The position numbers and the translations under genes were made by a program. From positions 1 to 64,000 of the forward strand of contig QAYY01000026.1 in the NCBI GenBank assembly GCA_003054665.1: a stretch of DNA of 64,000 nt. The letters are read 5' to 3'. Below the pieces are notes generated by a model. That model was not told where the DNA came from. It saw nothing but the letters and a program-made list of their open reading frames with translations, and searched no databases. Source of the stretch: Opitutaceae bacterium EW11 (GTDB taxonomy: Bacteria; Verrucomicrobiota; Verrucomicrobiia; Opitutales; Opitutaceae). Below, in pieces: positions 1-64,000 of this stretch (position 1 is the stretch's first letter; every line of letters begins with the position of its first letter).

Positions 1-38
1 AACGGATGGGGTCCACCTCACCCCGAGCCGGACGAGGT

Positions 39-1271
39 TCAGGCCGATAGTCGAACGTTTATCGCTTCGTCTCGGCTGGCCTGCCGCGGTGACGTCGCGG
101 TGCATCTCGACAGTCCGCGAGAGAGCCGCGCGCGCAGGGGTTCATCATAAAAGCGAAGCGCCACCCACGCAATCGTCAGAATCCCGCAAAAAAGCAGGGA
201 GGCCGCGAGTAGACCACCGTGACCCTTGGGCAGGAGTGAAAAATAAAGATAAACCAGCGGGTAATGCAGAATGTAGATCGGGTACGAAAGCCGTCCCAGC
301 AGCCCGCAAACTATTCGGGAGCGTTTTCCCTGAATCCCGCTGCCGACGCCCACGACGATGAGAAGCGGAAACAGGACGAGGATGCACGCCGCTTCATAGA
401 CTGCGTTCGGCCACATGGCCGCGGGACTGCCGAAGCGCGGCAGTGCGAGCAGGGCCAGCAGCGCGAAGCTGCACAGCCAAAATCCCTGCGGGAGGCCACG
501 ACGCCAACCGAGACGGCAAAGGAGTAGACCCGCGAGAAAGGGAAACCCCAGGCGCGTAAAGCCGATTCGCAGGCCAGTCGCCGACAGGTCCCAGCCACCC
601 ACCAGATCGGCGCGCGACGAGCTGAGCAGGTACTGCAGCGAGACGCCGGCGGTGACGAAAACCAGGATAGTCAATGCACGGACGGAGAGCCGCCTCAGCG
701 CCGTGGCGTAAAGAATGTTGGCGACATACTCGAAGAAGAGGCTCCAGGCCGGACCATTCAACGGATACGTCTCTCCCCAACCGCGAATCTCGGCCGACGG
801 CGGAAGCGGGATCATCAACACCCCGGCGATCGCGATCAGTACCATTTGCCAGACGGGAGTGCCGGCGATTTTGGGAAACATGTCCGAAGCCTGGAAATAG
901 TACAGGATCGCACCGAGGACGGTGCCGGCGATCACGAGAGGCTGCAGGCGGATGAGGCGTCGACGGAAGAACCCCGCCAGCGACATCTGTTTCCAACGGT
1001 CATCGTAAGCGTAGCCGATGACGAAACCGGACAGCATGAAAAAGAAATCGACCGCGAGATAGCCGTGATTGAGCTTTTGCTTGAAGACATCTCCGCCGCT
1101 GTGCGCCTCGAAGAAATGAAAAAGCACCACTGCGATGGCGGCGACACCGCGCAAACCGTCGAGGATCTCATAGTGAGGCTTCGAGGCGAGGGTGGCGCCG
1201 GTGGAAATCGATGAAGGGCCGTGATCGACGAGGCTGGCTGGACGTGAGGGCGGATTGAGGGAATACGACAT
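39..1271 (-). CDS. Acyltransferase family 3 membrane protein (OafA/YrhL-like)
   Basis: This 410-residue integral membrane protein should transfer an acyl group, such as acetyl, to a sugar or other surface molecule. The family signature is clear: an early DGLRGVAAIAVVLFH block, then FFMLSGFVIGY, followed by about ten hydrophobic segments to the C-terminus. I start it at the ATG at 1271 (MSYSLNPP). The frame stays open to 1340, but those extra 23 residues look unlike coding sequence. No partner gene lies beside it, so the acceptor is unknown. Length is normal for the family. Confidence 0.85.
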   Translation of the reverse strand: MSYSLNPPSRPASLVDHGPSSISTGATLASKPHYEILDGLRGVAAIAVVLFHFFEAHSGGDVFKQKLNHGYLAVDFFFMLSGFVIGYAYDDRWKQMSLAGFFRRRLIRLQPLVIAGTVLGAILYYFQASDMFPKIAGTPVWQMVLIAIAGVLMIPLPPSAEIRGWGETYPLNGPAWSLFFEYVANILYATALRRLSVRALTILVFVTAGVSLQYLLSSSRADLVGGWDLSATGLRIGFTRLGFPFLAGLLLCRLGWRRGLPQGFWLCSFALLALLALPRFGSPAAMWPNAVYEAACILVLFPLLIVVGVGSGIQGKRSRIVCGLLGRLSYPIYILHYPLVYLYFSLLPKGHGGLLAASLLFCGILTIAWVALRFYDEPLRARLSRGLSRCTATSPRQASRDEAINVRLSA

Positions 1272-1701
1272 GGGGCGGAGGCTGGTTGCGCCTCTTAAGT
1301 ATCCGATTTCGCCCCACATGACCATGTGTGCACGCCACAATATCCTTCGCGAAAGCCCAATCTGAACGACCTATCCAGATGACATCTCATAGACGCCGCG
1401 AAACAGGGGCTCGAGGCTGTCGCTTTTCGGAGCGTTCGATCGTGCCGCTTCCCGCGAAATTGCAGAGTGGGTCGTCCAGGACGAGCTGTGAGAGCCCATG
1501 AGCCAAACGCGACATCGGCAGCTCCCGCGGCCTGTCGCTCGGTCGCGAGGTCAACAATTGGAACAACAGGGTACGCGCGAATCACGGACACCCTCATAGG
1601 CTGGCGCGTGATCGGATTTCCGCGGGATTCCGATCCGCCCTCCCACCCATGGACGTGCCCGCGCCGTCACCCGATTCGGAATCAAACCCAGACAAATCCC
1701 C
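1272..1701. other. Intergenic stretch between divergent genes, 430 bases
   Basis: This region separates the acyltransferase (leftward) and the first esterase (rightward) and must carry both promoters. I see no recognisable protein, RNA gene, strong hairpin or clear consensus promoter. Open frames here have no recognisable protein content. Confidence 0.4.
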
Positions 1702-2661
1702 ATGATGACTTCCCTCGTGTTGAAACGCCTGAGCCGGGCGGCCGCGTTCGCCGCCGCACTCGTTCTCGCCGGCACTGCCAAAGCGCAGGATGGCACGATC
1801 TATCCCCTCGACGCCCCCGCCGAGCCCAATGCAATTCCGCTCAACACCGGCGGCGTCAAAGACCAGCCGGCCAAGGAGAGCTGGTTCCGCCAATGGGGTG
1901 AGCCCATGGTGCGGAACGTCTCGACCGCCACCCTCACGCCGTTCCTGCCGGATCCCGCCAAGGCGAATGGCTGCGCGGTGATCATCGCCCCCGGCGGCGG
2001 ATTCCGGTGGCTGTCCATCAATAACGAAGGTTGGAAGATCGCGAAGGCGCTTTCGGACCGAGGCGTGGCGGCGTTCGTGCTGAAGTATCGTCTCATGCCG
2101 ACCCCGGACGGCCTGGATGCGCTCAAGGAATCGATGAACCGGATGTTCTCGTCGATGCCGAAGCCGCCCGCGGGCGCTCCGGCGGACGCGCGCCCAAAGC
2201 CGCCCGCGTGGGATCTGAGCAACCAAACCGAGGACGCCGAGGCCGCGTACGCACTGATCGTAAAGCGCGCCGCCGAATGGCACGTGGATACGAGCCGCAT
2301 CGGCATGGTCGGATTTTCCGCGGGCGCAGGCCTGACGATGGAATGCACGCTCCACCCGAAGGCGATGAAGCTGGCGTTCAGCGCCCCGATCTACGGCGGC
2401 CAGGGCGCAGTCGAAGTGCCGAAGGATGCACCGCCGCTCTTCGTGGCGATCGCGAGCGACGACCCGCTGCTTTTCCACGGTGACTTCGGTCTGATCAAAT
2501 CCTGGTGGGACGCGAAGAAGCCGGTCGAGTACCACATGTTCCAGAACGGCGGCCACGGCTTCGGCATGGGCTATCCCGGCAACACGGCAAACGGTTGGTT
2601 CCCGATCTGGGTCCACTGGCTCGAGGTGAACAAGTTCCTGGAGGCGAAAGCCACCCAGTGA
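1702..2661 (+). CDS. Secreted alpha/beta hydrolase, acetyl-xylan-esterase-like
   Basis: A 319-residue exported esterase. The N-terminus is a Sec signal peptide (hydrophobic AAAFAAALVLAGTAKA, probable cleavage near residue 29). The alpha/beta hydrolase parts follow in order: an oxyanion loop APGGGF near residue 97, the nucleophile elbow GFSAGA near 206, an acid in ASDDPL near 253 and a His in NGGHGF near 280. This layout fits the BD-FAE/acetyl-xylan-esterase-like group, which removes acetyl or feruloyl groups from plant polysaccharides. Substrate is inferred only. A second enzyme of the same general type lies at 3362-4294, with a broken sigma-factor gene between them. Confidence 0.8.
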   Translation: MMTSLVLKRLSRAAAFAAALVLAGTAKAQDGTIYPLDAPAEPNAIPLNTGGVKDQPAKESWFRQWGEPMVRNVSTATLTPFLPDPAKANGCAVIIAPGGGFRWLSINNEGWKIAKALSDRGVAAFVLKYRLMPTPDGLDALKESMNRMFSSMPKPPAGAPADARPKPPAWDLSNQTEDAEAAYALIVKRAAEWHVDTSRIGMVGFSAGAGLTMECTLHPKAMKLAFSAPIYGGQGAVEVPKDAPPLFVAIASDDPLLFHGDFGLIKSWWDAKKPVEYHMFQNGGHGFGMGYPGNTANGWFPIWVHWLEVNKFLEAKATQ

Positions 2662-2668
2662 CAAGGGA

Positions 2669-2702
2669 GCCGCGCCTCGCGAGCTTGTGGTCGAGGCGCG
2701 GC
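2669..2702. terminator. Stem-loop after the first esterase
   Basis: An 11-bp perfect inverted repeat (GCCGCGCCTCG at 2669-2679, complement at 2692-2702) with a 12-base loop begins 8 bases past the esterase stop. It lacks a T run, so it may protect the 3' end or aid termination rather than act as a classic intrinsic terminator. Confidence 0.5.
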
Positions 2703-2873
2703 GCGTGATTGGCCGGCGCCAGTCGGACGGCGTATCGCCGTCATTTGTGCCGCCGCCCGCCTGAGGATCTGTTGCCTGCTATGCCAATGGATCTTCCCAC
2801 TCGATTTATGCTCACGACGGTCATCCATGGGCTACGATTTGCCTACTGAGCCGGATTGAGCCTGATTCGTGGC

Positions 2874-3089
2874 GTGACGGACCTGACGCGACTCATCGAA
2901 GCCGTGGATCACGACGATCCCACAGCAGCGGAAGAGTTGCTGCCGCTGGTCTATGAGGAGTTGCGACGTCTCGCCGCGTCACGATTGGCGGTACAGCCTC
3001 CGGGACAGACCCTGCAAGCGACCGCTCAAACGACAGCGACGAACGGCGTCGGCCCACACACGCAACAGATCGACCTCGGGGTTGAGTGA
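2874..3089 (+). pseudogene. Truncated ECF RNA polymerase sigma factor (TIGR02999-like) remnant
   Basis: The first ~50 residues match the start of TIGR02999-type ECF sigma factors: a DLTRLIEAV start, then AAEELLPLVYEELRRLAA, then PGQTLQATA. Intact members continue with an LVHEAW-type helix and sigma regions 2 and 4. Here the match stops near position 3026 and the frame continues only 21 more unrelated residues to a stop at 3087-3089. No DNA-binding region 4 remains. GTG at 2874 is the likely original start; TTG at 2856 is also in frame. The next ~80 bases are markedly more A+T rich than the surroundings, which fits a deletion or insertion junction. Confidence 0.7.
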
Positions 3090-3101
3090 TAACACTGTAA
3101 T

Positions 3102-3135
3102 ACTAGACCCCAAAAACAGGGTTTATGAATCTAGT
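3102..3135. repeat. Short inverted repeat in an A+T-rich patch
   Basis: ACTAGA at 3102-3107 is matched by TCTAGT at 3130-3135, enclosing CCCC and GGGT arms. It sits just after the broken sigma-factor gene in a patch clearly lower in GC than its neighbours. It may be an insertion scar or a small hairpin. Confidence 0.3.
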
Positions 3136-3361
3136 CTGTTCTCCGGATTGCGTGACGTGGTCCGACGAATTCGGGTCCTGTCGCATGACTATTACGCCGA
3201 ACAAATCGTCGCTCGGGTATTGCCCATGTCACCTACGACTCAAGTGCATGGTCTTTCGTTTGGTCGGACTCTTCTGAGGTGCGGCGCGCCAGCAGCTGCC
3301 CTCGGTTGAAATCGCCAAGTCGCCGGTTGCACTGCGCTGCGCTTCGTTGCCAGATTGTCGT

Positions 3362-4294
3362 GTGAACCGCTTTATTATCCCACTGTTCGCCTGCTGCGTT
3401 CCCTTGTTTGCTGCTGCCGCGGCGCCGAATCCCGTCGTCCTTCCGCTTTGGGAGGGGACGCCGCCCAATAGCCAGCCCGCAGGCCGGCCCGAGGAGCACG
3501 CCCAGGAAGGTTCGATCCTTTGGATAAGGCACGTCTCGACACCTGCGATCGAGGTTCGCCTGCCCGCCCGCGGTAACGCGACCGGCCAGGCCGTGATCGT
3601 GTGCCCCGGCGGCGCCTACGCAGGGCTCGCCTACGATTGGGAAGGCACCGACATGGCCGGATGGCTCAACAGCCGCGGCATCGCCGCCATCGTCCTCCGC
3701 TACCGGATGCCCGTCGACGGCGACGTCGCCCACCAGAAATGGCTGTGCCCGCTCCTCGATGCGCAGCGGGCGATTCGCTTCACCCGCGCGCACGCCGCCG
3801 AGTGGGCGATCGATCCCGCCAAGGTTGGCATCATGGGCTTCTCCGCCGGCGGCCATCTTGCTTCGACCGCCGGGACCCATTTCGACGCCGGCGACGCGAC
3901 TGCGGCCGACCCGATCGACCGGCTCAGCTCCCGGCCCGACTTCCTGATTTTGATCTATCCCGTGATCACGATGCGGGACTACACGCACGCCGGCTCGCGC
4001 GAGAACCTGCTGGGCAAGACTCCCGACGACACGCTGCTGCGCCGCTATTCCAACGAACTCCAAGTCACCGCCGAGACGCCGCCGACCTTCCTTCTGCACG
4101 CTGAGGACGACGATGCCGTGCCCGTGCAGAACAGCCTGCTCTTCTATGATGCCCTGATTGCCCACAAGGTCCCCGCCGAGCTGCACATGTATCCTCGCGG
4201 CGGACACGGGTTCTCCCTCGCGCTCGGCAAAGGCCGCCTGCAGGACTGGCCCCAACTCTGCGCGCGCTGGCTGGCGGAACTCGGCTCGCACTGA
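3362..4294 (+). CDS. Secreted alpha/beta hydrolase, acetyl-xylan-esterase-like (second copy type)
   Basis: A 310-residue exported esterase starting at GTG 3362 (MNRFIIPLF); TTG 3347 is possible but would put charged residues before the signal peptide. The leader (IIPLFACCVPLFAAAAA) is followed by the oxyanion motif CPGGAY, the nucleophile elbow GFSAGG, the acidic residue in HAEDDDAVP and the His in RGGHGF. This is the usual order for BD-FAE or acetyl-xylan esterases. It is related to the esterase at 1702-2661 but clearly not a recent duplicate. A role in removing acetyl groups from plant polymers is inferred and fits the pectin enzymes elsewhere in the window. Confidence 0.8.
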   Translation: MNRFIIPLFACCVPLFAAAAAPNPVVLPLWEGTPPNSQPAGRPEEHAQEGSILWIRHVSTPAIEVRLPARGNATGQAVIVCPGGAYAGLAYDWEGTDMAGWLNSRGIAAIVLRYRMPVDGDVAHQKWLCPLLDAQRAIRFTRAHAAEWAIDPAKVGIMGFSAGGHLASTAGTHFDAGDATAADPIDRLSSRPDFLILIYPVITMRDYTHAGSRENLLGKTPDDTLLRRYSNELQVTAETPPTFLLHAEDDDAVPVQNSLLFYDALIAHKVPAELHMYPRGGHGFSLALGKGRLQDWPQLCARWLAELGSH

Positions 4295-4389
4295 GCAGCC
4301 CGCCCTGGCCGGCGATTGCCATTCGAGCGGGCAGTGGGCAACGGGTGATTTCGGCGTCGCTAAACTAGCTCCTCCAAAACGTTTCCCGC

Positions 4390-4563
4390 ATGCGTAGCAT
4401 CTCAACGCGCGTCTCATTGATCCGTTTGCCGAGAGCCGGCCTGGCCTTGCTGACGCTATCGGCGGTTGCGGGCGGCTTTGCTTGCGCTGCTGTAAGCGGG
4501 CAGGTCACCGGCGTGGCCGGCAGAGGCGGACGACAGATGCGTAGTGTCATCGCCAGGAGATAA
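4390..4563 (+). CDS. Possible small exported peptide, 57 residues
   Basis: An ATG-started frame of 57 codons not recognised as any family. Residues 10-34 look like a signal peptide (charged start, hydrophobic LALLTLSAVAGGFACAA), followed by a short Gly/Arg-rich tail. No convincing ribosome-binding site is visible. It could be a real small secreted peptide, the remaining start of a lost exported protein, or chance. The rest of 4295-4622 contains nothing else I can support. Confidence 0.25.
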   Translation: MRSISTRVSLIRLPRAGLALLTLSAVAGGFACAAVSGQVTGVAGRGGRQMRSVIARR

Positions 4564-4622
4564 ACCGCGCCCGGTCTGCCACCCGTTTACCGACTCCCGA
4601 GAGACGGCACCAAGTCCGCTGA

Positions 4623-5144
4623 CTAACGAGACGCGGCCGTGCTGCAGACGAAGGTGAGGCCGTGCTGGGGGCCGGCGGCGAGGGCGCGGGAAATCGTCTG
4701 CGGGGAGGGTGGAAAGGTCGGGCCGGTACCGTCCGCGGGTTGTGCGACGGCGCGGAAAAACTCCTCGAATCCGCCGGGAGTCGCGAGCACGACCATGCGT
4801 GCATCCCGCGCTCCGGTGTTCTTGAAGGTGTGGGCAACGCCGCGCGGGCCGTACGCGATGTGGCCGGGGCCGGCGCGGGTCGTGCCGGCTTCGCTCCAGA
4901 AGGTGATTTCGCCGTCCAGCACGAGGAAAATCTCATCCTCGGAATGATGGACGTGCGGCGGCGGTCCGCCGCCGGGAGGAACGGTTTCGAACCAGAGTGA
5001 GAGCGCTCCGCCGGTGTCGGCGCTCGAGAGCTTCAGCTGCAGCCGGTGCCCGAGGACATTCAGGTTTTCGCCCTGGTCGGGCCCAATCACGGTCACAGCG
5101 CGCAGCGCTTCAGCTCGGGGCGGTTTGTCAAACGAGGTGTTCAT
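4623..5144 (-). CDS. Cupin-domain protein
   Basis: A 173-residue single-domain cupin. The first metal-binding motif is visible as PPHVHHSEDEIFLVLDGE (His, His, Glu ligands), and the second cupin motif as GPRGVAHTFKNTG. The start is ATG 5144 (MNTSFDK); an upstream open extension to 5369 lacks protein character. Cupins of this size include small dioxygenases, isomerases and sensors, and the sequence does not decide between them. It is divergent from the HTH protein at 5220, with only 75 bases between the starts, so the two may share control. Confidence 0.8.
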   Translation of the reverse strand: MNTSFDKPPRAEALRAVTVIGPDQGENLNVLGHRLQLKLSSADTGGALSLWFETVPPGGGPPPHVHHSEDEIFLVLDGEITFWSEAGTTRAGPGHIAYGPRGVAHTFKNTGARDARMVVLATPGGFEEFFRAVAQPADGTGPTFPPSPQTISRALAAGPQHGLTFVCSTAASR

Positions 5145-5219
5145 GGATGTGTTGTTGTACCGGCGACATCCTGCCGGGTTTAGCCCCGGACAAGAATGTC
5201 CTAATAGGTCCCTTCTCCC

Positions 5220-6176
5220 ATGCGTCTCTCGCACCGCCCCTGCATCGCCGCCGATCTCGGCGAGTGTTTTGATTCCCTGTGCGATGCCTTCGCCTATCCG
5301 CCGGAGCTGCGTGGACAGGTCCCCAACGTGTGGACGGAATGGCTCCGCCTCGGCGCCCTCTCCGCACATGTGGTGGAGGGGCGGGCGGGCGATGGAGCCA
5401 GGCAGCGGCTCGGCCTTGCGGGCACGGTTTTCGTTCGGCCGAGCTGGCTCGACGATGTCCGGGCGCGCGGGCGCCCTTATCTGCCTGCGGACTTGGTGCG
5501 CCGTTGGCTCGCGGGCGAGCGCCCCGTGCTGACGCCGGATGAGATTCGCGAGAACGGCCTCCGAGAGAATCTAACCGTGTTTTTCGTCTGCAACGCCCTG
5601 GCAAACCGTAACCTCACGGACGAACTGCGCCTGGCGGTCAACGCCGAGTGGAGCGAGGTGCTGTACGGTCTGCGGAGTTGCTCGATCGATTCCATGTGGA
5701 TCGAAGTCTACGGCGCCAAGGCGCGAGACTGGATCGCCGGCTGCGGCATGCGCGTGAAGGACGATTTCGCGCGGCATTGGGCGGAGAATCCCTCCGCCAG
5801 ACCGGGGCCGGAGGAACAACCGTTCCTGCTCGGCTGCGGACGCCTGGAGGCGCGCGACCAGCCCGGCTCGCACGCGTCGTTCCTATTTTCCCGCGATCAT
5901 CCTGTATTCGGGTTCACCGTACGCCAGCAGGAGCTGCTGCTGCGCGCCGTCGACGGTGCGACGGATGAGGATCTCGCGCGAAGCCTGCGCGTTTCGATGT
6001 CGGCGGTGAAAAAGCGCTGGATCGCAATCTACGACAAAGTCGGAGCCGTGATGCCCGGATGGCTGGAGGCGGCCGATGGGGACGCGACCCGTGGGGCGGA
6101 AAAGAGACGGCACCTGCTCAATCACCTGCGAGAGCATCCCGCCGAGCTGCACCCGGTGAACGCCACCCGGGATTGA
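5220..6176 (+). CDS. Uncharacterised protein with C-terminal LuxR-type helix-turn-helix
   Basis: A 318-residue protein with no recognised N-terminal domain. Residues ~235-275 form a LuxR/GerE-like helix-turn-helix: FTVRQQELLLRAVDG, then TDEDLARSLRVS, then AVKKRWIAIYDKV. The N-terminal ~220 residues are soluble and probably sense a signal. No receiver-domain Asp or autoinducer-binding signature is visible. A transcriptional-regulator role is inferred from the HTH. The divergent cupin gene at 4623-5144 is a possible target. Confidence 0.6.
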   Translation: MRLSHRPCIAADLGECFDSLCDAFAYPPELRGQVPNVWTEWLRLGALSAHVVEGRAGDGARQRLGLAGTVFVRPSWLDDVRARGRPYLPADLVRRWLAGERPVLTPDEIRENGLRENLTVFFVCNALANRNLTDELRLAVNAEWSEVLYGLRSCSIDSMWIEVYGAKARDWIAGCGMRVKDDFARHWAENPSARPGPEEQPFLLGCGRLEARDQPGSHASFLFSRDHPVFGFTVRQQELLLRAVDGATDEDLARSLRVSMSAVKKRWIAIYDKVGAVMPGWLEAADGDATRGAEKRRHLLNHLREHPAELHPVNATRD

Positions 6177-6381
6177 GGCCGGAGGGGGCGGCCCGCGGCT
6201 CGTGGATTGTTTTTCCACAGAGGTAATGCAGTCACGGTCCGTAGTCGTAGACCACTTACTTCGTTGATTCTCGGTGGGTTGCCCTTCGATCCGGCATTAC
6301 TCACCGGGAGAATGCGTAGTCGTCGTGCTAATACCTCCGATCGATGGCACTTTCGGCAGATTCTCTGCTCAATAGCGGCCC

Positions 6382-6735
6382 ATGAAAAAGGCGACTTCTG
6401 CAGTGATCGGTTTTGTTCTCGGTTTCGTGGTTTTCGCCTGCGCCGGTCGCGCGGCGCCTTCGTCCGAAGAGCGGGCGGTTCCCCTCCGCACGCCGCCGCC
6501 GGAGTATCCGTTGTCGCTCCGGCAGGCAAAGGTGGAGGGCATCGTGGCCCTCGAACTCAAGGTGAGCACCTCAGGCGATGTGATCGACGCGAAGGTGATT
6601 AATACCAGCGATGCCCGCCTGAACCCCTATGCGCTTCGGGCGGTGAAACGTTGGAAATTCCGCGCTGCCAAGGTGGATGACACTCCGGTCGAGTGCGTTG
6701 TGCAGGTGCCGCTCAGTTTTCGCCTGGAGGATTGA
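6382..6735 (+). CDS. Exported TonB C-terminal domain protein
   Basis: A 117-residue protein with an N-terminal hydrophobic leader (VIGFVLGFVVFACAG) and a TonB C-terminal domain: PPEYPLSLRQAKVEGIV, then LNPYALRAVKRWKFRAA, then VVQVPLSFRL. TonB-C domains contact TonB-dependent outer-membrane receptors. Here the usual long Pro-rich spacer between membrane anchor and domain is nearly absent, and the VFACAG segment could be a lipobox. It may therefore be a free periplasmic or lipid-anchored TonB-C protein rather than a true energy transducer. No exbBD genes are nearby. Confidence 0.75.
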   Translation: MKKATSAVIGFVLGFVVFACAGRAAPSSEERAVPLRTPPPEYPLSLRQAKVEGIVALELKVSTSGDVIDAKVINTSDARLNPYALRAVKRWKFRAAKVDDTPVECVVQVPLSFRLED

Positions 6736-6834
6736 GAACCGGCTCCCGCGGAACGCCCCGCGGCGGCAGGCAGGCTTGACCACCGTTGCAGTCCACGTAG
6801 CAAGGGCGCCGAGAAACCGAAGGCGTGGAGTCGG

Positions 6835-6890
6835 GAGGCTGTCCCAAAAATCGAAAGGGTGCGCATCCTTTCCACGTTTTGGACAGCCTC
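6835..6890. repeat. Nested inverted repeat, MITE-like or terminator
   Basis: GAGGCTGTCC at 6835-6844 is perfectly complementary to 6881-6890. The stem extends through an A run on the left and a T run on the right with one extra C. A second hairpin (AAAGG / CCTTT) lies inside. It is about 100 bases past the TonB-C gene. It could be a terminator, or a tiny non-autonomous mobile element because the end sequence resembles insertion-sequence termini. No transposase is present. Confidence 0.5.
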
Positions 6891-7018
6891 TGCGACGTAT
6901 CCACGCGCCGGGTGAACTGAGCCGGCGATCTTGAGAAGGGTGTCAAAATGCGTCCGGTCGCGCGGGCCTCGACGCTGCGGCTTTGCGAACGGGGCCGCAG
7001 GTGATAGGTACGGTCCCC

Positions 7019-7735
7019 ATGAATGCACGGTTTCTCGCGGTGGTCCTGCTGTGCGCGTGGGTGGTGATGCCTCTGCCGGCGGGGGCGGAAACGATCGCGT
7101 TGCCCGATGGACGCGTCTTCGAAAACGCAACGGTGGCAAGCCAATCGGGAACGCGGGTCGTGATTCGCCACGAAGGCGGACTCGTTTCAATCGAGAAGGA
7201 AAAACTCCCGGACAATTTGAAGGCGCAGTATCCGACGTTTGAAGACAGGCCCGCGGTTGTCCGGGCCGAGGCCGCAAAACCGGTGCGCCGTGCTCCGACA
7301 GTCGCCGCGTCGGCGGATCGGGGCCCGGTCCGGGATTCGTCGGCGGCCCCGGCGGAGTTCGCCATGGAACAGGATCGGACGCAGGCGTTGTCCGTCGGCA
7401 CGTCGCTCGCGGAATCTTACTTTCGTTCCCGCCATGCCACGCCGGGAGGGCGGGTGAACGTGACGGTGCGCATGGACTCGGCGGAGGCGGTGACGGGTTG
7501 GCCGGATCGGTGGCGAGTGCGCGGCTCCGCCGTCCTCTACCATTATCGGGATGAGTTGATGAATCCGGAAATCAGCCAGCTGCGGGAACGTCTGGGGAGA
7601 GACAAGACGCTCAGCGCGAAAGAAATTCGGAGGAGAATAGAAGCGGCATCGTACCTCCGATCGGAGACGCTGCAGTTCGAGGCGTACGTGAGCAAACTGC
7701 ACGGCACGCCCGAAATCGATGTATCCATCCGGTAG
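7019..7735 (+). CDS. Secreted protein of unknown function
   Basis: A 238-residue exported protein, not recognised. Residues 1-23 are a signal peptide (FLAVVLLCAWVVMPLPAGA). The mature N-terminus (TIALPDGRVFENATVASQSG, then VVIRHEGGLVSIEKEKLP) resembles the short beta-strand 'tone at start of SHD1' type segments common in planctomycete and verrucomicrobial secreted proteins. A low-complexity Ala/Arg/Pro linker follows, then a ~110-residue C-terminal region that looks alpha/beta and globular. ATG 7019 is chosen because it directly precedes the signal peptide. Function is not inferred. Confidence 0.6.
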   Translation: MNARFLAVVLLCAWVVMPLPAGAETIALPDGRVFENATVASQSGTRVVIRHEGGLVSIEKEKLPDNLKAQYPTFEDRPAVVRAEAAKPVRRAPTVAASADRGPVRDSSAAPAEFAMEQDRTQALSVGTSLAESYFRSRHATPGGRVNVTVRMDSAEAVTGWPDRWRVRGSAVLYHYRDELMNPEISQLRERLGRDKTLSAKEIRRRIEAASYLRSETLQFEAYVSKLHGTPEIDVSIR

Positions 7736-7958
7736 GGCGCGGGAGATGCGACACGTGCAGGTCCGGCGGAGACCGGGCGGTCTGCCGCGGGCTTTCTGAG
7801 CGGTCGAAACGGAAGCCGGGCTCCAGCTCCACGCCGAATCCGAAGTCAGCGCTGGCGCCCGATTCTCCGACACCTCTTTTCCGATTCCGTCGGACGCCGC
7901 TCCCGGATTTGTAGTCGCAGCAGATCCGGCTGCTTGCTGGGCTATTGCCTCAACCGCG

Positions 7959-9791
7959 ATGAACTCATCCACGTCTAGGTTCTTTGGCCGGCCGATCGCC
8001 GTCCTCGCTTGTATCCTGTCGGCTGCGACCGGCATTGCTGGTTCGCTCGAGGAAACGAGGGACGCGCATCTTCGCTGGCGCGGCGGAGACGCCTTCAGCG
8101 CGATGCGCGTCCGCCATTATAGCGGCGAGATTCGCTCCGGCGCGCTCGAGGGGAAGTTCGAGTGCTGGGAAGACTCCGCCGGGCGTTATCGGATCGATGT
8201 CGACGCGGGCGCGGTGAGGATCTCGAACCGCGTCGATGGCGAAAACGGCTTCAGCCTGACGCCCGGAGGCCAGGTGGAAACGCTCTCGGCCCAGGACTGC
8301 GAGCGCCGTCTGCTTTCAATGCTGGTGACCTATGCGGGCGTCCTGAAAGGGGATCACGGGGCGAAGATTTCGGACCTGCCCGGAAAACATAAAACCGCCA
8401 CGGATGAGTGCGGCTTCCGCGTCAGTTTTCCCAATGGCGACGAGTATGACTTCTATCTGCGGCCGGACGGAGAGCTCCGTCGCGTCGAGGAGCGTGTCGA
8501 GGGCAGGGCATCGAGCACCACGACATTCAGCGATTGGCGGATGGTGAACGGAGTCCGCCTGCCTTACGCGACCGAGACGGTCAATATCTCGGACGGCCAG
8601 AGCACCACCCTTCGTGTGACGGAGGACCGCGTGAATCCCGAACTGGACGTTGCCGTCTTCGCAAAACCCGAGGTGAAATCGCGTCTGGCGTTTTCAGAAG
8701 GCGCACACGACAGCGGTGTGGTCCCATTCGAACTGTTTTCGGGCGATCGTCTGTTCTTCTCTGGCGCGGTCGGCGGAAAAGACCTCGCGGTTTTGTTGGA
8801 TAGCGGCGCCGAGGTCACCGTGATCGATGCGGGCTTCGCGCGTGCCGTCGGCCTGCGTCCGTCCGGGCGGGTCAATGTCCGCGGGACCGGCGGCTCGACG
8901 GATACGGAAGTCTCCAGCGATGTTGCGATCACGGTGGGGACGATGACGCTCCGCACGGGGACGGTCTTGCTGATGGATCTCCAGGAGATCGGAAAAATGA
9001 TGGACCATCCCGTGCAGGTCATCCTCGGAAAGGAAGTGCTGAACCAGACGGTGACCGACATCGACTTCGATAAGCGGACCATCCGGTTCGTCGCTCCGGA
9101 GCGTTTTGCGCCTGCAGAGGGAATGACTCGCGTGCCGCTCGCCGTGGCAGGGGGAACCCGAGCCGTGCAGATTCGCGTGGAGGACCACGAACCGGTTTAT
9201 GCCGAGCTCGATCTCGGAAACGGTGGGGCGCTGATGCTCTACCCAGAGAGCATCGCGAAGTGGGGTATGCTGCGGGACCGTCCCGTCGGGCACGGTCTCG
9301 GCGGCGGCGTCGGCGGGTTGCATCCGGAAAACATCTTCACCGTGAAAAGCCTCGAGATCGGTGGCTACACATTGCGCGACATTCCCACAGGTGGACCGGA
9401 GAGCGCGGATGGTCTTGCGTTCCTCGCCACGGCCACGGTTCGAGGCAACGTGGGGCTGCCCGTGTGGAGCCGTTTTCACCTCGTGTTGGATTTCGGGAGA
9501 AACCAGCTCTTCCTCTCCGCCACGCCCGAGAGCCTGGCGGCGCCGTTTCAGAAGAACCGCTCCGGCCTGACGGCGGTGCGCGAGGGCGATGCGTTGAAGG
9601 TGCTCTTCGTCGATCCGTCCTATCCGAAACCCGTGTGCGAAGCCGGCGCGGAAATCGTGGCGGTCGACGGCGTACCCCTGCGGGAGATACGCCTGGCGAC
9701 CGCCTGGACCGAAAAGCCCGCCGGCACGGTCGTGAAGCTGACATTTCGCGACGGACGGCAGGCGGAATTGACGCTGCGCGACCAGTACTGA
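7959..9791 (+). CDS. Secreted retropepsin-like aspartyl protease with C-terminal PDZ
   Basis: A 610-residue exported protein. After the signal peptide (~1-28), residues ~30-235 form an outer-membrane-lipoprotein-sorting-like beta domain. Residues ~270-380 form a retropepsin-like domain with the catalytic motif LLDSGAEVTVI (Asp281). A second, related domain at ~405-520 has DLGN (Asp418) in place of D-S/T-G, so it is probably inactive. The end (~525-610) is a PDZ-like domain (GAEIVAVDGVPL). Retropepsin domains usually work as pairs, so one molecule could form a pseudo-dimer with one active and one damaged half. A related protein with two intact motifs lies at 58410-60383. Proteolysis in the periplasm is inferred. 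Confidence 0.7.
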   Translation: MNSSTSRFFGRPIAVLACILSAATGIAGSLEETRDAHLRWRGGDAFSAMRVRHYSGEIRSGALEGKFECWEDSAGRYRIDVDAGAVRISNRVDGENGFSLTPGGQVETLSAQDCERRLLSMLVTYAGVLKGDHGAKISDLPGKHKTATDECGFRVSFPNGDEYDFYLRPDGELRRVEERVEGRASSTTTFSDWRMVNGVRLPYATETVNISDGQSTTLRVTEDRVNPELDVAVFAKPEVKSRLAFSEGAHDSGVVPFELFSGDRLFFSGAVGGKDLAVLLDSGAEVTVIDAGFARAVGLRPSGRVNVRGTGGSTDTEVSSDVAITVGTMTLRTGTVLLMDLQEIGKMMDHPVQVILGKEVLNQTVTDIDFDKRTIRFVAPERFAPAEGMTRVPLAVAGGTRAVQIRVEDHEPVYAELDLGNGGALMLYPESIAKWGMLRDRPVGHGLGGGVGGLHPENIFTVKSLEIGGYTLRDIPTGGPESADGLAFLATATVRGNVGLPVWSRFHLVLDFGRNQLFLSATPESLAAPFQKNRSGLTAVREGDALKVLFVDPSYPKPVCEAGAEIVAVDGVPLREIRLATAWTEKPAGTVVKLTFRDGRQAELTLRDQY

Positions 9792-9832
9792 GCCGTGTTT
9801 CGGAGCGTCGGGCTCGCGGTCTGCTTTTCGGC

Positions 9833-10834
9833 TCAGGATTGCCAGCAGGGTGAAAGCGCCTGCTCCCGCTCGAGGTCGAGCGGCGTGCAGGTGAGCTCGC
9901 AGTCCGAAAGCATCGATAGGCTGGAGAGAAGGCTCGTCGCCTTTGCTGAATCGGAGGCTCGCAGTTCGAACGCTGCCTGCCAGATCCCGTTTTCAGTTCC
10001 GCCCACCAATGCTCGAACCAGCGTGCCGGCAAAGCGCAGGTCACGCAGCCTCTGCTGGTCCGTTTTCGGCGGAACGAACTGGGGGGCGTCTGGCAGCACC
10101 GGCTTGCGGACGGTGACGAGAAAACGGCGCCTCTTGTCGGCGAACGTCTGTGGATCGTAGTCCGCCACCTCCGGCACGACTGGAGTGGGCTCGCTCCAGA
10201 TCGTAGCGAGACGTTCGCGCAGGGCGTTGAGCTGGTCCGCCCTGGCTTCCGGGCCGATGTGGGCGGCGCCCCAGCTGACAAACGGACGCAGGGGCGAAAA
10301 ACCGTTGAAGGCGAAAATCCCGTGGTGCAGCGGGGCGAGCATCGTCTCGAGGTCGGTGTGCAAGCCGCCTCGCTGGTACGCGGTCGCGGGCGAGCCGGTG
10401 GTGAGGAGGGCCAGGGCGCGTTTGCCGCGACCGAGTCCTTGGTCGTACCAGCGGCCTCGTCCGTAAATCCGTCCGTAAGCGAAGACGCGGTCGACCCAGC
10501 CTTTCAGAATCGCCGGAAGCCCGAACCACCAGAGCGGAAACGAAAAGACGAGCAGGTCGGCCTCCTCCAACTTGCGCATCTCGGTTTCAAGCGCGGGCAC
10601 GAATCCGCCGTGCTCCGTTGCGTACTGCTCTTCCGCCTGGGGCTTGAAGTACTCCGGATTCGCGACGGTGAGATAATTGGTCCGGGCCGAGACCGGATCG
10701 AACGACATCGCGTAGAGGTCGGAGACGGTCACGCGGTGGCCGGCCTGCACGAAGGTCTCGGCGGCGGTGCGGGCAAGGGCGCTGCTGAAGCTGTTCGACT
10801 CGGGATGGGCGTGGACGATGAGGACGTTGGCCAT
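9833..10834 (-). CDS. NAD(P)H quinone oxidoreductase (flavodoxin fold) fused to a muconolactone-isomerase-like domain
   Basis: A 333-residue protein. Residues 1-215 are a flavodoxin-fold NAD(P)H dehydrogenase (quinone): VLIVHAHPESNSF at the start, FSFPLWWFGLPAILKGWVDRVF near 100-120 and LALLTTGSP near 145. It should bind FAD or FMN and reduce quinones or nitro-compounds. Residues ~238-325 look like a ferredoxin-like muconolactone delta-isomerase domain, judged from the order of RRRFLVTV, LRDLRFAGTLVRALV, NGIWQAAFEL and a closing CELTCTPL. Such a fusion is uncommon. It is divergent from the HxlR regulator at 10937, which probably controls it. Start ATG 10834 precedes the flavodoxin motif. Confidence 0.75.
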   Translation of the reverse strand: MANVLIVHAHPESNSFSSALARTAAETFVQAGHRVTVSDLYAMSFDPVSARTNYLTVANPEYFKPQAEEQYATEHGGFVPALETEMRKLEEADLLVFSFPLWWFGLPAILKGWVDRVFAYGRIYGRGRWYDQGLGRGKRALALLTTGSPATAYQRGGLHTDLETMLAPLHHGIFAFNGFSPLRPFVSWGAAHIGPEARADQLNALRERLATIWSEPTPVVPEVADYDPQTFADKRRRFLVTVRKPVLPDAPQFVPPKTDQQRLRDLRFAGTLVRALVGGTENGIWQAAFELRASDSAKATSLLSSLSMLSDCELTCTPLDLEREQALSPCWQS

Positions 10835-10885
10835 GGGACGTGGGTTGAAGATGCGCCCATTATCGCTAACTTCCCTGTATCCAGC

Positions 10886-10916
10886 AATTACCCACAAATT
10901 TCTCCGTTAATTACCC
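10886..10916. promoter_or_regulatory. Direct repeat AATTACCC, candidate HxlR operator
   Basis: The 102-base region between the quinone reductase and hxlR-type starts contains AATTACCC twice in direct orientation, at 10886-10893 and 10909-10916, 23 bases apart (about two helical turns). This fits binding of a dimeric regulator. A GGAGG ribosome-binding site follows at 10917-10921. Assignment to HxlR is inference from position. Confidence 0.4.
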
Positions 10917-10936
10917 GGAGGTTCAAATTCCTCGTC

Positions 10937-11287
10937 ATGAACTACAACGAATGCCCAATCATGCGCACCCTCGAGGTGATCGGCGGCAAATGGAAGCCGA
11001 TCATCCTGCATTTTCTCGCCCAGGAGCCCCGTCGCGCCGGTGAGTTGACGAGGCTGGTGCCGCAGGCAAGCGGCAAGGTCCTGACTGAGCAGCTCCGCGA
11101 ACTGGAGCGCGATGGGATCGTCACGCGGACGATTCACAGCCAGGTGCCGCCGCGTGTGGACTATGCGTTGAGCGATCTCGGGCGAACGCTGCTTCCGGTC
11201 CTCGACTCAATGTGCCTGTGGGGCAAACAGCACCCGGCGAAAAGCAGGCTGGCCGGCGTGGGCATGGAAGTCGCGCTCGGCGTGTGA
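10937..11287 (+). CDS. HxlR-family transcriptional regulator
   Basis: A 116-residue winged-helix regulator. It has the family opening CPIMRTLEVIGGKWKPIILHFL, a recognition helix region ELTRLVPQASGKVLTEQLREL and the wing segment IVTRTIHSQVPPRVDYALSDLG. HxlR proteins respond to reactive electrophiles, disulfide stress or quinones, often through a Cys near the N-terminus; a Cys lies at residue 5 here. The frame is open far upstream, but ATG 10937 fits the family start. It is divergent from the quinone-reductase-like gene, a typical HxlR target. Confidence 0.85.
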   Translation: MNYNECPIMRTLEVIGGKWKPIILHFLAQEPRRAGELTRLVPQASGKVLTEQLRELERDGIVTRTIHSQVPPRVDYALSDLGRTLLPVLDSMCLWGKQHPAKSRLAGVGMEVALGV

Positions 11288-11793
11288 GCGTCTGCGGCGG
11301 AGCGAAGCGCGCGGCGCTGGCGCGAGAGTCCGCGCGTCGCGTGGATCTGGGAGCCGACTCGGTTCGATCTCTCCCGCAGCCTGGCGCGAATGAGCCTCGC
11401 CGCCGAAACCGCCCGCCCGAGGGGGGAGCGACGCCGTCGGCCTGTGGGAAGGATTGATCCCAGTAGAGGGACGGCACGGTCCCATTCTCACCGTCCCGGC
11501 GTTGCCGCCGGACTGGAGGAAGAGGTGTAACCGGTTTCGGGTTAACCGGTTGTGGTCGGCTGGTCGTTCTGGAATGCGGAGTGCTAGTTTTGAGGCGCCC
11601 AGCGGGGCCCGATCTCGATGAGGCGGGCAAAGCCGGGCGGCTTGGACGCGGCAGACGCCGGTCCAGGTTCATCGATACTCCGATCCGCAGCCATGAACCT
11701 CTTCCACCTCCTTCGCGCCGGGCGGGCGCATCGCCGTCATCCGCGTGTGCGGCATTGCCCGCCGTCGGCGTTCCGCGCGTCCGCCCTTGCGCC
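11288..11793. other. Intergenic stretch upstream of the ADOP permease, 506 bases
   Basis: No gene is supported here. A 7-bp inverted repeat (GGGACGG 11468-11474, CCGTCCC 11491-11497) could be a hairpin. Two copies of the palindrome AACCGGTT lie at 11529-11536 and 11544-11551 and may be an operator for the permease downstream. A GTG at 11581 opens a frame continuous with the permease, giving an Arg/Pro-rich 71-residue extension that I do not regard as coding. Confidence 0.4.
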
Positions 11794-14334
11794 ATGAAGA
11801 AGCCGTCCTGGTTGTCTCGACTGGGTTTCGCGGTCGGATCGATCGGCACCGACGTGAAGATCGGGCTTCGGCTGCTCGCGAGAGAGAAGAGCTTTTGCGC
11901 GATCGCCGTCGGCGTCCTCGCCCTGGGTATCGGAGCCGTCACTACCCAGTTTTCGGTGGTGAACGGAATTCTCCTTCGCGGGCTCCCGTTTCCCGAGTCG
12001 GATCGCCTGGTCACGGTCGAGCTGGCCAAGTCGTGGACGGAGTCAGACGCGACACTCAATCCGAAGATCATGCCCGCCGACTACGCGGACCTCGAAACGG
12101 AGCAGACCTGCTTCGAGACGATGGCCGGCTGGCTTTGGCTGACGGCGGCCAACGTGAATCACAACGGGACCACCGTGCGCCGGCAGGCGGGTTACGTCAC
12201 CCACGACTTCTTTCGCATGCTCGGAGTCGCGCCCGCGGTGGGCCGCGATTTCTCGGCGGACGACGATCGGGACGGAGTGGCGCCGACGATCATGCTCAGC
12301 GATCGCTTGTGGCGCGACGAGTTCGGCGCGGATCCGCGGGTTGTGGGAAGTCCGCTGCGGGTGAACGGCCGGGTCGGGACCGTGATCGGCGTGATGCCGC
12401 GCGGATTTGCGTTTCCGTACGACGAGCAGCTCTGGATCGCCATGCGAGCGGAGCATCCGGTGAAACCGCGGCATGAGCACACGGGAAGGGCCGTGACGGT
12501 CTACGCTCGGCTCAAGCCGGGCGTGACGCTGGCGCAGGCGAGCGCCGAAATCGCCGTTCTGGCGGAGCGTCTTGCGAACCGGTATCCGGAGAACGCGACG
12601 CTGAAGCTCGGGCGGGTGCGTCCTCTGCTGGATTCTTTCACCGCCCGGGAGGCGGCGGGACTGCTCTTCACCTTGCTGACGTTCTGCGCGGGCGTGCTGC
12701 TGATTGCGTGCGTGAACGTCGCGAACATGCAGTTCGCGCGTGCGACGGTGAGGCTGCGGGAGTTCGCCATCCGTGCGTCTTTCGGCGCGAGCCGGTCGCG
12801 GCTTGTGCGGCAGTTGCTGACGGAGAATCTTCTCCTTGCGGCCGGCGGTGCGATTCTGGGCACGGGCGCCGCGGTGTGGATGGTCGGCTGGCTCGATGGC
12901 GCCGTGCGACAGTTTCGACCGCCTCTGCCCGAGTGGATGCGGTTTTCCGTCGACGGTCGTGCATTGCTTCTCGTCGTTGCTGCGGTCGTCGTCGCCACCG
13001 TTGTTTCCGGGCTGATGCCCGCCATGGTTGCGTCGCGGGTGAGCGGTTTGGCGGCGGAGCTGAAAGACGGCGGGCGCGGGGCCACGAACTCGCGCACCGG
13101 TGTTCTCACGCGCGGCTTGGTGGTGTTTCAGATACTCGCCACCTGCGTTCTCCTGATCGGATCGCTGCTCCAAGTCCGGTCCGTTTTGCGCCAGGAACAC
13201 ATCGACCACGGCTATGACACGACGGCGGTCTTAACCGCGCGATACATGCTGATGCCGGGCGACTACCCCACGGACGCGTCGCGGGCGGCGTTCAACGAGC
13301 GGGCACTGCGAGAGCTCCGCGCGCAACCGACGGTTGAGTCCGCAGCCATGAGTGAGCGTTACCGGATGATTTTGCTTCCGGACGGTCCGGTCGAAATCGA
13401 GGGGCAGACCGCGTTGCGCGAAGCCGACCGACCGGTGGCCGCGTCGGAGCGCGTGACAGACGGGTACTTCGCCACCCTCGGACAGCGGGTGGTTGCCGGA
13501 CGCGACTTTTCGCCCGAGGACAACGATCTCAGGCGGCCCGTGGCCGTCGTGAACGAAACGTTCGCGCGGATGAGTTTCCCGCAGGGAGCGGTGGGCCGCC
13601 GTATCCGTCCCGTGAATCCGGATCCGAAGATTCAGGAGCCCTGGCGAGTGATCGTGGGCGTGGTGTCGGACGTTCGCATGGCAGGACCTTTTGCGAGCCG
13701 CGCGTCGAACGCCGGCTATTACCTGCCGCTCACCTCGACGCTTTGCGGCAAGGGAAAACCCACCATCGGCGGACTGCAGTACGTCACGGTCGTCATTCGG
13801 CCGCGCGGAGGAGTCCGACCCGACGCCTGTGTCGCGGCGATCCGGTCGGCGATCGACCGGGTGGATCGCGAAACTCCGATCTTTTTCGTCGGCACGCCGC
13901 AGGCTCAGTTCGATACCTACCTGGGCCAGACACGGTTGGTGTCCCTCTTGTCGCTTGTCGTCGGGACGATGGCGGTCGTGCTCGCGGCGGCCGGGCTCTA
14001 CGGCGTCACGGCGCACGGCGTGAACGGGCGCTTGCGGGAATTCGGCATCCGCCTCGCGCTCGGCGCGGAGCGAGGACAGGTCCTTTGGATGGTGTTGAAA
14101 CAGGCCGGCGTTCAGATCGCGGTGGGCTTGCTCCTCGGTATCGCAGCCACCGCCGGAATCGCCGCCGCGGCCCGGTCGTCGCTTTCGCGGATGCTGTTCG
14201 AAACGGATCCGTTCGACCCGCTCGTCTATGGCGGGGTGGCGTTGCTGCTAGCGATCGTCGCGTTTTTCGCCGCCTGGATGCCCGCCCGCCGCGCGGTGCG
14301 CGTCGATCCCGTCGAAGCGCTGCACGAGCAGTAG
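11794..14334 (+). CDS. MacB/FtsX-like ABC permease (ADOP type) without PadR partner
   Basis: An 846-residue membrane protein built of two MacB-like halves. The first transmembrane helix is near residues 33-55. A periplasmic MacB-PCD domain follows, then an FtsX core of three helices (~287-410). A second periplasmic domain follows, then a second FtsX core (~711-846) that opens with AGLYGVTAHGVNGRLREFGIRLALGA and ends MPARRAVRVDPVEALHEQ. This two-in-one design matches ADOP permeases, whose transported substrate is unknown. Unlike the copies at 17310 and 25055 it lacks the ~60-residue N-terminal helical domain and has no PadR gene next to it. No ATPase gene is adjacent. Confidence 0.8.
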   Translation: MKKPSWLSRLGFAVGSIGTDVKIGLRLLAREKSFCAIAVGVLALGIGAVTTQFSVVNGILLRGLPFPESDRLVTVELAKSWTESDATLNPKIMPADYADLETEQTCFETMAGWLWLTAANVNHNGTTVRRQAGYVTHDFFRMLGVAPAVGRDFSADDDRDGVAPTIMLSDRLWRDEFGADPRVVGSPLRVNGRVGTVIGVMPRGFAFPYDEQLWIAMRAEHPVKPRHEHTGRAVTVYARLKPGVTLAQASAEIAVLAERLANRYPENATLKLGRVRPLLDSFTAREAAGLLFTLLTFCAGVLLIACVNVANMQFARATVRLREFAIRASFGASRSRLVRQLLTENLLLAAGGAILGTGAAVWMVGWLDGAVRQFRPPLPEWMRFSVDGRALLLVVAAVVVATVVSGLMPAMVASRVSGLAAELKDGGRGATNSRTGVLTRGLVVFQILATCVLLIGSLLQVRSVLRQEHIDHGYDTTAVLTARYMLMPGDYPTDASRAAFNERALRELRAQPTVESAAMSERYRMILLPDGPVEIEGQTALREADRPVAASERVTDGYFATLGQRVVAGRDFSPEDNDLRRPVAVVNETFARMSFPQGAVGRRIRPVNPDPKIQEPWRVIVGVVSDVRMAGPFASRASNAGYYLPLTSTLCGKGKPTIGGLQYVTVVIRPRGGVRPDACVAAIRSAIDRVDRETPIFFVGTPQAQFDTYLGQTRLVSLLSLVVGTMAVVLAAAGLYGVTAHGVNGRLREFGIRLALGAERGQVLWMVLKQAGVQIAVGLLLGIAATAGIAAAARSSLSRMLFETDPFDPLVYGGVALLLAIVAFFAAWMPARRAVRVDPVEALHEQ

Positions 14335-14411
14335 ATCGAGCGCCGTCGAGCGGCCGCGGAAGCAGAGCGTCCCGCCTGGTCGCGCCGCTGCGTCGGTCTG
14401 CCGGAACAACC

Positions 14412-16166
14412 CTATTCCGCGTGCCGCAAGCGCACGGTTTTGCACCGCTCGACCATGAGCGCGGCGTGCATCTTTGCGAAGGCGGTCTCCGCCGAAGCGA
14501 GTTCGAGCATGGCTTCGCTGCGATCTCTGCAGGCGAAGAGCATTTCCGCCAGTCTGAGGCGAGTATGGGCGACATTGATACGCGAACCCGCATCCAGCCA
14601 CGCAGCCAGCGCCTCGCGCAGTCGACGCACCGCGATCTCTGTCTCTTCTTTCGCAAACGCCACTTCCGCGCACGCCTGGAGAAAGAGGGCTTCGCAACTG
14701 GATGCCGAGCGCAGGTCCACCGCTCGCTCCAGTTCAGATCTCATTTCTTCGGCGAGCTGGAGTTTGCCGGCCCGGGCTGCGATGGAGGCGGCGTGGGCCA
14801 GAAGAATGCCGCGGCGTTGTCCGTCCGCCCAGTTCGGCGTCTGGAGGCCGCGTTGGAGCGCCTTTAGCGCGGCGGAGCGATCGCCCCGCTCGGATTGAAG
14901 GAGCGCCCAGCCGGGCAGGGGATGCCAGCCTAGTTCGTGCGCGCGCTGGAACGCCTCTTCGGCGGCCTCGCATTCGCCGCGCAGGAGGTGGATTTCGCCG
15001 AGTACGCGCCAGGCGTCGCCTTCGGCATAGCGCGCGCTTCCGGAGAGCAGCTCACGGGCCCGCGAGATCTCCGATTCGGCGGCCGCGAGTTCTCCCTGCG
15101 CGCATAGCACCTCGCCGCGGTGAAGTCGGCAGAGACCTGGGAAGCCGAAGCCCCGGTTCTTCTCTATCCAGCGGGTGAACTGATCTGTCCATTGTCCGGC
15201 CCGGCCGAGATCTCCCCGGTCGAGATGCGCCCAGATGATGCTGCAGAAAACGAAACCGGAAACCCAGGGACTTACTGCTCCGGCGAGGGTGGCCGCCCCT
15301 GCCTCATCCATATGCATCAGCGCCGTGCGAACGGCGCCTGTGGCGAGCTCGACGTGTGCCCGGTAGATCAACCCGAGCGCCTCGACGTCGGGATCCTTGA
15401 TCCGGTGGGCCAGGGCTTCGGCGTGTTCGGCCTCGTGGAGCGCCCGGTCGAGATCTCCCTCGAAAAGGGCGATGCGGGCCGACAACCACCGGTGCAGTCC
15501 GTGTTCCCGGGTCTCACCTTCGATGCCCGCCAGGAAGCTGCCCGCGCGAGCGTGCCAGCCCTTGGCGACCGCGGCGGCGCGATCCTCGAGATGCACATTC
15601 GCCAGCATCAGTGCCACGCGGGCCGCGTCGACAGTGTGGTCACCCTGTAGATACAGGGCGACCGCCCGTTCGAGCGGCTCGAGCGCCGATCGTGGTTGTC
15701 CCGCATACAGGACAGCGTTGGCCCAGTGTTCGTGATCCAGGGCGCCCAACGGCGACGGATCGGGGATAGCGCGGTACAAATCGAGCGCCTCCTTCCAGCG
15801 ACCTTGCGTCGCTGCTGCGCGGGCCGCTCCCACCCGATCCTCGGCCTCCGCCTGGATTGGATAGGGTCCGACATTCGCGACGAAGCGGTATCCCTGCCGT
15901 GAGTACGTCTGGATCGCGTCCTCCAGTCCACCCCGGCGCAACGCCGCCCGAATGACGCTGATTGCGCGCATGATCGACGAATCGGTCACGATCACCTCCG
16001 GCCAGATGGCGGAGAGAAGCTCTTCCTTCGGCACCACGCGTTCGCGGTTTCGAACCAGATGGACGAACAGATCGAAAACCCGCGGTTGTAGTTCAATCAG
16101 TTCGCCCGACAGTCGGAGTTCGCGTTTCGCCTCTTCGAGGGAAAATGGACCGAAGCACAAGATCAT
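14412..16166 (-). CDS. Winged-helix (OmpR/CadC-type) regulator with TPR-like repeats
   Basis: A 584-residue protein. Residues 1-95 form an OmpR/PhoB-type winged helix: LIELQPRVFDLFVHLVRN, VVPKEELLSAIWPEVIVTDSSIMRAISVIR, then the wing DAIQTYSRQGYRFVA. The rest is Ala/Leu/Glu-rich helical repeat typical of TPR or MalT-like domains, used to bind partners or sense ligands. No transmembrane segment is seen, so it differs from classic CadC. It starts at ATG 16166, 138 bases from the divergent DUF4242 gene, which it probably regulates. The frame is open to 16598 but runs antisense to that gene. Confidence 0.75.
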   Translation of the reverse strand: MILCFGPFSLEEAKRELRLSGELIELQPRVFDLFVHLVRNRERVVPKEELLSAIWPEVIVTDSSIMRAISVIRAALRRGGLEDAIQTYSRQGYRFVANVGPYPIQAEAEDRVGAARAAATQGRWKEALDLYRAIPDPSPLGALDHEHWANAVLYAGQPRSALEPLERAVALYLQGDHTVDAARVALMLANVHLEDRAAAVAKGWHARAGSFLAGIEGETREHGLHRWLSARIALFEGDLDRALHEAEHAEALAHRIKDPDVEALGLIYRAHVELATGAVRTALMHMDEAGAATLAGAVSPWVSGFVFCSIIWAHLDRGDLGRAGQWTDQFTRWIEKNRGFGFPGLCRLHRGEVLCAQGELAAAESEISRARELLSGSARYAEGDAWRVLGEIHLLRGECEAAEEAFQRAHELGWHPLPGWALLQSERGDRSAALKALQRGLQTPNWADGQRRGILLAHAASIAARAGKLQLAEEMRSELERAVDLRSASSCEALFLQACAEVAFAKEETEIAVRRLREALAAWLDAGSRINVAHTRLRLAEMLFACRDRSEAMLELASAETAFAKMHAALMVERCKTVRLRHAE

Positions 16167-16218
16167 GGAAGCTGCGCGACGCGCGGGGCGGTGCAGAGTT
16201 AAGAAAAGGGTAAGGAGG

Positions 16219-16235
16219 CGGAAAGGACTTTTCCG
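16219..16235. promoter_or_regulatory. Inverted repeat in the winged-helix/DUF4242 divergent region
   Basis: CGGAAA at 16219-16224 is complementary to TTTCCG at 16230-16235 with a 5-base gap. It lies between the starts at 16166 and 16305 and is a candidate operator. A second short stem, CTCGCT / AGCGAG, lies at 16259-16280. An AGGAAA ribosome-binding site sits just before ATG 16305. Confidence 0.35.
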
Positions 16236-16304
16236 GCGCGACCGGATACCCTCGTCACCTCGCTCCGTTTTGGAAGCGAGAACATCCAACAACACAGGAA
16301 AATC

Positions 16305-16592
16305 ATGAAAACCTATGTCATCACCCGCCCGAACGCTTGGGGGTCCGCGGAGGAATTGCAGGCGGCCGCTGCGGTGTCCGCGCGGGTCGGAAACGAAGAA
16401 ATGCCGGATCAGGTTCGCTGGATCCGTTCCTACGTCACCCAGCATGGAAACGGCCGCCTCGGCACGGTTTGCGTCTATCAAGCCACCAGTCCGGAGGCCG
16501 TCCGCGAACATGCGCGCCGTGTCGGGATGCCAGCCGAGACGGTGACCGAAGTCGCGGACCTGGTGATCGTCCGGCCCGACCCGACGACGTGA
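16305..16592 (+). CDS. DUF4242 protein (single domain)
   Basis: A 95-residue protein of the DUF4242 (nickel-binding SCO4226-like) type, a small ferredoxin-like fold. Unlike the gene downstream it has no signal peptide and should be cytosolic. The core runs from AAAAVSARVG through VRWIRSYVTQHGNGRLGTVCVYQATSPEAVREHARRVG to VTEVADLVIVRP. Members usually keep a His in the EAHRA-type helix; here the matching helix is REHARRVG. Metal binding is only inferred. It is the first gene of a pair with 16625-17233 and is divergent from the winged-helix regulator. Confidence 0.7.
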   Translation: MKTYVITRPNAWGSAEELQAAAAVSARVGNEEMPDQVRWIRSYVTQHGNGRLGTVCVYQATSPEAVREHARRVGMPAETVTEVADLVIVRPDPTT

Positions 16593-16624
16593 AGGCAACC
16601 GCTAAACCCCGACCTTCATCTCTC

Positions 16625-17233
16625 ATGAAAGCTCTATTTGCATCAGCCGTCGCGCTTGCTGCGGCCATCCTTTGTTCTGCCGCCCCGACGACGGTTGCTT
16701 CCGAAAAAGCACTTTTCATCGACGTGCACGAACTCGGTCGCGGCAAAGTCACCGCGGCCGGCGTCGCGGACGCGCACCGTGCCGATCTGGCAATCGAGGC
16801 CAAACACGACGTCCGTTTCCTCGAGTACTGGGTCGATGAGGAACACGGCAGGATCTACTGCCTTTCGGAGGCCAGGAGCGCGGCCGACATCGCGGCCACG
16901 CATCGCGAGGCCCATGGACTCCTCCCGGCGCGAATCATGCCGGTCGTCGGAGGTGTCGAGACCGCAAAATCCGGCCTGTCCGCACTCTATCTCGACGTGC
17001 ATGAGTTTGGCCCCGGAAACGTCTCGGCAAAGGCCGTCGCTGAAGCACATCAGAAGGATCTCGCGCAGGAGGCGGCGCACGGTGTCCGATTCCTGAACTA
17101 CTGGGTGGACGAAAGCCGTGGAGAGGTCTTTTGCCTCTCCGAGGCGCCAGATCCCGAGTCGGTGATCGCGACCCATCGGGCAGCGCATGGTCTCGTGCCC
17201 AAACAGGTGGTGAAAGTCACCGCCGGAAACTAG
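16625..17233 (+). CDS. Secreted tandem DUF4242 protein
   Basis: A 202-residue exported protein. Signal peptide residues ~1-25 (LFASAVALAAAILCSA) are followed by two DUF4242 copies of ~80 residues. Each contains FIDVHELG or YLDVHEFG, a DAHRADL or EAHQKDL helix, FLEYWVDE or FLNYWVDE, and ATHREAHGL or ATHRAAHGL. The His residues in both helices are kept in both copies and could bind metal, as in the nickel-binding family member SCO4226. It begins 32 bases after the single-domain gene, so the two are probably co-transcribed and provide related proteins inside and outside the cell membrane. Confidence 0.75.
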   Translation: MKALFASAVALAAAILCSAAPTTVASEKALFIDVHELGRGKVTAAGVADAHRADLAIEAKHDVRFLEYWVDEEHGRIYCLSEARSAADIAATHREAHGLLPARIMPVVGGVETAKSGLSALYLDVHEFGPGNVSAKAVAEAHQKDLAQEAAHGVRFLNYWVDESRGEVFCLSEAPDPESVIATHRAAHGLVPKQVVKVTAGN

Positions 17234-17238
17234 TCCCA

Positions 17239-17272
17239 AGGTGGAAAACGGCGCCGGCGTCGTTTTCCACCT
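17239..17272. terminator. Bidirectional stem-loop between convergent genes
   Basis: AGGTGGAAAACG at 17239-17250 is perfectly complementary to 17261-17272 with a 10-base GC-rich loop. It lies between the end of the tandem DUF4242 gene and the end of the leftward ADOP permease, and carries A and T runs inside the stem, so it could terminate transcription in either direction. Confidence 0.65.
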
Positions 17273-17309
17273 CGTTTCCTCGCCGCGGGTCGGCGAGGGC
17301 GACCGGGAG

Positions 17310-19961
17310 TTACTCCCAACGAAGGGCGGTGGCGGGATCGATTTGGGCGGCCCGCCGGGCGGGATAATAACCGGCCGCGATCGCGCAACCGAGGAGCAGG
17401 ACGACTGCGACGGCGTAGGTCGTGGGGTCGGTCGGGGAAATGCCGTACAGGACGGACGCCAGCGACCGGCTGACGGCAAGCGCGAGCACGACGCCGAGCG
17501 CCGTGCCACAGACGGCGAGGGCCAAGGTTCGCCCCACCACGTTCCGCAACACCGTGGAAGCCGCGGCCCCCAGCGCCATCCGAATGCCGATTTCCCTCTG
17601 ACGTTGAGCGACGGTGTAGGAGATAACTCCATACAGTCCGAAGAGTGCGAGGCCCAGAGCCATGGCGGCAAAGCCGATCACCATCGTCGAAAGCAGCCGT
17701 CGAGACGACATGCTCCGGTCGACGATGGCCTGCATGCTCCGGACCTTCGTGAGGGGGAGGGTCGGATCGAGGCCGCGGACCACCTGCCGGAGGCTCGCTG
17801 CGGCCAGCGCGGGGGGAAGCCTGGTCCGGAGTAACACGTCCCACGAGGCCACCTGCGGAAGTTGATGGACGCAGAAATACATTTCGCTTCCGGATTCGAC
17901 TTCCGGGCCGCTGTGGCGGACATCTCCGGCTACGCCCACGACGATCGCCTTGCCTCCGCCATGGCGGACTTCTTTCCCCAGGGCGGAAGGCGCGTTCGGC
18001 CAGAGTCGTTTGGCCAGGGTGCGATTGACGATGATGGCCGTGGGGTGCTGAGCGTCGTCGCTGGCCGCGAAGTCCCTGCCTTCGTGGAGCGGGATGCCCA
18101 TCGTCGCCAGGAGACCCGGCGTGACGATTCGCACGTGGGCATCGCATCCGACCTGCCGCGCGGGGTTTTCGGAGTCCGGCGCTGATAACCACCAACTGCG
18201 ATCGCGTTCGACCGGGATGCAATCGGTGGCTCCGGCGGCTTCCACTCCTGGGACGCTGCGCGCGCGTTCGAGCAATTGCTCGATGAACTGCGCCTTGGGA
18301 TCTGGCGCTCCGGGGTCGACTCGAATCGCGACCAGGTTCTTCGGTTGGAAACCGAGATCGATCGCGAGCACATTGTTCAGGCTCCTCGTCACCAGCGCCG
18401 CGGATACGGCGAGCGTGCACGCCAGGGCGACTTCGCCCACGACCAACGCGTTGCGCAGTCTCGACCGACCGAGGCTGGCCGTTGTCGTCCTGCCGTCGTC
18501 GCCGATTCTGGAACCGAGCTGCGCGGCTTGGGCCAGGCGCCACGCCGGTGCGAGACCGCAGAAGAGGGTGGTGAGAAAAGCGAGCGCGACCGTGAAAGCC
18601 GCAGAGCCAGCGCCCAAATGCAGCGTTTGCAGCAGGGGCATCTCGACGGCGGAGCGGCTGGTGAGGAAATGAATCAACCCCCAGGCCAGGACGAGTCCCA
18701 CCGCGCTGCCGACCGCAACGAGGAGCGAGCACTCGGTGACTAGTTGGCGGAGAAGCCGTCCTCGCCCGGCACCCAACGCGTAGCGGACGGCGAGTTCTTT
18801 CGAGCGCGCGGCACCTCGGGCCAGCTGGAGACCTCCGACATTCAGGCCGACGATCGCGAGCACCATGGCGGCAGCGATCCAGAGAAACGTGAGCGGACGT
18901 TGCAGGCTGCCCACCACTCTCGTTTTCAGCGGCGTTGGCCTGGCGGAAAAGCTCCAGTATTTTTCCGAGAGCGGCTTCTGCAGCCGATCCACGGCGAGTT
19001 TGAGGTCCGCTCGAACGTCCGCGGACGAGAAGCCGGGCCGCGCGCGACCGAGCATGATCACGGTGTTGCCCCACCCGCGTTCCACGTCGTTGCAGAGCGG
19101 CGAATACACGTCGACCCGGACTGCCGGGAAAAAGACGGAGGAGAACACGTCGATCGGCGGCATCACGCCGACGACTTCCACCGGCGCTCCGTTGATCTGA
19201 ACGCTGCGCCCGACGATCGCGGGATCGCTGGCGAAACGGCGCTGCCAGAGCTGATGGGTAAGCAGGATGCGCGGCGGTGCGTGCAGGACTGCATCCTCCG
19301 GCAAAAGAAGCCGCCCGAGCATGGGGCGGATTCCGAGCGTGCCAAAGAGCCCCGGAGAGACGTTGAGCGAGAGGATGGTTTCGGGATCGCCGGCGCCCGT
19401 CAGCCGGTAGGTTTGCCGGACGGAGAATGGATCGAAGGCCTCGATCACCTCCATCGTTCGCGACGTGCGGGCCAGCTCCTCCCAAACCTCCACGAGCGAA
19501 CTCACGCTCGAGAGATCCGTGTTCGCGTTCGTCCCGTCGCGATTGGAGATCCAATACAGCCGCTCCGGCTCCGGGAATGGGAGCGGCCGCAGAATCGTCG
19601 TATTCACGAGGCTGAACACCGTGACGTTGAGTCCGATCCCCACGGCCAACACCGCGAGCACGGTGACGGTGAACGCCTTTTCCCGGCGAAAGACGCGGAC
19701 CGCGAAAGCGCAATCCTGGAGGAACTGGTCCAGCCACGCGAATCCCCGAACCTGGCGCTGCAGCTCGCGCGTCTGCGTTATTCCGCCGAGGGCCAAGACC
19801 GCACGGCGGTGAGCCTCCTTCCGGTCGAGGCCATTTTGAACGAACTCATCGGTCAACGACTCCAGGTGATGCTCCAGTTCGGCGGCGAACTCGGCATCCA
19901 GCTCTTTTCGCCGGAAGAGGGAGCGCACGCGCGCAATCCACCGGTCCCACCGTGCGATCAT
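17310..19961 (-). CDS. MacB/FtsX-like ABC permease (ADOP type)
   Basis: An 883-residue permease with the full ADOP layout. Residues 1-60 are the helical N-terminal domain found with PadR-linked copies (LDAEFAAELEHHLESLTDEF). The first transmembrane helix is at ~97-118. MacB-PCD and FtsX core 1 follow, then a second PCD and FtsX core 2, which contains GLYGVISYTVAQRQREIGIRMALGA and ends PARRAAQIDPATALRWE. The start overlaps the stop of the upstream padR-type gene by 4 bases (ATGA), implying coupled translation. The substrate is unknown; relatives are linked to drug or lipid export only by homology to MacB. Confidence 0.85.
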   Translation of the reverse strand: MIARWDRWIARVRSLFRRKELDAEFAAELEHHLESLTDEFVQNGLDRKEAHRRAVLALGGITQTRELQRQVRGFAWLDQFLQDCAFAVRVFRREKAFTVTVLAVLAVGIGLNVTVFSLVNTTILRPLPFPEPERLYWISNRDGTNANTDLSSVSSLVEVWEELARTSRTMEVIEAFDPFSVRQTYRLTGAGDPETILSLNVSPGLFGTLGIRPMLGRLLLPEDAVLHAPPRILLTHQLWQRRFASDPAIVGRSVQINGAPVEVVGVMPPIDVFSSVFFPAVRVDVYSPLCNDVERGWGNTVIMLGRARPGFSSADVRADLKLAVDRLQKPLSEKYWSFSARPTPLKTRVVGSLQRPLTFLWIAAAMVLAIVGLNVGGLQLARGAARSKELAVRYALGAGRGRLLRQLVTECSLLVAVGSAVGLVLAWGLIHFLTSRSAVEMPLLQTLHLGAGSAAFTVALAFLTTLFCGLAPAWRLAQAAQLGSRIGDDGRTTTASLGRSRLRNALVVGEVALACTLAVSAALVTRSLNNVLAIDLGFQPKNLVAIRVDPGAPDPKAQFIEQLLERARSVPGVEAAGATDCIPVERDRSWWLSAPDSENPARQVGCDAHVRIVTPGLLATMGIPLHEGRDFAASDDAQHPTAIIVNRTLAKRLWPNAPSALGKEVRHGGGKAIVVGVAGDVRHSGPEVESGSEMYFCVHQLPQVASWDVLLRTRLPPALAAASLRQVVRGLDPTLPLTKVRSMQAIVDRSMSSRRLLSTMVIGFAAMALGLALFGLYGVISYTVAQRQREIGIRMALGAAASTVLRNVVGRTLALAVCGTALGVVLALAVSRSLASVLYGISPTDPTTYAVAVVLLLGCAIAAGYYPARRAAQIDPATALRWE

Positions 19962-20317
19962 GTGACGATTTCTCCCGTTTCCGGTCCGGCTTTGAGAATG
20001 CGGTGGACCACGCCGGAAACCCGTTCCCAGTTCGCGGTTTCATCCGCCAGCCGCTTTTTCCCGCGCGTCGTGATCTCGTAGTATTTCGCCTTCCGGTTGT
20101 TGTCGGAGGTGCCCCATTTGGCCTCGATCCATTTGCCCTGCTGCAGCCTCACGAGCGACGCGTAGATCGTCCCTTGGTTGAGCAACACGGCCTCGCCGCC
20201 GACCTGTTCAATCCGGCGGGCGATGCCGTAACCGTGCATTTTCCCCATCGTCGCCAGCGTCCGCAGGACGAGCAGGTCGAGTGTTCCTTGCAGCAGATCC
20301 AGTTTGTCCTTCGCCAT
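19958..20317 (-). CDS. PadR-family transcriptional repressor
   Basis: A 119-residue PadR winged-helix protein. It contains LLQGTLDLLVLRTLATMGKMHGYGIARRI, the recognition helix region LLNQGTIYASLVRLQQGKWI and the wing DNNRKAKYYEITTRGKKRL. The ATG at 20317 has a strong ribosome-binding site (AGGAGGA) 5-6 bases upstream. It overlaps the ADOP permease by 4 bases. PadR proteins typically repress their own operon until an effector binds, so it should control the permease. Confidence 0.9.
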   Translation of the reverse strand: MAKDKLDLLQGTLDLLVLRTLATMGKMHGYGIARRIEQVGGEAVLLNQGTIYASLVRLQQGKWIEAKWGTSDNNRKAKYYEITTRGKKRLADETANWERVSGVVHRILKAGPETGEIVT

Positions 20318-20476
20318 GGTTTCCTCCTGTTGTTCGGCCACAGGAGAGCGCGTGTCGTGTGGGATGTCCACAGGAAAAAGCGGGTTGGCGGAAGCCGGCG
20401 CGGAGAGCGGGCCCCCGCAGGGCGGCGTCGCATGGGGGAAGCGGACGGAGGCAGACGCCGCCCGAGGCGGTGCGCC

Positions 20477-21349
20477 CTAAACGCTCTTCGGCCAGTCGTC
20501 TTTCAGGAGACGCGACAGGGAACGGTCGGCGAGCAGACGTCCGCCGGTCTGGCACTTCGGGCAGTAGTTCGTCTCGTTATCCGCATAACGGATACGCTGA
20601 ACCTTGGCGCCGCAGACAGGGCAGGGCTTCCCGAATTTCCCGTGCACGGCCATTTCCGGCCGGAACGCGGTGATACGCTCGGGGAACTCGGCGCCCGCCT
20701 CGGCGCGAAGACGCTCGGTCCAGGCGGAGAGCACTGTCCGGACGGATTGGAGGAGCCGCGCGGTTTCCGGCGGATCGAGTTTCTGCGTCAGTTGCACGGG
20801 GGAAAGCCGGGCGTGGTGGAGAATCTCGTCGGAGTAGGCGTTGCCGATGCCGCTGAAAAGATGGGGATCGGTGAGCGCGCGTTTCAGGGTCGCGTTGCGT
20901 TCGGTGAGCCGCGCTGAGAATTCGCCGTCCGTGCAGGCGAAGACATCGATGCCGCCCGGATCCATCGCCGAGAGGTTGGTTTCCCCCTGCACGAGGTGGA
21001 TCGACGCGCGTTTTTTCGTCCCCGCCTCCGTGAGCGTGAGCACGCCCCGTGAGAACTCGAAGTCCGCCAGTCGGAGGCTGCGGGGCGCCTTCGAACCGTT
21101 GGAGCTCCAATGGAGCCGACCGGCGACCATGAGGTGGATCACGAGCCAGTAGTCTTTTTCGAAGCCGAGCACGATGCGCTTGCCGATCCTGCGCAGGGCC
21201 ACCACCGCCAGACCGGTGACTGCGTCGATGGGAGGCACCGCGGTGCGGAGGACGAAGGGGTTTGCGATCGATACGCGCTTGATCCGATCTCCGACGATCC
21301 TCCGATCCAACGCCTCGAGGTAGCAGACGATATCGGGCAGCTCCGGCAT
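20477..21349 (-). CDS. mutM: Fpg/Nei-type DNA glycosylase
   Basis: A 290-residue base-excision repair enzyme that removes oxidised bases and nicks the abasic site. It starts MPELPD, giving the catalytic N-terminal Pro and Glu of the family, and has the beta-hairpin Lys (RRIGKRIVLGF), the H2TH segment LFSGIGNAYSDEILHHARLSP and a C-terminal zinc finger (CPVCG ... YCPKCQ). The start ATG 21349 is fixed by the need for Pro at position 2. About 20 residues follow the finger, more than in E. coli MutM, which ends at the finger. Fpg versus Nei subtype cannot be settled by eye. Confidence 0.85.
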   Translation of the reverse strand: MPELPDIVCYLEALDRRIVGDRIKRVSIANPFVLRTAVPPIDAVTGLAVVALRRIGKRIVLGFEKDYWLVIHLMVAGRLHWSSNGSKAPRSLRLADFEFSRGVLTLTEAGTKKRASIHLVQGETNLSAMDPGGIDVFACTDGEFSARLTERNATLKRALTDPHLFSGIGNAYSDEILHHARLSPVQLTQKLDPPETARLLQSVRTVLSAWTERLRAEAGAEFPERITAFRPEMAVHGKFGKPCPVCGAKVQRIRYADNETNYCPKCQTGGRLLADRSLSRLLKDDWPKSV

Positions 21350-21489
21350 GTGCGGGATGCAGTACTCGGCTGCCGGGCAGGTCAACCGCTTCGCGTGGGA
21401 TGTGGCCCGACGGGGCGGCCCGAATTCCTCGCTTGCGCGGCGCGCGAGGTCGGACACTTTCGGCGGCTCGCTTTAACTATTCCGTTCAG

Positions 21490-21816
21490 ATGACGAAGCC
21501 CGTTTGTCCCGCCTGCACTCTCGAAGATGTCCTCAGCCACTCCGACCACTGGGAGTGCGCCACCTGCGGGCACGAATGGCCGAAGGAGGCCCCTGCCGAG
21601 CCGGTCCGGGTCGTGAAAGACGCGCATGGCAACGTGCTCGCCGACGGCGACTCGGTCGCGCTGATCAAGGACTTGAAGCTGGGCGGCTCCTCGCAGGTTT
21701 TGAAGCAGGGCAGCAAGGCGAAGAGCATCCGTCTGGTCGACGGAGACCATGAGATCGACTGCAAGATCGACGGCGTCTCGCTCGCGCTCAAAGCCTGCTT
21801 TGTGAAGAAAGTTTAG
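21490..21816 (+). CDS. yjdM: PhnA/YjdM-like zinc-ribbon protein
   Basis: A 108-residue protein. A zinc ribbon occupies residues ~6-27 (CPAC ... CATCGHEWP), followed by the PhnA domain (VVKDAHGNVLADGDSVALIKDL, then VLKQGSKAKSIRLVDGDHEIDCKIDG). Despite the historical name, members are not required for phosphonate breakdown and their role is unknown. Start ATG 21490; length is typical. It is divergent from the glycosylase with 140 bases between the starts. Confidence 0.9.
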   Translation: MTKPVCPACTLEDVLSHSDHWECATCGHEWPKEAPAEPVRVVKDAHGNVLADGDSVALIKDLKLGGSSQVLKQGSKAKSIRLVDGDHEIDCKIDGVSLALKACFVKKV

Positions 21817-22015
21817 CGCCCGAACTCGCCGCTTGGCGCGAGTGCAATGCTCGTGCCTCCGCCCCTGTGCACACGTGGCAACGAGCCGGGTGAAGCCGTG
21901 ACCGGGCTGAAGGGGCAAGCGCCTACGGTCTGCTCCCATCTTCAGCGAGAGGCGGCGCTGCGCGACGGCACCGCCTCTGTTTGCGAGCTCCCTGGGCTCT
22001 GCGGTGCGCGGTGGA

Positions 22016-22930
22016 TTACAGGCCGGCTTTCTTACGCCGGCGGAGTATTTGAATCAAAGCCAAACCCGCTGCGGCCAGACCCGCTGCGAGCGTGGAAGGC
22101 TCAGGCACCACGGATGCCTGGGCTCCGAGATTCCAGTTCAGCACCAGGTTCGGCTGATCGAGCGGCACCTGGAGTTGAAAACTGAGAAAATCGAAGCCGG
22201 CGGGGTCGGCGGAAAAGCCTCCGGTGGCCGGATCGAAAAGGATGGCCGCGGCCAGCAGATCGATCACCGCCGAATCGTCGATGCCGAGGAGCGGATTGCT
22301 CCAGAAGGTGAGGTGAAGCACCTCCGGCTGCGAACCGTCGGCGACGATCGAATAGTTGAACAGCGTCTCGAGTCCGGGAAGGTTCGTCCCGGCGAAGCCG
22401 GTCAAATTGCCGAAGCTCTCCCAGCCCTCGGCCCCTAGGCTCACGCCGTCGAAGCCGAAGACCAAATCGAGCGCGTCACCCGCAACGTCGTCGAAGCTCC
22501 AGGGATCGAGCACAGCGGCACGCCCCCACGCGGGTGTCTCGGTGTTGGTGGCCATCGCTCCCACGCCAGTTCGCACATCGAGCTTACCGTTGCCTTGCGC
22601 GACGCGAATGCTCCAGCCCGAGACGGCGGCAGCGTCGCCGGCCTCCGCGAAGGCCTGAGACTTGTCGACCAAACCCGGGGCCTTGTTTCCGGCCTTGATG
22701 CCGGGGCAGTTGTAGACGTTGCCAGCCTGAGCCTCGCAGTTCCCCGTATAGGTGCCCGGGGCCGGATTGGCGATGGGAGGCCCGGCCAGTCCGAGGCGCC
22801 CTTGGCTATCTGCGTACGCCTTCTTGGCCGAAAGCGTGCTGGGGAACGTGAGTGCGGCGACGACTGCCGCAAGGAAACACAACGGTGACCGCATTCCGCC
22901 TGTCTTGAACAGTGAATACATCGTTTTCAT
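22016..22930 (-). CDS. PEP-CTERM sorting-signal protein
   Basis: A 304-residue exported protein. An N-terminal signal peptide (LCFLAAVVAALTFPSTLSA) and a C-terminal tail VPEPSTLAAGLAAAGLAL followed by RRRKK show sorting by an exosortase-type enzyme, which cuts after the PEP motif and moves the protein to the surface or exopolysaccharide. The middle (~40-275) is acidic, beta-rich and has no catalytic motif I recognise. Two Cys in CEAQAGNVYNC may form a disulfide. No exosortase or exopolysaccharide genes lie in this window. Confidence 0.8.
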   Translation of the reverse strand: MKTMYSLFKTGGMRSPLCFLAAVVAALTFPSTLSAKKAYADSQGRLGLAGPPIANPAPGTYTGNCEAQAGNVYNCPGIKAGNKAPGLVDKSQAFAEAGDAAAVSGWSIRVAQGNGKLDVRTGVGAMATNTETPAWGRAAVLDPWSFDDVAGDALDLVFGFDGVSLGAEGWESFGNLTGFAGTNLPGLETLFNYSIVADGSQPEVLHLTFWSNPLLGIDDSAVIDLLAAAILFDPATGGFSADPAGFDFLSFQLQVPLDQPNLVLNWNLGAQASVVPEPSTLAAGLAAAGLALIQILRRRKKAGL

Positions 22931-23213
22931 GGGATTCCGGAGTTGACTGAATCGTCCTGACAAAGGCGCTGACGCACCTTGGAGCCCCGGCGGGCCTAGT
23001 CACTCGGAGGGGCGTTTTCTCGAGTTCGCGTGCTGGAGTTCGAAAACGATCTCTCACACTTCCCGGTAGGATCCTGCCCTCCAGCACCCTCTCGGAAAAC
23101 GCTGACTGTGCTCCCTTCGTGGCGGCGCAGCTATCGGGAGATTGCCGCCGGCAGCCTAGGCATCCGTCTCACGATGAGAGGTCGCTGGGCTACGAGTCGC
23201 GGCTCACGCCCCT

Positions 23214-24674
23214 TCAGCGGGGTCTGGCCTGAATGGCGGGTGATTCCAGGTTATCGGCGTTCTGGATCCCGATCGGCTTGCCGTCGCGCGTCGTGAATTC
23301 CGTGTCGGTCCAGCGCCAGTCGCGGACGTGTTCGATCTTGCCTGCGGTTTGGCCGGAGGCGCGGATGTGTTCGAAACGCACGTTGCCGATCGGCTTCGTG
23401 GGCAGCCCGGAGGCCGTGACAATTTGGCGCGCGCCGCGAACCTCCGCCCGGCGAATCAGGATATCGCTAATCTCGGTGAGACCGCGCTCCGCCGGCACGA
23501 CAGGCGTGCGGATCGTTCGCCAGTGCGCCGGCTCGTGTGAGGCGTCGTCACCCGCGGCGGGTGCGTAGCTGTACCGCGGGTTCCAATCCAGCGTGAAAGT
23601 GAACGGGTAGGGCACATTCTCCATCGTCGTGTCGTAGATCCGCACATCGCGGATGAAGCCGCCGCGCGTGCGGGCCGATTTGAAGCGCAGTCCCTCCTTG
23701 GTCCCGATGCCTCGATTGCCCCAGGCGACGACGTGCTGGATGCCGCCGGAGGTTTCGCTGCCGAAGGAAAGGATGCCGCCGCCGCGGCGGGTGATGTTGT
23801 TGCGGATCACGACGTATTCGGTCGGTTGGTTCACGCGGAGCCCGTCGGCATCGCGACCGGCCTTCAGGCAGATGCAGTCGTCGTTGTTGTCGATGTCGCA
23901 CGCCTCGACGAGCACGTGGCGCGAGGAGTCGACGTCCACGCCGTCCGTGCTTGGACCCTGATTGTCGCGAATCGCGAGGCCGCTCACGGTCACGAACTCG
24001 GAGTAGAGCACCTGCACGTTCCAGAAACCCGACCGCCGGAGCCGGAGGCCCGAGAGTGTGACGTCCTTCGAGCTCCGGATCACCACGAGCCGCACCCGCT
24101 CGCAATCGTAGTCGGCGACCCAGCGCAGGCCGCGCGGATCGTAGGTTCGCCGGAGCTCCGTGTATTTATTCCACCAGTACGGACCGTTGCCGTCGATTTC
24201 TCCGCTGCCGTCGACCCGCACGTTTTCCGCCTCGTTGACGTTGATCAGGGCGGTGGGCCACGGCATTTCGATGCCCGCGACGCGCGTCGGCTGGCGCGGG
24301 TAGGCGGCGTTGTCCTGCACCGCGCGCAAGGTCACTCCGGCATCGATGCGGAGATGCACGCCGCTGCGAACGAAAAGGGCGCCGGTGAGGTAAACGCCCG
24401 GATCCAGAACAACGAGGCCGCCTCCGGCAGCGGCGCAGGCGTCGATGGCGGATTGGATTTCCTTCGTCGCGGGGGAACGTCCGTCGCGCTGGGCCGCGTC
24501 GGCGCGGACGCGGAACTCGCGCGTCGATTCCGGCGTGCTGCGGGCTCCGACGGTAGTCACCCACGCCGGGAGATCGGCGTCGGCCGGCCGCGAGGCAGCG
24601 TGAGCGCAGGCAGAAAGGGCGAGTCCGAGAAGGACAAAACCGAGTGACGGGCGAAAGCGGCAGGGCACGGGCAT
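23214..24674 (-). CDS. Secreted polygalacturonase-like glycoside hydrolase (GH28)
   Basis: A 486-residue exported beta-helix enzyme that should hydrolyse galacturonan or rhamnogalacturonan. Signal peptide residues ~1-27 (FVLLGLALSACAHA). GH28 active-site blocks appear in order: STDGVD (~241), NDDC (~263), GSETSGG in place of G-H-G (~305) and RFKSARTRGG (~328). The N-terminal pectate-lyase-3-like strand (ATKEIQSAIDACAAAGGG) is also typical. The His of the third motif is changed, as in several rhamnogalacturonan-type GH28 enzymes. ATG 24674 is the start; the frame beyond it runs antisense-like into another gene. Works with the pectate lyase at 28270. Confidence 0.85.
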   Translation of the reverse strand: MPVPCRFRPSLGFVLLGLALSACAHAASRPADADLPAWVTTVGARSTPESTREFRVRADAAQRDGRSPATKEIQSAIDACAAAGGGLVVLDPGVYLTGALFVRSGVHLRIDAGVTLRAVQDNAAYPRQPTRVAGIEMPWPTALINVNEAENVRVDGSGEIDGNGPYWWNKYTELRRTYDPRGLRWVADYDCERVRLVVIRSSKDVTLSGLRLRRSGFWNVQVLYSEFVTVSGLAIRDNQGPSTDGVDVDSSRHVLVEACDIDNNDDCICLKAGRDADGLRVNQPTEYVVIRNNITRRGGGILSFGSETSGGIQHVVAWGNRGIGTKEGLRFKSARTRGGFIRDVRIYDTTMENVPYPFTFTLDWNPRYSYAPAAGDDASHEPAHWRTIRTPVVPAERGLTEISDILIRRAEVRGARQIVTASGLPTKPIGNVRFEHIRASGQTAGKIEHVRDWRWTDTEFTTRDGKPIGIQNADNLESPAIQARPR

Positions 24675-24820
24675 GGAGCGGACGGGTAACAGAGTCGGGA
24701 CGGAACGCGGGCTGCAACTGAGACGTCGGAGTCCGTGCGGTGGATACGGAGAAAACCTTCTTAGGACCGAAGATGCTCCGAGCGGGAATTCTGCGCCGCT
24801 TGGAAGCAAAACCGGGTCGG

Positions 24821-24955
24821 GCGCGGGCGGCGGGGAGTGTCGCCGCAGGGACGCGCCGACCCCCGCAAGCGTGGCGTCTCGAGGAGGCGAGCGGGCTGGG
24901 TGCGTTTCCCCCGAAGAACGCTTGCGGGTGCCGCGACAGTCCCTGCGGCGCGAGA
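24821..24955. repeat. REP-like repeat copy A with inverted partner
   Basis: The segment 24821-24885 is nearly identical to 30172-30237 (about five differences). About 35 bases downstream, 24920-24952 is an inverted partial copy: 12 bases (CGCCGCAGGGAC) and 9 bases (CCGCAAGCG) match in the opposite orientation. The whole can fold into a long GC-rich stem, as bacterial REP/BIME elements do. It lies between the GH28 gene and the ADOP permease end. Nothing else is seen in 24675-25054. Confidence 0.6.
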
Positions 24956-25054
24956 GAGCCTCTGTCCGCGTTGAACCGACGATTTCGATCAGACGCCCTG
25001 CACGGACAACGGCGCCTTCAGAGATGGTGCGCCCCGACGGCGGGGCGGAATCGC

Positions 25055-27721
25055 TCATTCCGCGCGGAGCGCGGTCAGCGGATTGACATGCGAGGCGCGG
25101 CGCGCCGGCAGCCAGGCGGCGAAAACGGCGACGGCGATCAGGAGGAGCGAACCGGCCGAGAGGGACCACGGATCGCCGGGGGCGACGCCATAGAGCTGGC
25201 TTTGGATGAGACCGGCGCAGGCGATGGTCGCAGGCGCGGCGAGAGCCAGCCCCACGGCGGTCAGGAACACGGCCTCGCGAAGCACGAGACGCGAGATCAT
25301 CCGCCGGTCCGCCCCGAGCGCCATGCGGATGCCGAATTCGCTGGTGCGGCGGGTCACGTTGAAGGCCATCAGCCCATAGAGGCCGAGGCATGCCAGCAGG
25401 AGACCGATCCCCGCCAGGCTGCTGCAGAGAACGGCGAAAAGCGTTTCGCGTCCGATACCGCGGGCTCGCACGGCCTCCTGGGTGGTCACGTTGGTCACCG
25501 CGACGGCGGGATCGATCGCCTTGATGGCGTTTCGCGCCGCCGGCAGGACGACGGACGGGGGGAGCACGGTGCGCAGCGCGAAATAGGGCGCGCCGAGGTG
25601 GGTCTTCTGGAATCGCGAGTAGAACCGCTGCCGGAAGGGGAAGTAGCTCGTGGGTTCGATCTCCTCCTTGATCGTGCTGTATTTGATATCCCGACACACT
25701 CCGACGATCTGCCAGTCGGCGTCCCACACGGGAATGGTGAGACCGATCGGATCCCGATCGGGCAGGTGTTTCCGGACAAACGTCTCGTTCACCACGATGA
25801 CCTTCGGCGCGTTTTCGTTGTCCGACGCCGCGAGGGCCCGGCCGCGGACGATGGGGACACCGTACGTGGTGAAGAAGGTTTCGCCGACGGAGAGACGGCG
25901 CGTATCCATGCTCTTGCCTGTCGCGGCCCCATGGGAGAAGGCGTTGAACCCGCCTGACGAGCCGGAGCCGGCCAAGAGAGGAAACTCGACCAAGCTGGCC
26001 GCACTGACGCCCGGGAGCGCCCCGAGCGCGTCCTGAACGCGGGCGTAATACTCGGCGGGCTGGGCGTCCGGATAGCCGGAGCCGCGGATGCTCAGCTGGA
26101 CGAGGAGCAGGTTCTCCGAGCGGAAGCCCGGATCGATGTGCGTCAGGTTGATCAGCGATCGCACGAAGAGCGCCGCGCCCGTCAGGAGAACGAGGGAAAT
26201 GGCGATCTGAGCCGCGACCAGAATCCGGCCGGACCTGAGGCGCGACGGGGCCGCCGCGCCGCGGCTCTTCAGGCCGTAGAGAGGATCGACGCGGCCGGCG
26301 CGGAGAGCGGGAAACAAACCTGAGAGAACGGCCGTGAGCAGCGACAGACCGAGGGCGAAGGACAATACGCGAATGTCCAGGGACAGATCGTAGTGTTGGT
26401 TGCCGACCAGCAGCCGTGCGATCGAACCTTAAACCCAGAACGCGACGAGAATTCCGGCGCACCCTCCGAGCGACGCGAGGAGCAGGCTCTCGACGAGCGA
26501 CTGACGGACCAGCCGCCAACGTCCCGAACCGAGCGCGGCGCGAATCGCGAGTTCGTGCTGCCGCGCGGCGCCCCGGGCGAGCGAGAGGCCCGCGAGATTC
26601 GCGCAGGTGATCAACATCACGGCCGCGACCACGCCGAAGAGAAGGAGCAAAGGCCGGCTCAGACCGCCGCGATCGTTCGCCTCGCCTCCGGTTCCCGCCT
26701 CGAGCCACAGGGACGGAGACTGCATGTACTCCGCCGCTTCTCGGGCCCAGACGACGCTGAGCTGGGCATGGAGCTGGTCTTCATTCGCGCCCGGCTTGAG
26801 CCGAGCCATCATCCGAAGGTACCAGTGAAAATTCGACGTGATTTCGCGGTACAGGAACGGTGAGTTCGGCGCCAGGGGCACGAAGAAATCCGCCGGATGA
26901 CCCGCCTGCGTCCCTCTGAATCCGGGGGGAAGCACGCCGGCAATCGTGAAGACGGTGCCGTTGACGCTCACGGTGCGCCCGAGCACCCCGAGGTCGGAGT
27001 CGAAGTGCGTCTCCCAGGCGTTGTAGCTGAGGACCACGCTGGACCCGCCGCCGGCGAAATCCTGCGAGACGAAACCTCGGCCCAGAAGCGGCTGCACGCC
27101 CAGTCCGGCGAAGTAGTTGTCGGATACCATCATGGCGGCCGCCGAAAACGGCTCTCCGCTTCCGCGCACGATGAAGTCGCCCACCGGCACGTATCCCAGA
27201 AGCTCGGCGGATTCGGCCGCCGCTTTGCGCAACAGGAAGAAGTGCGGCGGCGTGAACGACGTGTCTCCTCCGGCCCAGGAAGGGATGTGTTTTTCATTGC
27301 CGCTCCAGTGCAGGACCCGCAGCTGCTCCGGATTGGGCACCGGAAGCGAGCGGAGCAGGATGGCGTTCGCAATCGAGAACACCGCCGTGCTGGCTCCGAT
27401 GCCCAACGCGAGCGAAACGATCGCGACGGCGGTGAAGACGGGGGCCTTCAGCAGAAGGCGCGCGGCGTGGCGCACGTCCCGCCAAAGCTGCTCGACGGCG
27501 GTCCACGTGCGTTCGTCGCGGCAGCGTTCCTCGATTTGCGCGAGGCCGCCGAAGGCGCGAAGGGCGGCGTTGCGGGCCTCCTGCGGAGGCATTCCCCGAG
27601 CGATATAACGGTCCGTGAGCCCGTCGATGTGGGCACGGAGCTCGGCGGCCATTTCCGCCTCTCGCGGTGTTTTCCGAAACAGCCCGAGCGTGCGGTACAG
27701 GAGCGTGCGAAGCGTTTTCAT
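25055..27721 (-). pseudogene. MacB/FtsX-like ABC permease (ADOP type) interrupted by one in-frame stop
   Basis: Together the two open parts encode a full-length 888-codon ADOP permease. The N-terminal half (27721 down to 26432, ~430 residues) carries the helical domain, first transmembrane helix, MacB-PCD and FtsX core 1. A TAA at 26431-26429 then stops it after GILVAFWV. Reading continues in the same frame (GSIARLLVGNQHYDL) into the C-terminal half (to 25055), with the second PCD and core 2 ending PARRASHVNPLTALRAE. No frameshift or insertion is needed. It may be a recent nonsense mutation, a sequencing error, or two half-proteins if translation restarts. It begins 19 bases after the padR gene. 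Confidence 0.8.
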
Positions 27722-27740
27722 CGGCTTTTTGGGACGGCCT

Positions 27741-28073
27741 CTACGCCCGGGTCAGCACCAGGTTGATCGCACCGGTGATCCGGGCCCAGTGCTCCATCTC
27801 TTCCGCCAGCTGCCGCCGTCCCGCCGCGGTCAGCTTGTAGTAGCGGGCCTTCCGGTTGTTTTCCGAGGTGCCCCATTCGGCGTTGATCCAGCCACCGGCT
27901 TCGAGCCGATAGAGGGCGGGGTAGAGCGATCCTTGCTCCACCTGGAGCACTTGGTCGGACATTTGCTGGATCCGGTCGGCGATCCCCAAACCGTGCCGCG
28001 ACTCGGTCTGCAGCGCTTTCAGGATCAGCATGTCGAGCGTGCCGTAAACGTGGTCGGACTTTTCTTTGCTCAT
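27741..28073 (-). CDS. PadR-family transcriptional repressor
   Basis: A 110-residue PadR winged-helix protein: YGTLDMLILKALQTESRHGLGIADRI, recognition region VLQVEQGSLYPALYRLEAGGWI and wing ENNRKARYYKLTAAGRRQL. It is separate from the repressor at 19958 and has its own operator-like palindromes upstream (28082-28133). It probably represses itself and the permease that follows. Because that permease is interrupted, the repressor may be controlling a broken operon. Confidence 0.9.
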   Translation of the reverse strand: MSKEKSDHVYGTLDMLILKALQTESRHGLGIADRIQQMSDQVLQVEQGSLYPALYRLEAGGWINAEWGTSENNRKARYYKLTAAGRRQLAEEMEHWARITGAINLVLTRA

Positions 28074-28081
28074 CGGATAGC

Positions 28082-28137
28082 CACCTAGCCAGACTAGGTG
28101 AGGCGCTCACTGGATGAGCTCTCGCCTAGTCTGTCAA
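28082..28137 (-). promoter_or_regulatory. padR promoter with overlapping palindromes
   Basis: Two inverted repeats overlap: CACCTAG / CTAGGTG at 28082-28088 and 28094-28100, and CAGACTAGG / CCTAGTCTG at 28090-28098 and 28125-28133. On the minus strand TTGACA (28137-28132) is a perfect -35 box that overlaps the distal arm; a weak -10 lies about 17 bases on. The layout suits autorepression by PadR. Confidence 0.6.
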
Positions 28138-28269
28138 GGTGAGAGTGCGGTCGAGTTGCGGCGCCTCGCGCTCCCGGATCTTAGTTGCCGGGCAGAATTC
28201 TGCCGAAACGGCGGCAGATTTCCTGACGTCTCCGTGTAGGCTTCTGGTCGCTACTCAAATCCCGCCCCC

Positions 28270-30021
28270 ATGCTCCACGTTTCATCGATGTTTCGTATTG
28301 CTTCCTCTAGCGCCGCCCTGGTTCTCGGCAGTTTTTTCGTCGCGGCGGCATCCGCTCGTGAGCAGTGGCCCACGCCGAGCGGCGCCGACCTCGAGCGTAT
28401 TCAAGCGGTCGATCGGTATGAGGAAGAACTCGTTCGGCGGCTTCAGCCTGAACTCGCCGCCTGGGCGGCCAAAGGAAAACCGTACGTCCCGGCGGCGGCG
28501 CAGCCGAACGATCTCCCGCAGTCGAAGGTGCCGGCGTTTCCGGGAGCCGAAGGCGCCGGCAGCCGCTCGTTTGGCGGCCGCGGGGGCAGGGTCTACGTCG
28601 TGACGACCCTGGCCGACAGCGGGCCTGGCTCCCTGCGGGAGGCGTGCGAGGCGGCGGGACCGCGCGTGGTCGTCTTCAACGTGGCGGGCATCATTCACCT
28701 CGAAAAACCGGTCTTCATCGAGGCGCCGTATATCACAATTGCGGGACAAAGCGCGCCCGGCGACGGCATCTGCATCGCCGACGAGGGACTGGTGAACAAC
28801 GCGCACGACGTGGTGATTCGCTACGTCCGTTTTCGGCGGGGCAACCGCGACATCTTCAACCGCCACGGCAATCTCTACGGCAACCCGGTCGGCAACATCG
28901 TCATCGACCACTGCTCCGCCAGCTGGGGAAACGACCAGAACATCGACACGTATAGGCACATGTATCAGCCGCCCGGCGGAGGGCCGGCCCTGAAGCTGCC
29001 GAGCGTGAATGTCACGATCCAGTGGACGATCAGTAGCGAGGCGTTGAATACCTACAACCACGCCTTCGGCGGAAACTGGGGCGGCAACAACACGAGTTTC
29101 CACCACAATCTTTTCGCGTCGAACACCGGCAGGAACCCGAGCGTGGCGATGAGCTATGACTTCAATTTCGTGAACAACGTCCTGTTCAACTGGCGACATC
29201 GCTCCGTCGACGGCGGCGACCAGCACAGCCGGTACAACGTCATCAACAACTACTACAAGCCGGGGCCCGCCACGCCCGAGTCCGCGGTGCGTCACCGCAT
29301 CCTGATGCCGGCCCAGAGCTGGAAGAAAAAGAACCCCGTCAGCCGCTGGGGCAAAGCGTACGTCGCGGGCAACGTCGTGGAAGGTTACCCGGCGGTGACG
29401 GCGGACAACTGGGACGGCGGCGTGCAGCTCAATCAGGCGCCCAATCCGGATGCGAACGGAAGGATCCCGAACGGCGTGATGACCGACGAAGCGGAAATCA
29501 AAACGGCCATCACCGCGGTTTGCGTGGATGAGCCGTTCCCGATGGCGCCGTTGAAAATCGAGTCGGCGACGGACGCCTACGCCGCGGTTCTGGCCAACGC
29601 CGGAGCGACGCTGCCCGTGCGCGATGCGGTCGACGCCCGGGTGCTGGAGGCGGTGAAGACCGGGGCGGTTTGGTCGCCCGGCAAGGAGATCCGGATGACG
29701 CCGATGGAAGGCCTCGCGAAAAACAACATCGGCACGGCGGGCAACGGCATCATCACCGACATCGCCCAAGTTGGCGGTTACCCGGAGTACCGGGGCGAGC
29801 CGGATCCCGACGTGGGAGCCGACGGGATCCCGGCGTGGTGGAAACGAAAATACGGCCTCGACACGAACGACCCCGAACTCGCCAACAAGGACCTGAAGAA
29901 CGACGGGTACACGGTGCTGGACAAATACCTCGACGGACTGGACCCGACGAAGGCGATCGACTGGTCGAAACCGGAGAGCAACGTGAACACCCTCACCGCC
30001 GCCGCGTTTCGCCGCTCCTAG
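28270..30021 (+). CDS. Secreted pectate lyase (PL1-like)
   Basis: A 583-residue exported beta-helix enzyme that should cleave polygalacturonate by beta-elimination. Signal peptide within residues ~1-30. The PL1-type opening is clear: AFPGAEGAGSRSFGGRGGRVYVVTTLADSGPGSLREA, then VVFNVAGIIHLEKP, ITIAGQSAPGDGI, the central VVIRYVRFRRGN and IVIDHCSASWGND. The C-terminus has WWKRKYGLDTNDPELANKDLKNDGYT, a Ca-binding type-3-repeat-like element common in secreted Verrucomicrobia and Bacteroidetes enzymes. A second ATG (28288) could be the start. It is divergent from padR and acts on the same polymer as the GH28 enzyme. Confidence 0.85.
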   Translation: MLHVSSMFRIASSSAALVLGSFFVAAASAREQWPTPSGADLERIQAVDRYEEELVRRLQPELAAWAAKGKPYVPAAAQPNDLPQSKVPAFPGAEGAGSRSFGGRGGRVYVVTTLADSGPGSLREACEAAGPRVVVFNVAGIIHLEKPVFIEAPYITIAGQSAPGDGICIADEGLVNNAHDVVIRYVRFRRGNRDIFNRHGNLYGNPVGNIVIDHCSASWGNDQNIDTYRHMYQPPGGGPALKLPSVNVTIQWTISSEALNTYNHAFGGNWGGNNTSFHHNLFASNTGRNPSVAMSYDFNFVNNVLFNWRHRSVDGGDQHSRYNVINNYYKPGPATPESAVRHRILMPAQSWKKKNPVSRWGKAYVAGNVVEGYPAVTADNWDGGVQLNQAPNPDANGRIPNGVMTDEAEIKTAITAVCVDEPFPMAPLKIESATDAYAAVLANAGATLPVRDAVDARVLEAVKTGAVWSPGKEIRMTPMEGLAKNNIGTAGNGIITDIAQVGGYPEYRGEPDPDVGADGIPAWWKRKYGLDTNDPELANKDLKNDGYTVLDKYLDGLDPTKAIDWSKPESNVNTLTAAAFRRS

Positions 30022-30523
30022 GGCGTGTTTGCAGGATGGGACGCTCAGCTTCCGATTTGGAAAACTCGCCCCAAGGTTCGTCGTCCTGCGAGGCGCGCTA
30101 CTGGTAACACGCTCACGGGGCAGCTGCGCAGAGGTTTCGCGCAGCGGAGAAGGTTCGCGAGACGCCGTCCGGCGCAGGCGGCGGGGAGTGTCGCCGCAGG
30201 GACGCACCGACCCACCCGCAAGCGTGGGATCTCGAGGAATCCACCCCTGAGCAACGATCCGGCGCCACCGCGCCTCAGCAGCCGGGCGCGATACCAGGCG
30301 ACGGTAACACGAATCCGGATACGGCAGCTCGCGGCATTTTTCCCGGTAAAAAGCGGTAGCCTTAAAGTCGGAGCTAATCGGCCCGATAATCCGGTTTCAT
30401 GACCTTGGCGTCCCCGCGTGCCACCGTTTTTTCCGTCGCCTGCAAGGGAGGAGCCAGCCTCGCCGGGCTCCGAGGGAAACGGAGCGGCGCTGGTGCAGGC
30501 ACCTGACCTTCGGCGTTCACACC
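30022..30523. other. Intergenic stretch with REP-like repeat copy B
   Basis: No gene is supported between the pectate lyase and the sulfotransferase. The only structure I see is the repeat at 30172-30237. The sulfotransferase promoter must lie in the last part, but no clear consensus is visible. Confidence 0.4.
30172..30237. repeat. REP-like repeat copy B
   Basis: About 64 bases nearly identical to 24821-24885, differing at about five positions including one inserted A. Both copies share GGCGGGGAGTGTCGCCGCAG and the later CCCGCAAGCGTGG block. Unlike copy A there is no inverted partner next to it. Confidence 0.6.
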
Positions 30524-31363
30524 ATGTCCAAGACCTTCCATTTCACATCCGGGCTGCCGCGCAGCGGGTCCACGCTGCTCGCCGCCATCCTTCGCCAGAA
30601 CCCGCGAATTCATGCGTCGATGACGAGCCCGGTCGGTTCGCTCTTTTCCTCGCTCCACACGACGATGGGGCAGGCGAACGAGTTCTCGGACTTCATCGAC
30701 GAGCGACAGCGGGAGCGGATGCTCCGCGGGATCTTCGATCTCTATTACCAGGAGCATCCGCAGGAGGTGATCGTGGATACGAACCGCCTCTGGTGCGCGC
30801 GCCTTCCGCTGCTGATGAGGCTCTTTCCAAACGCAAAGGTGCTCTGCACCGTGCGCAATGTCGCCTGGATCATGGACAGCGTGGAAAGGCTGGTCCGGAA
30901 GAACGCCCTCCAGCCCTCGAAACTGTTCAATGGCCCCGCCGAGAGCGACACCGTGTACCACCGGACCGAGGCGCTCGCGGGCCGGGACCGTTTTGTCGGG
31001 TTTTCCTACTACGCCTTGAAGGAGGCGTTCTACAGCCCGGAGGCCCGCAATATCCTGGTGATCGACTACGATCTGCTCACGCAGGCGCCGGCCCAGGTGA
31101 TGCCGCTCGTGTATCAGTTTCTTGGTGAACCGGCGTTCGCGCACGATTTTGAAAATCTCGATTATCAGGAGCCCGGTTTCGATGCGCGGATAGGGTTGAG
31201 CGGCCTGCACGAGGTGAAGCGCAAGGTCGCGTTTCGTCCCCGGCAAACCGTGCTGCCGCCGGATCTGTTCAAGCAATACAGCCAGCTCGATTTCTGGAAA
31301 AACACCGAGGGCAGCGTGGCCAACGTGATCAATGCCAGCACGGCGCCCGCTCCCTCGAAATAA
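30524..31363 (+). CDS. Sulfotransferase-family protein
   Basis: A 279-residue enzyme expected to move sulfate from PAPS to an acceptor. The PAPS-binding P-loop (SGLPRSGSTLLAAIL, residues ~9-23) and the 3'-phosphate region (LCTVRNVAWIMDSVERL, ~107-123) are visible. No signal peptide is present. It ends 17 bases before the start of the giant secreted protein, so the two are probably co-transcribed. The acceptor could be that protein, a glycan or a small molecule; this is inference. Bacterial tyrosylprotein sulfotransferases have this fold. Confidence 0.8.
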   Translation: MSKTFHFTSGLPRSGSTLLAAILRQNPRIHASMTSPVGSLFSSLHTTMGQANEFSDFIDERQRERMLRGIFDLYYQEHPQEVIVDTNRLWCARLPLLMRLFPNAKVLCTVRNVAWIMDSVERLVRKNALQPSKLFNGPAESDTVYHRTEALAGRDRFVGFSYYALKEAFYSPEARNILVIDYDLLTQAPAQVMPLVYQFLGEPAFAHDFENLDYQEPGFDARIGLSGLHEVKRKVAFRPRQTVLPPDLFKQYSQLDFWKNTEGSVANVINASTAPAPSK

Positions 31364-31380
31364 CGCTCTCCTTTTACCTC

Positions 31381-34300
31381 GTGCGCTCTCCCTCCGCCTC
31401 GTACCGCCGCCCTTCCTTCACGACCGGCGCCGCCTCCCCGCGCTCCCGCGGCCTCCTGCTTGGTCTTGCGATGTCGTCCGTCCTCTCCGCGCCCAGGGCC
31501 CAGGCCGATGTCCCGGCGTCGCCTTTCCGCGTCGGCGGGCTCGACGAGGGGGAGCTCCGCGAAAACGACCTCGCGCGACCGTCGCTCCCGGCAAAACCCG
31601 CGCCGATGCGCCGTGAGCTCTTCTTCGTCGACGCGGCGGTTGCGGATCCCACGGCCTTCTGGCTGGCGGCACCGGCGGGAGCCACCGTCCTGTGCATCCC
31701 GCGGGGCGTCGATTCGTGGCGCTTCATGGCCGATCAGGCGGAGCACTTCCGCGAGTTGGCCGCGATCCATCTCGTGTCGCACGGTGAACCGGGGGCCATC
31801 GTCCTGAACGGATGTCGCTACACGGAAGGCGATCTCTCGGCGCACGGGGCGGATCTCCGCCGGCTCGGACGCGCCCTGCGGAAGAACGGCGATCTCCTCG
31901 TCTATGGCTGCGACACCGGGGCGGGCCGCGAGGGGCGTCAGCTGGTGAACCAGCTTTCCGAAATCACCGGGGCCGACGTCGGAGCCTCGATGAATCCGAC
32001 CGGCGGGGCGGCGGGCGCCGACTGGAAGCTCGAGATCGTCCACGGCCAGGTGGAAACCGAGCCGGTTGCCCCGGCGGGTTACCAGCACGTGCTGGCGAAC
32101 TTCTCCGTCAACACCGTCGCGAGCCTTCGTTTGGCCTTGCAGACCGCCGCTTCGAACAACGAGGCGGATACGATCACCTTGACGGGCAACATTGCCGCGA
32201 GCGGGACGCCGGTGGACAGCGGGCCCGACGGCCGGCCGACGCTGGCCGTGATCAACGTTTCCGATGGCCAGGCCGTCACGATCGACGGCGCGGGGTATTC
32301 GCTCGACGCGGGGCACTACGGCCGCGCCGTGTACGTGCCGTCCTCCGCGAACGTCACGATCCAGAACCTCACGATCAAAAACGGATTGCTGTACGGCAAT
32401 GGCGGCAACTCGGGCGATCCGTCGCTTTCGCAGGCGGTGAACGGCGGTTCCGCGCTGGGCGCCGGTATCTATAACCTGGGTACGCTGACGCTTGGCAGCG
32501 TGACGCTCACGGCCAACAAGGCGGCCGGCGGCGGCGGCGGCGGCGGAGTCGCAAACGCCGACGTGGGCGGAGGTGGCGGTGGTGGCGGCGGTTTTTCGGG
32601 CATCGGCGGCGGCAACGGCGGCCAGGCCGGCGGATACACGGGCGGGACCGGCGCTGGAGGCACGGGCGGAAATGGCGGCGGATATGTGCCCAACGCCATG
32701 GGCGGCCGCGGGGGAAGCTCGACCGGTGGCGCAGGAGGGACCAACGCCTCCGGCTACTCGTATGGGAGCGCCGGCGGCACCGCCACCAATGGCAGCATCT
32801 CCATCGGCGGCGGCGGCGGCGGCGACGGATGGAACGCGGTGGGCGGCGCCGGTGGCGGCGCGGCCGGCGGCATCTACAACGGTGTCGGCGGCACGATCAT
32901 GGTGATCGGCACGTCCGTACTCAGCAACAATCTCGGCGCGGGCGGCGGTGGCGGCGGCGGTGGCGGCAACACCAGCAACAATTTCAACGGCGGCAACGGC
33001 GGCCAGGGCGTGGGCGCGGTTTGGAACCGCGGCACGTTCCGCATCACGGCTTCGAATTACTCCGCGATGACCGGCAATGCCGCGGGGAGCGGCGCCGGCG
33101 GCCTGGAAAACAGCAATGCGGTGAGCGGGACGACGCCGGCTTCCGTCTCGGGCATCTACAACGACAGCGGCACGGTCGACACCAACTACACGCCGAATAC
33201 CGCGCCCACGTTCGTCGGGGCGACGACGAGTCTTTCCATCTACCAGAATGCGAGCGCCACGAGTGTTGCCGGGCTCCTGCACGTCAGCGACACCGATTCC
33301 AGCCAGACGGAAATCTGGTCGCAGAGTTCGGCTCCGTCGCACGGCACCCTGACCATCTCCAGCGCCACCGCCTCGTCGGGCAGCAGCGACATCACGCCGG
33401 GCGGCACCATCGCCTACACCCCGACGACCGGCTACTCCGGCTCGGACAGCTTCGTCATCCAGGTGAGCGACGGCACCGCGACCGCCACGCGCACGATTTC
33501 GGTCACGATCACGAATCCGATTTCCCTCAGCACGAGCGGCGGCACGACAAGCTTCACCGAGGGCAACAACACGACCTCCACGCCGGTGGCCGTCGATACC
33601 GGGCTGACCGTGTCCGACGCCAACAGCGCCGTGCTCGCGAGCGCCACGGTTTCGATCAGCGGCGGTTTCCAGAGTGCGCAGGACGTCCTCGCTTTCACGA
33701 ACGACGGTTCGACCATGGGCAACGTCACCGGCAGCTACAACGCGGGGACCGGCGTGCTCACGCTGACGTCTTCCGGCGCCACCGCCACGCTCGCCCAATG
33801 GCAGGCGGCCCTGCGGTCCGTCACGTATTCAAACAGCTCCGACGCGCCGGACACGACCAGCCGCACGATCGGCTTCGCCGTCAACGACGGCAACGTCACG
33901 AGCACCACCGCAACCAAGACCGTCTCCATCACGGCGGTGAACGATTCACCGGTCGTCGGCACGTCCGGCGGCAGCACCTCCTTCCAGGAGGGCAACAACA
34001 TCAGCTCCACGCCCGTGGCGGTGGACGGCGCGCTCACCGTTTCGGACGCCGACAACACCACGCTTTCCTCCGCGAGCGTGGCCATCACGGGCAATTTCCA
34101 AAGCGCCGAGGACATCCTCGCGTTCACGAACGACGGCTCGACGATGGGCAACATCGCCGGCAGCTACAATGCGGGGACCGGCGTGCTCACGCTGACCTCG
34201 TCCGGCGCGACCGCGACGCTCACCCAGTGGCAGGCCGCCCTGCGCTCCGTCACGTATACCAACACTTCGAATACGCCGAACACGAGCACCCGCACGATCG

Positions 34301-37300
34301 GCTTCACCCTCAACGACGGCACCAGCAGCAGCGCGACCTCCGGAAAGACCGTGACGATCGCGGCGGTGGACGATGCGCCGATCGCGACCACCACCGGCGG
34401 GACAACGGCCTTCGTGGAGGGAAACAACGTCACCTCGACGCCCGTGGCCGTCGATGCCGGCATCACCGTGTCGGATACCGACAACACGACGCTGGCCGCG
34501 GCCAGCGTCACCCTCACGGGCAATTTTCAGAGCGGGGAGGACGTCCTGGCGTTCACCAACGACGGTTCGACGATGGGCAACATCACCGGCAGCTACAATG
34601 CGGGCACCGGCGTGCTGACCCTCACCTCCGCGGGCGCGACCGCGACGCTGGCTCAGTGGCAGTCGGCGCTTCGCTCGGTGACCTACACGAATGCCTCGGA
34701 GATGCCGAACACGAGCACGCGCGTGGTCACGTTCCTCGTCAACGATGGCACGGCCAACAGTTCTTCGGTGACGAAAAACGTCTCCGTGGCCGCGACGGAC
34801 GACGCTCCCGTCGTGACGGTTTCCGGTGGCAGCGCCGCTTTCGTCGAAGGCAACAACGTCACCTCGACCGCCGTGGCGGTGGATTCGGGCATCTCCGTCT
34901 CCGATCTCGACAACGCGACCTTGTCGAGCGGGTCGGTGTCGATCTCCGGCAATTTCCAGTCGGCCGAGGATTCGCTCCAGTTCGTCAACGACGGCTCGAC
35001 GATGGGCAACATCACCGGCAGCTACAACGCCGGCACCGGTGTGCTCACGCTGACGTCTTCCGGTGCGACCGCGACCACCGCGCAGTGGCAGTTGGCGCTT
35101 CGCTCGGTCGCCTACACGGACAGCTCGGAGTCGCCGAACACCGCCACGCGCACGATCGGCTTCACCGTCAACGACGGCACCGCGAGCAGCTCGACCGTGA
35201 CGCGCACCGTGACCATCACCGCCACGGACGACGCGCCCACGGATATCGCGCTCTCCGCCAGCTCCGTGAACCAGTCGGGAGGGACCGACGCGCCCGTGGG
35301 CACGCTCAGCTCGACGGACGTCGACAGCGTCTCCTTCACGTACTCGCTCGTCAGCGGCACGGGTTCCACGAACAACGCTTCCTTCAATATCTCCGGATCG
35401 AGCCTCCGCGCCAACGATTCATCGACGCTCGCCGCCGGCGCCTACTCGGTGCGTATTCGCAGCACGGATAGCGGAAGCGCCACGTTCGAAAAGGTGTTTT
35501 CGATCACCGTCGTCGACGACCTTGCGCCCGGCGCGCCTTCGACGCCGGATCTCACGTCGGGAAGCGACTCCGGCTCCTCCAGCACGGATAACGTCACGAA
35601 TGTCACGACCCCGGCCTTCACGGGCACGGCCGAGGCCGGCAGCACGGTGCGGGTTTATTGGGGTGGCACGAATCTGATGGGTGCCACCACGGCCGACGGC
35701 TCGGGCAATTGGTCGGTGACCGCCGGCTCGGCCCTGTCCGCCGGCAGCTATTCGATCACGGCCAAAGCAACCGACACTGCCGGGAACACCGGCAGCGCAT
35801 CCGCCGCGCTTGCCCTCACGATCGATACGAGTGCGCCGGCCGCACCCGCGTTCACGGGCATCACGAACGACACCGGCACCTCGTCGACCGACGGGATCAC
35901 CAGCGATCAGACTCTTGTGTTCCACGGCACCGCCGAGGCCAACAGCACCGTCACCGTGATCCGCGTCGGCAGCGGAACGATCGGGACGACGACGGCCGAC
36001 GGCTCGGGCGTCTGGTCGTTTGATTACACCGGCACCACGCTCGCGTCGGGCGATTACACCTTCCGCGCGACCGCCGCCGATGCGGCGGGCAACACATCCG
36101 CGTCGTCGACTGACTTCTTCGTCACCGTCGACGCGAACCAGCCTTCGCCCGTCACGATCACCGCCGTTTCCACGGATTCGGGGTCCAGCTCGACCGACGG
36201 GATCACCAACGACCAGACGCTCACGCTCAGCGGTACGGCCGAAGCGGCGACGCGCGTGACGGTCACCCGCTCCGGCGTGGGCGCCTTGGGCAGCGTCACG
36301 GCGGACGGCACGGGTCACTGGACCTTCGACTACACCGGAACGGCATTGCCCGAGGGCAGCTATCTCTTCACCGCCACGAGCACGGACACCGCGGGCAACG
36401 TCAGCGCCGTCTCGGCCGACTTCCCCGTCACAATCGACACGACTGCGCCGGCGGCGCCGGCGATCACCGCGATCAGCGACGACACGGGCTCGAGTTCGAC
36501 CGACCACATCACGAGCGACACGACGTTGACGCTCTCCGGCACGGCCGAGGCCAACGCCAAGGTCGAGGTGACCCGGAGCGGTAGTGGCGTTCTGGGGACG
36601 ACGACGGCGGACGGCACGGGGGCCTGGACGTACGACTACACCGGCACGACGCTGGCGACCGGCACCTACATTTTCACCGCGAAGGCGACGGACGCGGCCG
36701 GCAACGTCAGCGTCGCTTCTTCGGATTTCACGGTCCAGGTGCAGGATGCGCCCACGATCACGACGCAGCCTGCCGGCGGGACCTACGTTGCCGGCGGCAC
36801 GATCACGCTGTCCGTCACTGCGGGCGGCACCGGCCCCTTCACATATCAATGGTACCTCGACGGCACGCTGCTCGGCGACGGATCGAACCGAAGCGGCTCG
36901 ACCACGGCCACGCTCACGGAGACCGGGATCGGCACGGTCGGTTTTTCCGGCACCTACACCGTCGTGGTCACGAACCTCGCGGGGTCCGTGACGAGTAGTG
37001 GAGCCGTGGTGACGGTGAACAAGGCGGACCAGACGATCACGTTCCCCGCGATCGCCGACAAACTCACAACCGACGCCCCCTTTGCGCTGAACGCGACGGC
37101 GACGTCCGGCTTCACGGTTTCTTTCCAGGTTCTCAGCGGTCCGGCGACGCTCACGGGCAGCACGGTCACGGTGACCGGCGCCGGCTCCGTGACGATTCGC
37201 GCCAGCCAGGCCGGCGATCTCAACACCAACGCGGCGCCTGCGATCGACCGGAGCTTTGCGGTCAACAAGGCGCTGGCCTCGGTGACGCTCAACGGCTTGT

Positions 37301-39477
37301 CTGCGACGTACGACGGTTCGGCGAAGCAGATCTCCGTCACGACGGCTCCTGCGAATCTCTCGGTCTCCGTCAGCTACGCCGGTTCCTCCACGGCGCCGAC
37401 GAACGCGGGCAGCTACACGGTGGTGGCCACGATCGACGACGCCACCTACGCCGGCTCGGCGAGCGGCACGTTCACTATCGCGAGCGCGGACCAGACGATC
37501 ACGTTTGCCCAGCCCGCCAATGCCAGCGTCGGCACGCCGCTCAGCCTGAGCGCCACCGCGACGTCGGGGCTGCCGGTTTCGTTCACCGTCGTGAGCGGCT
37601 TGGGCAGCATCGTCGGCGGGAATCAGCTTGTTGCCTCCCGTTCCGGTTCGATCACCGTGCGCGCCACCCAGGCGGGCAGCGTCAACTTCAACGCTGCGCC
37701 GGCCGTAGATCGCACCGTCACGGCGATCGCGACGGCGCCGGAAATCACCGCGCAACCGGCGAGCGGCGTGGCCCGGGTGGGGGACAGCTTCACCTTCTCC
37801 GTCACGGCCAGGGGAGACGAACTCGCGTATCAGTGGACCTTCGACGGCAGCCCCATCGCGGGCGCGACCTCGACCAGCCTCACGCTCTCGCCCGTCCAAA
37901 CGAGTCAGCAGGGCAGCTACGCGGTAGTCGTGAGTAACAGTACGGCGAGTGTGACAAGCACGGCGGCGACCCTGACGGTGACCCCGGCGACCGCCCCGGC
38001 GGGCGGCGTCTATTTCGGAACCTTCACCCAAGGCGGCGACTTTGCCGTCTACATCGGCAAGGACGGCGTCGGCTTTTTCGCCGGCTATCTGCCGTCGTGG
38101 ACGACAGGATACTATGCCACCTTCACGCTCGACGCGAACGGCGACTTCACCGCCGCGGTGGACGAGAGCCGCGCCGCCGGCGCTGCGCGGAACACTGCCA
38201 ACGCCCCCGCCGTGGCCGCCGACGCGAAGCAGGACGGGTCCGGACCGGGGACAGGTCCGATCAAGGCCGACTCCGCGACGCGCACGCTGCGCGGGCACGC
38301 CTCGGGCGGCGTCTTCACGGCGTCGATTGACGAGGCGTCGCTGAACTTCTCCGCCGGCGTGCAGTCCCCGGACGGCCCGACGGCCGGCATCGCCGGATTC
38401 TACTCGGCGCGGGCCGAAGGCACGGCGACCGGCGCGAGCTACGCCGTCGCGAATGCCCGCAACGAGGTGTTCGTGCTGACGGTTTCCCCGACCGGCCCGC
38501 TCGGCGCCACGGGGATCGTGGATGCGGCGGGCAGTTTCCAAGTCGCGGCGGCCAGCGCCACCTTCACGGGCGAGCTCATCGAGGCGCCGCGTGAAATCAC
38601 GCTGGACGTCGCTCCCGTCGATGGTGGCGCGGCGCAGCGCTACAGCGGAGTGCGCGTCGACGTCGTCAGCAACAATCGCCTGATCAACCTCTCCTCGCGC
38701 CTGCGAGCGGGGAGCGGAAGCCAGACGTTCATCTCCGGCTTCATCATTCAGGGCGACACGCCGAAGACGGTGCTCATCCGCGGCGTCGGCCCGACTCTCG
38801 CGAAATACGGCGTTCCCGGTGTTCTCGCGCAGCCCCGGCTTCAGCTCTATCGCGGTTCGACCAGGATCGCCGTGGCCGGTCCGTGGGGAGAGCAGGCCAA
38901 CGCGGCGGATATCGTTTCGACCAGCGAGCGCCTCGGCACCTTTGCGTTCGAACCCGGCAGCCAGGACAGCGCGATGCTCCAGTCGCTCGAACCCGGAGCG
39001 TACACCGCGATGGTATCCGGGGCCGAGGGGCAGAGCGGAGTTTCGCTTGTCGAAGTCTACGACGCTTCGTCGGCCGTCGGGCGGCTGATCAACATCTCGA
39101 CCCGGGGTTACGCGGGCCAGGGAAACGACGTGATCATCGCGGGGTTCATCGTCACCGGAAACGTGCCCAAGCGCGTGCTTCTGCGCGTGGTCGGCCCGGG
39201 CCTTGCGGCCTATGGCGTTGACGGCGTCTTGGCCGACCCCGCCCTCAGGCTGTTCGACGCGTCGAGAACGATCATCGCCGAAAACGACGACTGGGATGAA
39301 GGCGACGCCGCCACCGCGACGTCCGCGATGGCGCAGGTCGGAGCCTTTCCGCTCGCCGCGGGCGGAAAGGACGCCGCCCTCGTGATCACCCTTCCGCCCG
39401 GCGCGTACACCGCCCACGGCTACGGAAAGAACAATCTGACCGGAGTCGCGCTGGTCGAAGTCTACGAGCTGCCCTGA
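31381..39477 (+). CDS. Giant secreted DUF4347 repeat protein, 2,698 residues
   Basis: Residues ~1-43 are a signal peptide (start GTG 31381, no strong ribosome-binding site). DUF4347 spans ~79-240 (LFFVDAAV, then HLVSHGEPGAIVLNG, then LLVYGCDTGAG). A beta-helix region with a Gly-rich insert (~380-540) follows to ~605. Next are a cadherin/VCBS-like domain (~609-712), four tandem 143-residue repeats (715-1286), another cadherin-like domain (~1286-1380), four ~102-residue Big-like repeats (~1381-1790), Ig-like and MBG-type domains (~1790-2200), an unrecognised ~225-residue domain, and two similar C-terminal modules (RLINLSSR, then VLIRGVGPTLAKYGV; RLINISTR, then VLLRVVGPGLAAYGV). Looks like a surface or adhesin-type protein. 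It has no PEP tail; the end modules may anchor or export it. Confidence 0.8.
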   Translation: MRSPSASYRRPSFTTGAASPRSRGLLLGLAMSSVLSAPRAQADVPASPFRVGGLDEGELRENDLARPSLPAKPAPMRRELFFVDAAVADPTAFWLAAPAGATVLCIPRGVDSWRFMADQAEHFRELAAIHLVSHGEPGAIVLNGCRYTEGDLSAHGADLRRLGRALRKNGDLLVYGCDTGAGREGRQLVNQLSEITGADVGASMNPTGGAAGADWKLEIVHGQVETEPVAPAGYQHVLANFSVNTVASLRLALQTAASNNEADTITLTGNIAASGTPVDSGPDGRPTLAVINVSDGQAVTIDGAGYSLDAGHYGRAVYVPSSANVTIQNLTIKNGLLYGNGGNSGDPSLSQAVNGGSALGAGIYNLGTLTLGSVTLTANKAAGGGGGGGVANADVGGGGGGGGGFSGIGGGNGGQAGGYTGGTGAGGTGGNGGGYVPNAMGGRGGSSTGGAGGTNASGYSYGSAGGTATNGSISIGGGGGGDGWNAVGGAGGGAAGGIYNGVGGTIMVIGTSVLSNNLGAGGGGGGGGGNTSNNFNGGNGGQGVGAVWNRGTFRITASNYSAMTGNAAGSGAGGLENSNAVSGTTPASVSGIYNDSGTVDTNYTPNTAPTFVGATTSLSIYQNASATSVAGLLHVSDTDSSQTEIWSQSSAPSHGTLTISSATASSGSSDITPGGTIAYTPTTGYSGSDSFVIQVSDGTATATRTISVTITNPISLSTSGGTTSFTEGNNTTSTPVAVDTGLTVSDANSAVLASATVSISGGFQSAQDVLAFTNDGSTMGNVTGSYNAGTGVLTLTSSGATATLAQWQAALRSVTYSNSSDAPDTTSRTIGFAVNDGNVTSTTATKTVSITAVNDSPVVGTSGGSTSFQEGNNISSTPVAVDGALTVSDADNTTLSSASVAITGNFQSAEDILAFTNDGSTMGNIAGSYNAGTGVLTLTSSGATATLTQWQAALRSVTYTNTSNTPNTSTRTIGFTLNDGTSSSATSGKTVTIAAVDDAPIATTTGGTTAFVEGNNVTSTPVAVDAGITVSDTDNTTLAAASVTLTGNFQSGEDVLAFTNDGSTMGNITGSYNAGTGVLTLTSAGATATLAQWQSALRSVTYTNASEMPNTSTRVVTFLVNDGTANSSSVTKNVSVAATDDAPVVTVSGGSAAFVEGNNVTSTAVAVDSGISVSDLDNATLSSGSVSISGNFQSAEDSLQFVNDGSTMGNITGSYNAGTGVLTLTSSGATATTAQWQLALRSVAYTDSSESPNTATRTIGFTVNDGTASSSTVTRTVTITATDDAPTDIALSASSVNQSGGTDAPVGTLSSTDVDSVSFTYSLVSGTGSTNNASFNISGSSLRANDSSTLAAGAYSVRIRSTDSGSATFEKVFSITVVDDLAPGAPSTPDLTSGSDSGSSSTDNVTNVTTPAFTGTAEAGSTVRVYWGGTNLMGATTADGSGNWSVTAGSALSAGSYSITAKATDTAGNTGSASAALALTIDTSAPAAPAFTGITNDTGTSSTDGITSDQTLVFHGTAEANSTVTVIRVGSGTIGTTTADGSGVWSFDYTGTTLASGDYTFRATAADAAGNTSASSTDFFVTVDANQPSPVTITAVSTDSGSSSTDGITNDQTLTLSGTAEAATRVTVTRSGVGALGSVTADGTGHWTFDYTGTALPEGSYLFTATSTDTAGNVSAVSADFPVTIDTTAPAAPAITAISDDTGSSSTDHITSDTTLTLSGTAEANAKVEVTRSGSGVLGTTTADGTGAWTYDYTGTTLATGTYIFTAKATDAAGNVSVASSDFTVQVQDAPTITTQPAGGTYVAGGTITLSVTAGGTGPFTYQWYLDGTLLGDGSNRSGSTTATLTETGIGTVGFSGTYTVVVTNLAGSVTSSGAVVTVNKADQTITFPAIADKLTTDAPFALNATATSGFTVSFQVLSGPATLTGSTVTVTGAGSVTIRASQAGDLNTNAAPAIDRSFAVNKALASVTLNGLSATYDGSAKQISVTTAPANLSVSVSYAGSSTAPTNAGSYTVVATIDDATYAGSASGTFTIASADQTITFAQPANASVGTPLSLSATATSGLPVSFTVVSGLGSIVGGNQLVASRSGSITVRATQAGSVNFNAAPAVDRTVTAIATAPEITAQPASGVARVGDSFTFSVTARGDELAYQWTFDGSPIAGATSTSLTLSPVQTSQQGSYAVVVSNSTASVTSTAATLTVTPATAPAGGVYFGTFTQGGDFAVYIGKDGVGFFAGYLPSWTTGYYATFTLDANGDFTAAVDESRAAGAARNTANAPAVAADAKQDGSGPGTGPIKADSATRTLRGHASGGVFTASIDEASLNFSAGVQSPDGPTAGIAGFYSARAEGTATGASYAVANARNEVFVLTVSPTGPLGATGIVDAAGSFQVAAASATFTGELIEAPREITLDVAPVDGGAAQRYSGVRVDVVSNNRLINLSSRLRAGSGSQTFISGFIIQGDTPKTVLIRGVGPTLAKYGVPGVLAQPRLQLYRGSTRIAVAGPWGEQANAADIVSTSERLGTFAFEPGSQDSAMLQSLEPGAYTAMVSGAEGQSGVSLVEVYDASSAVGRLINISTRGYAGQGNDVIIAGFIVTGNVPKRVLLRVVGPGLAAYGVDGVLADPALRLFDASRTIIAENDDWDEGDAATATSAMAQVGAFPLAAGGKDAALVITLPPGAYTAHGYGKNNLTGVALVEVYELP
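33523..35238 (+). repeat. Four tandem 429-base coding repeats
   Basis: Units begin near 33523, 33952, 34381 and 34810. Each encodes a [ST]F.EGNN opening, a DN.[AT]LSS or AAAS block, FTNDGSTMGN or the variant FVNDGSTMGN, SYNAGTGVLTLTS and a QW..ALRSV.Y closing block. Nucleotide identity is high in the central blocks, which suggests recent amplification or gene conversion. Confidence 0.8.
35521..36750 (+). repeat. Four ~306-base coding repeats (Big-like domains)
   Basis: Units of about 102 residues share SSSTD, GTAEA, TTADG or the variant VTADG, YTGT.L or SAGSAL and TDTAGN, in the style of bacterial Ig-like domains. They immediately follow the 143-residue repeats and a cadherin-like domain. 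Spacing is 306 bases for the last three. Confidence 0.75.
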
Positions 39478-39507
39478 GAACCGGCCCGGGCTTTGTCGGG
39501 TGCCTTG

Positions 39508-40269
39508 TCAGCCCGCGGCGAATCCGCGTTCGCCGCCGGGCCGGGCACGCCGGCGCCACAGAAGCATGAGGAGGAAGCCGATCAGCGCGCCGCCGATGTG
39601 GGCGAAATGCGCGACGCCTCCTCCGAAGATCGGAAAGCCGGTCACGCCGGAGAGCAGGTCGAGCGCGAGGAGAAGCGGGATGAAGTATTTCGCCGCGATC
39701 GGAACCGGCAGGAAGATCATCATGAGCTTGGCGTTTGGATACAGCAGGCCGAACGCGACCAAGGTGCCGTAAATCGCCCCCGACGCGCCGATCATCGGGG
39801 TCGCGTAGATGTGGTAGAGGTCGAGCAGCGCGGACCGCAGCGCCGGCTCGGAGGGGGCCAGGGTCTCGCCGGTGGCGAGGAGCGTGTCGATCGTCGATTG
39901 AGGAATTCCCGCCGCGATCAGGCGCTGGTGCAGGACGCCGAACTGATAGGCATTGATGCCCACCTGCACGAAACCGGCTCCGAGGCCGCACAGCAGATAA
40001 AAGACCAGGAACCGCCGCGTGCCCCACTGGCGTTCGAGAGGCACGCCGAACGACACCAGCGCGAGCATGTTGAACGCGATGTGCCCTAAGCCGTCGTGGA
40101 GGAAGAGATAGGTGAGCGGCTGCCAGACCGCGAAGGCCGGATTGGCGGGATACCAGAACGCCCCTTTCGTGATGAACAGTTCCTGCCCGTTGGGGAGCAC
40201 GCTGCCCGCGAGAAACGCGAGCGCGGCGAGGATGACGATGCCAAGAACGGCCGGTGTGAAGCGTCCCAT
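39508..40269 (-). CDS. Rhomboid-family intramembrane serine protease
   Basis: A 253-residue membrane protease with about six hydrophobic segments. The catalytic Ser is in GASGAIYG, the catalytic His in AHFAHIGGALIG, and the family LFLHDGLGHIAFNMLAL loop-helix is present. A longer than usual loop (~125-160) separates helices 3 and 4. Start ATG 40269. The gene follows the dehydrogenase at 40280 by 10 bases in the same direction, so both are likely one operon. Substrate unknown; it converges on the giant secreted gene with 30 bases between. Confidence 0.85.
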   Translation of the reverse strand: MGRFTPAVLGIVILAALAFLAGSVLPNGQELFITKGAFWYPANPAFAVWQPLTYLFLHDGLGHIAFNMLALVSFGVPLERQWGTRRFLVFYLLCGLGAGFVQVGINAYQFGVLHQRLIAAGIPQSTIDTLLATGETLAPSEPALRSALLDLYHIYATPMIGASGAIYGTLVAFGLLYPNAKLMMIFLPVPIAAKYFIPLLLALDLLSGVTGFPIFGGGVAHFAHIGGALIGFLLMLLWRRRARPGGERGFAAG

Positions 40270-40279
40270 GGGAGTGTGG

Positions 40280-41338
40280 TCAGGGACGCCGGGTGTCGGA
40301 GAGCGACCAGGCGCCCACCGGAATGCTGCGCAGTTTCGTGACGGTCTCGAGCGCGGCACGCTGGCAGCGTTGAGGCGGAAGGCCGGCGAGGATGGCCTCC
40401 AGATCGTCCGCCACGAGCTGCCCGATCAGCGGCTGGATTTCGGGGATGCTGCCCGCGCGATGGGCCTGGATCAGCGTATTCGGAGTCTTGCGACCGGGTT
40501 CGTTCGCCGGGACCGGCTCCGTGGGCCACACGTCGATCCCGGCGCGAATGTGGCCGCTCTCGGCCGCGGCGAGCAGTTCCGGAAAATTCACGAGCGCGGC
40601 CCGGCTCGCGAGGATGACAACGCTTCCTTTCTGCATGAGCGCGAAGTGGCGCTGGCCGATTTTCCCGGTGTTTTCGCTCGTGTTCGCCGCGAGCAGGAAC
40701 ACGACGCGCGACCGGGAGAAACACTCGTCGAGCGTCACCGGCGTCACGTCGAGGTCCCTCAGCACCGCCGGCTGCACCCAGGGATCGTGCACGACGATGT
40801 CCCGGGTGAACGGACGGAGCAGCGGCAGCAGGGCGCGCCCGAGATTGCCGAAGCCGACCAGCCCGAGGGTCTTCCCGTGGAGGAGAAACGAATCGTGATT
40901 GTCGCCCTTCCATTCCTTGCCGGCGCGGAGGGAGGCGTCGGCTTCGTGTATCCGCCTGGCGAGCGAGATCGCCATGCCGAGGACCATTTCCGCCACGGGC
41001 CGCGCGTACACGGGAGCGGTGGACAGGACCGGAATCCCCCGGCGGTGGCACTCGGCGTAGTCGACGTTGGGGAGGAAGTTGCTCTCGACGTTGAAGACGG
41101 CCCGCAGATGCGGCGCCCGGTCGAGGCGCGCTTTGTCGAGCGCGGATTGCCCGATCAGCGCGACGGTCTGCGGGAGGAATTTCTCGATGTGTTCGTCGGA
41201 AGCCGGCGAACCGTCGTGCCAGATGACGCGGCCGAGGCGTTCCAGGCGGCGTTTCGTCGGCTCGTCGAAAATGCGTTCGATTTTGCGAGGATGCGGATCG
41301 AGGAGAATCACGCCCTCGTTGGCGGGAAGGGAAGACAT
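40280..41338 (-). CDS. D-isomer 2-hydroxyacid dehydrogenase family protein
   Basis: A 352-residue NAD(P)-dependent dehydrogenase. The dinucleotide-binding motif LGLVGFGNLGRALLPLLRPF and the later RPVAEMVLGMAISLARR segment are typical. The usual catalytic Arg appears in ILASRAALVNFPELLAA, the Glu in GIDVWPTEPVPANEP and the His in LIQAHRAGSIPE. It should act on hydroxypyruvate, glyoxylate or a phosphoglycerate-like substrate; the specific one is not decided. Starts at ATG 41338 (MSSLPANEG). Upstream frame extension is shadow. Confidence 0.85.
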   Translation of the reverse strand: MSSLPANEGVILLDPHPRKIERIFDEPTKRRLERLGRVIWHDGSPASDEHIEKFLPQTVALIGQSALDKARLDRAPHLRAVFNVESNFLPNVDYAECHRRGIPVLSTAPVYARPVAEMVLGMAISLARRIHEADASLRAGKEWKGDNHDSFLLHGKTLGLVGFGNLGRALLPLLRPFTRDIVVHDPWVQPAVLRDLDVTPVTLDECFSRSRVVFLLAANTSENTGKIGQRHFALMQKGSVVILASRAALVNFPELLAAAESGHIRAGIDVWPTEPVPANEPGRKTPNTLIQAHRAGSIPEIQPLIGQLVADDLEAILAGLPPQRCQRAALETVTKLRSIPVGAWSLSDTRRP

Positions 41339-41602
41339 CGCGCGGTGGGCCGCCGCTGCGTCAGGCGAACGGCGGGCCGGGCGTGTATCCCGGATCGGTC
41401 GCCCTTTGGCTACAAGAAACTCCGGCCGGCACGAGGTGCCGGGCGTGCGGGGCGGAAGCCTCTCCGCGAGTCGGGAAGACAGGAATTTTGTCCTGCCGGT
41501 TGAGAAATCCCAACGTCGGTGTCCGGTCTGCCCAGGCTCGTTCGTTGAAGGAGCGAAACAGAAAAACGAAAACCTCATTACCCTCCAAAAGGAATAACCA
41601 CC

Positions 41603-42052
41603 ATGGCCACGACCAATACTGTCCGACTCCACCGCGTCCTGCGTTCGTCTCCCGAAAAAGTCTACCGCGCGTTCCTCGACGCTCCCGCGATGTGCAAATG
41701 GCTCCCGCCGTACGGCTTCACCGGCACGATGCACCACCTCGAAGCGAAGGTCGGCGGCACGTTCAGGATGTCGTTCACGAACTTCGGCAGCGGGAAAAGC
41801 CACACCTTCGGCGGAACCTACCATGAACTGGTGCCGCACCAGCGTATCCGCTACACGGATAAGTTCGACGATCCGAATCTGCCCGGCGAGATGCAGGTCA
41901 CGGTGACCTTGAAGCAGGTGTCCTGCGGGACCGACGTGCAGATCCTCCAGGAGGGCATTCCCGCGGCCATTCCCGAGGAAGCCTGCTACCTCGGCTGGCA
42001 GGAGTCGCTCGTGCAGCTCGCCAAGGTGGTCGAGCCCGAGATTCCGGAATGA
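41603..42052 (+). CDS. SRPBCC (AHSA1-like) protein
   Basis: A 149-residue START-like fold protein of the AHSA1 group: VLRSSPEKVYRAFLDAPAMCKWLPP at the start, GGTFRMSFTNFGSGKSHTFGGTYHELVP in the middle and YLGWQESLVQLAKVVEPEI at the end. Such proteins bind hydrophobic ligands or help Hsp90, but small bacterial ones are mostly uncharacterised. A ribosome-binding site (AAGGA) lies upstream. The gene is followed by two strong hairpins. Confidence 0.85.
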   Translation: MATTNTVRLHRVLRSSPEKVYRAFLDAPAMCKWLPPYGFTGTMHHLEAKVGGTFRMSFTNFGSGKSHTFGGTYHELVPHQRIRYTDKFDDPNLPGEMQVTVTLKQVSCGTDVQILQEGIPAAIPEEACYLGWQESLVQLAKVVEPEIPE

Positions 42053-42060
42053 GAACGGAC

Positions 42061-42158
42061 GCGCATCGCCGGCGTCACACCCGTGCCGTCGGCGATGCGC
42101 GCCTTGTCCCTTGAGCGCTGCGGGATCGGAGAACCCGACCCGCGCGCTGCTTTTTTTT
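42061..42158 (+). terminator. Two hairpins after the SRPBCC gene, second an intrinsic terminator
   Basis: The first is an 11-bp perfect stem (GCGCATCGCCG at 42061-42071 and its complement at 42090-42100). The second pairs AGCGCTGCGGG (42114-42124) with CCCGCGCGCT (42139-42148), one bulged base, followed by eight T at 42151-42158. This is the clearest rho-independent terminator in the window. The remaining 42159-42389 has nothing I recognise. Confidence 0.85.
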
Positions 42159-42389
42159 GGGGACCTCTCGGCGGGAACGGAAAGCGTGCCAAACCGAGCC
42201 GATTGGGGAAGGCCCTCAGCGTTCGAGGTGCGATACTCCGAAGCGAGCGAGCGGGGCAGGGCTGAGGTCCTTCAGCCGCTTTCGAAAATGCTCGGAAGCA
42301 GGGAGAGGAATCTTCCCTACCGAAAACCGGCCAGCAGGCAGTAGTATCGGCTGTTCGCCCACTCGCCGTGTGTGCCAACATGCTCGGAC

Positions 42390-42839
42390 ATGCATGTTCT
42401 TCGTTCTTGTCTGGGCATCGTCGCCTTGCTGTCAGGTCTCCTCGTGGGTGGCGCGTCGCGCGTCACCGCTTCGCAGCCGGCGCCCGTATCCGGATGGGAA
42501 TACGCCGTGCTCTACGTAGACCACCTGAACCGCACGTACGCCCTGGACTTTGGCGGCGAAAGGCGCCTGTTCCACGACTACAACACCTTCTTTGAAGCGG
42601 TGGCGCGGTCGAGAATGGTCGACGGCGGAGACAAGCCGTCCGAACGGACGCCGGAACAGATGTCGCACGTGTTGCGAGATGCGGGGTGGAGAGTCGTCTC
42701 CTGGTCTCCTGCTAGCCAGGGGACGGCGGAGGTGAGTTTCGTTCGGCGAGCGGCGGTGCCGCGGACCAAGAATGCGCCTGCGCCGCATCCGTGGAGGATT
42801 ATCCCGGACGACACGGTCGAGGCGCGCCCTTCGATCTAG
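42390..42839 (+). CDS. Small exported protein of unknown function
   Basis: A 149-residue protein with a signal peptide (LRSCLGIVALLSGLLVGGASRVTA). The mature part (WEYAVLYVDHLNRTYALDFGG, then MSHVLRDAGWRVVSWSP, then FVRRA) is a short alpha/beta unit resembling DUF4177-type small proteins (strand, helix, strand). ATG 42390 is chosen because it directly precedes the leader; 42372 is also in frame. No function is inferred. Confidence 0.55.
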   Translation: MHVLRSCLGIVALLSGLLVGGASRVTASQPAPVSGWEYAVLYVDHLNRTYALDFGGERRLFHDYNTFFEAVARSRMVDGGDKPSERTPEQMSHVLRDAGWRVVSWSPASQGTAEVSFVRRAAVPRTKNAPAPHPWRIIPDDTVEARPSI

Positions 42840-42901
42840 TAGAAGTCGGCAGCGAGCGGCCGAGCTTGAGGCGGCGTTGGCGAATGGGCACACTGCGAAC
42901 C

Positions 42902-43555
42902 ATGAGCACCCCACTTGTGGTCCTGTCGCCGACTCAGGTCGTCGGGATCTTCGCGATCTTTGTCGCTTGCGTCGTCGGTCTTGCGATGTGGTCGGCCCGG
43001 AAAACTCGGGAAAGCCTCGTTCGCCTCGCGGCCGAACTCGGTTTCCAGTTCTGCGAAGGACCGGCGGTGTTGGGGATCTTCCGTTCCGCGCCCACGGTGG
43101 AGGGCAACATCGGCCGTCGGGCCGTGAAGTTCTACCAGTATTCGGTCGGCTCCGGAAAACGGCGCCGCACCTTCAGCGCGATGTCGGTGAGCTGCACGAA
43201 TCCCCACGGTCTGACGGTGCGGCTCTGCGCTCAGAACTTGCTCACCGAAATCGCGGAGAAGTTCGGGCTGCAGGATCTCCAGGTCGGCGAACCCGTCTTC
43301 GACAAGAAGTTCGTCGTCCAGACGAACGACCCTGCGTACCTCCGCGCGGCGTTGTTGCCCGAAATGCGCGAAGCCTTGATGGCGAAATGGCCGCGGGAGC
43401 TGCCTGCCGCGACGCTCAAGATCGAGGGAAACTCGATCGTGTTTTCCGACGCGGGATCCTTCTCGGAGCAGCGGCTGATAACGGCGATGAAGACGCTGCT
43501 CGGCGAGCTCCCGACGTTGGCCGCACTGCCCGAAGTGTATGCGCCAGGGCGGTGA
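42902..43555 (+). CDS. Membrane-anchored protein of unknown function
   Basis: A 217-residue protein, not recognised. Residues ~8-30 form one transmembrane helix (VVGIFAIFVACVVGLAMW), followed by a cytosolic alpha/beta domain of ~180 residues with an RTFSAMSVSCTN-type beta stretch. It has no catalytic motif I can name. ATG 42902 is preferred; ATG 42884 is possible. It stands alone between two exported-protein genes. Confidence 0.55.
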   Translation: MSTPLVVLSPTQVVGIFAIFVACVVGLAMWSARKTRESLVRLAAELGFQFCEGPAVLGIFRSAPTVEGNIGRRAVKFYQYSVGSGKRRRTFSAMSVSCTNPHGLTVRLCAQNLLTEIAEKFGLQDLQVGEPVFDKKFVVQTNDPAYLRAALLPEMREALMAKWPRELPAATLKIEGNSIVFSDAGSFSEQRLITAMKTLLGELPTLAALPEVYAPGR

Positions 43556-43606
43556 CCGACGCGTCGTTCGAAAAAGGATTTCCTGCATTCCCCCCTCTCT
43601 ACCCCA

Positions 43607-44188
43607 ATGATGAATCCGATATCCCGTCTCCTCCTCACCATCGCCGCACTTGCCCTTGCCACGACCGCCGTCGCGGCCGACGCGCCCGCAGTTCCGGCCG
43701 CAGCGACCGCACCGGCCCCCGTCGTGATCGTGAATTTCACGGAAGCCGTTCCCGCAGTTTACGGGTATGGAACGTGGCAGAACAATTTCGCCGTGGCCCC
43801 CAAGGCCGGATTTCGCGTGCAGGGCAGCAAGGGAGCGCACGGCGACGGAGGTTTTTGCCAGACGCTCGAGTCGACCCTCGACCTGAGCCAGCGCGAGTTT
43901 ATCGAGATCGCGCTGGCCGTTCAGCCGGCGAACGAGGTTCCTGAATACACCGTCTGCTTCGGCGACGCCGACGGCACGCAGTGTTGGGCGCGCCTCCGGA
44001 TTTCGCAGCTGATGCCCGGACAGCCGGTCTGGCTGCGTCTGAAAAAATCCGAATTCACGGCCTCGACCCGCGATCCCGGCTCCGACGGACAGGTGGACTG
44101 GTCGAAGATCAAGCAGTGGCACCTTCAGGGGGACTGGAGCACCCACAAACCCGCGCAGGTGCTCTTCATCGCGCTCCGCGCGCGGTGA
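43607..44188 (+). CDS. Exported protein of unknown function, possible carbohydrate-binding fold
   Basis: A 193-residue protein with a signal peptide (LLLTIAALALATTAVAA) and a short Ala/Pro-rich linker. The remaining ~150 residues look like a beta-sandwich (YGYGTWQNNFAVAPKAGFRVQG, then LDLSQREFIEIALAV, then WSKIKQWHLQGDW), reminiscent of carbohydrate-binding modules in glycoside hydrolases. No catalytic motif is visible. Start ATG 43607. Function is inferred from fold impression only. Confidence 0.5.
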   Translation: MMNPISRLLLTIAALALATTAVAADAPAVPAAATAPAPVVIVNFTEAVPAVYGYGTWQNNFAVAPKAGFRVQGSKGAHGDGGFCQTLESTLDLSQREFIEIALAVQPANEVPEYTVCFGDADGTQCWARLRISQLMPGQPVWLRLKKSEFTASTRDPGSDGQVDWSKIKQWHLQGDWSTHKPAQVLFIALRAR

Positions 44189-44221
44189 TCATCGGACGGC
44201 CCGGCGCAGCGAAGGCGCCGA

Positions 44222-47200
44222 CTACGTGATGCCATTGCCGTCGGCCAGCGACTGGTAAGCCGCGCTTGTCCGGGCAACGCAGCGCCTCACTTCGGCGATG
44301 AGGCGAGCATAGTCCCGGCGCTCCGGTTCGCCGCCCGTCCGCCAGAGCCAACGGTCGTACTTGCCCGAAACAGCCTCGTTCGCCACGCGGACGATGAGGC
44401 CCATCAGCAGCCGGGAGACGTCGTTGTAGTTGTCGATCGTCTGCCGGTAAAATGGGCAGCGCGAATCGTGGGCGATCCTGGCGATGTCGCTCGACCGCCG
44501 GTTGTACATTCGGCCGAACTGGGCGAACGCACGGCGGTAGGGAATCGGTCGCCGCACGATGATCCCGTCCGTCCGGGCGTAGTGGATTTCCGATACAGGC
44601 AGGGCGATACCGCGGTGGTACCGGTGCAGTTCGTCCTCCGCCAGGGTCATCTGCTCGATGATCTTCATGCCGGCGTTGATTGCCGTGCTGCCCTTCAGGA
44701 TTCCGAAATACCACGCTCCCGACGCCGGCGTGGGCTCACCCGTGGCGCCTGGGGGCAGTTCGTGAAAGCTGAGCCCGGGACGGGAGAGACCGAGCGTGCC
44801 CCAGTTGGAGAACCACTGACGCGAGTAGAGGTAGCGGTGCTCGCTGTTGGTCGGACGGTACCAGCAGTGGGCGAGCCGCATGAGATCCCAGGGCGTGAGC
44901 GTGCTGAGGAGCAGGAGGAGGGCGGCGGTCCAGGCGGTGTCCTCGGACGGAAACAGGTCCGGCGCGTCCTTGCATCCGGACTGTGCCCATTTCAGGTCGA
45001 GTTTGGCGTCCCAATCGAGAATCCCGGAGTGCCGCTTGAGGAGGTGCCCCTTTCGATCGAGGGCGGCGAAAACCATTTCGAGGTAGGCCGAGACGCAGTT
45101 TTCCCCGGTTTCCATCGAAATCGTGAAAACGCCGGCGGGCGGGGACGGTACGTGCGCGCCGGCCGGCTCCGATGCCGGCGCAGACGGCTTCTCTTGCGAT
45201 GCCGACAGGGCGGGCGCCGGAAAGCCGGGTTCCCAGCCGCGGTAGAAACCGATCCTCCGGCATTCGGGCACGGTCCGGTCGCACCACCGGATGTACGCGC
45301 GCTGGCGTTTCGCGATATCGAACCAGGTCACGCTGGCCGGATCCGCCGGGGGAGAGATGCCGTCGATATCGACGAGGGTCGCGACTTCGGGATCGAACGT
45401 CAGGACGCCGACGTTGTTTCTCTCGGGGATTGCGTAGCACTCGGGAGAATCGGCGCCGAACGCGAGTTGGTGGCCCGCCGTGACGAACCGGCGGGAGAGC
45501 CGGCCGCCGACGGGCAGCGGTTCGAGGTACTGCGTGCCGAGTTCCTTCAGCCAAATCTCGTCGATGGACACCACCTGGCAGTCGCCCAGGGCGTTGAGGT
45601 AATGGGTGACGACGTTTCGCTGAAAGGCCGCATAGTCCTGGGAGTTGCTGACGTTGACCTGGATCCGTTGGCCGAACGTCGCCTGGAGGATCCGGGTGTG
45701 GGTGCTGATGTATTGGTCGAGCGGAGACCCGACCGACTCGGCGAATAGCGACAGGTTGATCTGCACCGGTTCGAGCCGGCCGCAGAGGACGCCCTTGAAA
45801 AACGAGAGCCGGTCCTCCGCCACGATCCGCTCCGGCGTGCGTTTCAGTTCCCAGACGCTCTGGGGCTCGCGCAGGCTGGCGAGTTTCTGGACGGAGAAAA
45901 CCTTGCTCGTCTCGGCGCGGAGTTCGACGTGGCGGAGCACAAACACGTGATCGGCGAGCCCGGCGGCGAGCGAACTGGCGAGCGGATTGCGGCCTTCGCC
46001 GACTTCGACCATGTCGACGACAAACGCCGCGATGTCGCGCTTGCGGAACAGATCGAAGAGCGCCGCGAGGAAGTGGCTGGAGTCCCGGATGAGCGGAAAC
46101 TTGCCCCGCCATTCGAAGACGTTGTCCAGGACCACCCGCTTGGCGGATTTCGTCTGCCCCGGCTTGAGCGCGATCCCCGCCTTCTGCACGTCGCGTATCC
46201 ACTCGTCCAGGTCGCTCAGCAGTTTCCCTTCGCTCACGTGCTCCGGCAGCATTTCCTTCACCGCCAGGACGCGGTCCGCGAAGGCCGTGTAGCCGGCCTT
46301 CATGCGCTGAAGGACCGGCGCGCGATGCAGGGTCGTGAGGTAGAGGGTTGTGTCGGCGTCCTGCAGCGCGAAATGCATCGCCAGCTCCGAAGCGATGGAG
46401 TCGAGATCCGAGACCAGTACGCTGACGGTCCCCTGCTGGATGTATCCGGGCGCTTTCCCCTCCGAGTTGAGCGCCAGCACGGCGCGGTCGACCGTGTCGA
46501 CGCCCAGGGTGTAGTCCCTCGCGGAAGCCGCGGACGCGGCGTGCGGTTCGCCGCCGGGGCCGTCGCGCCCTCCGAGGACGTGAAGCTGGGTGGCCAGGGA
46601 CGGGTAGATCACGAAGCCATGGGGCGGTTTGCGGGTGCCGCCGCGAATGGAGAAATGGTGGCGTCCGCGCCGGATGGGCTGATGTTTCGCTTTGACGATC
46701 TCGAAGCTTCGTTCGCGGTAGCCGTTGGGAAACACCTTCACGCCGAGCCTGAAGACGACGTCGGCGGCGTACGCCTCCGGGGTGGTGGCGATCTGCGCCT
46801 CCTCGGCGGTCTGGCTGGCTGCTGTCTGTTCCTCGAACGTAAGCCAGACGTTGAGCCCGAGCTCTGCGCAGCGGTTGCGAATCCTTTTGTAGATCGTGCC
46901 GGCGCCGGCCTCCCCGGCCGCGGCCTGCCGCTCGCCCAGCATCGATTCGAGCTTCAGGATATCGGCATTGTCGATACAGAGCAGTGCCTTCCGGCCGGCC
47001 ATGCCGCCCTTCATCGAGTCGGTCAGCCGCTCGAACACGGCGGTGAGTTTCAGCCGCTGCTTCGCCGGATCGATCGGCATCTGAATCACGACCAGCGGGC
47101 ATTCGGGGTTGCCGGCGCTGTGAAGGTCGAACCCGATTCGCCGGAGGGCTCTGTCGTCGACGAAACCGAACGCCCTGATCTTTTCCAGAACCGTCTGTGG

Positions 47201-47503
47201 GGACTCTTCGGATACGAAAACAGCCTGGGCGGCGCCCGAGGGCCGCGCGGCGGCGAAGCCGAAGCGGCAGCAGAGCTGGAGGGCGAGAACGGACTTGCCG
47301 CTGCCGGCCGCCCCGAAGATCACGCCGAAGAACCCCGTCTCCGGGTTATGGGCGATACCGAATTCTCCCCCCGGCGCGTTTCCGTTTTCGCCCGAAGGAG
47401 CGGGGGACAGAAGCAGACGATCCAGGGAGGGAATGCCCGTGGGAAGCTGACAGAGGCCGTGCCTGCTATCGGCGCGGGAGGAGGGGACGAGCGTCGTTTT
47501 CAT
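44222..47503 (-). CDS. KaiC/RadA-like ATPase with degenerate second RecA domain and solute-binding-protein-like C-terminus
   Basis: A 1,093-residue cytosolic protein (no signal peptide). Residues ~15-300 are a KaiC-type RecA domain: Walker A GAAGSGKS (64-71), the KaiC-like VFVSEESPQTVLEKIRAFGF (95-114, Glu99/Glu100) and Walker B ALLCIDNAD (173-181). Residues ~330-565 look like a second RecA domain but the P-loop is replaced by VSDLDSIASELA. Residues ~611-1080 resemble an ABC solute-binding protein in motif order: YAAFQRNVVTHYL, VVSIDEIWLKELGTQYLEPL, CYAIPERNNVGVLTFD, GAWYFGILKGSTAINAG, and a CPFYRQTIDNYNDVSRLL end. The start overlaps the stop of the SIR2-like gene by 4 bases. Role unknown; candidate sensor or effector. 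Confidence 0.75.
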   Translation of the reverse strand: MKTTLVPSSRADSRHGLCQLPTGIPSLDRLLLSPAPSGENGNAPGGEFGIAHNPETGFFGVIFGAAGSGKSVLALQLCCRFGFAAARPSGAAQAVFVSEESPQTVLEKIRAFGFVDDRALRRIGFDLHSAGNPECPLVVIQMPIDPAKQRLKLTAVFERLTDSMKGGMAGRKALLCIDNADILKLESMLGERQAAAGEAGAGTIYKRIRNRCAELGLNVWLTFEEQTAASQTAEEAQIATTPEAYAADVVFRLGVKVFPNGYRERSFEIVKAKHQPIRRGRHHFSIRGGTRKPPHGFVIYPSLATQLHVLGGRDGPGGEPHAASAASARDYTLGVDTVDRAVLALNSEGKAPGYIQQGTVSVLVSDLDSIASELAMHFALQDADTTLYLTTLHRAPVLQRMKAGYTAFADRVLAVKEMLPEHVSEGKLLSDLDEWIRDVQKAGIALKPGQTKSAKRVVLDNVFEWRGKFPLIRDSSHFLAALFDLFRKRDIAAFVVDMVEVGEGRNPLASSLAAGLADHVFVLRHVELRAETSKVFSVQKLASLREPQSVWELKRTPERIVAEDRLSFFKGVLCGRLEPVQINLSLFAESVGSPLDQYISTHTRILQATFGQRIQVNVSNSQDYAAFQRNVVTHYLNALGDCQVVSIDEIWLKELGTQYLEPLPVGGRLSRRFVTAGHQLAFGADSPECYAIPERNNVGVLTFDPEVATLVDIDGISPPADPASVTWFDIAKRQRAYIRWCDRTVPECRRIGFYRGWEPGFPAPALSASQEKPSAPASEPAGAHVPSPPAGVFTISMETGENCVSAYLEMVFAALDRKGHLLKRHSGILDWDAKLDLKWAQSGCKDAPDLFPSEDTAWTAALLLLLSTLTPWDLMRLAHCWYRPTNSEHRYLYSRQWFSNWGTLGLSRPGLSFHELPPGATGEPTPASGAWYFGILKGSTAINAGMKIIEQMTLAEDELHRYHRGIALPVSEIHYARTDGIIVRRPIPYRRAFAQFGRMYNRRSSDIARIAHDSRCPFYRQTIDNYNDVSRLLMGLIVRVANEAVSGKYDRWLWRTGGEPERRDYARLIAEVRRCVARTSAAYQSLADGNGIT

Positions 47504-48663
47504 AGTTCCGACTCCGATTTGTGCGCGGACCTCACCAACTCCTGGCAGAAGGAGACGAAGCCGTGCGGATGGATGCGCAGCCTGACTTTTTGTCCGAGCG
47601 TCCCCGCGAATTCGGCCCAGGCCCTGCGGATGGACTCCTCGCTCTCGTTTCCGCAGATGGTGACGGCGGGCAATTCGGGCGTGCTGAGCACGTCGGCGAA
47701 GAGGTATTTGATGTAGCGATCCAGCGTGGGCATCGAGTAGCCGACGATCACGATCTCGGAAGCGAGCTTCAGCTCCTGGCGGGCCTGACCGAGAAGGTCC
47801 GCCCAGAACGATTCGAACGAGCCGCGCAACCAGGACGGCCAGATCAACGTGTTTCTCCCCTGGTTTTCCTGAAAGCCGGAGGAGGCGCAGGAATCCACGA
47901 GCACGCGCTGTCGGGACGCCGGGCCGGAGGCGTGCCAGTTGATCGAGCCGTGCAGCTTGATGAGATAGAGGGTGCCGGGATCCCTGTGCTTCAGTTTCAC
48001 CAGCAGACTCCGGCAGTCTTTGCCGATGTCCACGCGATCGCCGTAGCTCACCCGCAGCGGGTACTTCCGCTTCGTTCCGATGCAGTAGTTCCTGGCGAGG
48101 TGCTGGACGGTGTGCTCGAGGACGAGGTCGTAATTGAGCGAAATGACTGTCGGCCTGCTTTTCGGAGGGCGAGGGGCGAGGAGATGAGCGACGAAGGCGT
48201 CGTAGGCGCTGATCGTGGTGGACGCTGTGCCGCAGGGGCTGTTGGACACCTTGGGTTGAAGCGCGGTGAGATAGCCTTCGACCTGCAGCTGCGGCTGCTG
48301 GAGATTCTCCGGTTCGATGCCGGACGGCCCGGGCGGGGACTTCTGGCAGACGGCGACCACGAATTCCTCGAGTGTGCGGCGGTAGCCGGTGTCCCGGGGT
48401 TCCAGCAGATCGACGATGCAGAAAAGGTCGGCGATGGAGGGGCTCTCCTGGTGGTTGCACACCATGCGGAGCGCCGGGATGTACTGGTCGAGCAGCCGCA
48501 TCATCCGGTGCGCCAACGGACCCTGGTGGGTGCTCTTGATATGGTTCATGCCTTCCTCCAGGAAGTCGGCAATCACGGGGAGACCGTACGGTTTCGAGAA
48601 TCCGCTTCCGAGGAAGTAGACCGTTTTTCCCGGAATCCGCGGAGTGTTGCGGGCGGCATGCAT
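47500..48663 (-). CDS. SIR2-like protein (predicted NAD+-binding or NADase)
   Basis: A 387-residue protein of the SIR2-like type seen in defence systems, not the histone-deacetylase type: the zinc-binding Cys tetrad is absent. Motifs: GSGFS (19-23) for NAD+ phosphate, LNYDLVLEH (176-184) with the catalytic Asn, KLHGSINW (236-243) with the catalytic His238, and VGYSMPTLDRYI (307-318). These are kept, so NAD+ hydrolysis is plausible. ATG 48663 is the likely start; ATG 48771 in the same frame would add a basic 36-residue tail. It is translationally coupled (ATGA overlap) to the KaiC-like gene. GC content matches the neighbours. Confidence 0.85.
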   Translation of the reverse strand: MHAARNTPRIPGKTVYFLGSGFSKPYGLPVIADFLEEGMNHIKSTHQGPLAHRMMRLLDQYIPALRMVCNHQESPSIADLFCIVDLLEPRDTGYRRTLEEFVVAVCQKSPPGPSGIEPENLQQPQLQVEGYLTALQPKVSNSPCGTASTTISAYDAFVAHLLAPRPPKSRPTVISLNYDLVLEHTVQHLARNYCIGTKRKYPLRVSYGDRVDIGKDCRSLLVKLKHRDPGTLYLIKLHGSINWHASGPASRQRVLVDSCASSGFQENQGRNTLIWPSWLRGSFESFWADLLGQARQELKLASEIVIVGYSMPTLDRYIKYLFADVLSTPELPAVTICGNESEESIRRAWAEFAGTLGQKVRLRIHPHGFVSFCQELVRSAHKSESEL

Positions 48664-49070
48664 GCGCGTGGGGAGACTGCGTCGCGGTTGCTGACGTAGC
48701 TGGCGTCGAGTGTTTCCCGCCTTGTGGAGATTCCCTCGGTTTTTTGCCGCCAGCGGACCGATCGTTGCCAATGGCCGTCCCTCAAATTCGCGAGAACGCG
48801 GAGAGGCGCCACGAATGCAGAGCTCGGGACCACGGGGTGTCGGCGGGTGTTTTTTTGAATAGGCCGGATCCCGCGGTCTTCAGGAGAGAAAGAGCATCTA
48901 GCTCCGGTCGCCGGTGAATTCAATGCTTTGGTCGCCCGCTGGAGCGGCGCCGGCCGATGAGCCGGGCCGGCTGGAGCTTTTTCGCGACGCCGAGTGGCGC
49001 TTTTTCCCGAACGCGCGTTCATTCCGCTTCACGTCCTGTTCCTCGGACGCCGGCGCGATTTCCCTCAACC
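48664..49070. other. Intergenic stretch upstream of the SIR2-like operon, 407 bases
   Basis: No gene is supported. It must hold the promoters of the SIR2-like operon (leftward) and the DUF1772 gene (rightward). A run of seven T at 48851-48857 is the only A+T-rich patch. No clear operator or repeat is visible. Confidence 0.35.
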
Positions 49071-49577
49071 ATGTCTCCTGGGCTCCACTTCGTCGTCGGC
49101 CTGGCCGCCATCCTCGGCTGCGGACTGATCGCGGGGACGTTTTTCGCGTTTTCGTGCTTCATCATGCGGGCTCTCGCCAAGCTGCCGGCGTCGCAGGGGA
49201 TCGCCGCGATGCAGTCAATCAACGTCGTCGTGCTGAACCCGATTTTCCTCGGCGTGTTTCTCGGCACCGGAGTGCTCTGCGCCGGACTGGCCGTGCACGC
49301 GGCGTTGAGCTGGTCGCATGCCGGGGCGGGATGGCTGCTGGCGGGCGGTTTGTTTTATCTCGCGGGGGATATCGTCGTCACCGGGGCCTGCAACGTCCCT
49401 CGAAACGACATGCTCGCGCGGCTCGATCCGCAGAGCGAGACGGCCGCCGCGCTGTGGGGCGACTACATCGGCGGCTGGACGGCGTGGAACCACGTGCGAA
49501 CGGTCACCGGCCTCGCGGCGGCGGGGTGTCTGACGATCGGCCTCCAGTTGTCGCACTCCGGCAATCTCGGGCTGTAA
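49071..49577 (+). CDS. DUF1772 (anthrone-oxygenase-like) membrane protein
   Basis: A 168-residue membrane protein with four hydrophobic helices. The family opening (FVVGLAAILGCGLIAGTFFAFSCFIMRAL), the NVPRND motif near residue 108 and the closing WTAWNHVRTVTGLAAAGC match DUF1772, related to anthrone oxygenases. NVPRND and the WNHVR residues are probably functional. Starts at ATG 49071. The partner enzyme is unknown. Confidence 0.8.
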   Translation: MSPGLHFVVGLAAILGCGLIAGTFFAFSCFIMRALAKLPASQGIAAMQSINVVVLNPIFLGVFLGTGVLCAGLAVHAALSWSHAGAGWLLAGGLFYLAGDIVVTGACNVPRNDMLARLDPQSETAAALWGDYIGGWTAWNHVRTVTGLAAAGCLTIGLQLSHSGNLGL

Positions 49578-49622
49578 CGGACACCCCCGCGGTGGGAGAC
49601 GGGGCCGTCGCTGCGCGCCGCC

Positions 49623-50207
49623 TCAGGCGTGCTTCAGGACGAGCGCCACCACGCCTTGAACCAGTTTGCGGTTCAACGGAGCGTGCCCGATCAGCAGCCG
49701 GTACCAGATCGCGCCGAAGACAAAATCCAGCAGTAGTTCGAGATCGACGCCGGAGGCGAGTTCGCCGCGGCGTTGCGCGTCGCGCAGCATCTCGCGAACC
49801 GGAGCGCGCCGGCCGGCGATGAAGCGGTCACGAAACGCGGTGCGGAATTCGTCTTTCACCTGGGCCTCTGCGGACAAACTGCGGAGGACCTCGCCGACGG
49901 GCCCGTTGAGCCGGTCGACGACGCTTTGGAAGTACTGCGAGAGATCGCGTTCGAGTCGACCCGTGCGCGGCGGCGGGATCTGCTCGGCGCCCAGCTGCAA
50001 CAGTGCGTCGAGCAGGAGTTCGCCGGCCGATTTCCAGCGGCGATAGATCGTCGCTTTGCTGATGCCCGTGAGGCGCGCGATCTCGTCGATGCTGAAGCCG
50101 GCGTAGCCGCGCTCCTCGATCAGCTTTAGCGCCGTCGCGAGAAGCCTGCGGTCGGCGTTCGGATCGCGCGGCCGCCCGAGCCGGCGAGCGGAGGGCTTCT
50201 CAAGCAT
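49623..50207 (-). CDS. TetR-family transcriptional regulator
   Basis: A 194-residue TetR protein. DNA-binding helix-turn-helix: LLATALKLIEERGYAGFSIDEIARLTGISKATIYRRW (within residues ~20-58). The C-terminal part is a TetR_C-like helical ligand-binding domain. Start ATG 50207 (MLEKPSARRLGRPRDP). It is divergent from the SDR gene at 50283; two operator-like palindromes lie between. It probably represses both genes. Confidence 0.85.
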   Translation of the reverse strand: MLEKPSARRLGRPRDPNADRRLLATALKLIEERGYAGFSIDEIARLTGISKATIYRRWKSAGELLLDALLQLGAEQIPPPRTGRLERDLSQYFQSVVDRLNGPVGEVLRSLSAEAQVKDEFRTAFRDRFIAGRRAPVREMLRDAQRRGELASGVDLELLLDFVFGAIWYRLLIGHAPLNRKLVQGVVALVLKHA

Positions 50208-50221
50208 CGGTCTCTGGTAGT

Positions 50222-50270
50222 ACTTACGAAACGGTTCGTACAGGAAATTTGACTTACGAAACGGTGCGTT
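50222..50270. promoter_or_regulatory. Pair of TetR-type palindromic operators
   Basis: The sequence ACTTACGAAACGG occurs twice, at 50222-50234 and 50252-50264, exactly 30 bases apart. The first is the centre of a perfect palindrome, TACGAA ACGG TTCGTA (50225-50240); the second is imperfect (TACGAA ACGG TGCGTT, 50255-50270). Typical of TetR autorepression covering a divergent promoter. Confidence 0.75.
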
Positions 50271-50282
50271 CATGTATTCCGC

Positions 50283-51008
50283 ATGACTCAAGAACTCGAC
50301 GGCAAGCGCGTGGTGGTGATGGGCGGCGGCTCGGGAATCGGACTGGCGGCGGCGAAATCCCTGGCGGGACTCGGCGCGCGGGTGATCGTGACGGGGCGGT
50401 CGGAGGAGAAACTGCAGGCGGCTGTCCGCGACGCCGGCGTGCCCCTCGAACACGCGGCGTTCGATGCGGGCTCGGAGCCGTCGGTGCGCGCGTTTTTCGA
50501 CCGCGTGGGAGCCGTCGACCATCTCGTGCTCACGCTGAGCGGGGCGAAGGGCGGTGGACTCTTCCGCGAGGTCGCGATCGGGTCCGTGCGCGAGGGATTC
50601 GAGGCGAAATTCTTCCCGCATTTCCTCGCGGCACAGCTCGCGCTTCCGCATCTGGCGCGCGACGGTTCGATCACGTTTGTTTCCGCCATCTCGGCGCGCG
50701 GATCGATGCCCGGCACGGCGGGACTCGCCGCGATCAACGGCGCGATCGAGGCGATGGTGCGGCCTCTCGCTCGGGAGCTGAAGCCGCTGCGCGTGAATGC
50801 CGTTTCCCCCGGCGTCGTCGAGACGCCGTGGTGGGACGCGCTGCCCGCGGGGCAGCGGCAGGCGTTTCTGCAGAGCGCAGCGTCGATGACGCTCGTGGGA
50901 CGGAATGCGAAGCCGGAGGAAGCCGCCGCGGCGATCGTCTTCGTGGTGACGAACGGCTTCGTGACCGGCACGGTGATCGAGGTGGATGGTGGCGTGCGTT
51001 TGAGCTGA
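50283..51008 (+). CDS. Short-chain dehydrogenase/reductase-like protein lacking the catalytic Tyr and Lys
   Basis: A 241-residue Rossmann protein of the SDR family. The cofactor motif is intact (GGGSGIG, 14-20), the N-terminal VVVMGG strand is normal, and the Ser-containing FVSAISARG is kept. The catalytic Y-x-x-x-K is changed: the usual YAASKAA segment reads LAAINGA (148-154), so Leu replaces Tyr and Asn replaces Lys. It may therefore not catalyse hydride transfer with the usual proton relay. Many annotated relatives share this change. It is divergent from the TetR gene and likely under its control. Confidence 0.8.
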
Positions 51009-51105
51009 GCGCCGCCCTGCCGCTGCGGGCGCCACTCCGCAATTTGTCACAAGCGAGGGTTTGCCGTGCCCCGCTTGGAGCAGCAACCTGCGTTCGACCT
51101 GTATC

Positions 51106-52236
51106 ATGAAACGCATCCAACGCATCGGCATCCTCACGGCGGGCGGCGACAGCCCCGGACTCAACGCGGCCATCCGGGCGGTCGGAAAAACCGCAGTCGG
51201 GCAGTACGGTTGGGAGCTGATCGGTTTCCGCGACGGCTTCCTCGGCATGATTGAGGACCACTGGGTCGACCTCGATAAGCGGGGTCTCGTCGGCATGCTG
51301 ACGCTGGGCGGCACCGTGCTGGGAACCTCGCGGGACAAACCGCACCGGATGCCTTCCGAGGACGGCGGCACGAAGGACATGACGGGGGCGATCGTGAAAA
51401 CCTACCGCCGCCACAAGCTCGACGCACTCGTGTGTATCGGCGGAGGGGGGACGCACAAGAACGCGGCTCGGCTGGTCGAGAAGGGCCTGAACATCGTCTC
51501 GTTGCCGAAGACGATCGACAACGATGTGGCGCTGACGGACGACACCATCGGCTTCGACACCGCGCTGGGCATCGCGACGGAGGTGCTCGACCGGCTGCAC
51601 AGCACAGCGCACAGCCATCATCGGATCATCATCGCCGAAATCATGGGGCACCGCGCCGGCTGGCTCGCGTTGGGCGCGGGCATCGCGGGCGGGGCCGACG
51701 TCATTCTCGTCCCGGAGATCGCCTACGACGTGAAAAAAGTCGCGGCCGCGATTCGCCGCCGTTCCGAGCACGGCTCCAATTTCAGCATCGTGTCGGTGGC
51801 GGAGGGCGCCATGCCCAAGTCGGACGCTCTCCAACTCGAGAAGCTCCTGAAACAGCGCGACAAGGCGCGGACGGACGAGGAGAGGAAAAAAACGAAGCAG
51901 GCGCTCGCTGCCTGGGACAAGGCGCGCGCCGGCCACACCATGCGGCTCGCGAGTCAGCTCGAGGAGCTGACTCACCTCGAGGCGCGCGTGACCATCCTCG
52001 GCTACGTCCAGCGCGGCGGCACACCGTCGTGCCACGATCGGCTTCTGGCGACGCGCCTCGGCACGGCCGCAGTGGAGTTCATCCGGGCCGGCAAGTTCGG
52101 TCAGATGGTCGCGACGCGCGGCGACGAACTGGTGGGCGTCCCGATCTCGAAGGTCGCGAAAAACATCAAGACCGTCCCCGCCGACCACGGCTGGATCGCT
52201 GCAGCACGCCGCGTCGGCACGAGTCTGGGCGACTGA
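51106..52236 (+). CDS. pfkA: 6-phosphofructokinase
   Basis: A 376-residue glycolytic enzyme phosphorylating fructose 6-phosphate. It has the family start ([18 protein letters not shown]), the nucleotide or PPi site [11 protein letters not shown] (111-120), LPKTIDNDV with the catalytic Asp and Lys135 (133-141), [11 protein letters not shown] and [13 protein letters not shown]. Two features differ from E. coli PfkA: GGGGT replaces GGDGS, and Lys replaces Gly before TIDND. Gly at the second position suggests ATP use, and the Lys is seen in PPi-dependent and mixed groups. The phosphoryl donor is therefore uncertain. Start ATG 51106. Confidence 0.85.
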
Positions 52237-52353
52237 CACGAGCTTCCCGGTCGGAGCCGCTTCGGGCAGCTGTCTCCGCAACCTGAGAATCGGGCCGGCG
52301 GATGCCGCCGGAGTCGGCGATCTGTACGCCGCGCTCCCGCGTGACTCGATGGG

Positions 52354-53220
52354 CTAGAGGCAGATCAGGGTGATGAGCAAGGTCACCAGAAGGGCGGTCG
52401 CGACGAGAAGGAAATAGGCGCCGCCGACGAGCGTGCCCAGAGCGATGGCTGTCCCTCGGGATGCGGAGAAGGACCGGCGCATCGAGGCGTAGTAGTAATA
52501 GACCGCGTAGAGAAACGCCGCGAGGTTGGCCCAGGTGGAGAGCGCCGGCAGGGCGAGGCCGACGAGCGAGGACCACCCGAACGCGACGATCCACCAGAGA
52601 AAGACGAAGGAGTGGAGGTGAATCGCGTACACCAGGTGCTGGATGTAGAAGTAGGGTTTCTTCCAATACGCGACGCGGGTGAGAAGGGCGAGAAACGGCA
52701 GGCAGACCAGCAGCGCCTTGGGGACGGCGTGGGCGAACTCCGCCAGCGTCCTTTCCGGATGCTGCGCCTTTTCAAGAAGCGTCTTGCGGATCGCGAGATT
52801 CCGCTCGGGCGAGAGGCCCAGATCGAGCTGGATGTCGTTCAGGTTCTGTTCGCCGCCGATCACCACGCTCGCCTTTCCTCCCCCGACTTCCTGAACCGAA
52901 TCGTGCGAGGAACGGAAAAAAACGAAGAAGAACAGCAGGCTGATCACCACGTAGAACCGGAACGGCGGGACATGACGGGCCCTGCGACCGGCATTGAAGT
53001 CCACCGTCATTCGCCCGGGGCGAAACAGCAGGTCGTAGAAGCCGTGGAGAAAGGAGTGGTCGACGTGGAACCAGGCTTCGAGCGCTTCGTGAAGGACGTG
53101 GCGGAGCCCCCGGTGAAAATCCACGTCCTTCTGCCCGCAACGGTGGCAGTACGCCCCTTGAAGGGGAGTGCCGCAATTCTGGCAGGATGAGTGGACTGGG
53201 GCGCTGGATGTCTCGTGCAC
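52354..53220 (-). CDS. DUF3667 membrane protein with zinc ribbon
   Basis: A 288-residue membrane protein. A zinc ribbon (CQNCG ... CHRCGQKD) occupies residues ~13-31, followed by the DUF3667 helical part (FLHGFYDLLFRPGRMTVDFNAGRRARHVPPFRFYVVISLLFFF). About five transmembrane segments follow. The family is common in Bacteroidetes and Verrucomicrobia; function unknown. Confidence 0.8.
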   Translation of the reverse strand: MHETSSAPVHSSCQNCGTPLQGAYCHRCGQKDVDFHRGLRHVLHEALEAWFHVDHSFLHGFYDLLFRPGRMTVDFNAGRRARHVPPFRFYVVISLLFFFVFFRSSHDSVQEVGGGKASVVIGGEQNLNDIQLDLGLSPERNLAIRKTLLEKAQHPERTLAEFAHAVPKALLVCLPFLALLTRVAYWKKPYFYIQHLVYAIHLHSFVFLWWIVAFGWSSLVGLALPALSTWANLAAFLYAVYYYYASMRRSFSASRGTAIALGTLVGGAYFLLVATALLVTLLITLICL

Positions 53221-53328
53221 GCAGGCAAGCTAGGACGATGCGGCCGCCTGCAAAGACAATTGTCTCCCCGGCAGGAATCGGCCCGCCGGTATCCATCTTC
53301 TGGAGCGGGCGGACCGGCGCACCCTCCG

Positions 53329-54012
53329 TCAGAACGCGTGCAGCAGAGAGGCGCCGAGGACGTTGAGGAGTCCGGCGAAGACCATCACGAGACCCGCCAC
53401 CGCACCTTCCTCGTCGCCCAGCTCGCGAGCCTTGGCCACGCCCGCTCCGTGCGCACCCATGCCGAAGGATGCTCCCCGGGCGAAGGCCGACCGCAGGGGC
53501 AGGAGGAGCAGCAGGCTCTCGCCTACGGCGGCGCCGAACAGTCCGGTCACCGCGGTGAACGAAGCGGTCAGCGCCGGCACGCCGCCGACGGTCTCCGACA
53601 TCGCGATGGCGAACGGCGTCGTGATCGAGCGCGGGAGCAGGCTGGCCCGCACCTCGGGAGTGAGCTGGAAAAGTCCGGCCAGCCACCAGGAGACTCCAAT
53701 GGCGATCGCGCTGCCCGCCACGACACCGGCGAGCAGGATCGGCCAGTTCCGCGCGATGGTGGCGCGTTGTTCGTAGATCGGGATCGCGAACGCGATCGTC
53801 GCCGGCCCCAGCAGGCTCACCAGCCAGTGGGTTCCCCTCAGGTACTCGTGGTAATTGGTGTGCAGCGCGATCAGCAGCGCCGCGCAGAGGCCCCAGGTCG
53901 TAAGGAGCGGAGAAAGCCACCAGCGTTTGTACTTCCGGTAGGCGGCGCGCGAGGCGGCGTAGATTCCGAGCGTCACCAGAGCCCAGAAGACGGCGGCGAG
54001 ACTACCGGACAT
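53329..54012 (-). CDS. lrgB: LrgB-family membrane protein
   Basis: A 227-residue, ~6-helix membrane protein with the family core SLLGPATIAFAIPIYEQ and the SLLPRSITTPFAIAMSETVGGVPALTA segment, and a conserved GMGAHGAGVAKARE near residue 180-195. LrgB works with LrgA in control of cell-wall hydrolase release or as a pyruvate or glycolate transporter in some bacteria; which role applies here is not clear. It overlaps lrgA by 11 bases. Confidence 0.85.
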   Translation of the reverse strand: MSGSLAAVFWALVTLGIYAASRAAYRKYKRWWLSPLLTTWGLCAALLIALHTNYHEYLRGTHWLVSLLGPATIAFAIPIYEQRATIARNWPILLAGVVAGSAIAIGVSWWLAGLFQLTPEVRASLLPRSITTPFAIAMSETVGGVPALTASFTAVTGLFGAAVGESLLLLLPLRSAFARGASFGMGAHGAGVAKARELGDEEGAVAGLVMVFAGLLNVLGASLLHAF

Positions 54013-54412
54013 CGCGGCTCTTCAGGCGGAAGCCTGCCTCCACGACGAGCGCCGTTCCGACCATCACCGCGGGAGTGCCGACGAAAACGGCGAGCAGAAG
54101 TTTGAAGCCGAGCGGCCCGACCAGCTCCGGATGGTCCACCAGACCCAGCATCGCCGGCACGAAAAAGAGCATGAGGTGATCGAGCAGACCGCGGGCGCCC
54201 TGGCTGAACCAAGCGACCGGCACGGCTCCGCTCAGGAGCAGGCCGAGCAGAAGGAACAGACCGACGATGCTCCCCGGCACCGGCAAGCCGAGGACGCGCG
54301 TCAGGGCGTTGGCGCCGGCGCTGAGCACGATCAGCGCCGCGAGCTGGATCCAGCGGTTTCCGCGGATCAGGCGGCCCAGGCTCTTCGCGGCGGCGAGAAT
54401 GTTCGGTTTCAT
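54002..54412 (-). CDS. lrgA: LrgA/CidA-family holin-like protein
   Basis: A 136-residue, four-helix membrane protein with LIVLSAGANALTRVLGLPVPGSIVGLFLLLGLLL and LMLFFVPAMLGLVDHPELVGP, matching LrgA/CidA. Start ATG 54412. It lies upstream of lrgB and overlaps it by 11 bases. A LysR-type regulator is divergent, as CidR is to cidAB in other bacteria. Confidence 0.85.
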   Translation of the reverse strand: MKPNILAAAKSLGRLIRGNRWIQLAALIVLSAGANALTRVLGLPVPGSIVGLFLLLGLLLSGAVPVAWFSQGARGLLDHLMLFFVPAMLGLVDHPELVGPLGFKLLLAVFVGTPAVMVGTALVVEAGFRLKSRDVR

Positions 54413-54440
54413 GACAGCCCGATGGTGCCACAATCCAAGC

Positions 54441-54487
54441 GATTCCGAAAATGAATTGATGGAATCGTGTCTATTCCGATAGGGAAT
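54441..54487. promoter_or_regulatory. Two ATTCC / GGAAT inverted repeats between lrgA and the LysR gene
   Basis: GATTCC (54441-54446) pairs with GGAATC (54461-54466), and ATTCC (54473-54477) pairs with GGAAT (54483-54487) across GATAG. Both share the ATTCC arm. The second is a T-N11-A-like site typical of LysR regulators. They lie in the 80-base divergent region. Confidence 0.6.
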
Positions 54488-54492
54488 GGCAC

Positions 54493-55434
54493 ATGGATTT
54501 TCGGAGCCTGGAGATACTGGTCGAAGTTGTCCGGCAGGGAGGTTTTTCCGCCGCAGCCAAGGCGCTGAACACCACGCAGCCGACGGTCAGCAAGGCGATC
54601 CAGCAGCTGGAGCACGACTGCGGGGCGGTGTTGATCGACCGTCTTTCGCGCGGCATCCGGCTCACCTCTGCGGGCGAGACGGTGATGCGCCGGGCGAGTT
54701 CGATGATGACGGAGCGCGAACACCTGATGGCGGAGCTGGCGGACCTGCGCGGGCTGCAGCGGGGCCGGCTGAAACTCGGCCTGCCCACGCTTGGAAGCAG
54801 CACGCTTTTTGCGCCGCTGTTCGCCGCGTTTCGAAAGAAGTACCCCGGACTCGAAATCGAACTCCACGAACACGGCAGCAAACGGCTCGAGGAGGCTGTC
54901 CGGGCGGGGGAGATCGAGCTTGGCGTCTCGCTCCGCCCCGTGCCCGACGACTTCGAATGGAGCGCCGTCTGCGACGAGCCGATGATGGCCCTGCTTCCGA
55001 ACGGACATCCGCTCTCCGGCCGGGGTTCGATCCGGCTGACGGAGATCGCCCACGATCCCTTTATCTACTTCGAGCGCGGCTTCGCGCTGAACGGCATCAT
55101 CGTCGCGGCGTGCCGGCGACGTCGCTTTACCTTGAGCGAGGCCGCGCGAAGCGGGCACGCCGACTTCATCATCGCGCTCGTGGCCGCCGGCCTCGGCGTG
55201 GCGCTCCTCCCGCGCATCGTGGTCGCGGCGCGGCGACCTCTATCGGTGGATACGGTGCTGGTCGACGAAACGGACCTGCGCTGGCAGCTCGGCTTCATCT
55301 GGCGCAGGGGCGCGACGCTTTCGCCCGCGGCCAAGCGCTGGCTGGACCTCGTCGCGGGAGAAGTGGGGGAGGTCGCGTCGCGGAGCGCGAAGCCGGCGGC
55401 CAGGCCGCGACCGTCCCAGCGAGGTATGCGCTGA
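54493..55434 (+). CDS. LysR-family transcriptional regulator (CidR-like)
   Basis: A 313-residue LysR protein. DNA-binding helix-turn-helix (FSAAAKALNTTQPTVSKAIQQLE, residues ~18-40), then the effector-binding domain (RLKLGLPTLGSS from ~92 and LVAAGLGVALLPRIVV near 236). The C-terminal ~30 residues are Arg/Pro-rich. It is divergent from lrgAB with palindromes between, so it likely activates them, by analogy with CidR. Confidence 0.85.
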   Translation: MDFRSLEILVEVVRQGGFSAAAKALNTTQPTVSKAIQQLEHDCGAVLIDRLSRGIRLTSAGETVMRRASSMMTEREHLMAELADLRGLQRGRLKLGLPTLGSSTLFAPLFAAFRKKYPGLEIELHEHGSKRLEEAVRAGEIELGVSLRPVPDDFEWSAVCDEPMMALLPNGHPLSGRGSIRLTEIAHDPFIYFERGFALNGIIVAACRRRRFTLSEAARSGHADFIIALVAAGLGVALLPRIVVAARRPLSVDTVLVDETDLRWQLGFIWRRGATLSPAAKRWLDLVAGEVGEVASRSAKPAARPRPSQRGMR

Positions 55435-55596
55435 AACGCCGAAGGTTCGGCTTTGGGCTCCAAACAGTTGGGCTCGAGACGAACGGACGTCGGCGCCGCG
55501 GGGAAGAACGCGTCCTTTTTTTCCGGGATGTCTGAATGGCCGCGTCAGGCCCGTCATCGGTGCGAAGCCGCAAGAATGCCGGCTCACATATCCACC

Positions 55597-56082
55597 ATGA
55601 AAAACAACGACACCCTGACCAAAATGCAGCCTCGGATGAAGAATCCCGCCGAGGTGATTCCCGAAGCCGTTCAGCCGATCCAGGCGCTCTACGCCACGGC
55701 GTACAAGGGAGGCGTTCCTCCCGCCACGCTGGCCCTTGTCCACCTGCGGGTGAGCCAGATCAACGGATGCTCCTCCTGCGTCGACGGCGGCGTGCGCCAC
55801 GCGAAACAGGCCGGAGAAACCGACGAACGCCTTTTCGGCGTATCCGCCTGGCGAGACATGCCGTACTTCGACGAGGCCGAGCGGGCCGCCCTCGCTCTGG
55901 CGGAAGCGGTGACGCGTCTCAGCGATCAACCGGATCCCGTTCCGGATTCCGTCTGGAACGAGGCGGCGCGGCTGTACGACGAAAAAGCGCTCGCCGGGTT
56001 GCTCCTCGCGATCGCCACCACGAACGTCTTCAACCGGCTGAACGTTCCCACCCGGCAGGTGGCCGGAGCCAAGGAGTGGTGA
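55597..56082 (+). CDS. Carboxymuconolactone-decarboxylase/AhpD-like protein
   Basis: A 161-residue AhpD-like protein. The CxxC active pair is in QINGCSSCVDGGVRHAKQAGETDERLFGV, with the conserved His six residues after the second Cys. Such proteins reduce or quench peroxides. Start ATG 55597. The YCII and ECF42 genes follow on the same strand (52- and 8-base gaps), so this is one cluster. Confidence 0.85.
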   Translation: MKNNDTLTKMQPRMKNPAEVIPEAVQPIQALYATAYKGGVPPATLALVHLRVSQINGCSSCVDGGVRHAKQAGETDERLFGVSAWRDMPYFDEAERAALALAEAVTRLSDQPDPVPDSVWNEAARLYDEKALAGLLLAIATTNVFNRLNVPTRQVAGAKEW

Positions 56083-56134
56083 GGGTCCGCCTTCATCTCC
56101 CGAAAAGACCGAACCCAACCTTCCTTTTCCTCCC

Positions 56135-56497
56135 ATGAAATACGCCCTTCTTGTTCACCAAGCCCAGGAATACTTCGACCGGCCCAAGGATCCCGCCATG
56201 GCCTCCGCGGGCCGCGCTTACGGCGATGCGCTTCAGGCCGCCGGTCTCCTCATCGGCGGAGGCGGGCTGGAGGCGCCGCAAACGGCGACCACCGTGACGT
56301 TGCGCGACGGCAAACGTCACGTGCACGACGGCCCCTACGCCGAAACCAAGGAGTACCTCGCGGGCTTCGCGATCATCGATGCCCCGAACCTCGACGTGGC
56401 CCTGGAGTGGGCTGCACGCCATCCGCTGGCGGGGCACGCCTCGATCGAGGTGCGTCCGCTCCTCGGTTCCCATTTCGCCCTCGGCACGGCAAAATAG
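56135..56497 (+). CDS. YCII-related (DGPF) protein
   Basis: A 120-residue ferredoxin-like YCII/DGPF-type protein: MKYALLVHQ at the start, VHDGPYAETKEYLAGFAIID in the middle (DGPY, close to the DGPF name motif) and EWAARHPLAGHASIEVRPL at the end. This family nearly always lies beside ECF42 sigma genes, as here. Its role is unknown; it may sense or modify the sigma factor's target. Confidence 0.85.
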   Translation: MKYALLVHQAQEYFDRPKDPAMASAGRAYGDALQAAGLLIGGGGLEAPQTATTVTLRDGKRHVHDGPYAETKEYLAGFAIIDAPNLDVALEWAARHPLAGHASIEVRPLLGSHFALGTAK

Positions 56498-56505
56498 CTC
56501 CGGCG

Positions 56506-57735
56506 ATGGGAGAGCCCGACGCGCATCAAACAATCGAATACGTTGCGCGCAACTCGTATGGCCGCCTCGTGGCGTACCTGGCGGCGCGTTCCGGGGACGT
56601 CGCGGGTGCGGAAGACGCGTTGAGCGAGGCGTTCGGCGTGGCCCTGCAGCGTTGGCCGGAGGAGGGTGTTCCCCTGAAACCCGAGGCCTGGCTGCTCCAC
56701 GCCGCCCGTAATCGCCTGATCGACGCGTCCCGGCGCCGGCAGGTGAGGCAGAAATCGGAGCCGTACCTCCAGCAGCTCGCGGGCGAGGCGGAGTCCCTGG
56801 CCTCCGCCGAGCGCGAGTTCCCCGACGAGCGCCTGAAGCTGCTCTTCGTCTGCGCGCATCCTGCCATCGACGAAACGGCGCGGACTCCGCTGATGCTGCA
56901 GACCGTGCTGGGTCTTGACGCGGCGCGGATTGCGTCGGCTTTCCTCGTTTCTCCTGCCGCCATGGGCCAGCGGCTGGTGAGGGCCAAGACGAAGATTCGC
57001 GACGCCGGTATTCCCTTCACGATCCCGGAGCCGCCCGAGTGGGACGAGCGTGTGTCCTTCGTGCTCGATGCGCTCTATTCCGCTTACACCGCAGGTTGGG
57101 AGAGCGTCGCGGACCCCGATTCCGCGCACCGCGGTCTGGCGGCGGAAGCCATCTCCGTCGGGCGCACGCTGGTTCAGCTGATGCCCGAGGAACCCGAGGC
57201 GCGCGGTCTTCTCGCCCTGATGCTGCATTGCGAAGCTCGTAGTGCGGCGCGCCATACAAGCACGGGGGAGTTCGTGCCTCTGGACCGGCAGGACCCCGCG
57301 CTCTGGTCGCGGACGTTTCAGGAGGAGGCGGAAAAACACCTGCGGGTGGCCGCCGCTTGCCGGCATATCGGACGCTACCAGCTCGAGGCGGCCCTTCAGT
57401 CGGTCCACGCCCATCGCGCCGTCAGCGGCGAGATCGATTGGAAGGAGATCGCGTTGCTCTACGAAGGGCTCGTCCGCTTGGCTCCGGGCATCGGTTCGTC
57501 GGTCGGTCGCGCCGTGGCTCTCGCCGAATGCGGCGACGCGGCGGGAGGGCTTGCCGCACTTGACGCGATTCCCGCGAGCCGAGTTGCGAGCTACCAGCCC
57601 TGGTGGGCCGCGCGTGCTCACCTTCTCCAGAAGTTGAACCGCGGCCCGGAGGCGCGAACGGCCTTCCTTCGCGCCGCAAGCCTCTCCGAAGACCCGTCGC
57701 AGAGAGCACACCTCCTGCGCCGGGCCGAGTCCTGA
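56506..57735 (+). CDS. ECF42-type RNA polymerase sigma factor with long C-terminal domain
   Basis: A 409-residue sigma factor. Regions 2 and 4 are visible (AGAEDALSEAFGVALQRWPEEG, then RIASAFLVSPAAMGQRLVRAKTKIRDAGIPF), followed by a ~230-residue C-terminal helical (TPR-like) part containing LDALYSAYTAGW and LMLHCEARSAARHTSTGEFVPLDRQD. This matches ECF42, in which the extension replaces a separate anti-sigma factor. It is 8 bases after the YCII gene, its usual neighbour. Confidence 0.85.
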   Translation: MGEPDAHQTIEYVARNSYGRLVAYLAARSGDVAGAEDALSEAFGVALQRWPEEGVPLKPEAWLLHAARNRLIDASRRRQVRQKSEPYLQQLAGEAESLASAEREFPDERLKLLFVCAHPAIDETARTPLMLQTVLGLDAARIASAFLVSPAAMGQRLVRAKTKIRDAGIPFTIPEPPEWDERVSFVLDALYSAYTAGWESVADPDSAHRGLAAEAISVGRTLVQLMPEEPEARGLLALMLHCEARSAARHTSTGEFVPLDRQDPALWSRTFQEEAEKHLRVAAACRHIGRYQLEAALQSVHAHRAVSGEIDWKEIALLYEGLVRLAPGIGSSVGRAVALAECGDAAGGLAALDAIPASRVASYQPWWAARAHLLQKLNRGPEARTAFLRAASLSEDPSQRAHLLRRAES

Positions 57736-57822
57736 AGCAGGCAGTCGGCGGGCCGGGTGAACGACCGCCGATTCACCGCTTTCGCTGGTTCTGCCAAATC
57801 GGACGGCGACACGCCGTGGACC

Positions 57823-58095
57823 TTACGCAGCTCTGTTTCCCTGGCTCTTCAGCTGATTCAACTCCTTCTCGATGATCCACCGCCTCCGCAGTTCGTTCAT
57901 CAAATAAAAGCAGATCAAGACCGGGCTGATCGCGCTCGATTCGCTGCGGCTCGATAGGTAGACGACTGCGACCGTAAGGATGCCCAAGCCCGCGAGGTCT
58001 CCCGCACGGTTCAGAATCCATTGGCGGCGCGTCCTCGACTCCGCGATGCGCCGCGTCTCCGACTGCTCGATGATGGTTTCAGCAGGCTTGCTCAT
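57823..58095 (-). CDS. Small two-helix membrane protein of unknown function
   Basis: A 90-residue protein. Two hydrophobic segments (LAGLGILTVAVVYLSS and ISPVLICFYLMNEL) are flanked by charged ends, giving a helical hairpin in the membrane. No family is recognised. It is plausible as a real gene because it has a normal start and balanced composition, but evidence is limited. Confidence 0.45.
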   Translation of the reverse strand: MSKPAETIIEQSETRRIAESRTRRQWILNRAGDLAGLGILTVAVVYLSSRSESSAISPVLICFYLMNELRRRWIIEKELNQLKSQGNRAA

Positions 58096-58409
58096 GGCGA
58101 AAAAGAGTTCTGCTCCGAAGGGTGTTTTTTGCGCAATGACCGGGGCGGGTCAGCCATGAATGTCAGCACGATCCCGGTGCGCGTCTCTTGTACCGGCCGT
58201 CGTGCAGCCAAGCAGCTTCGCGAGAACAGAGCCACTGCAATTCCGAGAGCGGTTCCGGGTTCGCTGAAGGTCGCGGACTCCAGGATGTTCGCTCGGCTCT
58301 GTCCGGTCTTTGTCCACCACGTTTCCAACGACATGAAATCGGACGGTGACGGTTGTCGTTGTCCGCCTCGTTCGTAGCGTGCGGGCATCGCCCCAGACGT
58401 ATCCGCCGT
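58096..58409. other. Intergenic stretch, 314 bases
   Basis: I see no gene, RNA, repeat or clear promoter between the small membrane protein and the retropepsin/PDZ gene. Confidence 0.3.
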
Positions 58410-60383
58410 ATGATGACTGCACTCGATTTCCGCTCGTCCGCTGGGGAGGCGTCCGCGGCCTCCTCAAAAGGAACAGTTTCCCTCCAGGAGCGCCGGGAAC
58501 GGCATCCTGCGAGACCGGTGCCCCGCACTTGTTCGCTAGTCGCGATCATCTGCCTGACCGCGTTCGTCGCTTTCACCAGCACGGGACACAGCGCCGCTGC
58601 CGCGCCTGACGATGCCGACGCCATTCTGCGCGAGGCGGCCTCTGCGGTGGCCGGTCCGCGGGAGGGAACGTTGCAGGTGCGTTACGCCTACACCATCGCC
58701 GGAATGACTGGCACGCGGACCTCCGTGAGCGATCTCGCGTCGGGCGCGTTTGTGGATGCCGATGCGGTCGGGCCGTTCGAGCGCGCCTTCGGTTACGACG
58801 GTTCGATTCCGTGGATGCGGGATCTTTCCGGAGCGAATACTCCGCAGCAGGGAGGCGATCGCGTGCAGACGTCGGTCAACGAAGCCTACCGCCGGGCCAA
58901 CCTCTGGGCACGAGAAGATCGCGGTGGCGCGAGCGTGAAGTACGTCGGCCGGGAAACCGAGGACGGGGTGATTCTCCAGCACCTGATCATCGTTCCACCT
59001 GGCGGCAAACCGTTCGATGCCTGGTTCGACGCAACGACTCATCTGCTGACTCGCATTGCTGAGGAGTGGCAGTTTTTCCACGCCCGGATGTTCTATTCCG
59101 ATTACCGGCGCGAGAACGGCGTCCTGCTCCCTCATCGAGTGACCATCGACCCGGGAGTCGGGAAGGAGCACTACGAAACGCTGGTGCTCGAGGAGGTCCG
59201 CCTCGAACACACCCCGCGTCCCCTGGCTTGGTACACCTGCCCGAAGGTCGAGCCGACGGGAATGGGGATCGTGGACGGGAAGGCGAGCACCGTCGTCCCG
59301 TTTCGGTTTCTGAACAACCACGTCTACGTTTCGGCGTCGGTGAACGGAAAGGGGCCGTATACGTTCATCGTGGATACAGGAGGGCACACCGTGCTTTCCC
59401 CGAAGCTTATCTCCGAGGCGGGACTGAACTCGTTCGGGAAGGCGGCGACCTCGGGTGTCGGGGAGAAGGTGGAGACGAGCGGTTTTGCCATCGTCCATGA
59501 GATCGCGGTTGGGGATGTCCGCATGCACGACCAACCCGTGATCGTGTTGCCGGTGTACGATCGATCCATTGAAGGCATCGCGGTCGACGGCATGGTCGGC
59601 TTCGAACTCTTTCGGCGCTTTGCCGTGCGGATGGACTACGGAGCGAAGCAACTCACGATCACGCGTTTCGACGCGTTTGCTCCTCCCGCGGGCGAAACTG
59701 CGGTGCCCTTCGTGTTCTACGATCACCTTCCCTCGGTCAGGGGACTCGTGGACGACCTGCCGGCGCGCTTCGACATCGATACCGGTTCGCGCATGGAAGT
59801 GGATCTGACCACGCCGTTCGTCGAGCGCGCGAATCTGCGCGAACGCTATGGCAACGGCGTCAGCATGATCACGGGCTGGGGAGCCGGTGGAGAGTCGCGT
59901 TCCTCCGTCGTGCGCATCCCGTCGCTCACGCTTGGGTCCGTGCGGATCGACAACATCGTCGCTGGCTTGTCGGAGGCGAAATCCGGCTCGATCAGCGACG
60001 CGAACTACGAGGGAAATATCGGAAGCGGATTGCTGCGCCGGTTCGTCGTGACCTTCGACTACTCGCGCCAGGTGATGTACCTGAAGCCGCTTAGCCCACC
60101 TCCGCCCGACGCCGGCCAGTTCGACCGTTCCGGCATGTGGATCAACGCCGAGAACGGCGGTTATCTGGTCCGCTCCGTCGCCGCCGGCAGCCCTGCGGCC
60201 TCGGCCGGTCTCGCGGAAGGAGACGTCATTGTGACGCTGGACGGAGAACCCGCGTCGCCGGAGCACCTCTCCGACGCGCGCACCCTGCTGCGGGCCCGTC
60301 CAGCCGGGTCCAAAGTCCCCGTGAAGTTCCGCCGCGGCGACGCGGACCACACCACAGTGCTCACTCTACGCGACCAGGTGTAG
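58410..60383 (+). CDS. Secreted aspartyl protease-like protein with PDZ domain
   Basis: A 657-residue exported protein. A hydrophobic leader is at residues ~40-65 (CSLVAIICLTAFVAF), preceded by a charged stretch. An outer-membrane-lipoprotein-sorting-like domain follows, then two retropepsin-like domains with intact motifs: FIVDTGGHTVL (Asp322) and FDIDTGSRMEV (Asp457). A PDZ domain ends the protein (GLAEGDVIVTLDGEPA). It is built like 7959-9791, whose second catalytic site is damaged, so the two are paralogues or separately acquired homologues. The start may be ATG 58410 or the adjacent ATG 58413. Confidence 0.75.
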   Translation: MMTALDFRSSAGEASAASSKGTVSLQERRERHPARPVPRTCSLVAIICLTAFVAFTSTGHSAAAAPDDADAILREAASAVAGPREGTLQVRYAYTIAGMTGTRTSVSDLASGAFVDADAVGPFERAFGYDGSIPWMRDLSGANTPQQGGDRVQTSVNEAYRRANLWAREDRGGASVKYVGRETEDGVILQHLIIVPPGGKPFDAWFDATTHLLTRIAEEWQFFHARMFYSDYRRENGVLLPHRVTIDPGVGKEHYETLVLEEVRLEHTPRPLAWYTCPKVEPTGMGIVDGKASTVVPFRFLNNHVYVSASVNGKGPYTFIVDTGGHTVLSPKLISEAGLNSFGKAATSGVGEKVETSGFAIVHEIAVGDVRMHDQPVIVLPVYDRSIEGIAVDGMVGFELFRRFAVRMDYGAKQLTITRFDAFAPPAGETAVPFVFYDHLPSVRGLVDDLPARFDIDTGSRMEVDLTTPFVERANLRERYGNGVSMITGWGAGGESRSSVVRIPSLTLGSVRIDNIVAGLSEAKSGSISDANYEGNIGSGLLRRFVVTFDYSRQVMYLKPLSPPPPDAGQFDRSGMWINAENGGYLVRSVAAGSPAASAGLAEGDVIVTLDGEPASPEHLSDARTLLRARPAGSKVPVKFRRGDADHTTVLTLRDQV

Positions 60384-60416
60384 CCGGCGGTTCGGAGGCC
60401 GCGCTGACCAGGACCC

Positions 60417-61451
60417 TTACTTCCGCTCCAAGCGGACGCAGAGGGTGCGGGGGCCGAGGCTCTTTTCGGTCACGTTCCACCCGGCGCGATTCACCAGGGA
60501 CTCGAAATCGGCCATGTGGAACCGGCGTACGGCGATCCGGATGCTCCGTGCTGCGGAGCGGTTTTCTTCCGAGTCGGGTGAGATCGACCCGCAGAACGTG
60601 AAGGCGGGCGGCAGGGTTTCGCGCAGGACCGCCAGATTGCCGGCAATGGCTTCATCCGACCCGTACTGAAAGAGTCCGCCCTCGGACGAGCCCGCGGTCA
60701 TGGCGTCGGAGGAAATCTTGGCCAGGACGCCGCGGAGCGTCTCTGGGCGGTTCCAGTCGTAGGAGTGATGAAGGAACTCACAGTCCATTCCTGCGAGCGG
60801 CGCCCCCTTGGACTGCAGGGCGGCGAGGGCGCGAGTCCCGAACAGCGGGCCGTTGTCGTCGGCATCGAACACGTGGATACGGGTTTCCCGGCCGGAGAAC
60901 CATGCGCTGTTTTCTTTCCGGAGAACGATCAGCGCGTTGAGCGCGTCGATGGCCGGGCCGCCCGCGATGCTGACGAGTTCGATCGGTCCCGCGGCTCCGG
61001 CCGCGAGTTGCCTGCGCAGACCGCCCGCCACGAGCAGGGCCATGGTCTGAAGGCGCAGACGGACGTCGACGAACGACGAATCCGCGGCGAGTTTCCGGTC
61101 GAGCGGCTTCGTGTAGGCCGCCCCGAGGTTGTCCGCACCGAGTTTCATCAGATAGGTGGACATTCCCGGCAGAAAGGATCCCTCGCTTTGCGTCAGCGAC
61201 TGGAGGAGCACGGAGCGGCGCCGGGCAAAGGCCAACAGCAGCCGTCGCACAAAGGCCGGCTTCGCTTCCCAATTCCGCCTGCGAACCCGCTCCTTCTCCA
61301 TGACCGCGGCGAGTTTTTCGGCGGTGAGGTTCAGGGCGAAGGCCGGATGGGTGACATCGATGACCGGGAGTTCGTAGCCCGATGCGTCGGTGGCGTAGAC
61401 CACGCCGGGTTTCTTGTTCGTTTCCGGAAAGCGAGGTTGTAGGGAACTCAT
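60417..61451 (-). CDS. Putative class I SAM-dependent methyltransferase
   Basis: A 344-residue protein. A weak motif I (IELVSIAGGPA, residues ~157-167) and a nearby IHVFDADDNG suggest a Rossmann-type methyltransferase core. The N-terminal ~150 residues are a helical lid or substrate domain. Substrate unknown. Start ATG 61451 is chosen by composition. Call is tentative. Confidence 0.55.
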   Translation of the reverse strand: MSSLQPRFPETNKKPGVVYATDASGYELPVIDVTHPAFALNLTAEKLAAVMEKERVRRRNWEAKPAFVRRLLLAFARRRSVLLQSLTQSEGSFLPGMSTYLMKLGADNLGAAYTKPLDRKLAADSSFVDVRLRLQTMALLVAGGLRRQLAAGAAGPIELVSIAGGPAIDALNALIVLRKENSAWFSGRETRIHVFDADDNGPLFGTRALAALQSKGAPLAGMDCEFLHHSYDWNRPETLRGVLAKISSDAMTAGSSEGGLFQYGSDEAIAGNLAVLRETLPPAFTFCGSISPDSEENRSAARSIRIAVRRFHMADFESLVNRAGWNVTEKSLGPRTLCVRLERK

Positions 61452-61631
61452 GGAGACAAACCGCCCGGACGCCGGGGGCTGCCCCAAGCTGTCGCAGATG
61501 CTCCGGGGGACAAGCCGACAGTCGAGGCCCCGCCGCGCGGGAATGATCCCGGCCGACCGCTTGCGTCGCCTCCGCTTACGACCTGGTGGCTTCGCTCTTC
61601 TTCCGGGCTCCTGCTCGTTCGATCACTGTTC

Positions 61632-63233
61632 CTACGCCGGGCAAGGGAAGCGCAGACAGTTGCGCGTGTAGTCGAACTCGTTGAGGTAGGCCCGCGCGAG
61701 TTCCGCGCTGGAGAGGACGACGAGCAAGTCGTGGGAGAAGACCGACGTGTTGTACCAGTTGAAACTGCCGTCGAGCACGAGCTGGTCGTCGATCACGCAG
61801 TATTTCGCGTGCAGCGGGCTGTAGGGAACGCGCTGGTCGCGGATCCCGTAGGAGAGCAGGACGGGTACGCCGGCGCGCTGCAACCGCGCCACCGCGGGGA
61901 CGAGGGGCCGCCGGACCTCTTCTTCCATCGGGTATTCTCTTCCTGGATCGCCTTCGCGGACGACGTGGCCGTTCAGGATGAGCTGGACGTCCACGCCGCG
62001 CTGGTGCGCGGCTGTGAGCGCATCGATGACCGAATCGCTGTAGTCGCCCTGCATCTCGGAGAGATGAAAAAGGCATCCTCGAATCGATCGGCGCGCCCGA
62101 TGGATCTCGGAAATGATCGCCTGATGCGGCCGGTACAGACGTCCGTCGCGGCTGTAGGTGCGGCCGAAGGTGTAGAGCAGATTGAACCGGCCCCACGGAT
62201 CCACTTCGTAGCGCTGGATCACGCCGCCTCGGATGCTCTGAAAAATGTTGTCGAGCAGCCGGCACACGCCGAACGAGCGGAAGCTCAGGCCGGATTCCCA
62301 ATTCGCGCCCCACCGGCTGAACGTGATGTTGAACGAACCGAGGATGCAGTCCTCGTCGCCGAAGACGACGAACTTGTTGTGCATGTCCGGCGCGAGTTCC
62401 ACCCGAGGATCCCGGGCCGAGCAGAACACGCCCAGCAGCTCGACTCCGGAATGCTTCAGCCGAGCGTAGTTCTCGCTTCGCGTCAGGGTCATTTTCCGCC
62501 AGTCGACGATGCATTGGACCTCCACGCCCTGCGCCGACGCGTAGAGGAGATGGTTGATGAAGTCGGGGTCGTCGATGCAGTCGACGCACACCTTTATCCC
62601 GGACGGACGCTCGGGAGATTCGGCGCGGCGTCGGATCATGTCGTCGATCCTGTCATGGATGTAGCGCTTCGGATGATACGGATGATGGACGACTCCGCGG
62701 GTGAACTTCGGGATGGCGCCGAGCGATTCGACATGCCGGTTGTACCAGTTGGCGTCCCGCTGGAGGATGCTCGGATCCGCCTCCCGCGTGCGGTAGGAAT
62801 TGGGCCCGGCGGCATGGGCGGCGGAGAGGCCGGTCTGAGACGGCCAGGCGTTCTCGATGGCCCCGGTGTCGAACAGCCGGTATTCATGCTGGGACACGAT
62901 CGAGGTTTCGCCGCGGTGAACGACGTAGGAGAAGCGGACACACGAGATCGCTCCGAAGGGCTGGCTCTCAACGCTCAGGTAGAATTCGCGGGTCCAGCGC
63001 CGGCGCAGCCCGTCGCCCTCCACTGGATCCGTGTCGACGAAATACCGGTCGCAGATGCCGCCGAACCGATGGACGAGCAGGATCACCTTGACGTTGGTCT
63101 CCGGTGCGCGGGGGACGTCGAACGTGATTCGGGCCCACCGGACCATGAACCGTTCGCCGAGGTCGTTTCTGCGCGCGAACGGCGTGCCGAGTTCTGCCAG
63201 AACGGGCGTCGCAAACTGTTCGGCGATGGCCAT
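61632..63233 (-). CDS. Phospholipase D-like protein with two HKD motifs
   Basis: A 533-residue PLD-superfamily phosphodiesterase. Both active-site motifs are intact: MHNKFVVFGDEDCILGS (~283-299) and LHAKYCVIDDQLVLDGSFN (~472-490). The N-terminal ~180 residues are beta-rich and may target or regulate it. No signal peptide is visible, so it is probably cytosolic. Two HKD motifs fit nucleases, cardiolipin synthases and lipases alike. It is near an endonuclease/exonuclease/phosphatase gene. Confidence 0.8.
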   Translation of the reverse strand: MAIAEQFATPVLAELGTPFARRNDLGERFMVRWARITFDVPRAPETNVKVILLVHRFGGICDRYFVDTDPVEGDGLRRRWTREFYLSVESQPFGAISCVRFSYVVHRGETSIVSQHEYRLFDTGAIENAWPSQTGLSAAHAAGPNSYRTREADPSILQRDANWYNRHVESLGAIPKFTRGVVHHPYHPKRYIHDRIDDMIRRRAESPERPSGIKVCVDCIDDPDFINHLLYASAQGVEVQCIVDWRKMTLTRSENYARLKHSGVELLGVFCSARDPRVELAPDMHNKFVVFGDEDCILGSFNITFSRWGANWESGLSFRSFGVCRLLDNIFQSIRGGVIQRYEVDPWGRFNLLYTFGRTYSRDGRLYRPHQAIISEIHRARRSIRGCLFHLSEMQGDYSDSVIDALTAAHQRGVDVQLILNGHVVREGDPGREYPMEEEVRRPLVPAVARLQRAGVPVLLSYGIRDQRVPYSPLHAKYCVIDDQLVLDGSFNWYNTSVFSHDLLVVLSSAELARAYLNEFDYTRNCLRFPCPA

Positions 63234-63347
63234 GGCGTGGGAGCGCGCTATCGATCCGGAGTCGGAATCGCCCGGCTTCGGGAAGGCGCGAATGCTGTCG
63301 GCAAAGAACTCATTCCTTGCGTGCGTTGGTTGGCCCGTCGGCGCCGG

Positions 63348-64000
63348 TCAGAGCGGAGGTTCGAATTCCGCGTAGTATCCCGCGTGGTCGGACACGCGGC
63401 CATAGTCGGAAGGGGTGAAAAGCACCTTGGCGTTTTTCACGTCGAGGCGGTTTCCCGGTCTCAGAAAAATGTAGTCGATACGCTGGTCGTCGGGAGCGAC
63501 GCGGCCGTTCGAGCCCGGCGGCCTGAACACAGCCTGCGCTTTCAGGTATTGATCTTCGAATCCGCCGACGCGGGTGACGTACGTATAACCTTCGGCGCCG
63601 GCTTTGGCGTTGAAGTCTCCGAGCAGCAGGGTGGCGGCCACGGCGGGCGACTCCTTTTCGCGGGCCCAGGCGTTGAGGCGGTCGAATTGCTGGCTGAAGC
63701 CATCCTGCCACCAACTCAGGTGCACGGAGAAGACGTTGAGACGTCCCACGTGGGGAACGTTGACCTGCGCCATCACCACGCGGCGGGAGTGGATGCTGTT
63801 TTCGTCCTGACCGGGAGAAACGTAGCACGAGTCCTTCAGTTCGATGTCGTGCCGCGAGAGGATCGCGCAACCTTCGCGGTAAATCCCGAACCCCCGATGC
63901 GACCAGTCGTGGACCAGTTGATACGGTTGGGCGAGGCGGTCGCGGATCAGTTTCGCCGTGTTGGCATCGAACGCAGTTTCACCGTTCCACGGTTGGGCGA
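63348..64000 (-). CDS. Endonuclease/exonuclease/phosphatase family protein (cut by window end)
   Basis: The frame is open from the window end to 63348, so only the C-terminal 217 residues are present. Family motifs are in order: GFGIYREGCAILSRHDI, FSVHLSWWQDGFSQQFDRL, LLLGDFNAKAGAEGYTYV, QRIDYIFLRPGN and a closing SDHAGYYAEF with the catalytic Asp-His. It lacks the N-terminal part beyond the window. The ATG at 63779 lies inside the domain and is not the start. Confidence 0.85.
   Translation of the reverse strand, partial: AQPWNGETAFDANTAKLIRDRLAQPYQLVHDWSHRGFGIYREGCAILSRHDIELKDSCYVSPGQDENSIHSRRVVMAQVNVPHVGRLNVFSVHLSWWQDGFSQQFDRLNAWAREKESPAVAATLLLGDFNAKAGAEGYTYVTRVGGFEDQYLKAQAVFRPPGSNGRVAPDDQRIDYIFLRPGNRLDVKNAKVLFTPSDYGRVSDHAGYYAEFEPPL

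Follow-up and report, generated by a model that had tools for sequence, protein, structure and literature searches.

The window analysed here, a stretch of 64,000 nucleotides from Opitutaceae bacterium EW11, contains a gene for a giant repeat protein that ends in two similar modules, which raises the question of what such modules do at the end of this protein and of others. Opitutaceae are rich in secreted polysaccharide-degrading enzymes, the location of which is mostly unknown. A C-terminal unit that about 30 exported proteins share, and that 60% of the species sampled in this family possess, would give access to the group's surface proteome.

Gene and domain architecture

Positions 31381-39477 (+) form one intact ORF of 2,698 aa with a GTG start and without an internal stop. 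The codon-position GC of this ORF is 0.57/0.60/0.87, and its sense strand is therefore coding. Two further long ORFs, on the antisense strand (877 and 1332 aa), mirror this GC pattern and were rejected as codon shadows of the gene. The initial annotation had described a single gene for a multi-domain protein of 2,698 residues, and the intact ORF and the coding GC pattern bear this out. The first half of the protein consists of a signal-peptide-like start, DUF4347, a Gly-rich region, a cadherin-like domain, four 143-aa repeats and four Big_13/Ca_tandemer domains. An Ig domain, MBG_3, a second Ig domain, a 229-residue segment and two C-terminal modules of about 130 residues each follow in the second half. 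The features are:

30524..31363, +: sulfotransferase gene (Sulfotransfer_3, by Pfam), 17 bp upstream of the giant gene
31381..39477, +: gene for the giant multi-domain protein (ORF and codon-position GC)
31381..31506, +: signal-peptide-like N-terminus, residues 1-42 (rule-based scan; cleavage site placed by eye between RSRGLLLGLAMSSVLSAPRAQA and D)
31618..32091, +: DUF4347, residues 80-237 (Pfam PF14252, 7e-38; alignment of 12 homologues)
32341..33180, +: Gly-rich region, about residues 321-600 (composition)
33196..33513, +: cadherin-like domain (Cadherin_3/Big_9), about residues 606-711 (Pfam)
33529..35244, +: four 143-residue repeats, about residues 717-1288, with the anchor F-x-EGNN (repeat spacing)
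35521..36741, +: four Big_13/Ca_tandemer Ig-like domains, about residues 1381-1787 (Pfam and NCBIfam)
37276..37488, +: MBG_3, residues 1966-2036 (Pfam)
37738..37980, +: second Ig domain (Ig_3/I-set), residues 2120-2200 (Pfam)
37990..38676, +: 229-residue segment from the last Ig domain to module A (no match to any family; found once in the genome)
38677..39063, +: C-terminal module A, predicted PPC fold, residues 2433-2561 (genome search, model, Foldseek)
39082..39474, +: C-terminal module B, predicted PPC fold, residues 2568-2698, up to the stop codon (genome search, model, Foldseek)

The DUF4347, the Gly-rich part and the several kinds of repeat that had been read from the sequence at the outset are all present; that the Gly-rich part is a beta-helix, as the initial annotation had it, is a possibility. 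The PF14252 match reaches 130 bits against a cut-off of 24.6, and the Gly content rises up to 52% at residues 380-480. The anchors of the 143-aa repeats lie at residues 725, 868, 1011 and 1154, a spacing of exactly 143 aa, and the four Big_13 units (Pfam 7e-71; also matched four times by the NCBIfam Ca_tandemer model) are spaced at 101-102 aa. Pfam finds Ig_3 twice.

DUF4347 may be a clan-CD-like, possibly self-processing cysteine peptidase domain. This is a reasonable lead because His134 (31780-31782) and Cys177 (31909-31911) are invariant in the alignment of the 12 homologues, three of which weakly match Peptidase_C80 (best 0.0082). Sequence matches of DUF4347 to designed TIM barrels in the PDB were set aside as summed chance matches of repeats.

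A family of C-terminal modules

Modules A and B, the twin C-terminal modules with RLIN motifs of the initial annotation, are 48% identical to each other and carry the motifs RLINLS...GVGPTLA and RLINIS...VVGPGLA. When module B was used as the query against the whole source genome (6.4 Mb, 45 contigs), 57 modules were matched with E-values from 1.6e-82 to 5e-10, a recurrence far beyond chance. They are spread over 31 ORFs, 26 of which have an exact tandem pair and five a single module. Their placement is strict: in 30 of the 31 ORFs only 1-6 residues separate the last module from the stop, the exception having 107 further residues, and in other genomes the module lies at most 12 residues from the ORF end in 32 of the 34 ORFs with a closed 3' end. 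We found no paper describing the module in the open-access literature.

The modules on other passengers are 35-56% identical to module B. Conserved in the aligned modules are N-x-S-x-R in the first strand, L-I-x-G-F, R-x-x-G-P-x-L, D-P and N-D-D-W, as well as P-G-x-Y-T and a final G-V-A-L-x-E-V-Y. The idea that A and B are two separate ancient subfamilies holds only partly. Their labels cluster above shuffles (for A, 13 changes where the shuffles average 19.2, with none of 500 shuffles as low), yet three pairs are well-supported sisters and therefore point to later duplications. In the tails of the module ORFs, which end in the last beta strand, there is no transmembrane helix, basic cluster or sorting motif. 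The best 19-residue hydropathy is 1.33 in the giant protein and at most 1.72 across the set of module proteins, and the LPXTG motif was not found in the giant protein.

The proteins that carry the modules are unrelated to one another and include both enzymes and non-enzymes. Among the other 30 module ORFs, Pfam finds the enzyme families GH5, GH10 and GH43, a subtilase with a PQQ propeller, a reprolysin-type M12B and a beta-lactamase-type domain. The rest comprise CAP, NHL and DUF5122 propellers, Vps10/BNR repeats, a ricin-type lectin and Ig-only proteins. In about half of these 30 ORFs an Ig domain lies directly N-terminal of the modules. By a rule-based scan with permissive rules, 29 of the 31 module ORFs have a signal-peptide-like start. 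The same scan suggests that the giant protein is exported, and the signal-peptide-like segment at its start speaks against a cytosolic location, which the initial annotation had named as evidence against its own proposal.

Predicted fold of the module

No Pfam family covers the module, with PF04151 (PPC) matched by only one of the 57 modules (E 0.036), and among the sequences of solved structures no chain matches it. The module is thus new to Pfam and weakly touched by one NCBIfam model, NF038127 (DVUA0089, FDP_fam), which 33 of the 57 modules match with a best E-value of 3e-7. At E 1e-4 this model has no match in ten whole module-bearing proteins. The NF038127 family is therefore probably a distant sequence relative of the module, although the matches are weak.

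AlphaFold models built with a paralogue alignment reached pLDDT 94.1 and pTM 0.88 for the tandem, and pLDDT 96.8 and pTM 0.90 for the single module. In Foldseek, the best matches of these models are PPC domains (5sv5, 1nqj, 3jqw, 5iku). For the single module, the PPC domain of the B. anthracis collagenase, 5sv5, is matched at 1.2e-4 (probability 1.00, TM-score 0.68 by target, 16% identity), and domains of ColG and ColH are also matched. For the tandem, the collagen-binding pair of ColG, 5iku, comes first at 1.9e-8, with a low TM-score of 0.28 that would fit two domains oriented differently from those of the module pair. As PPC domains lead the structural matches and PF04151 does not cover the module by sequence, it is predicted to be a PPC-fold jelly roll outside PF04151 by sequence, and not a known catalytic domain, the other outcome that would have spoken against the initial annotation.

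The module resembles the PPC domains of PF04151, as in ColG/ColH, 5sv5 and FibA, in its jelly-roll fold, its C-terminal position on secreted proteins and its frequent occurrence in tandem. It differs from them in the low identity, in its many non-protease passengers per genome and in its strict position at the protein end. Judged from the models, we appear to be dealing with a family not previously described, which has the PPC fold and is deployed like a sorting signal.

Taxonomic distribution

The module is concentrated in Opitutaceae and rare elsewhere. In a sample of the phylum it was found in 15 of 289 genomes, of which 12 belong to the Opitutaceae and two to other families of the same class, while one is a weak match elsewhere. 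Within this family, it occurs in 72 of 120 genomes, corresponding to 34 of 49 genera. Carriers in the family often have at least 35 copies, the highest number that was scored, some only 1-5, and other genomes of the family none. The contrast between carriers, often with 30 or more copies, and family members with none would make the module a clear target for phylogenetic profiling in search of a possible partner machine.

A search of named records with a single-module query, which reached close relatives only, returned mostly Opitutaceae and Opitutae, together with Pelagicoccus and metagenome-assembled genomes (MAGs) labelled Myxococcales and Pseudomonadales. The MAG labelled Pseudomonadales NORP299 has 12 modules in six ORFs (loci L058, L076, L079, L081 and L084), which may reflect either transfer outside the phylum or mis-binned contigs.

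The initial annotation took the end modules for a verrucomicrobial sorting or anchoring unit. The unit itself is supported: the module is a real family that closes about 31 diverse proteins of the source genome, most of them with a signal-peptide-like start, and that is concentrated in Opitutaceae. Sorting or anchoring would be its putative role; neither a partner machine nor a candidate for a receptor or an enzyme was found.

Role of the C-terminal pair

We suggest, with a probability of about one half, that the pair formed by the last 266 residues is a lineage-specific C-terminal targeting or retention unit common to unrelated exported proteins. The reasons for this reading are the extreme C-terminal position of the pair, the unrelated exported passengers, its being abundant or absent depending on the genome, and the conservation of the modules. 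The giant protein would be exported by Sec via its signal peptide, and the tandem pair at its C-terminus would then dock to a common surface component. We infer the docking partner, the retention and the adhesion. The passenger in this case, a rod of Ig-like and cadherin-like repeats with DUF4347 and a Gly-rich part, would be suited to adhesion. The giant protein could thus be a modular surface or matrix protein, for which an adhesin function is plausible from the domain content. A published parallel for retention is Myxococcus FibA, which has two PPC domains at its C-terminus; these build up in the extracellular matrix and the spore coat (PMC3236237).

Some observations speak against retention. 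The copy number varies strongly, down to a handful in some genomes, which is less typical of a house-keeping sorting system, and a homologue in the module-rich genome G099 is without the module. Moreover, PPC domains elsewhere bind substrate or get removed. A more specific proposal, which we put forward tentatively as a possibility, is that the tandem pair is the recognition signal of an as yet undescribed Opitutaceae sorting or surface-attachment system that has a dedicated receptor or transpeptidase, exists beside exosortase and serves some 30 or more proteins per genome.

It is also conceivable, though rather doubtful, that the tandem module binds an external polymer (a plant, algal or microbial polysaccharide or protein) and so brings enzymes to a common food particle instead of to the cell. 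The nearest solved folds are collagen-binding PPC domains, which also stand in tandem (5iku), the PPC domains of clostridial collagenases bind collagen, and several passengers are the plant-polymer hydrolases GH5, GH10 and GH43. However, many passengers degrade no polymer, such as the propellers, the Ig-only proteins and the giant protein itself. In addition, 62 of 65 closed ORFs have the module at their extreme C-terminus, whereas binding modules commonly occupy any part of a protein, be it one of the ends or the middle.

Considerably less probable is a PPC-type accessory prodomain that helps the passenger to fold, to stay stable or to be secreted, or else inhibits it, and that is lost outside the cell. 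The fold match to PPC would agree with this. Secreted proteases commonly lose their PPC domains; the PPC domain of Vibrio Lap is inhibitory and PPC domains can be removed (PMC10709122). But many passengers are non-proteases or pure repeat proteins without anything to inhibit, and the modules are well conserved across passengers.

Comparison with known sorting and secretion systems

A role of the module as substrate tag for one of the known C-terminal sorting systems, be it PEP-CTERM/exosortase or type IX secretion (T9SS), is largely refuted and very improbable, even though the extreme C-terminal placement and the many copies per genome are common features. The source genome does contain five exosortase-like genes, as well as about 33 PEP-CTERM ORFs that pass the cut-off, but by coordinates no PEP-CTERM ORF coincides with a module ORF, and the module end has no motif, hydrophobic helix or basic tail. 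Of the 30 genomes tested, 29 have exosortase, among them all 13 that lack modules; the genome G316, by contrast, has no exosortase match but at least 35 modules. From this occurrence pattern and the anatomy of the tails it follows that the module does not behave as a PEP-CTERM/exosortase tag, and we rejected this dependence.

The genome in which PEP-CTERM was first encountered is likewise verrucomicrobial, that of V. spinosum (PMC1569441). Like the module, PEP-CTERM is a single C-terminal homology region shared by many exported proteins, but the module is a folded pair of 266 residues with no exosortase link, in contrast to the short motif, helix and basic tail of PEP-CTERM. One PEP-CTERM ORF lies at 22031-22108 (-) in the same window, so that two distinct C-terminal units are found less than 20 kb apart.

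The sorting domains of T9SS (TIGR04183) are, like the module, folded C-terminal beta-sandwiches on diverse exported proteins. Type IX secretion was nevertheless rejected, as the T9SS type A sorting model touches only one of the 57 modules (0.039) and Peptidase_C25 of the PorU type is absent from the source genome and from 27 of the 30 genomes tested. SprA had no match in the 30 genomes in a search without a positive control.

The giant protein also differs from type I secreted giant adhesins. It has a signal-peptide-like start and, in place of RTX repeats towards the C-terminus, a single chance GGxGxD at residue 477, and no type I secretion genes adjoin its gene, the immediate neighbours being the sulfotransferase gene and a rhomboid gene. 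Similar in architecture are giant repeat proteins with DUF4347 in Proteobacteria and Cyanobacteria, in which, as here, DUF4347 on the N-terminal side is followed by long Ig-like or repeat regions. Two such giants in Azospirillum adjoin TolC/HlyD-type export genes; the giant protein differs from them in its signal-peptide-like start and the predicted PPC-fold pair at its C-terminus.

Neighbouring genes and homologous loci

The sulfotransferase (78-100% identical) occurs in only 4 of 120 genomes of the family, from four genera, each time with a DUF4347 gene directly downstream of it. Its conservation (78-84%) exceeds that of the giant protein (40-56%), and possibly the enzyme sulfates this surface protein. 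Loci with sulfotransferase homologues are L072, L099/L103 and L100/L105. On the other side, a rhomboid protease gene at 39508-40359 (-) stands tail to tail with the giant gene, 31 bp apart; no rhomboid match was found near the G099 homologue. This homologue shares 51% identity with the giant protein along its first 373 residues and has no modules in a genome with at least 18 of them, and therefore the N-terminal half can manage without the module.

In the genome G338, a broken second sulfotransferase is followed by a remnant of the giant gene (L104:4279-6520), namely a tandem-module end that is 52% identical to that of the window. Judged from the sequence, this is probably a decayed copy of the sulfotransferase/giant-gene locus, and the remnant shows that sulfotransferase and tandem pair have been neighbours outside the source genome too. 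Behind the broken sulfotransferase, a transposase-like antisense frame was read by eye.
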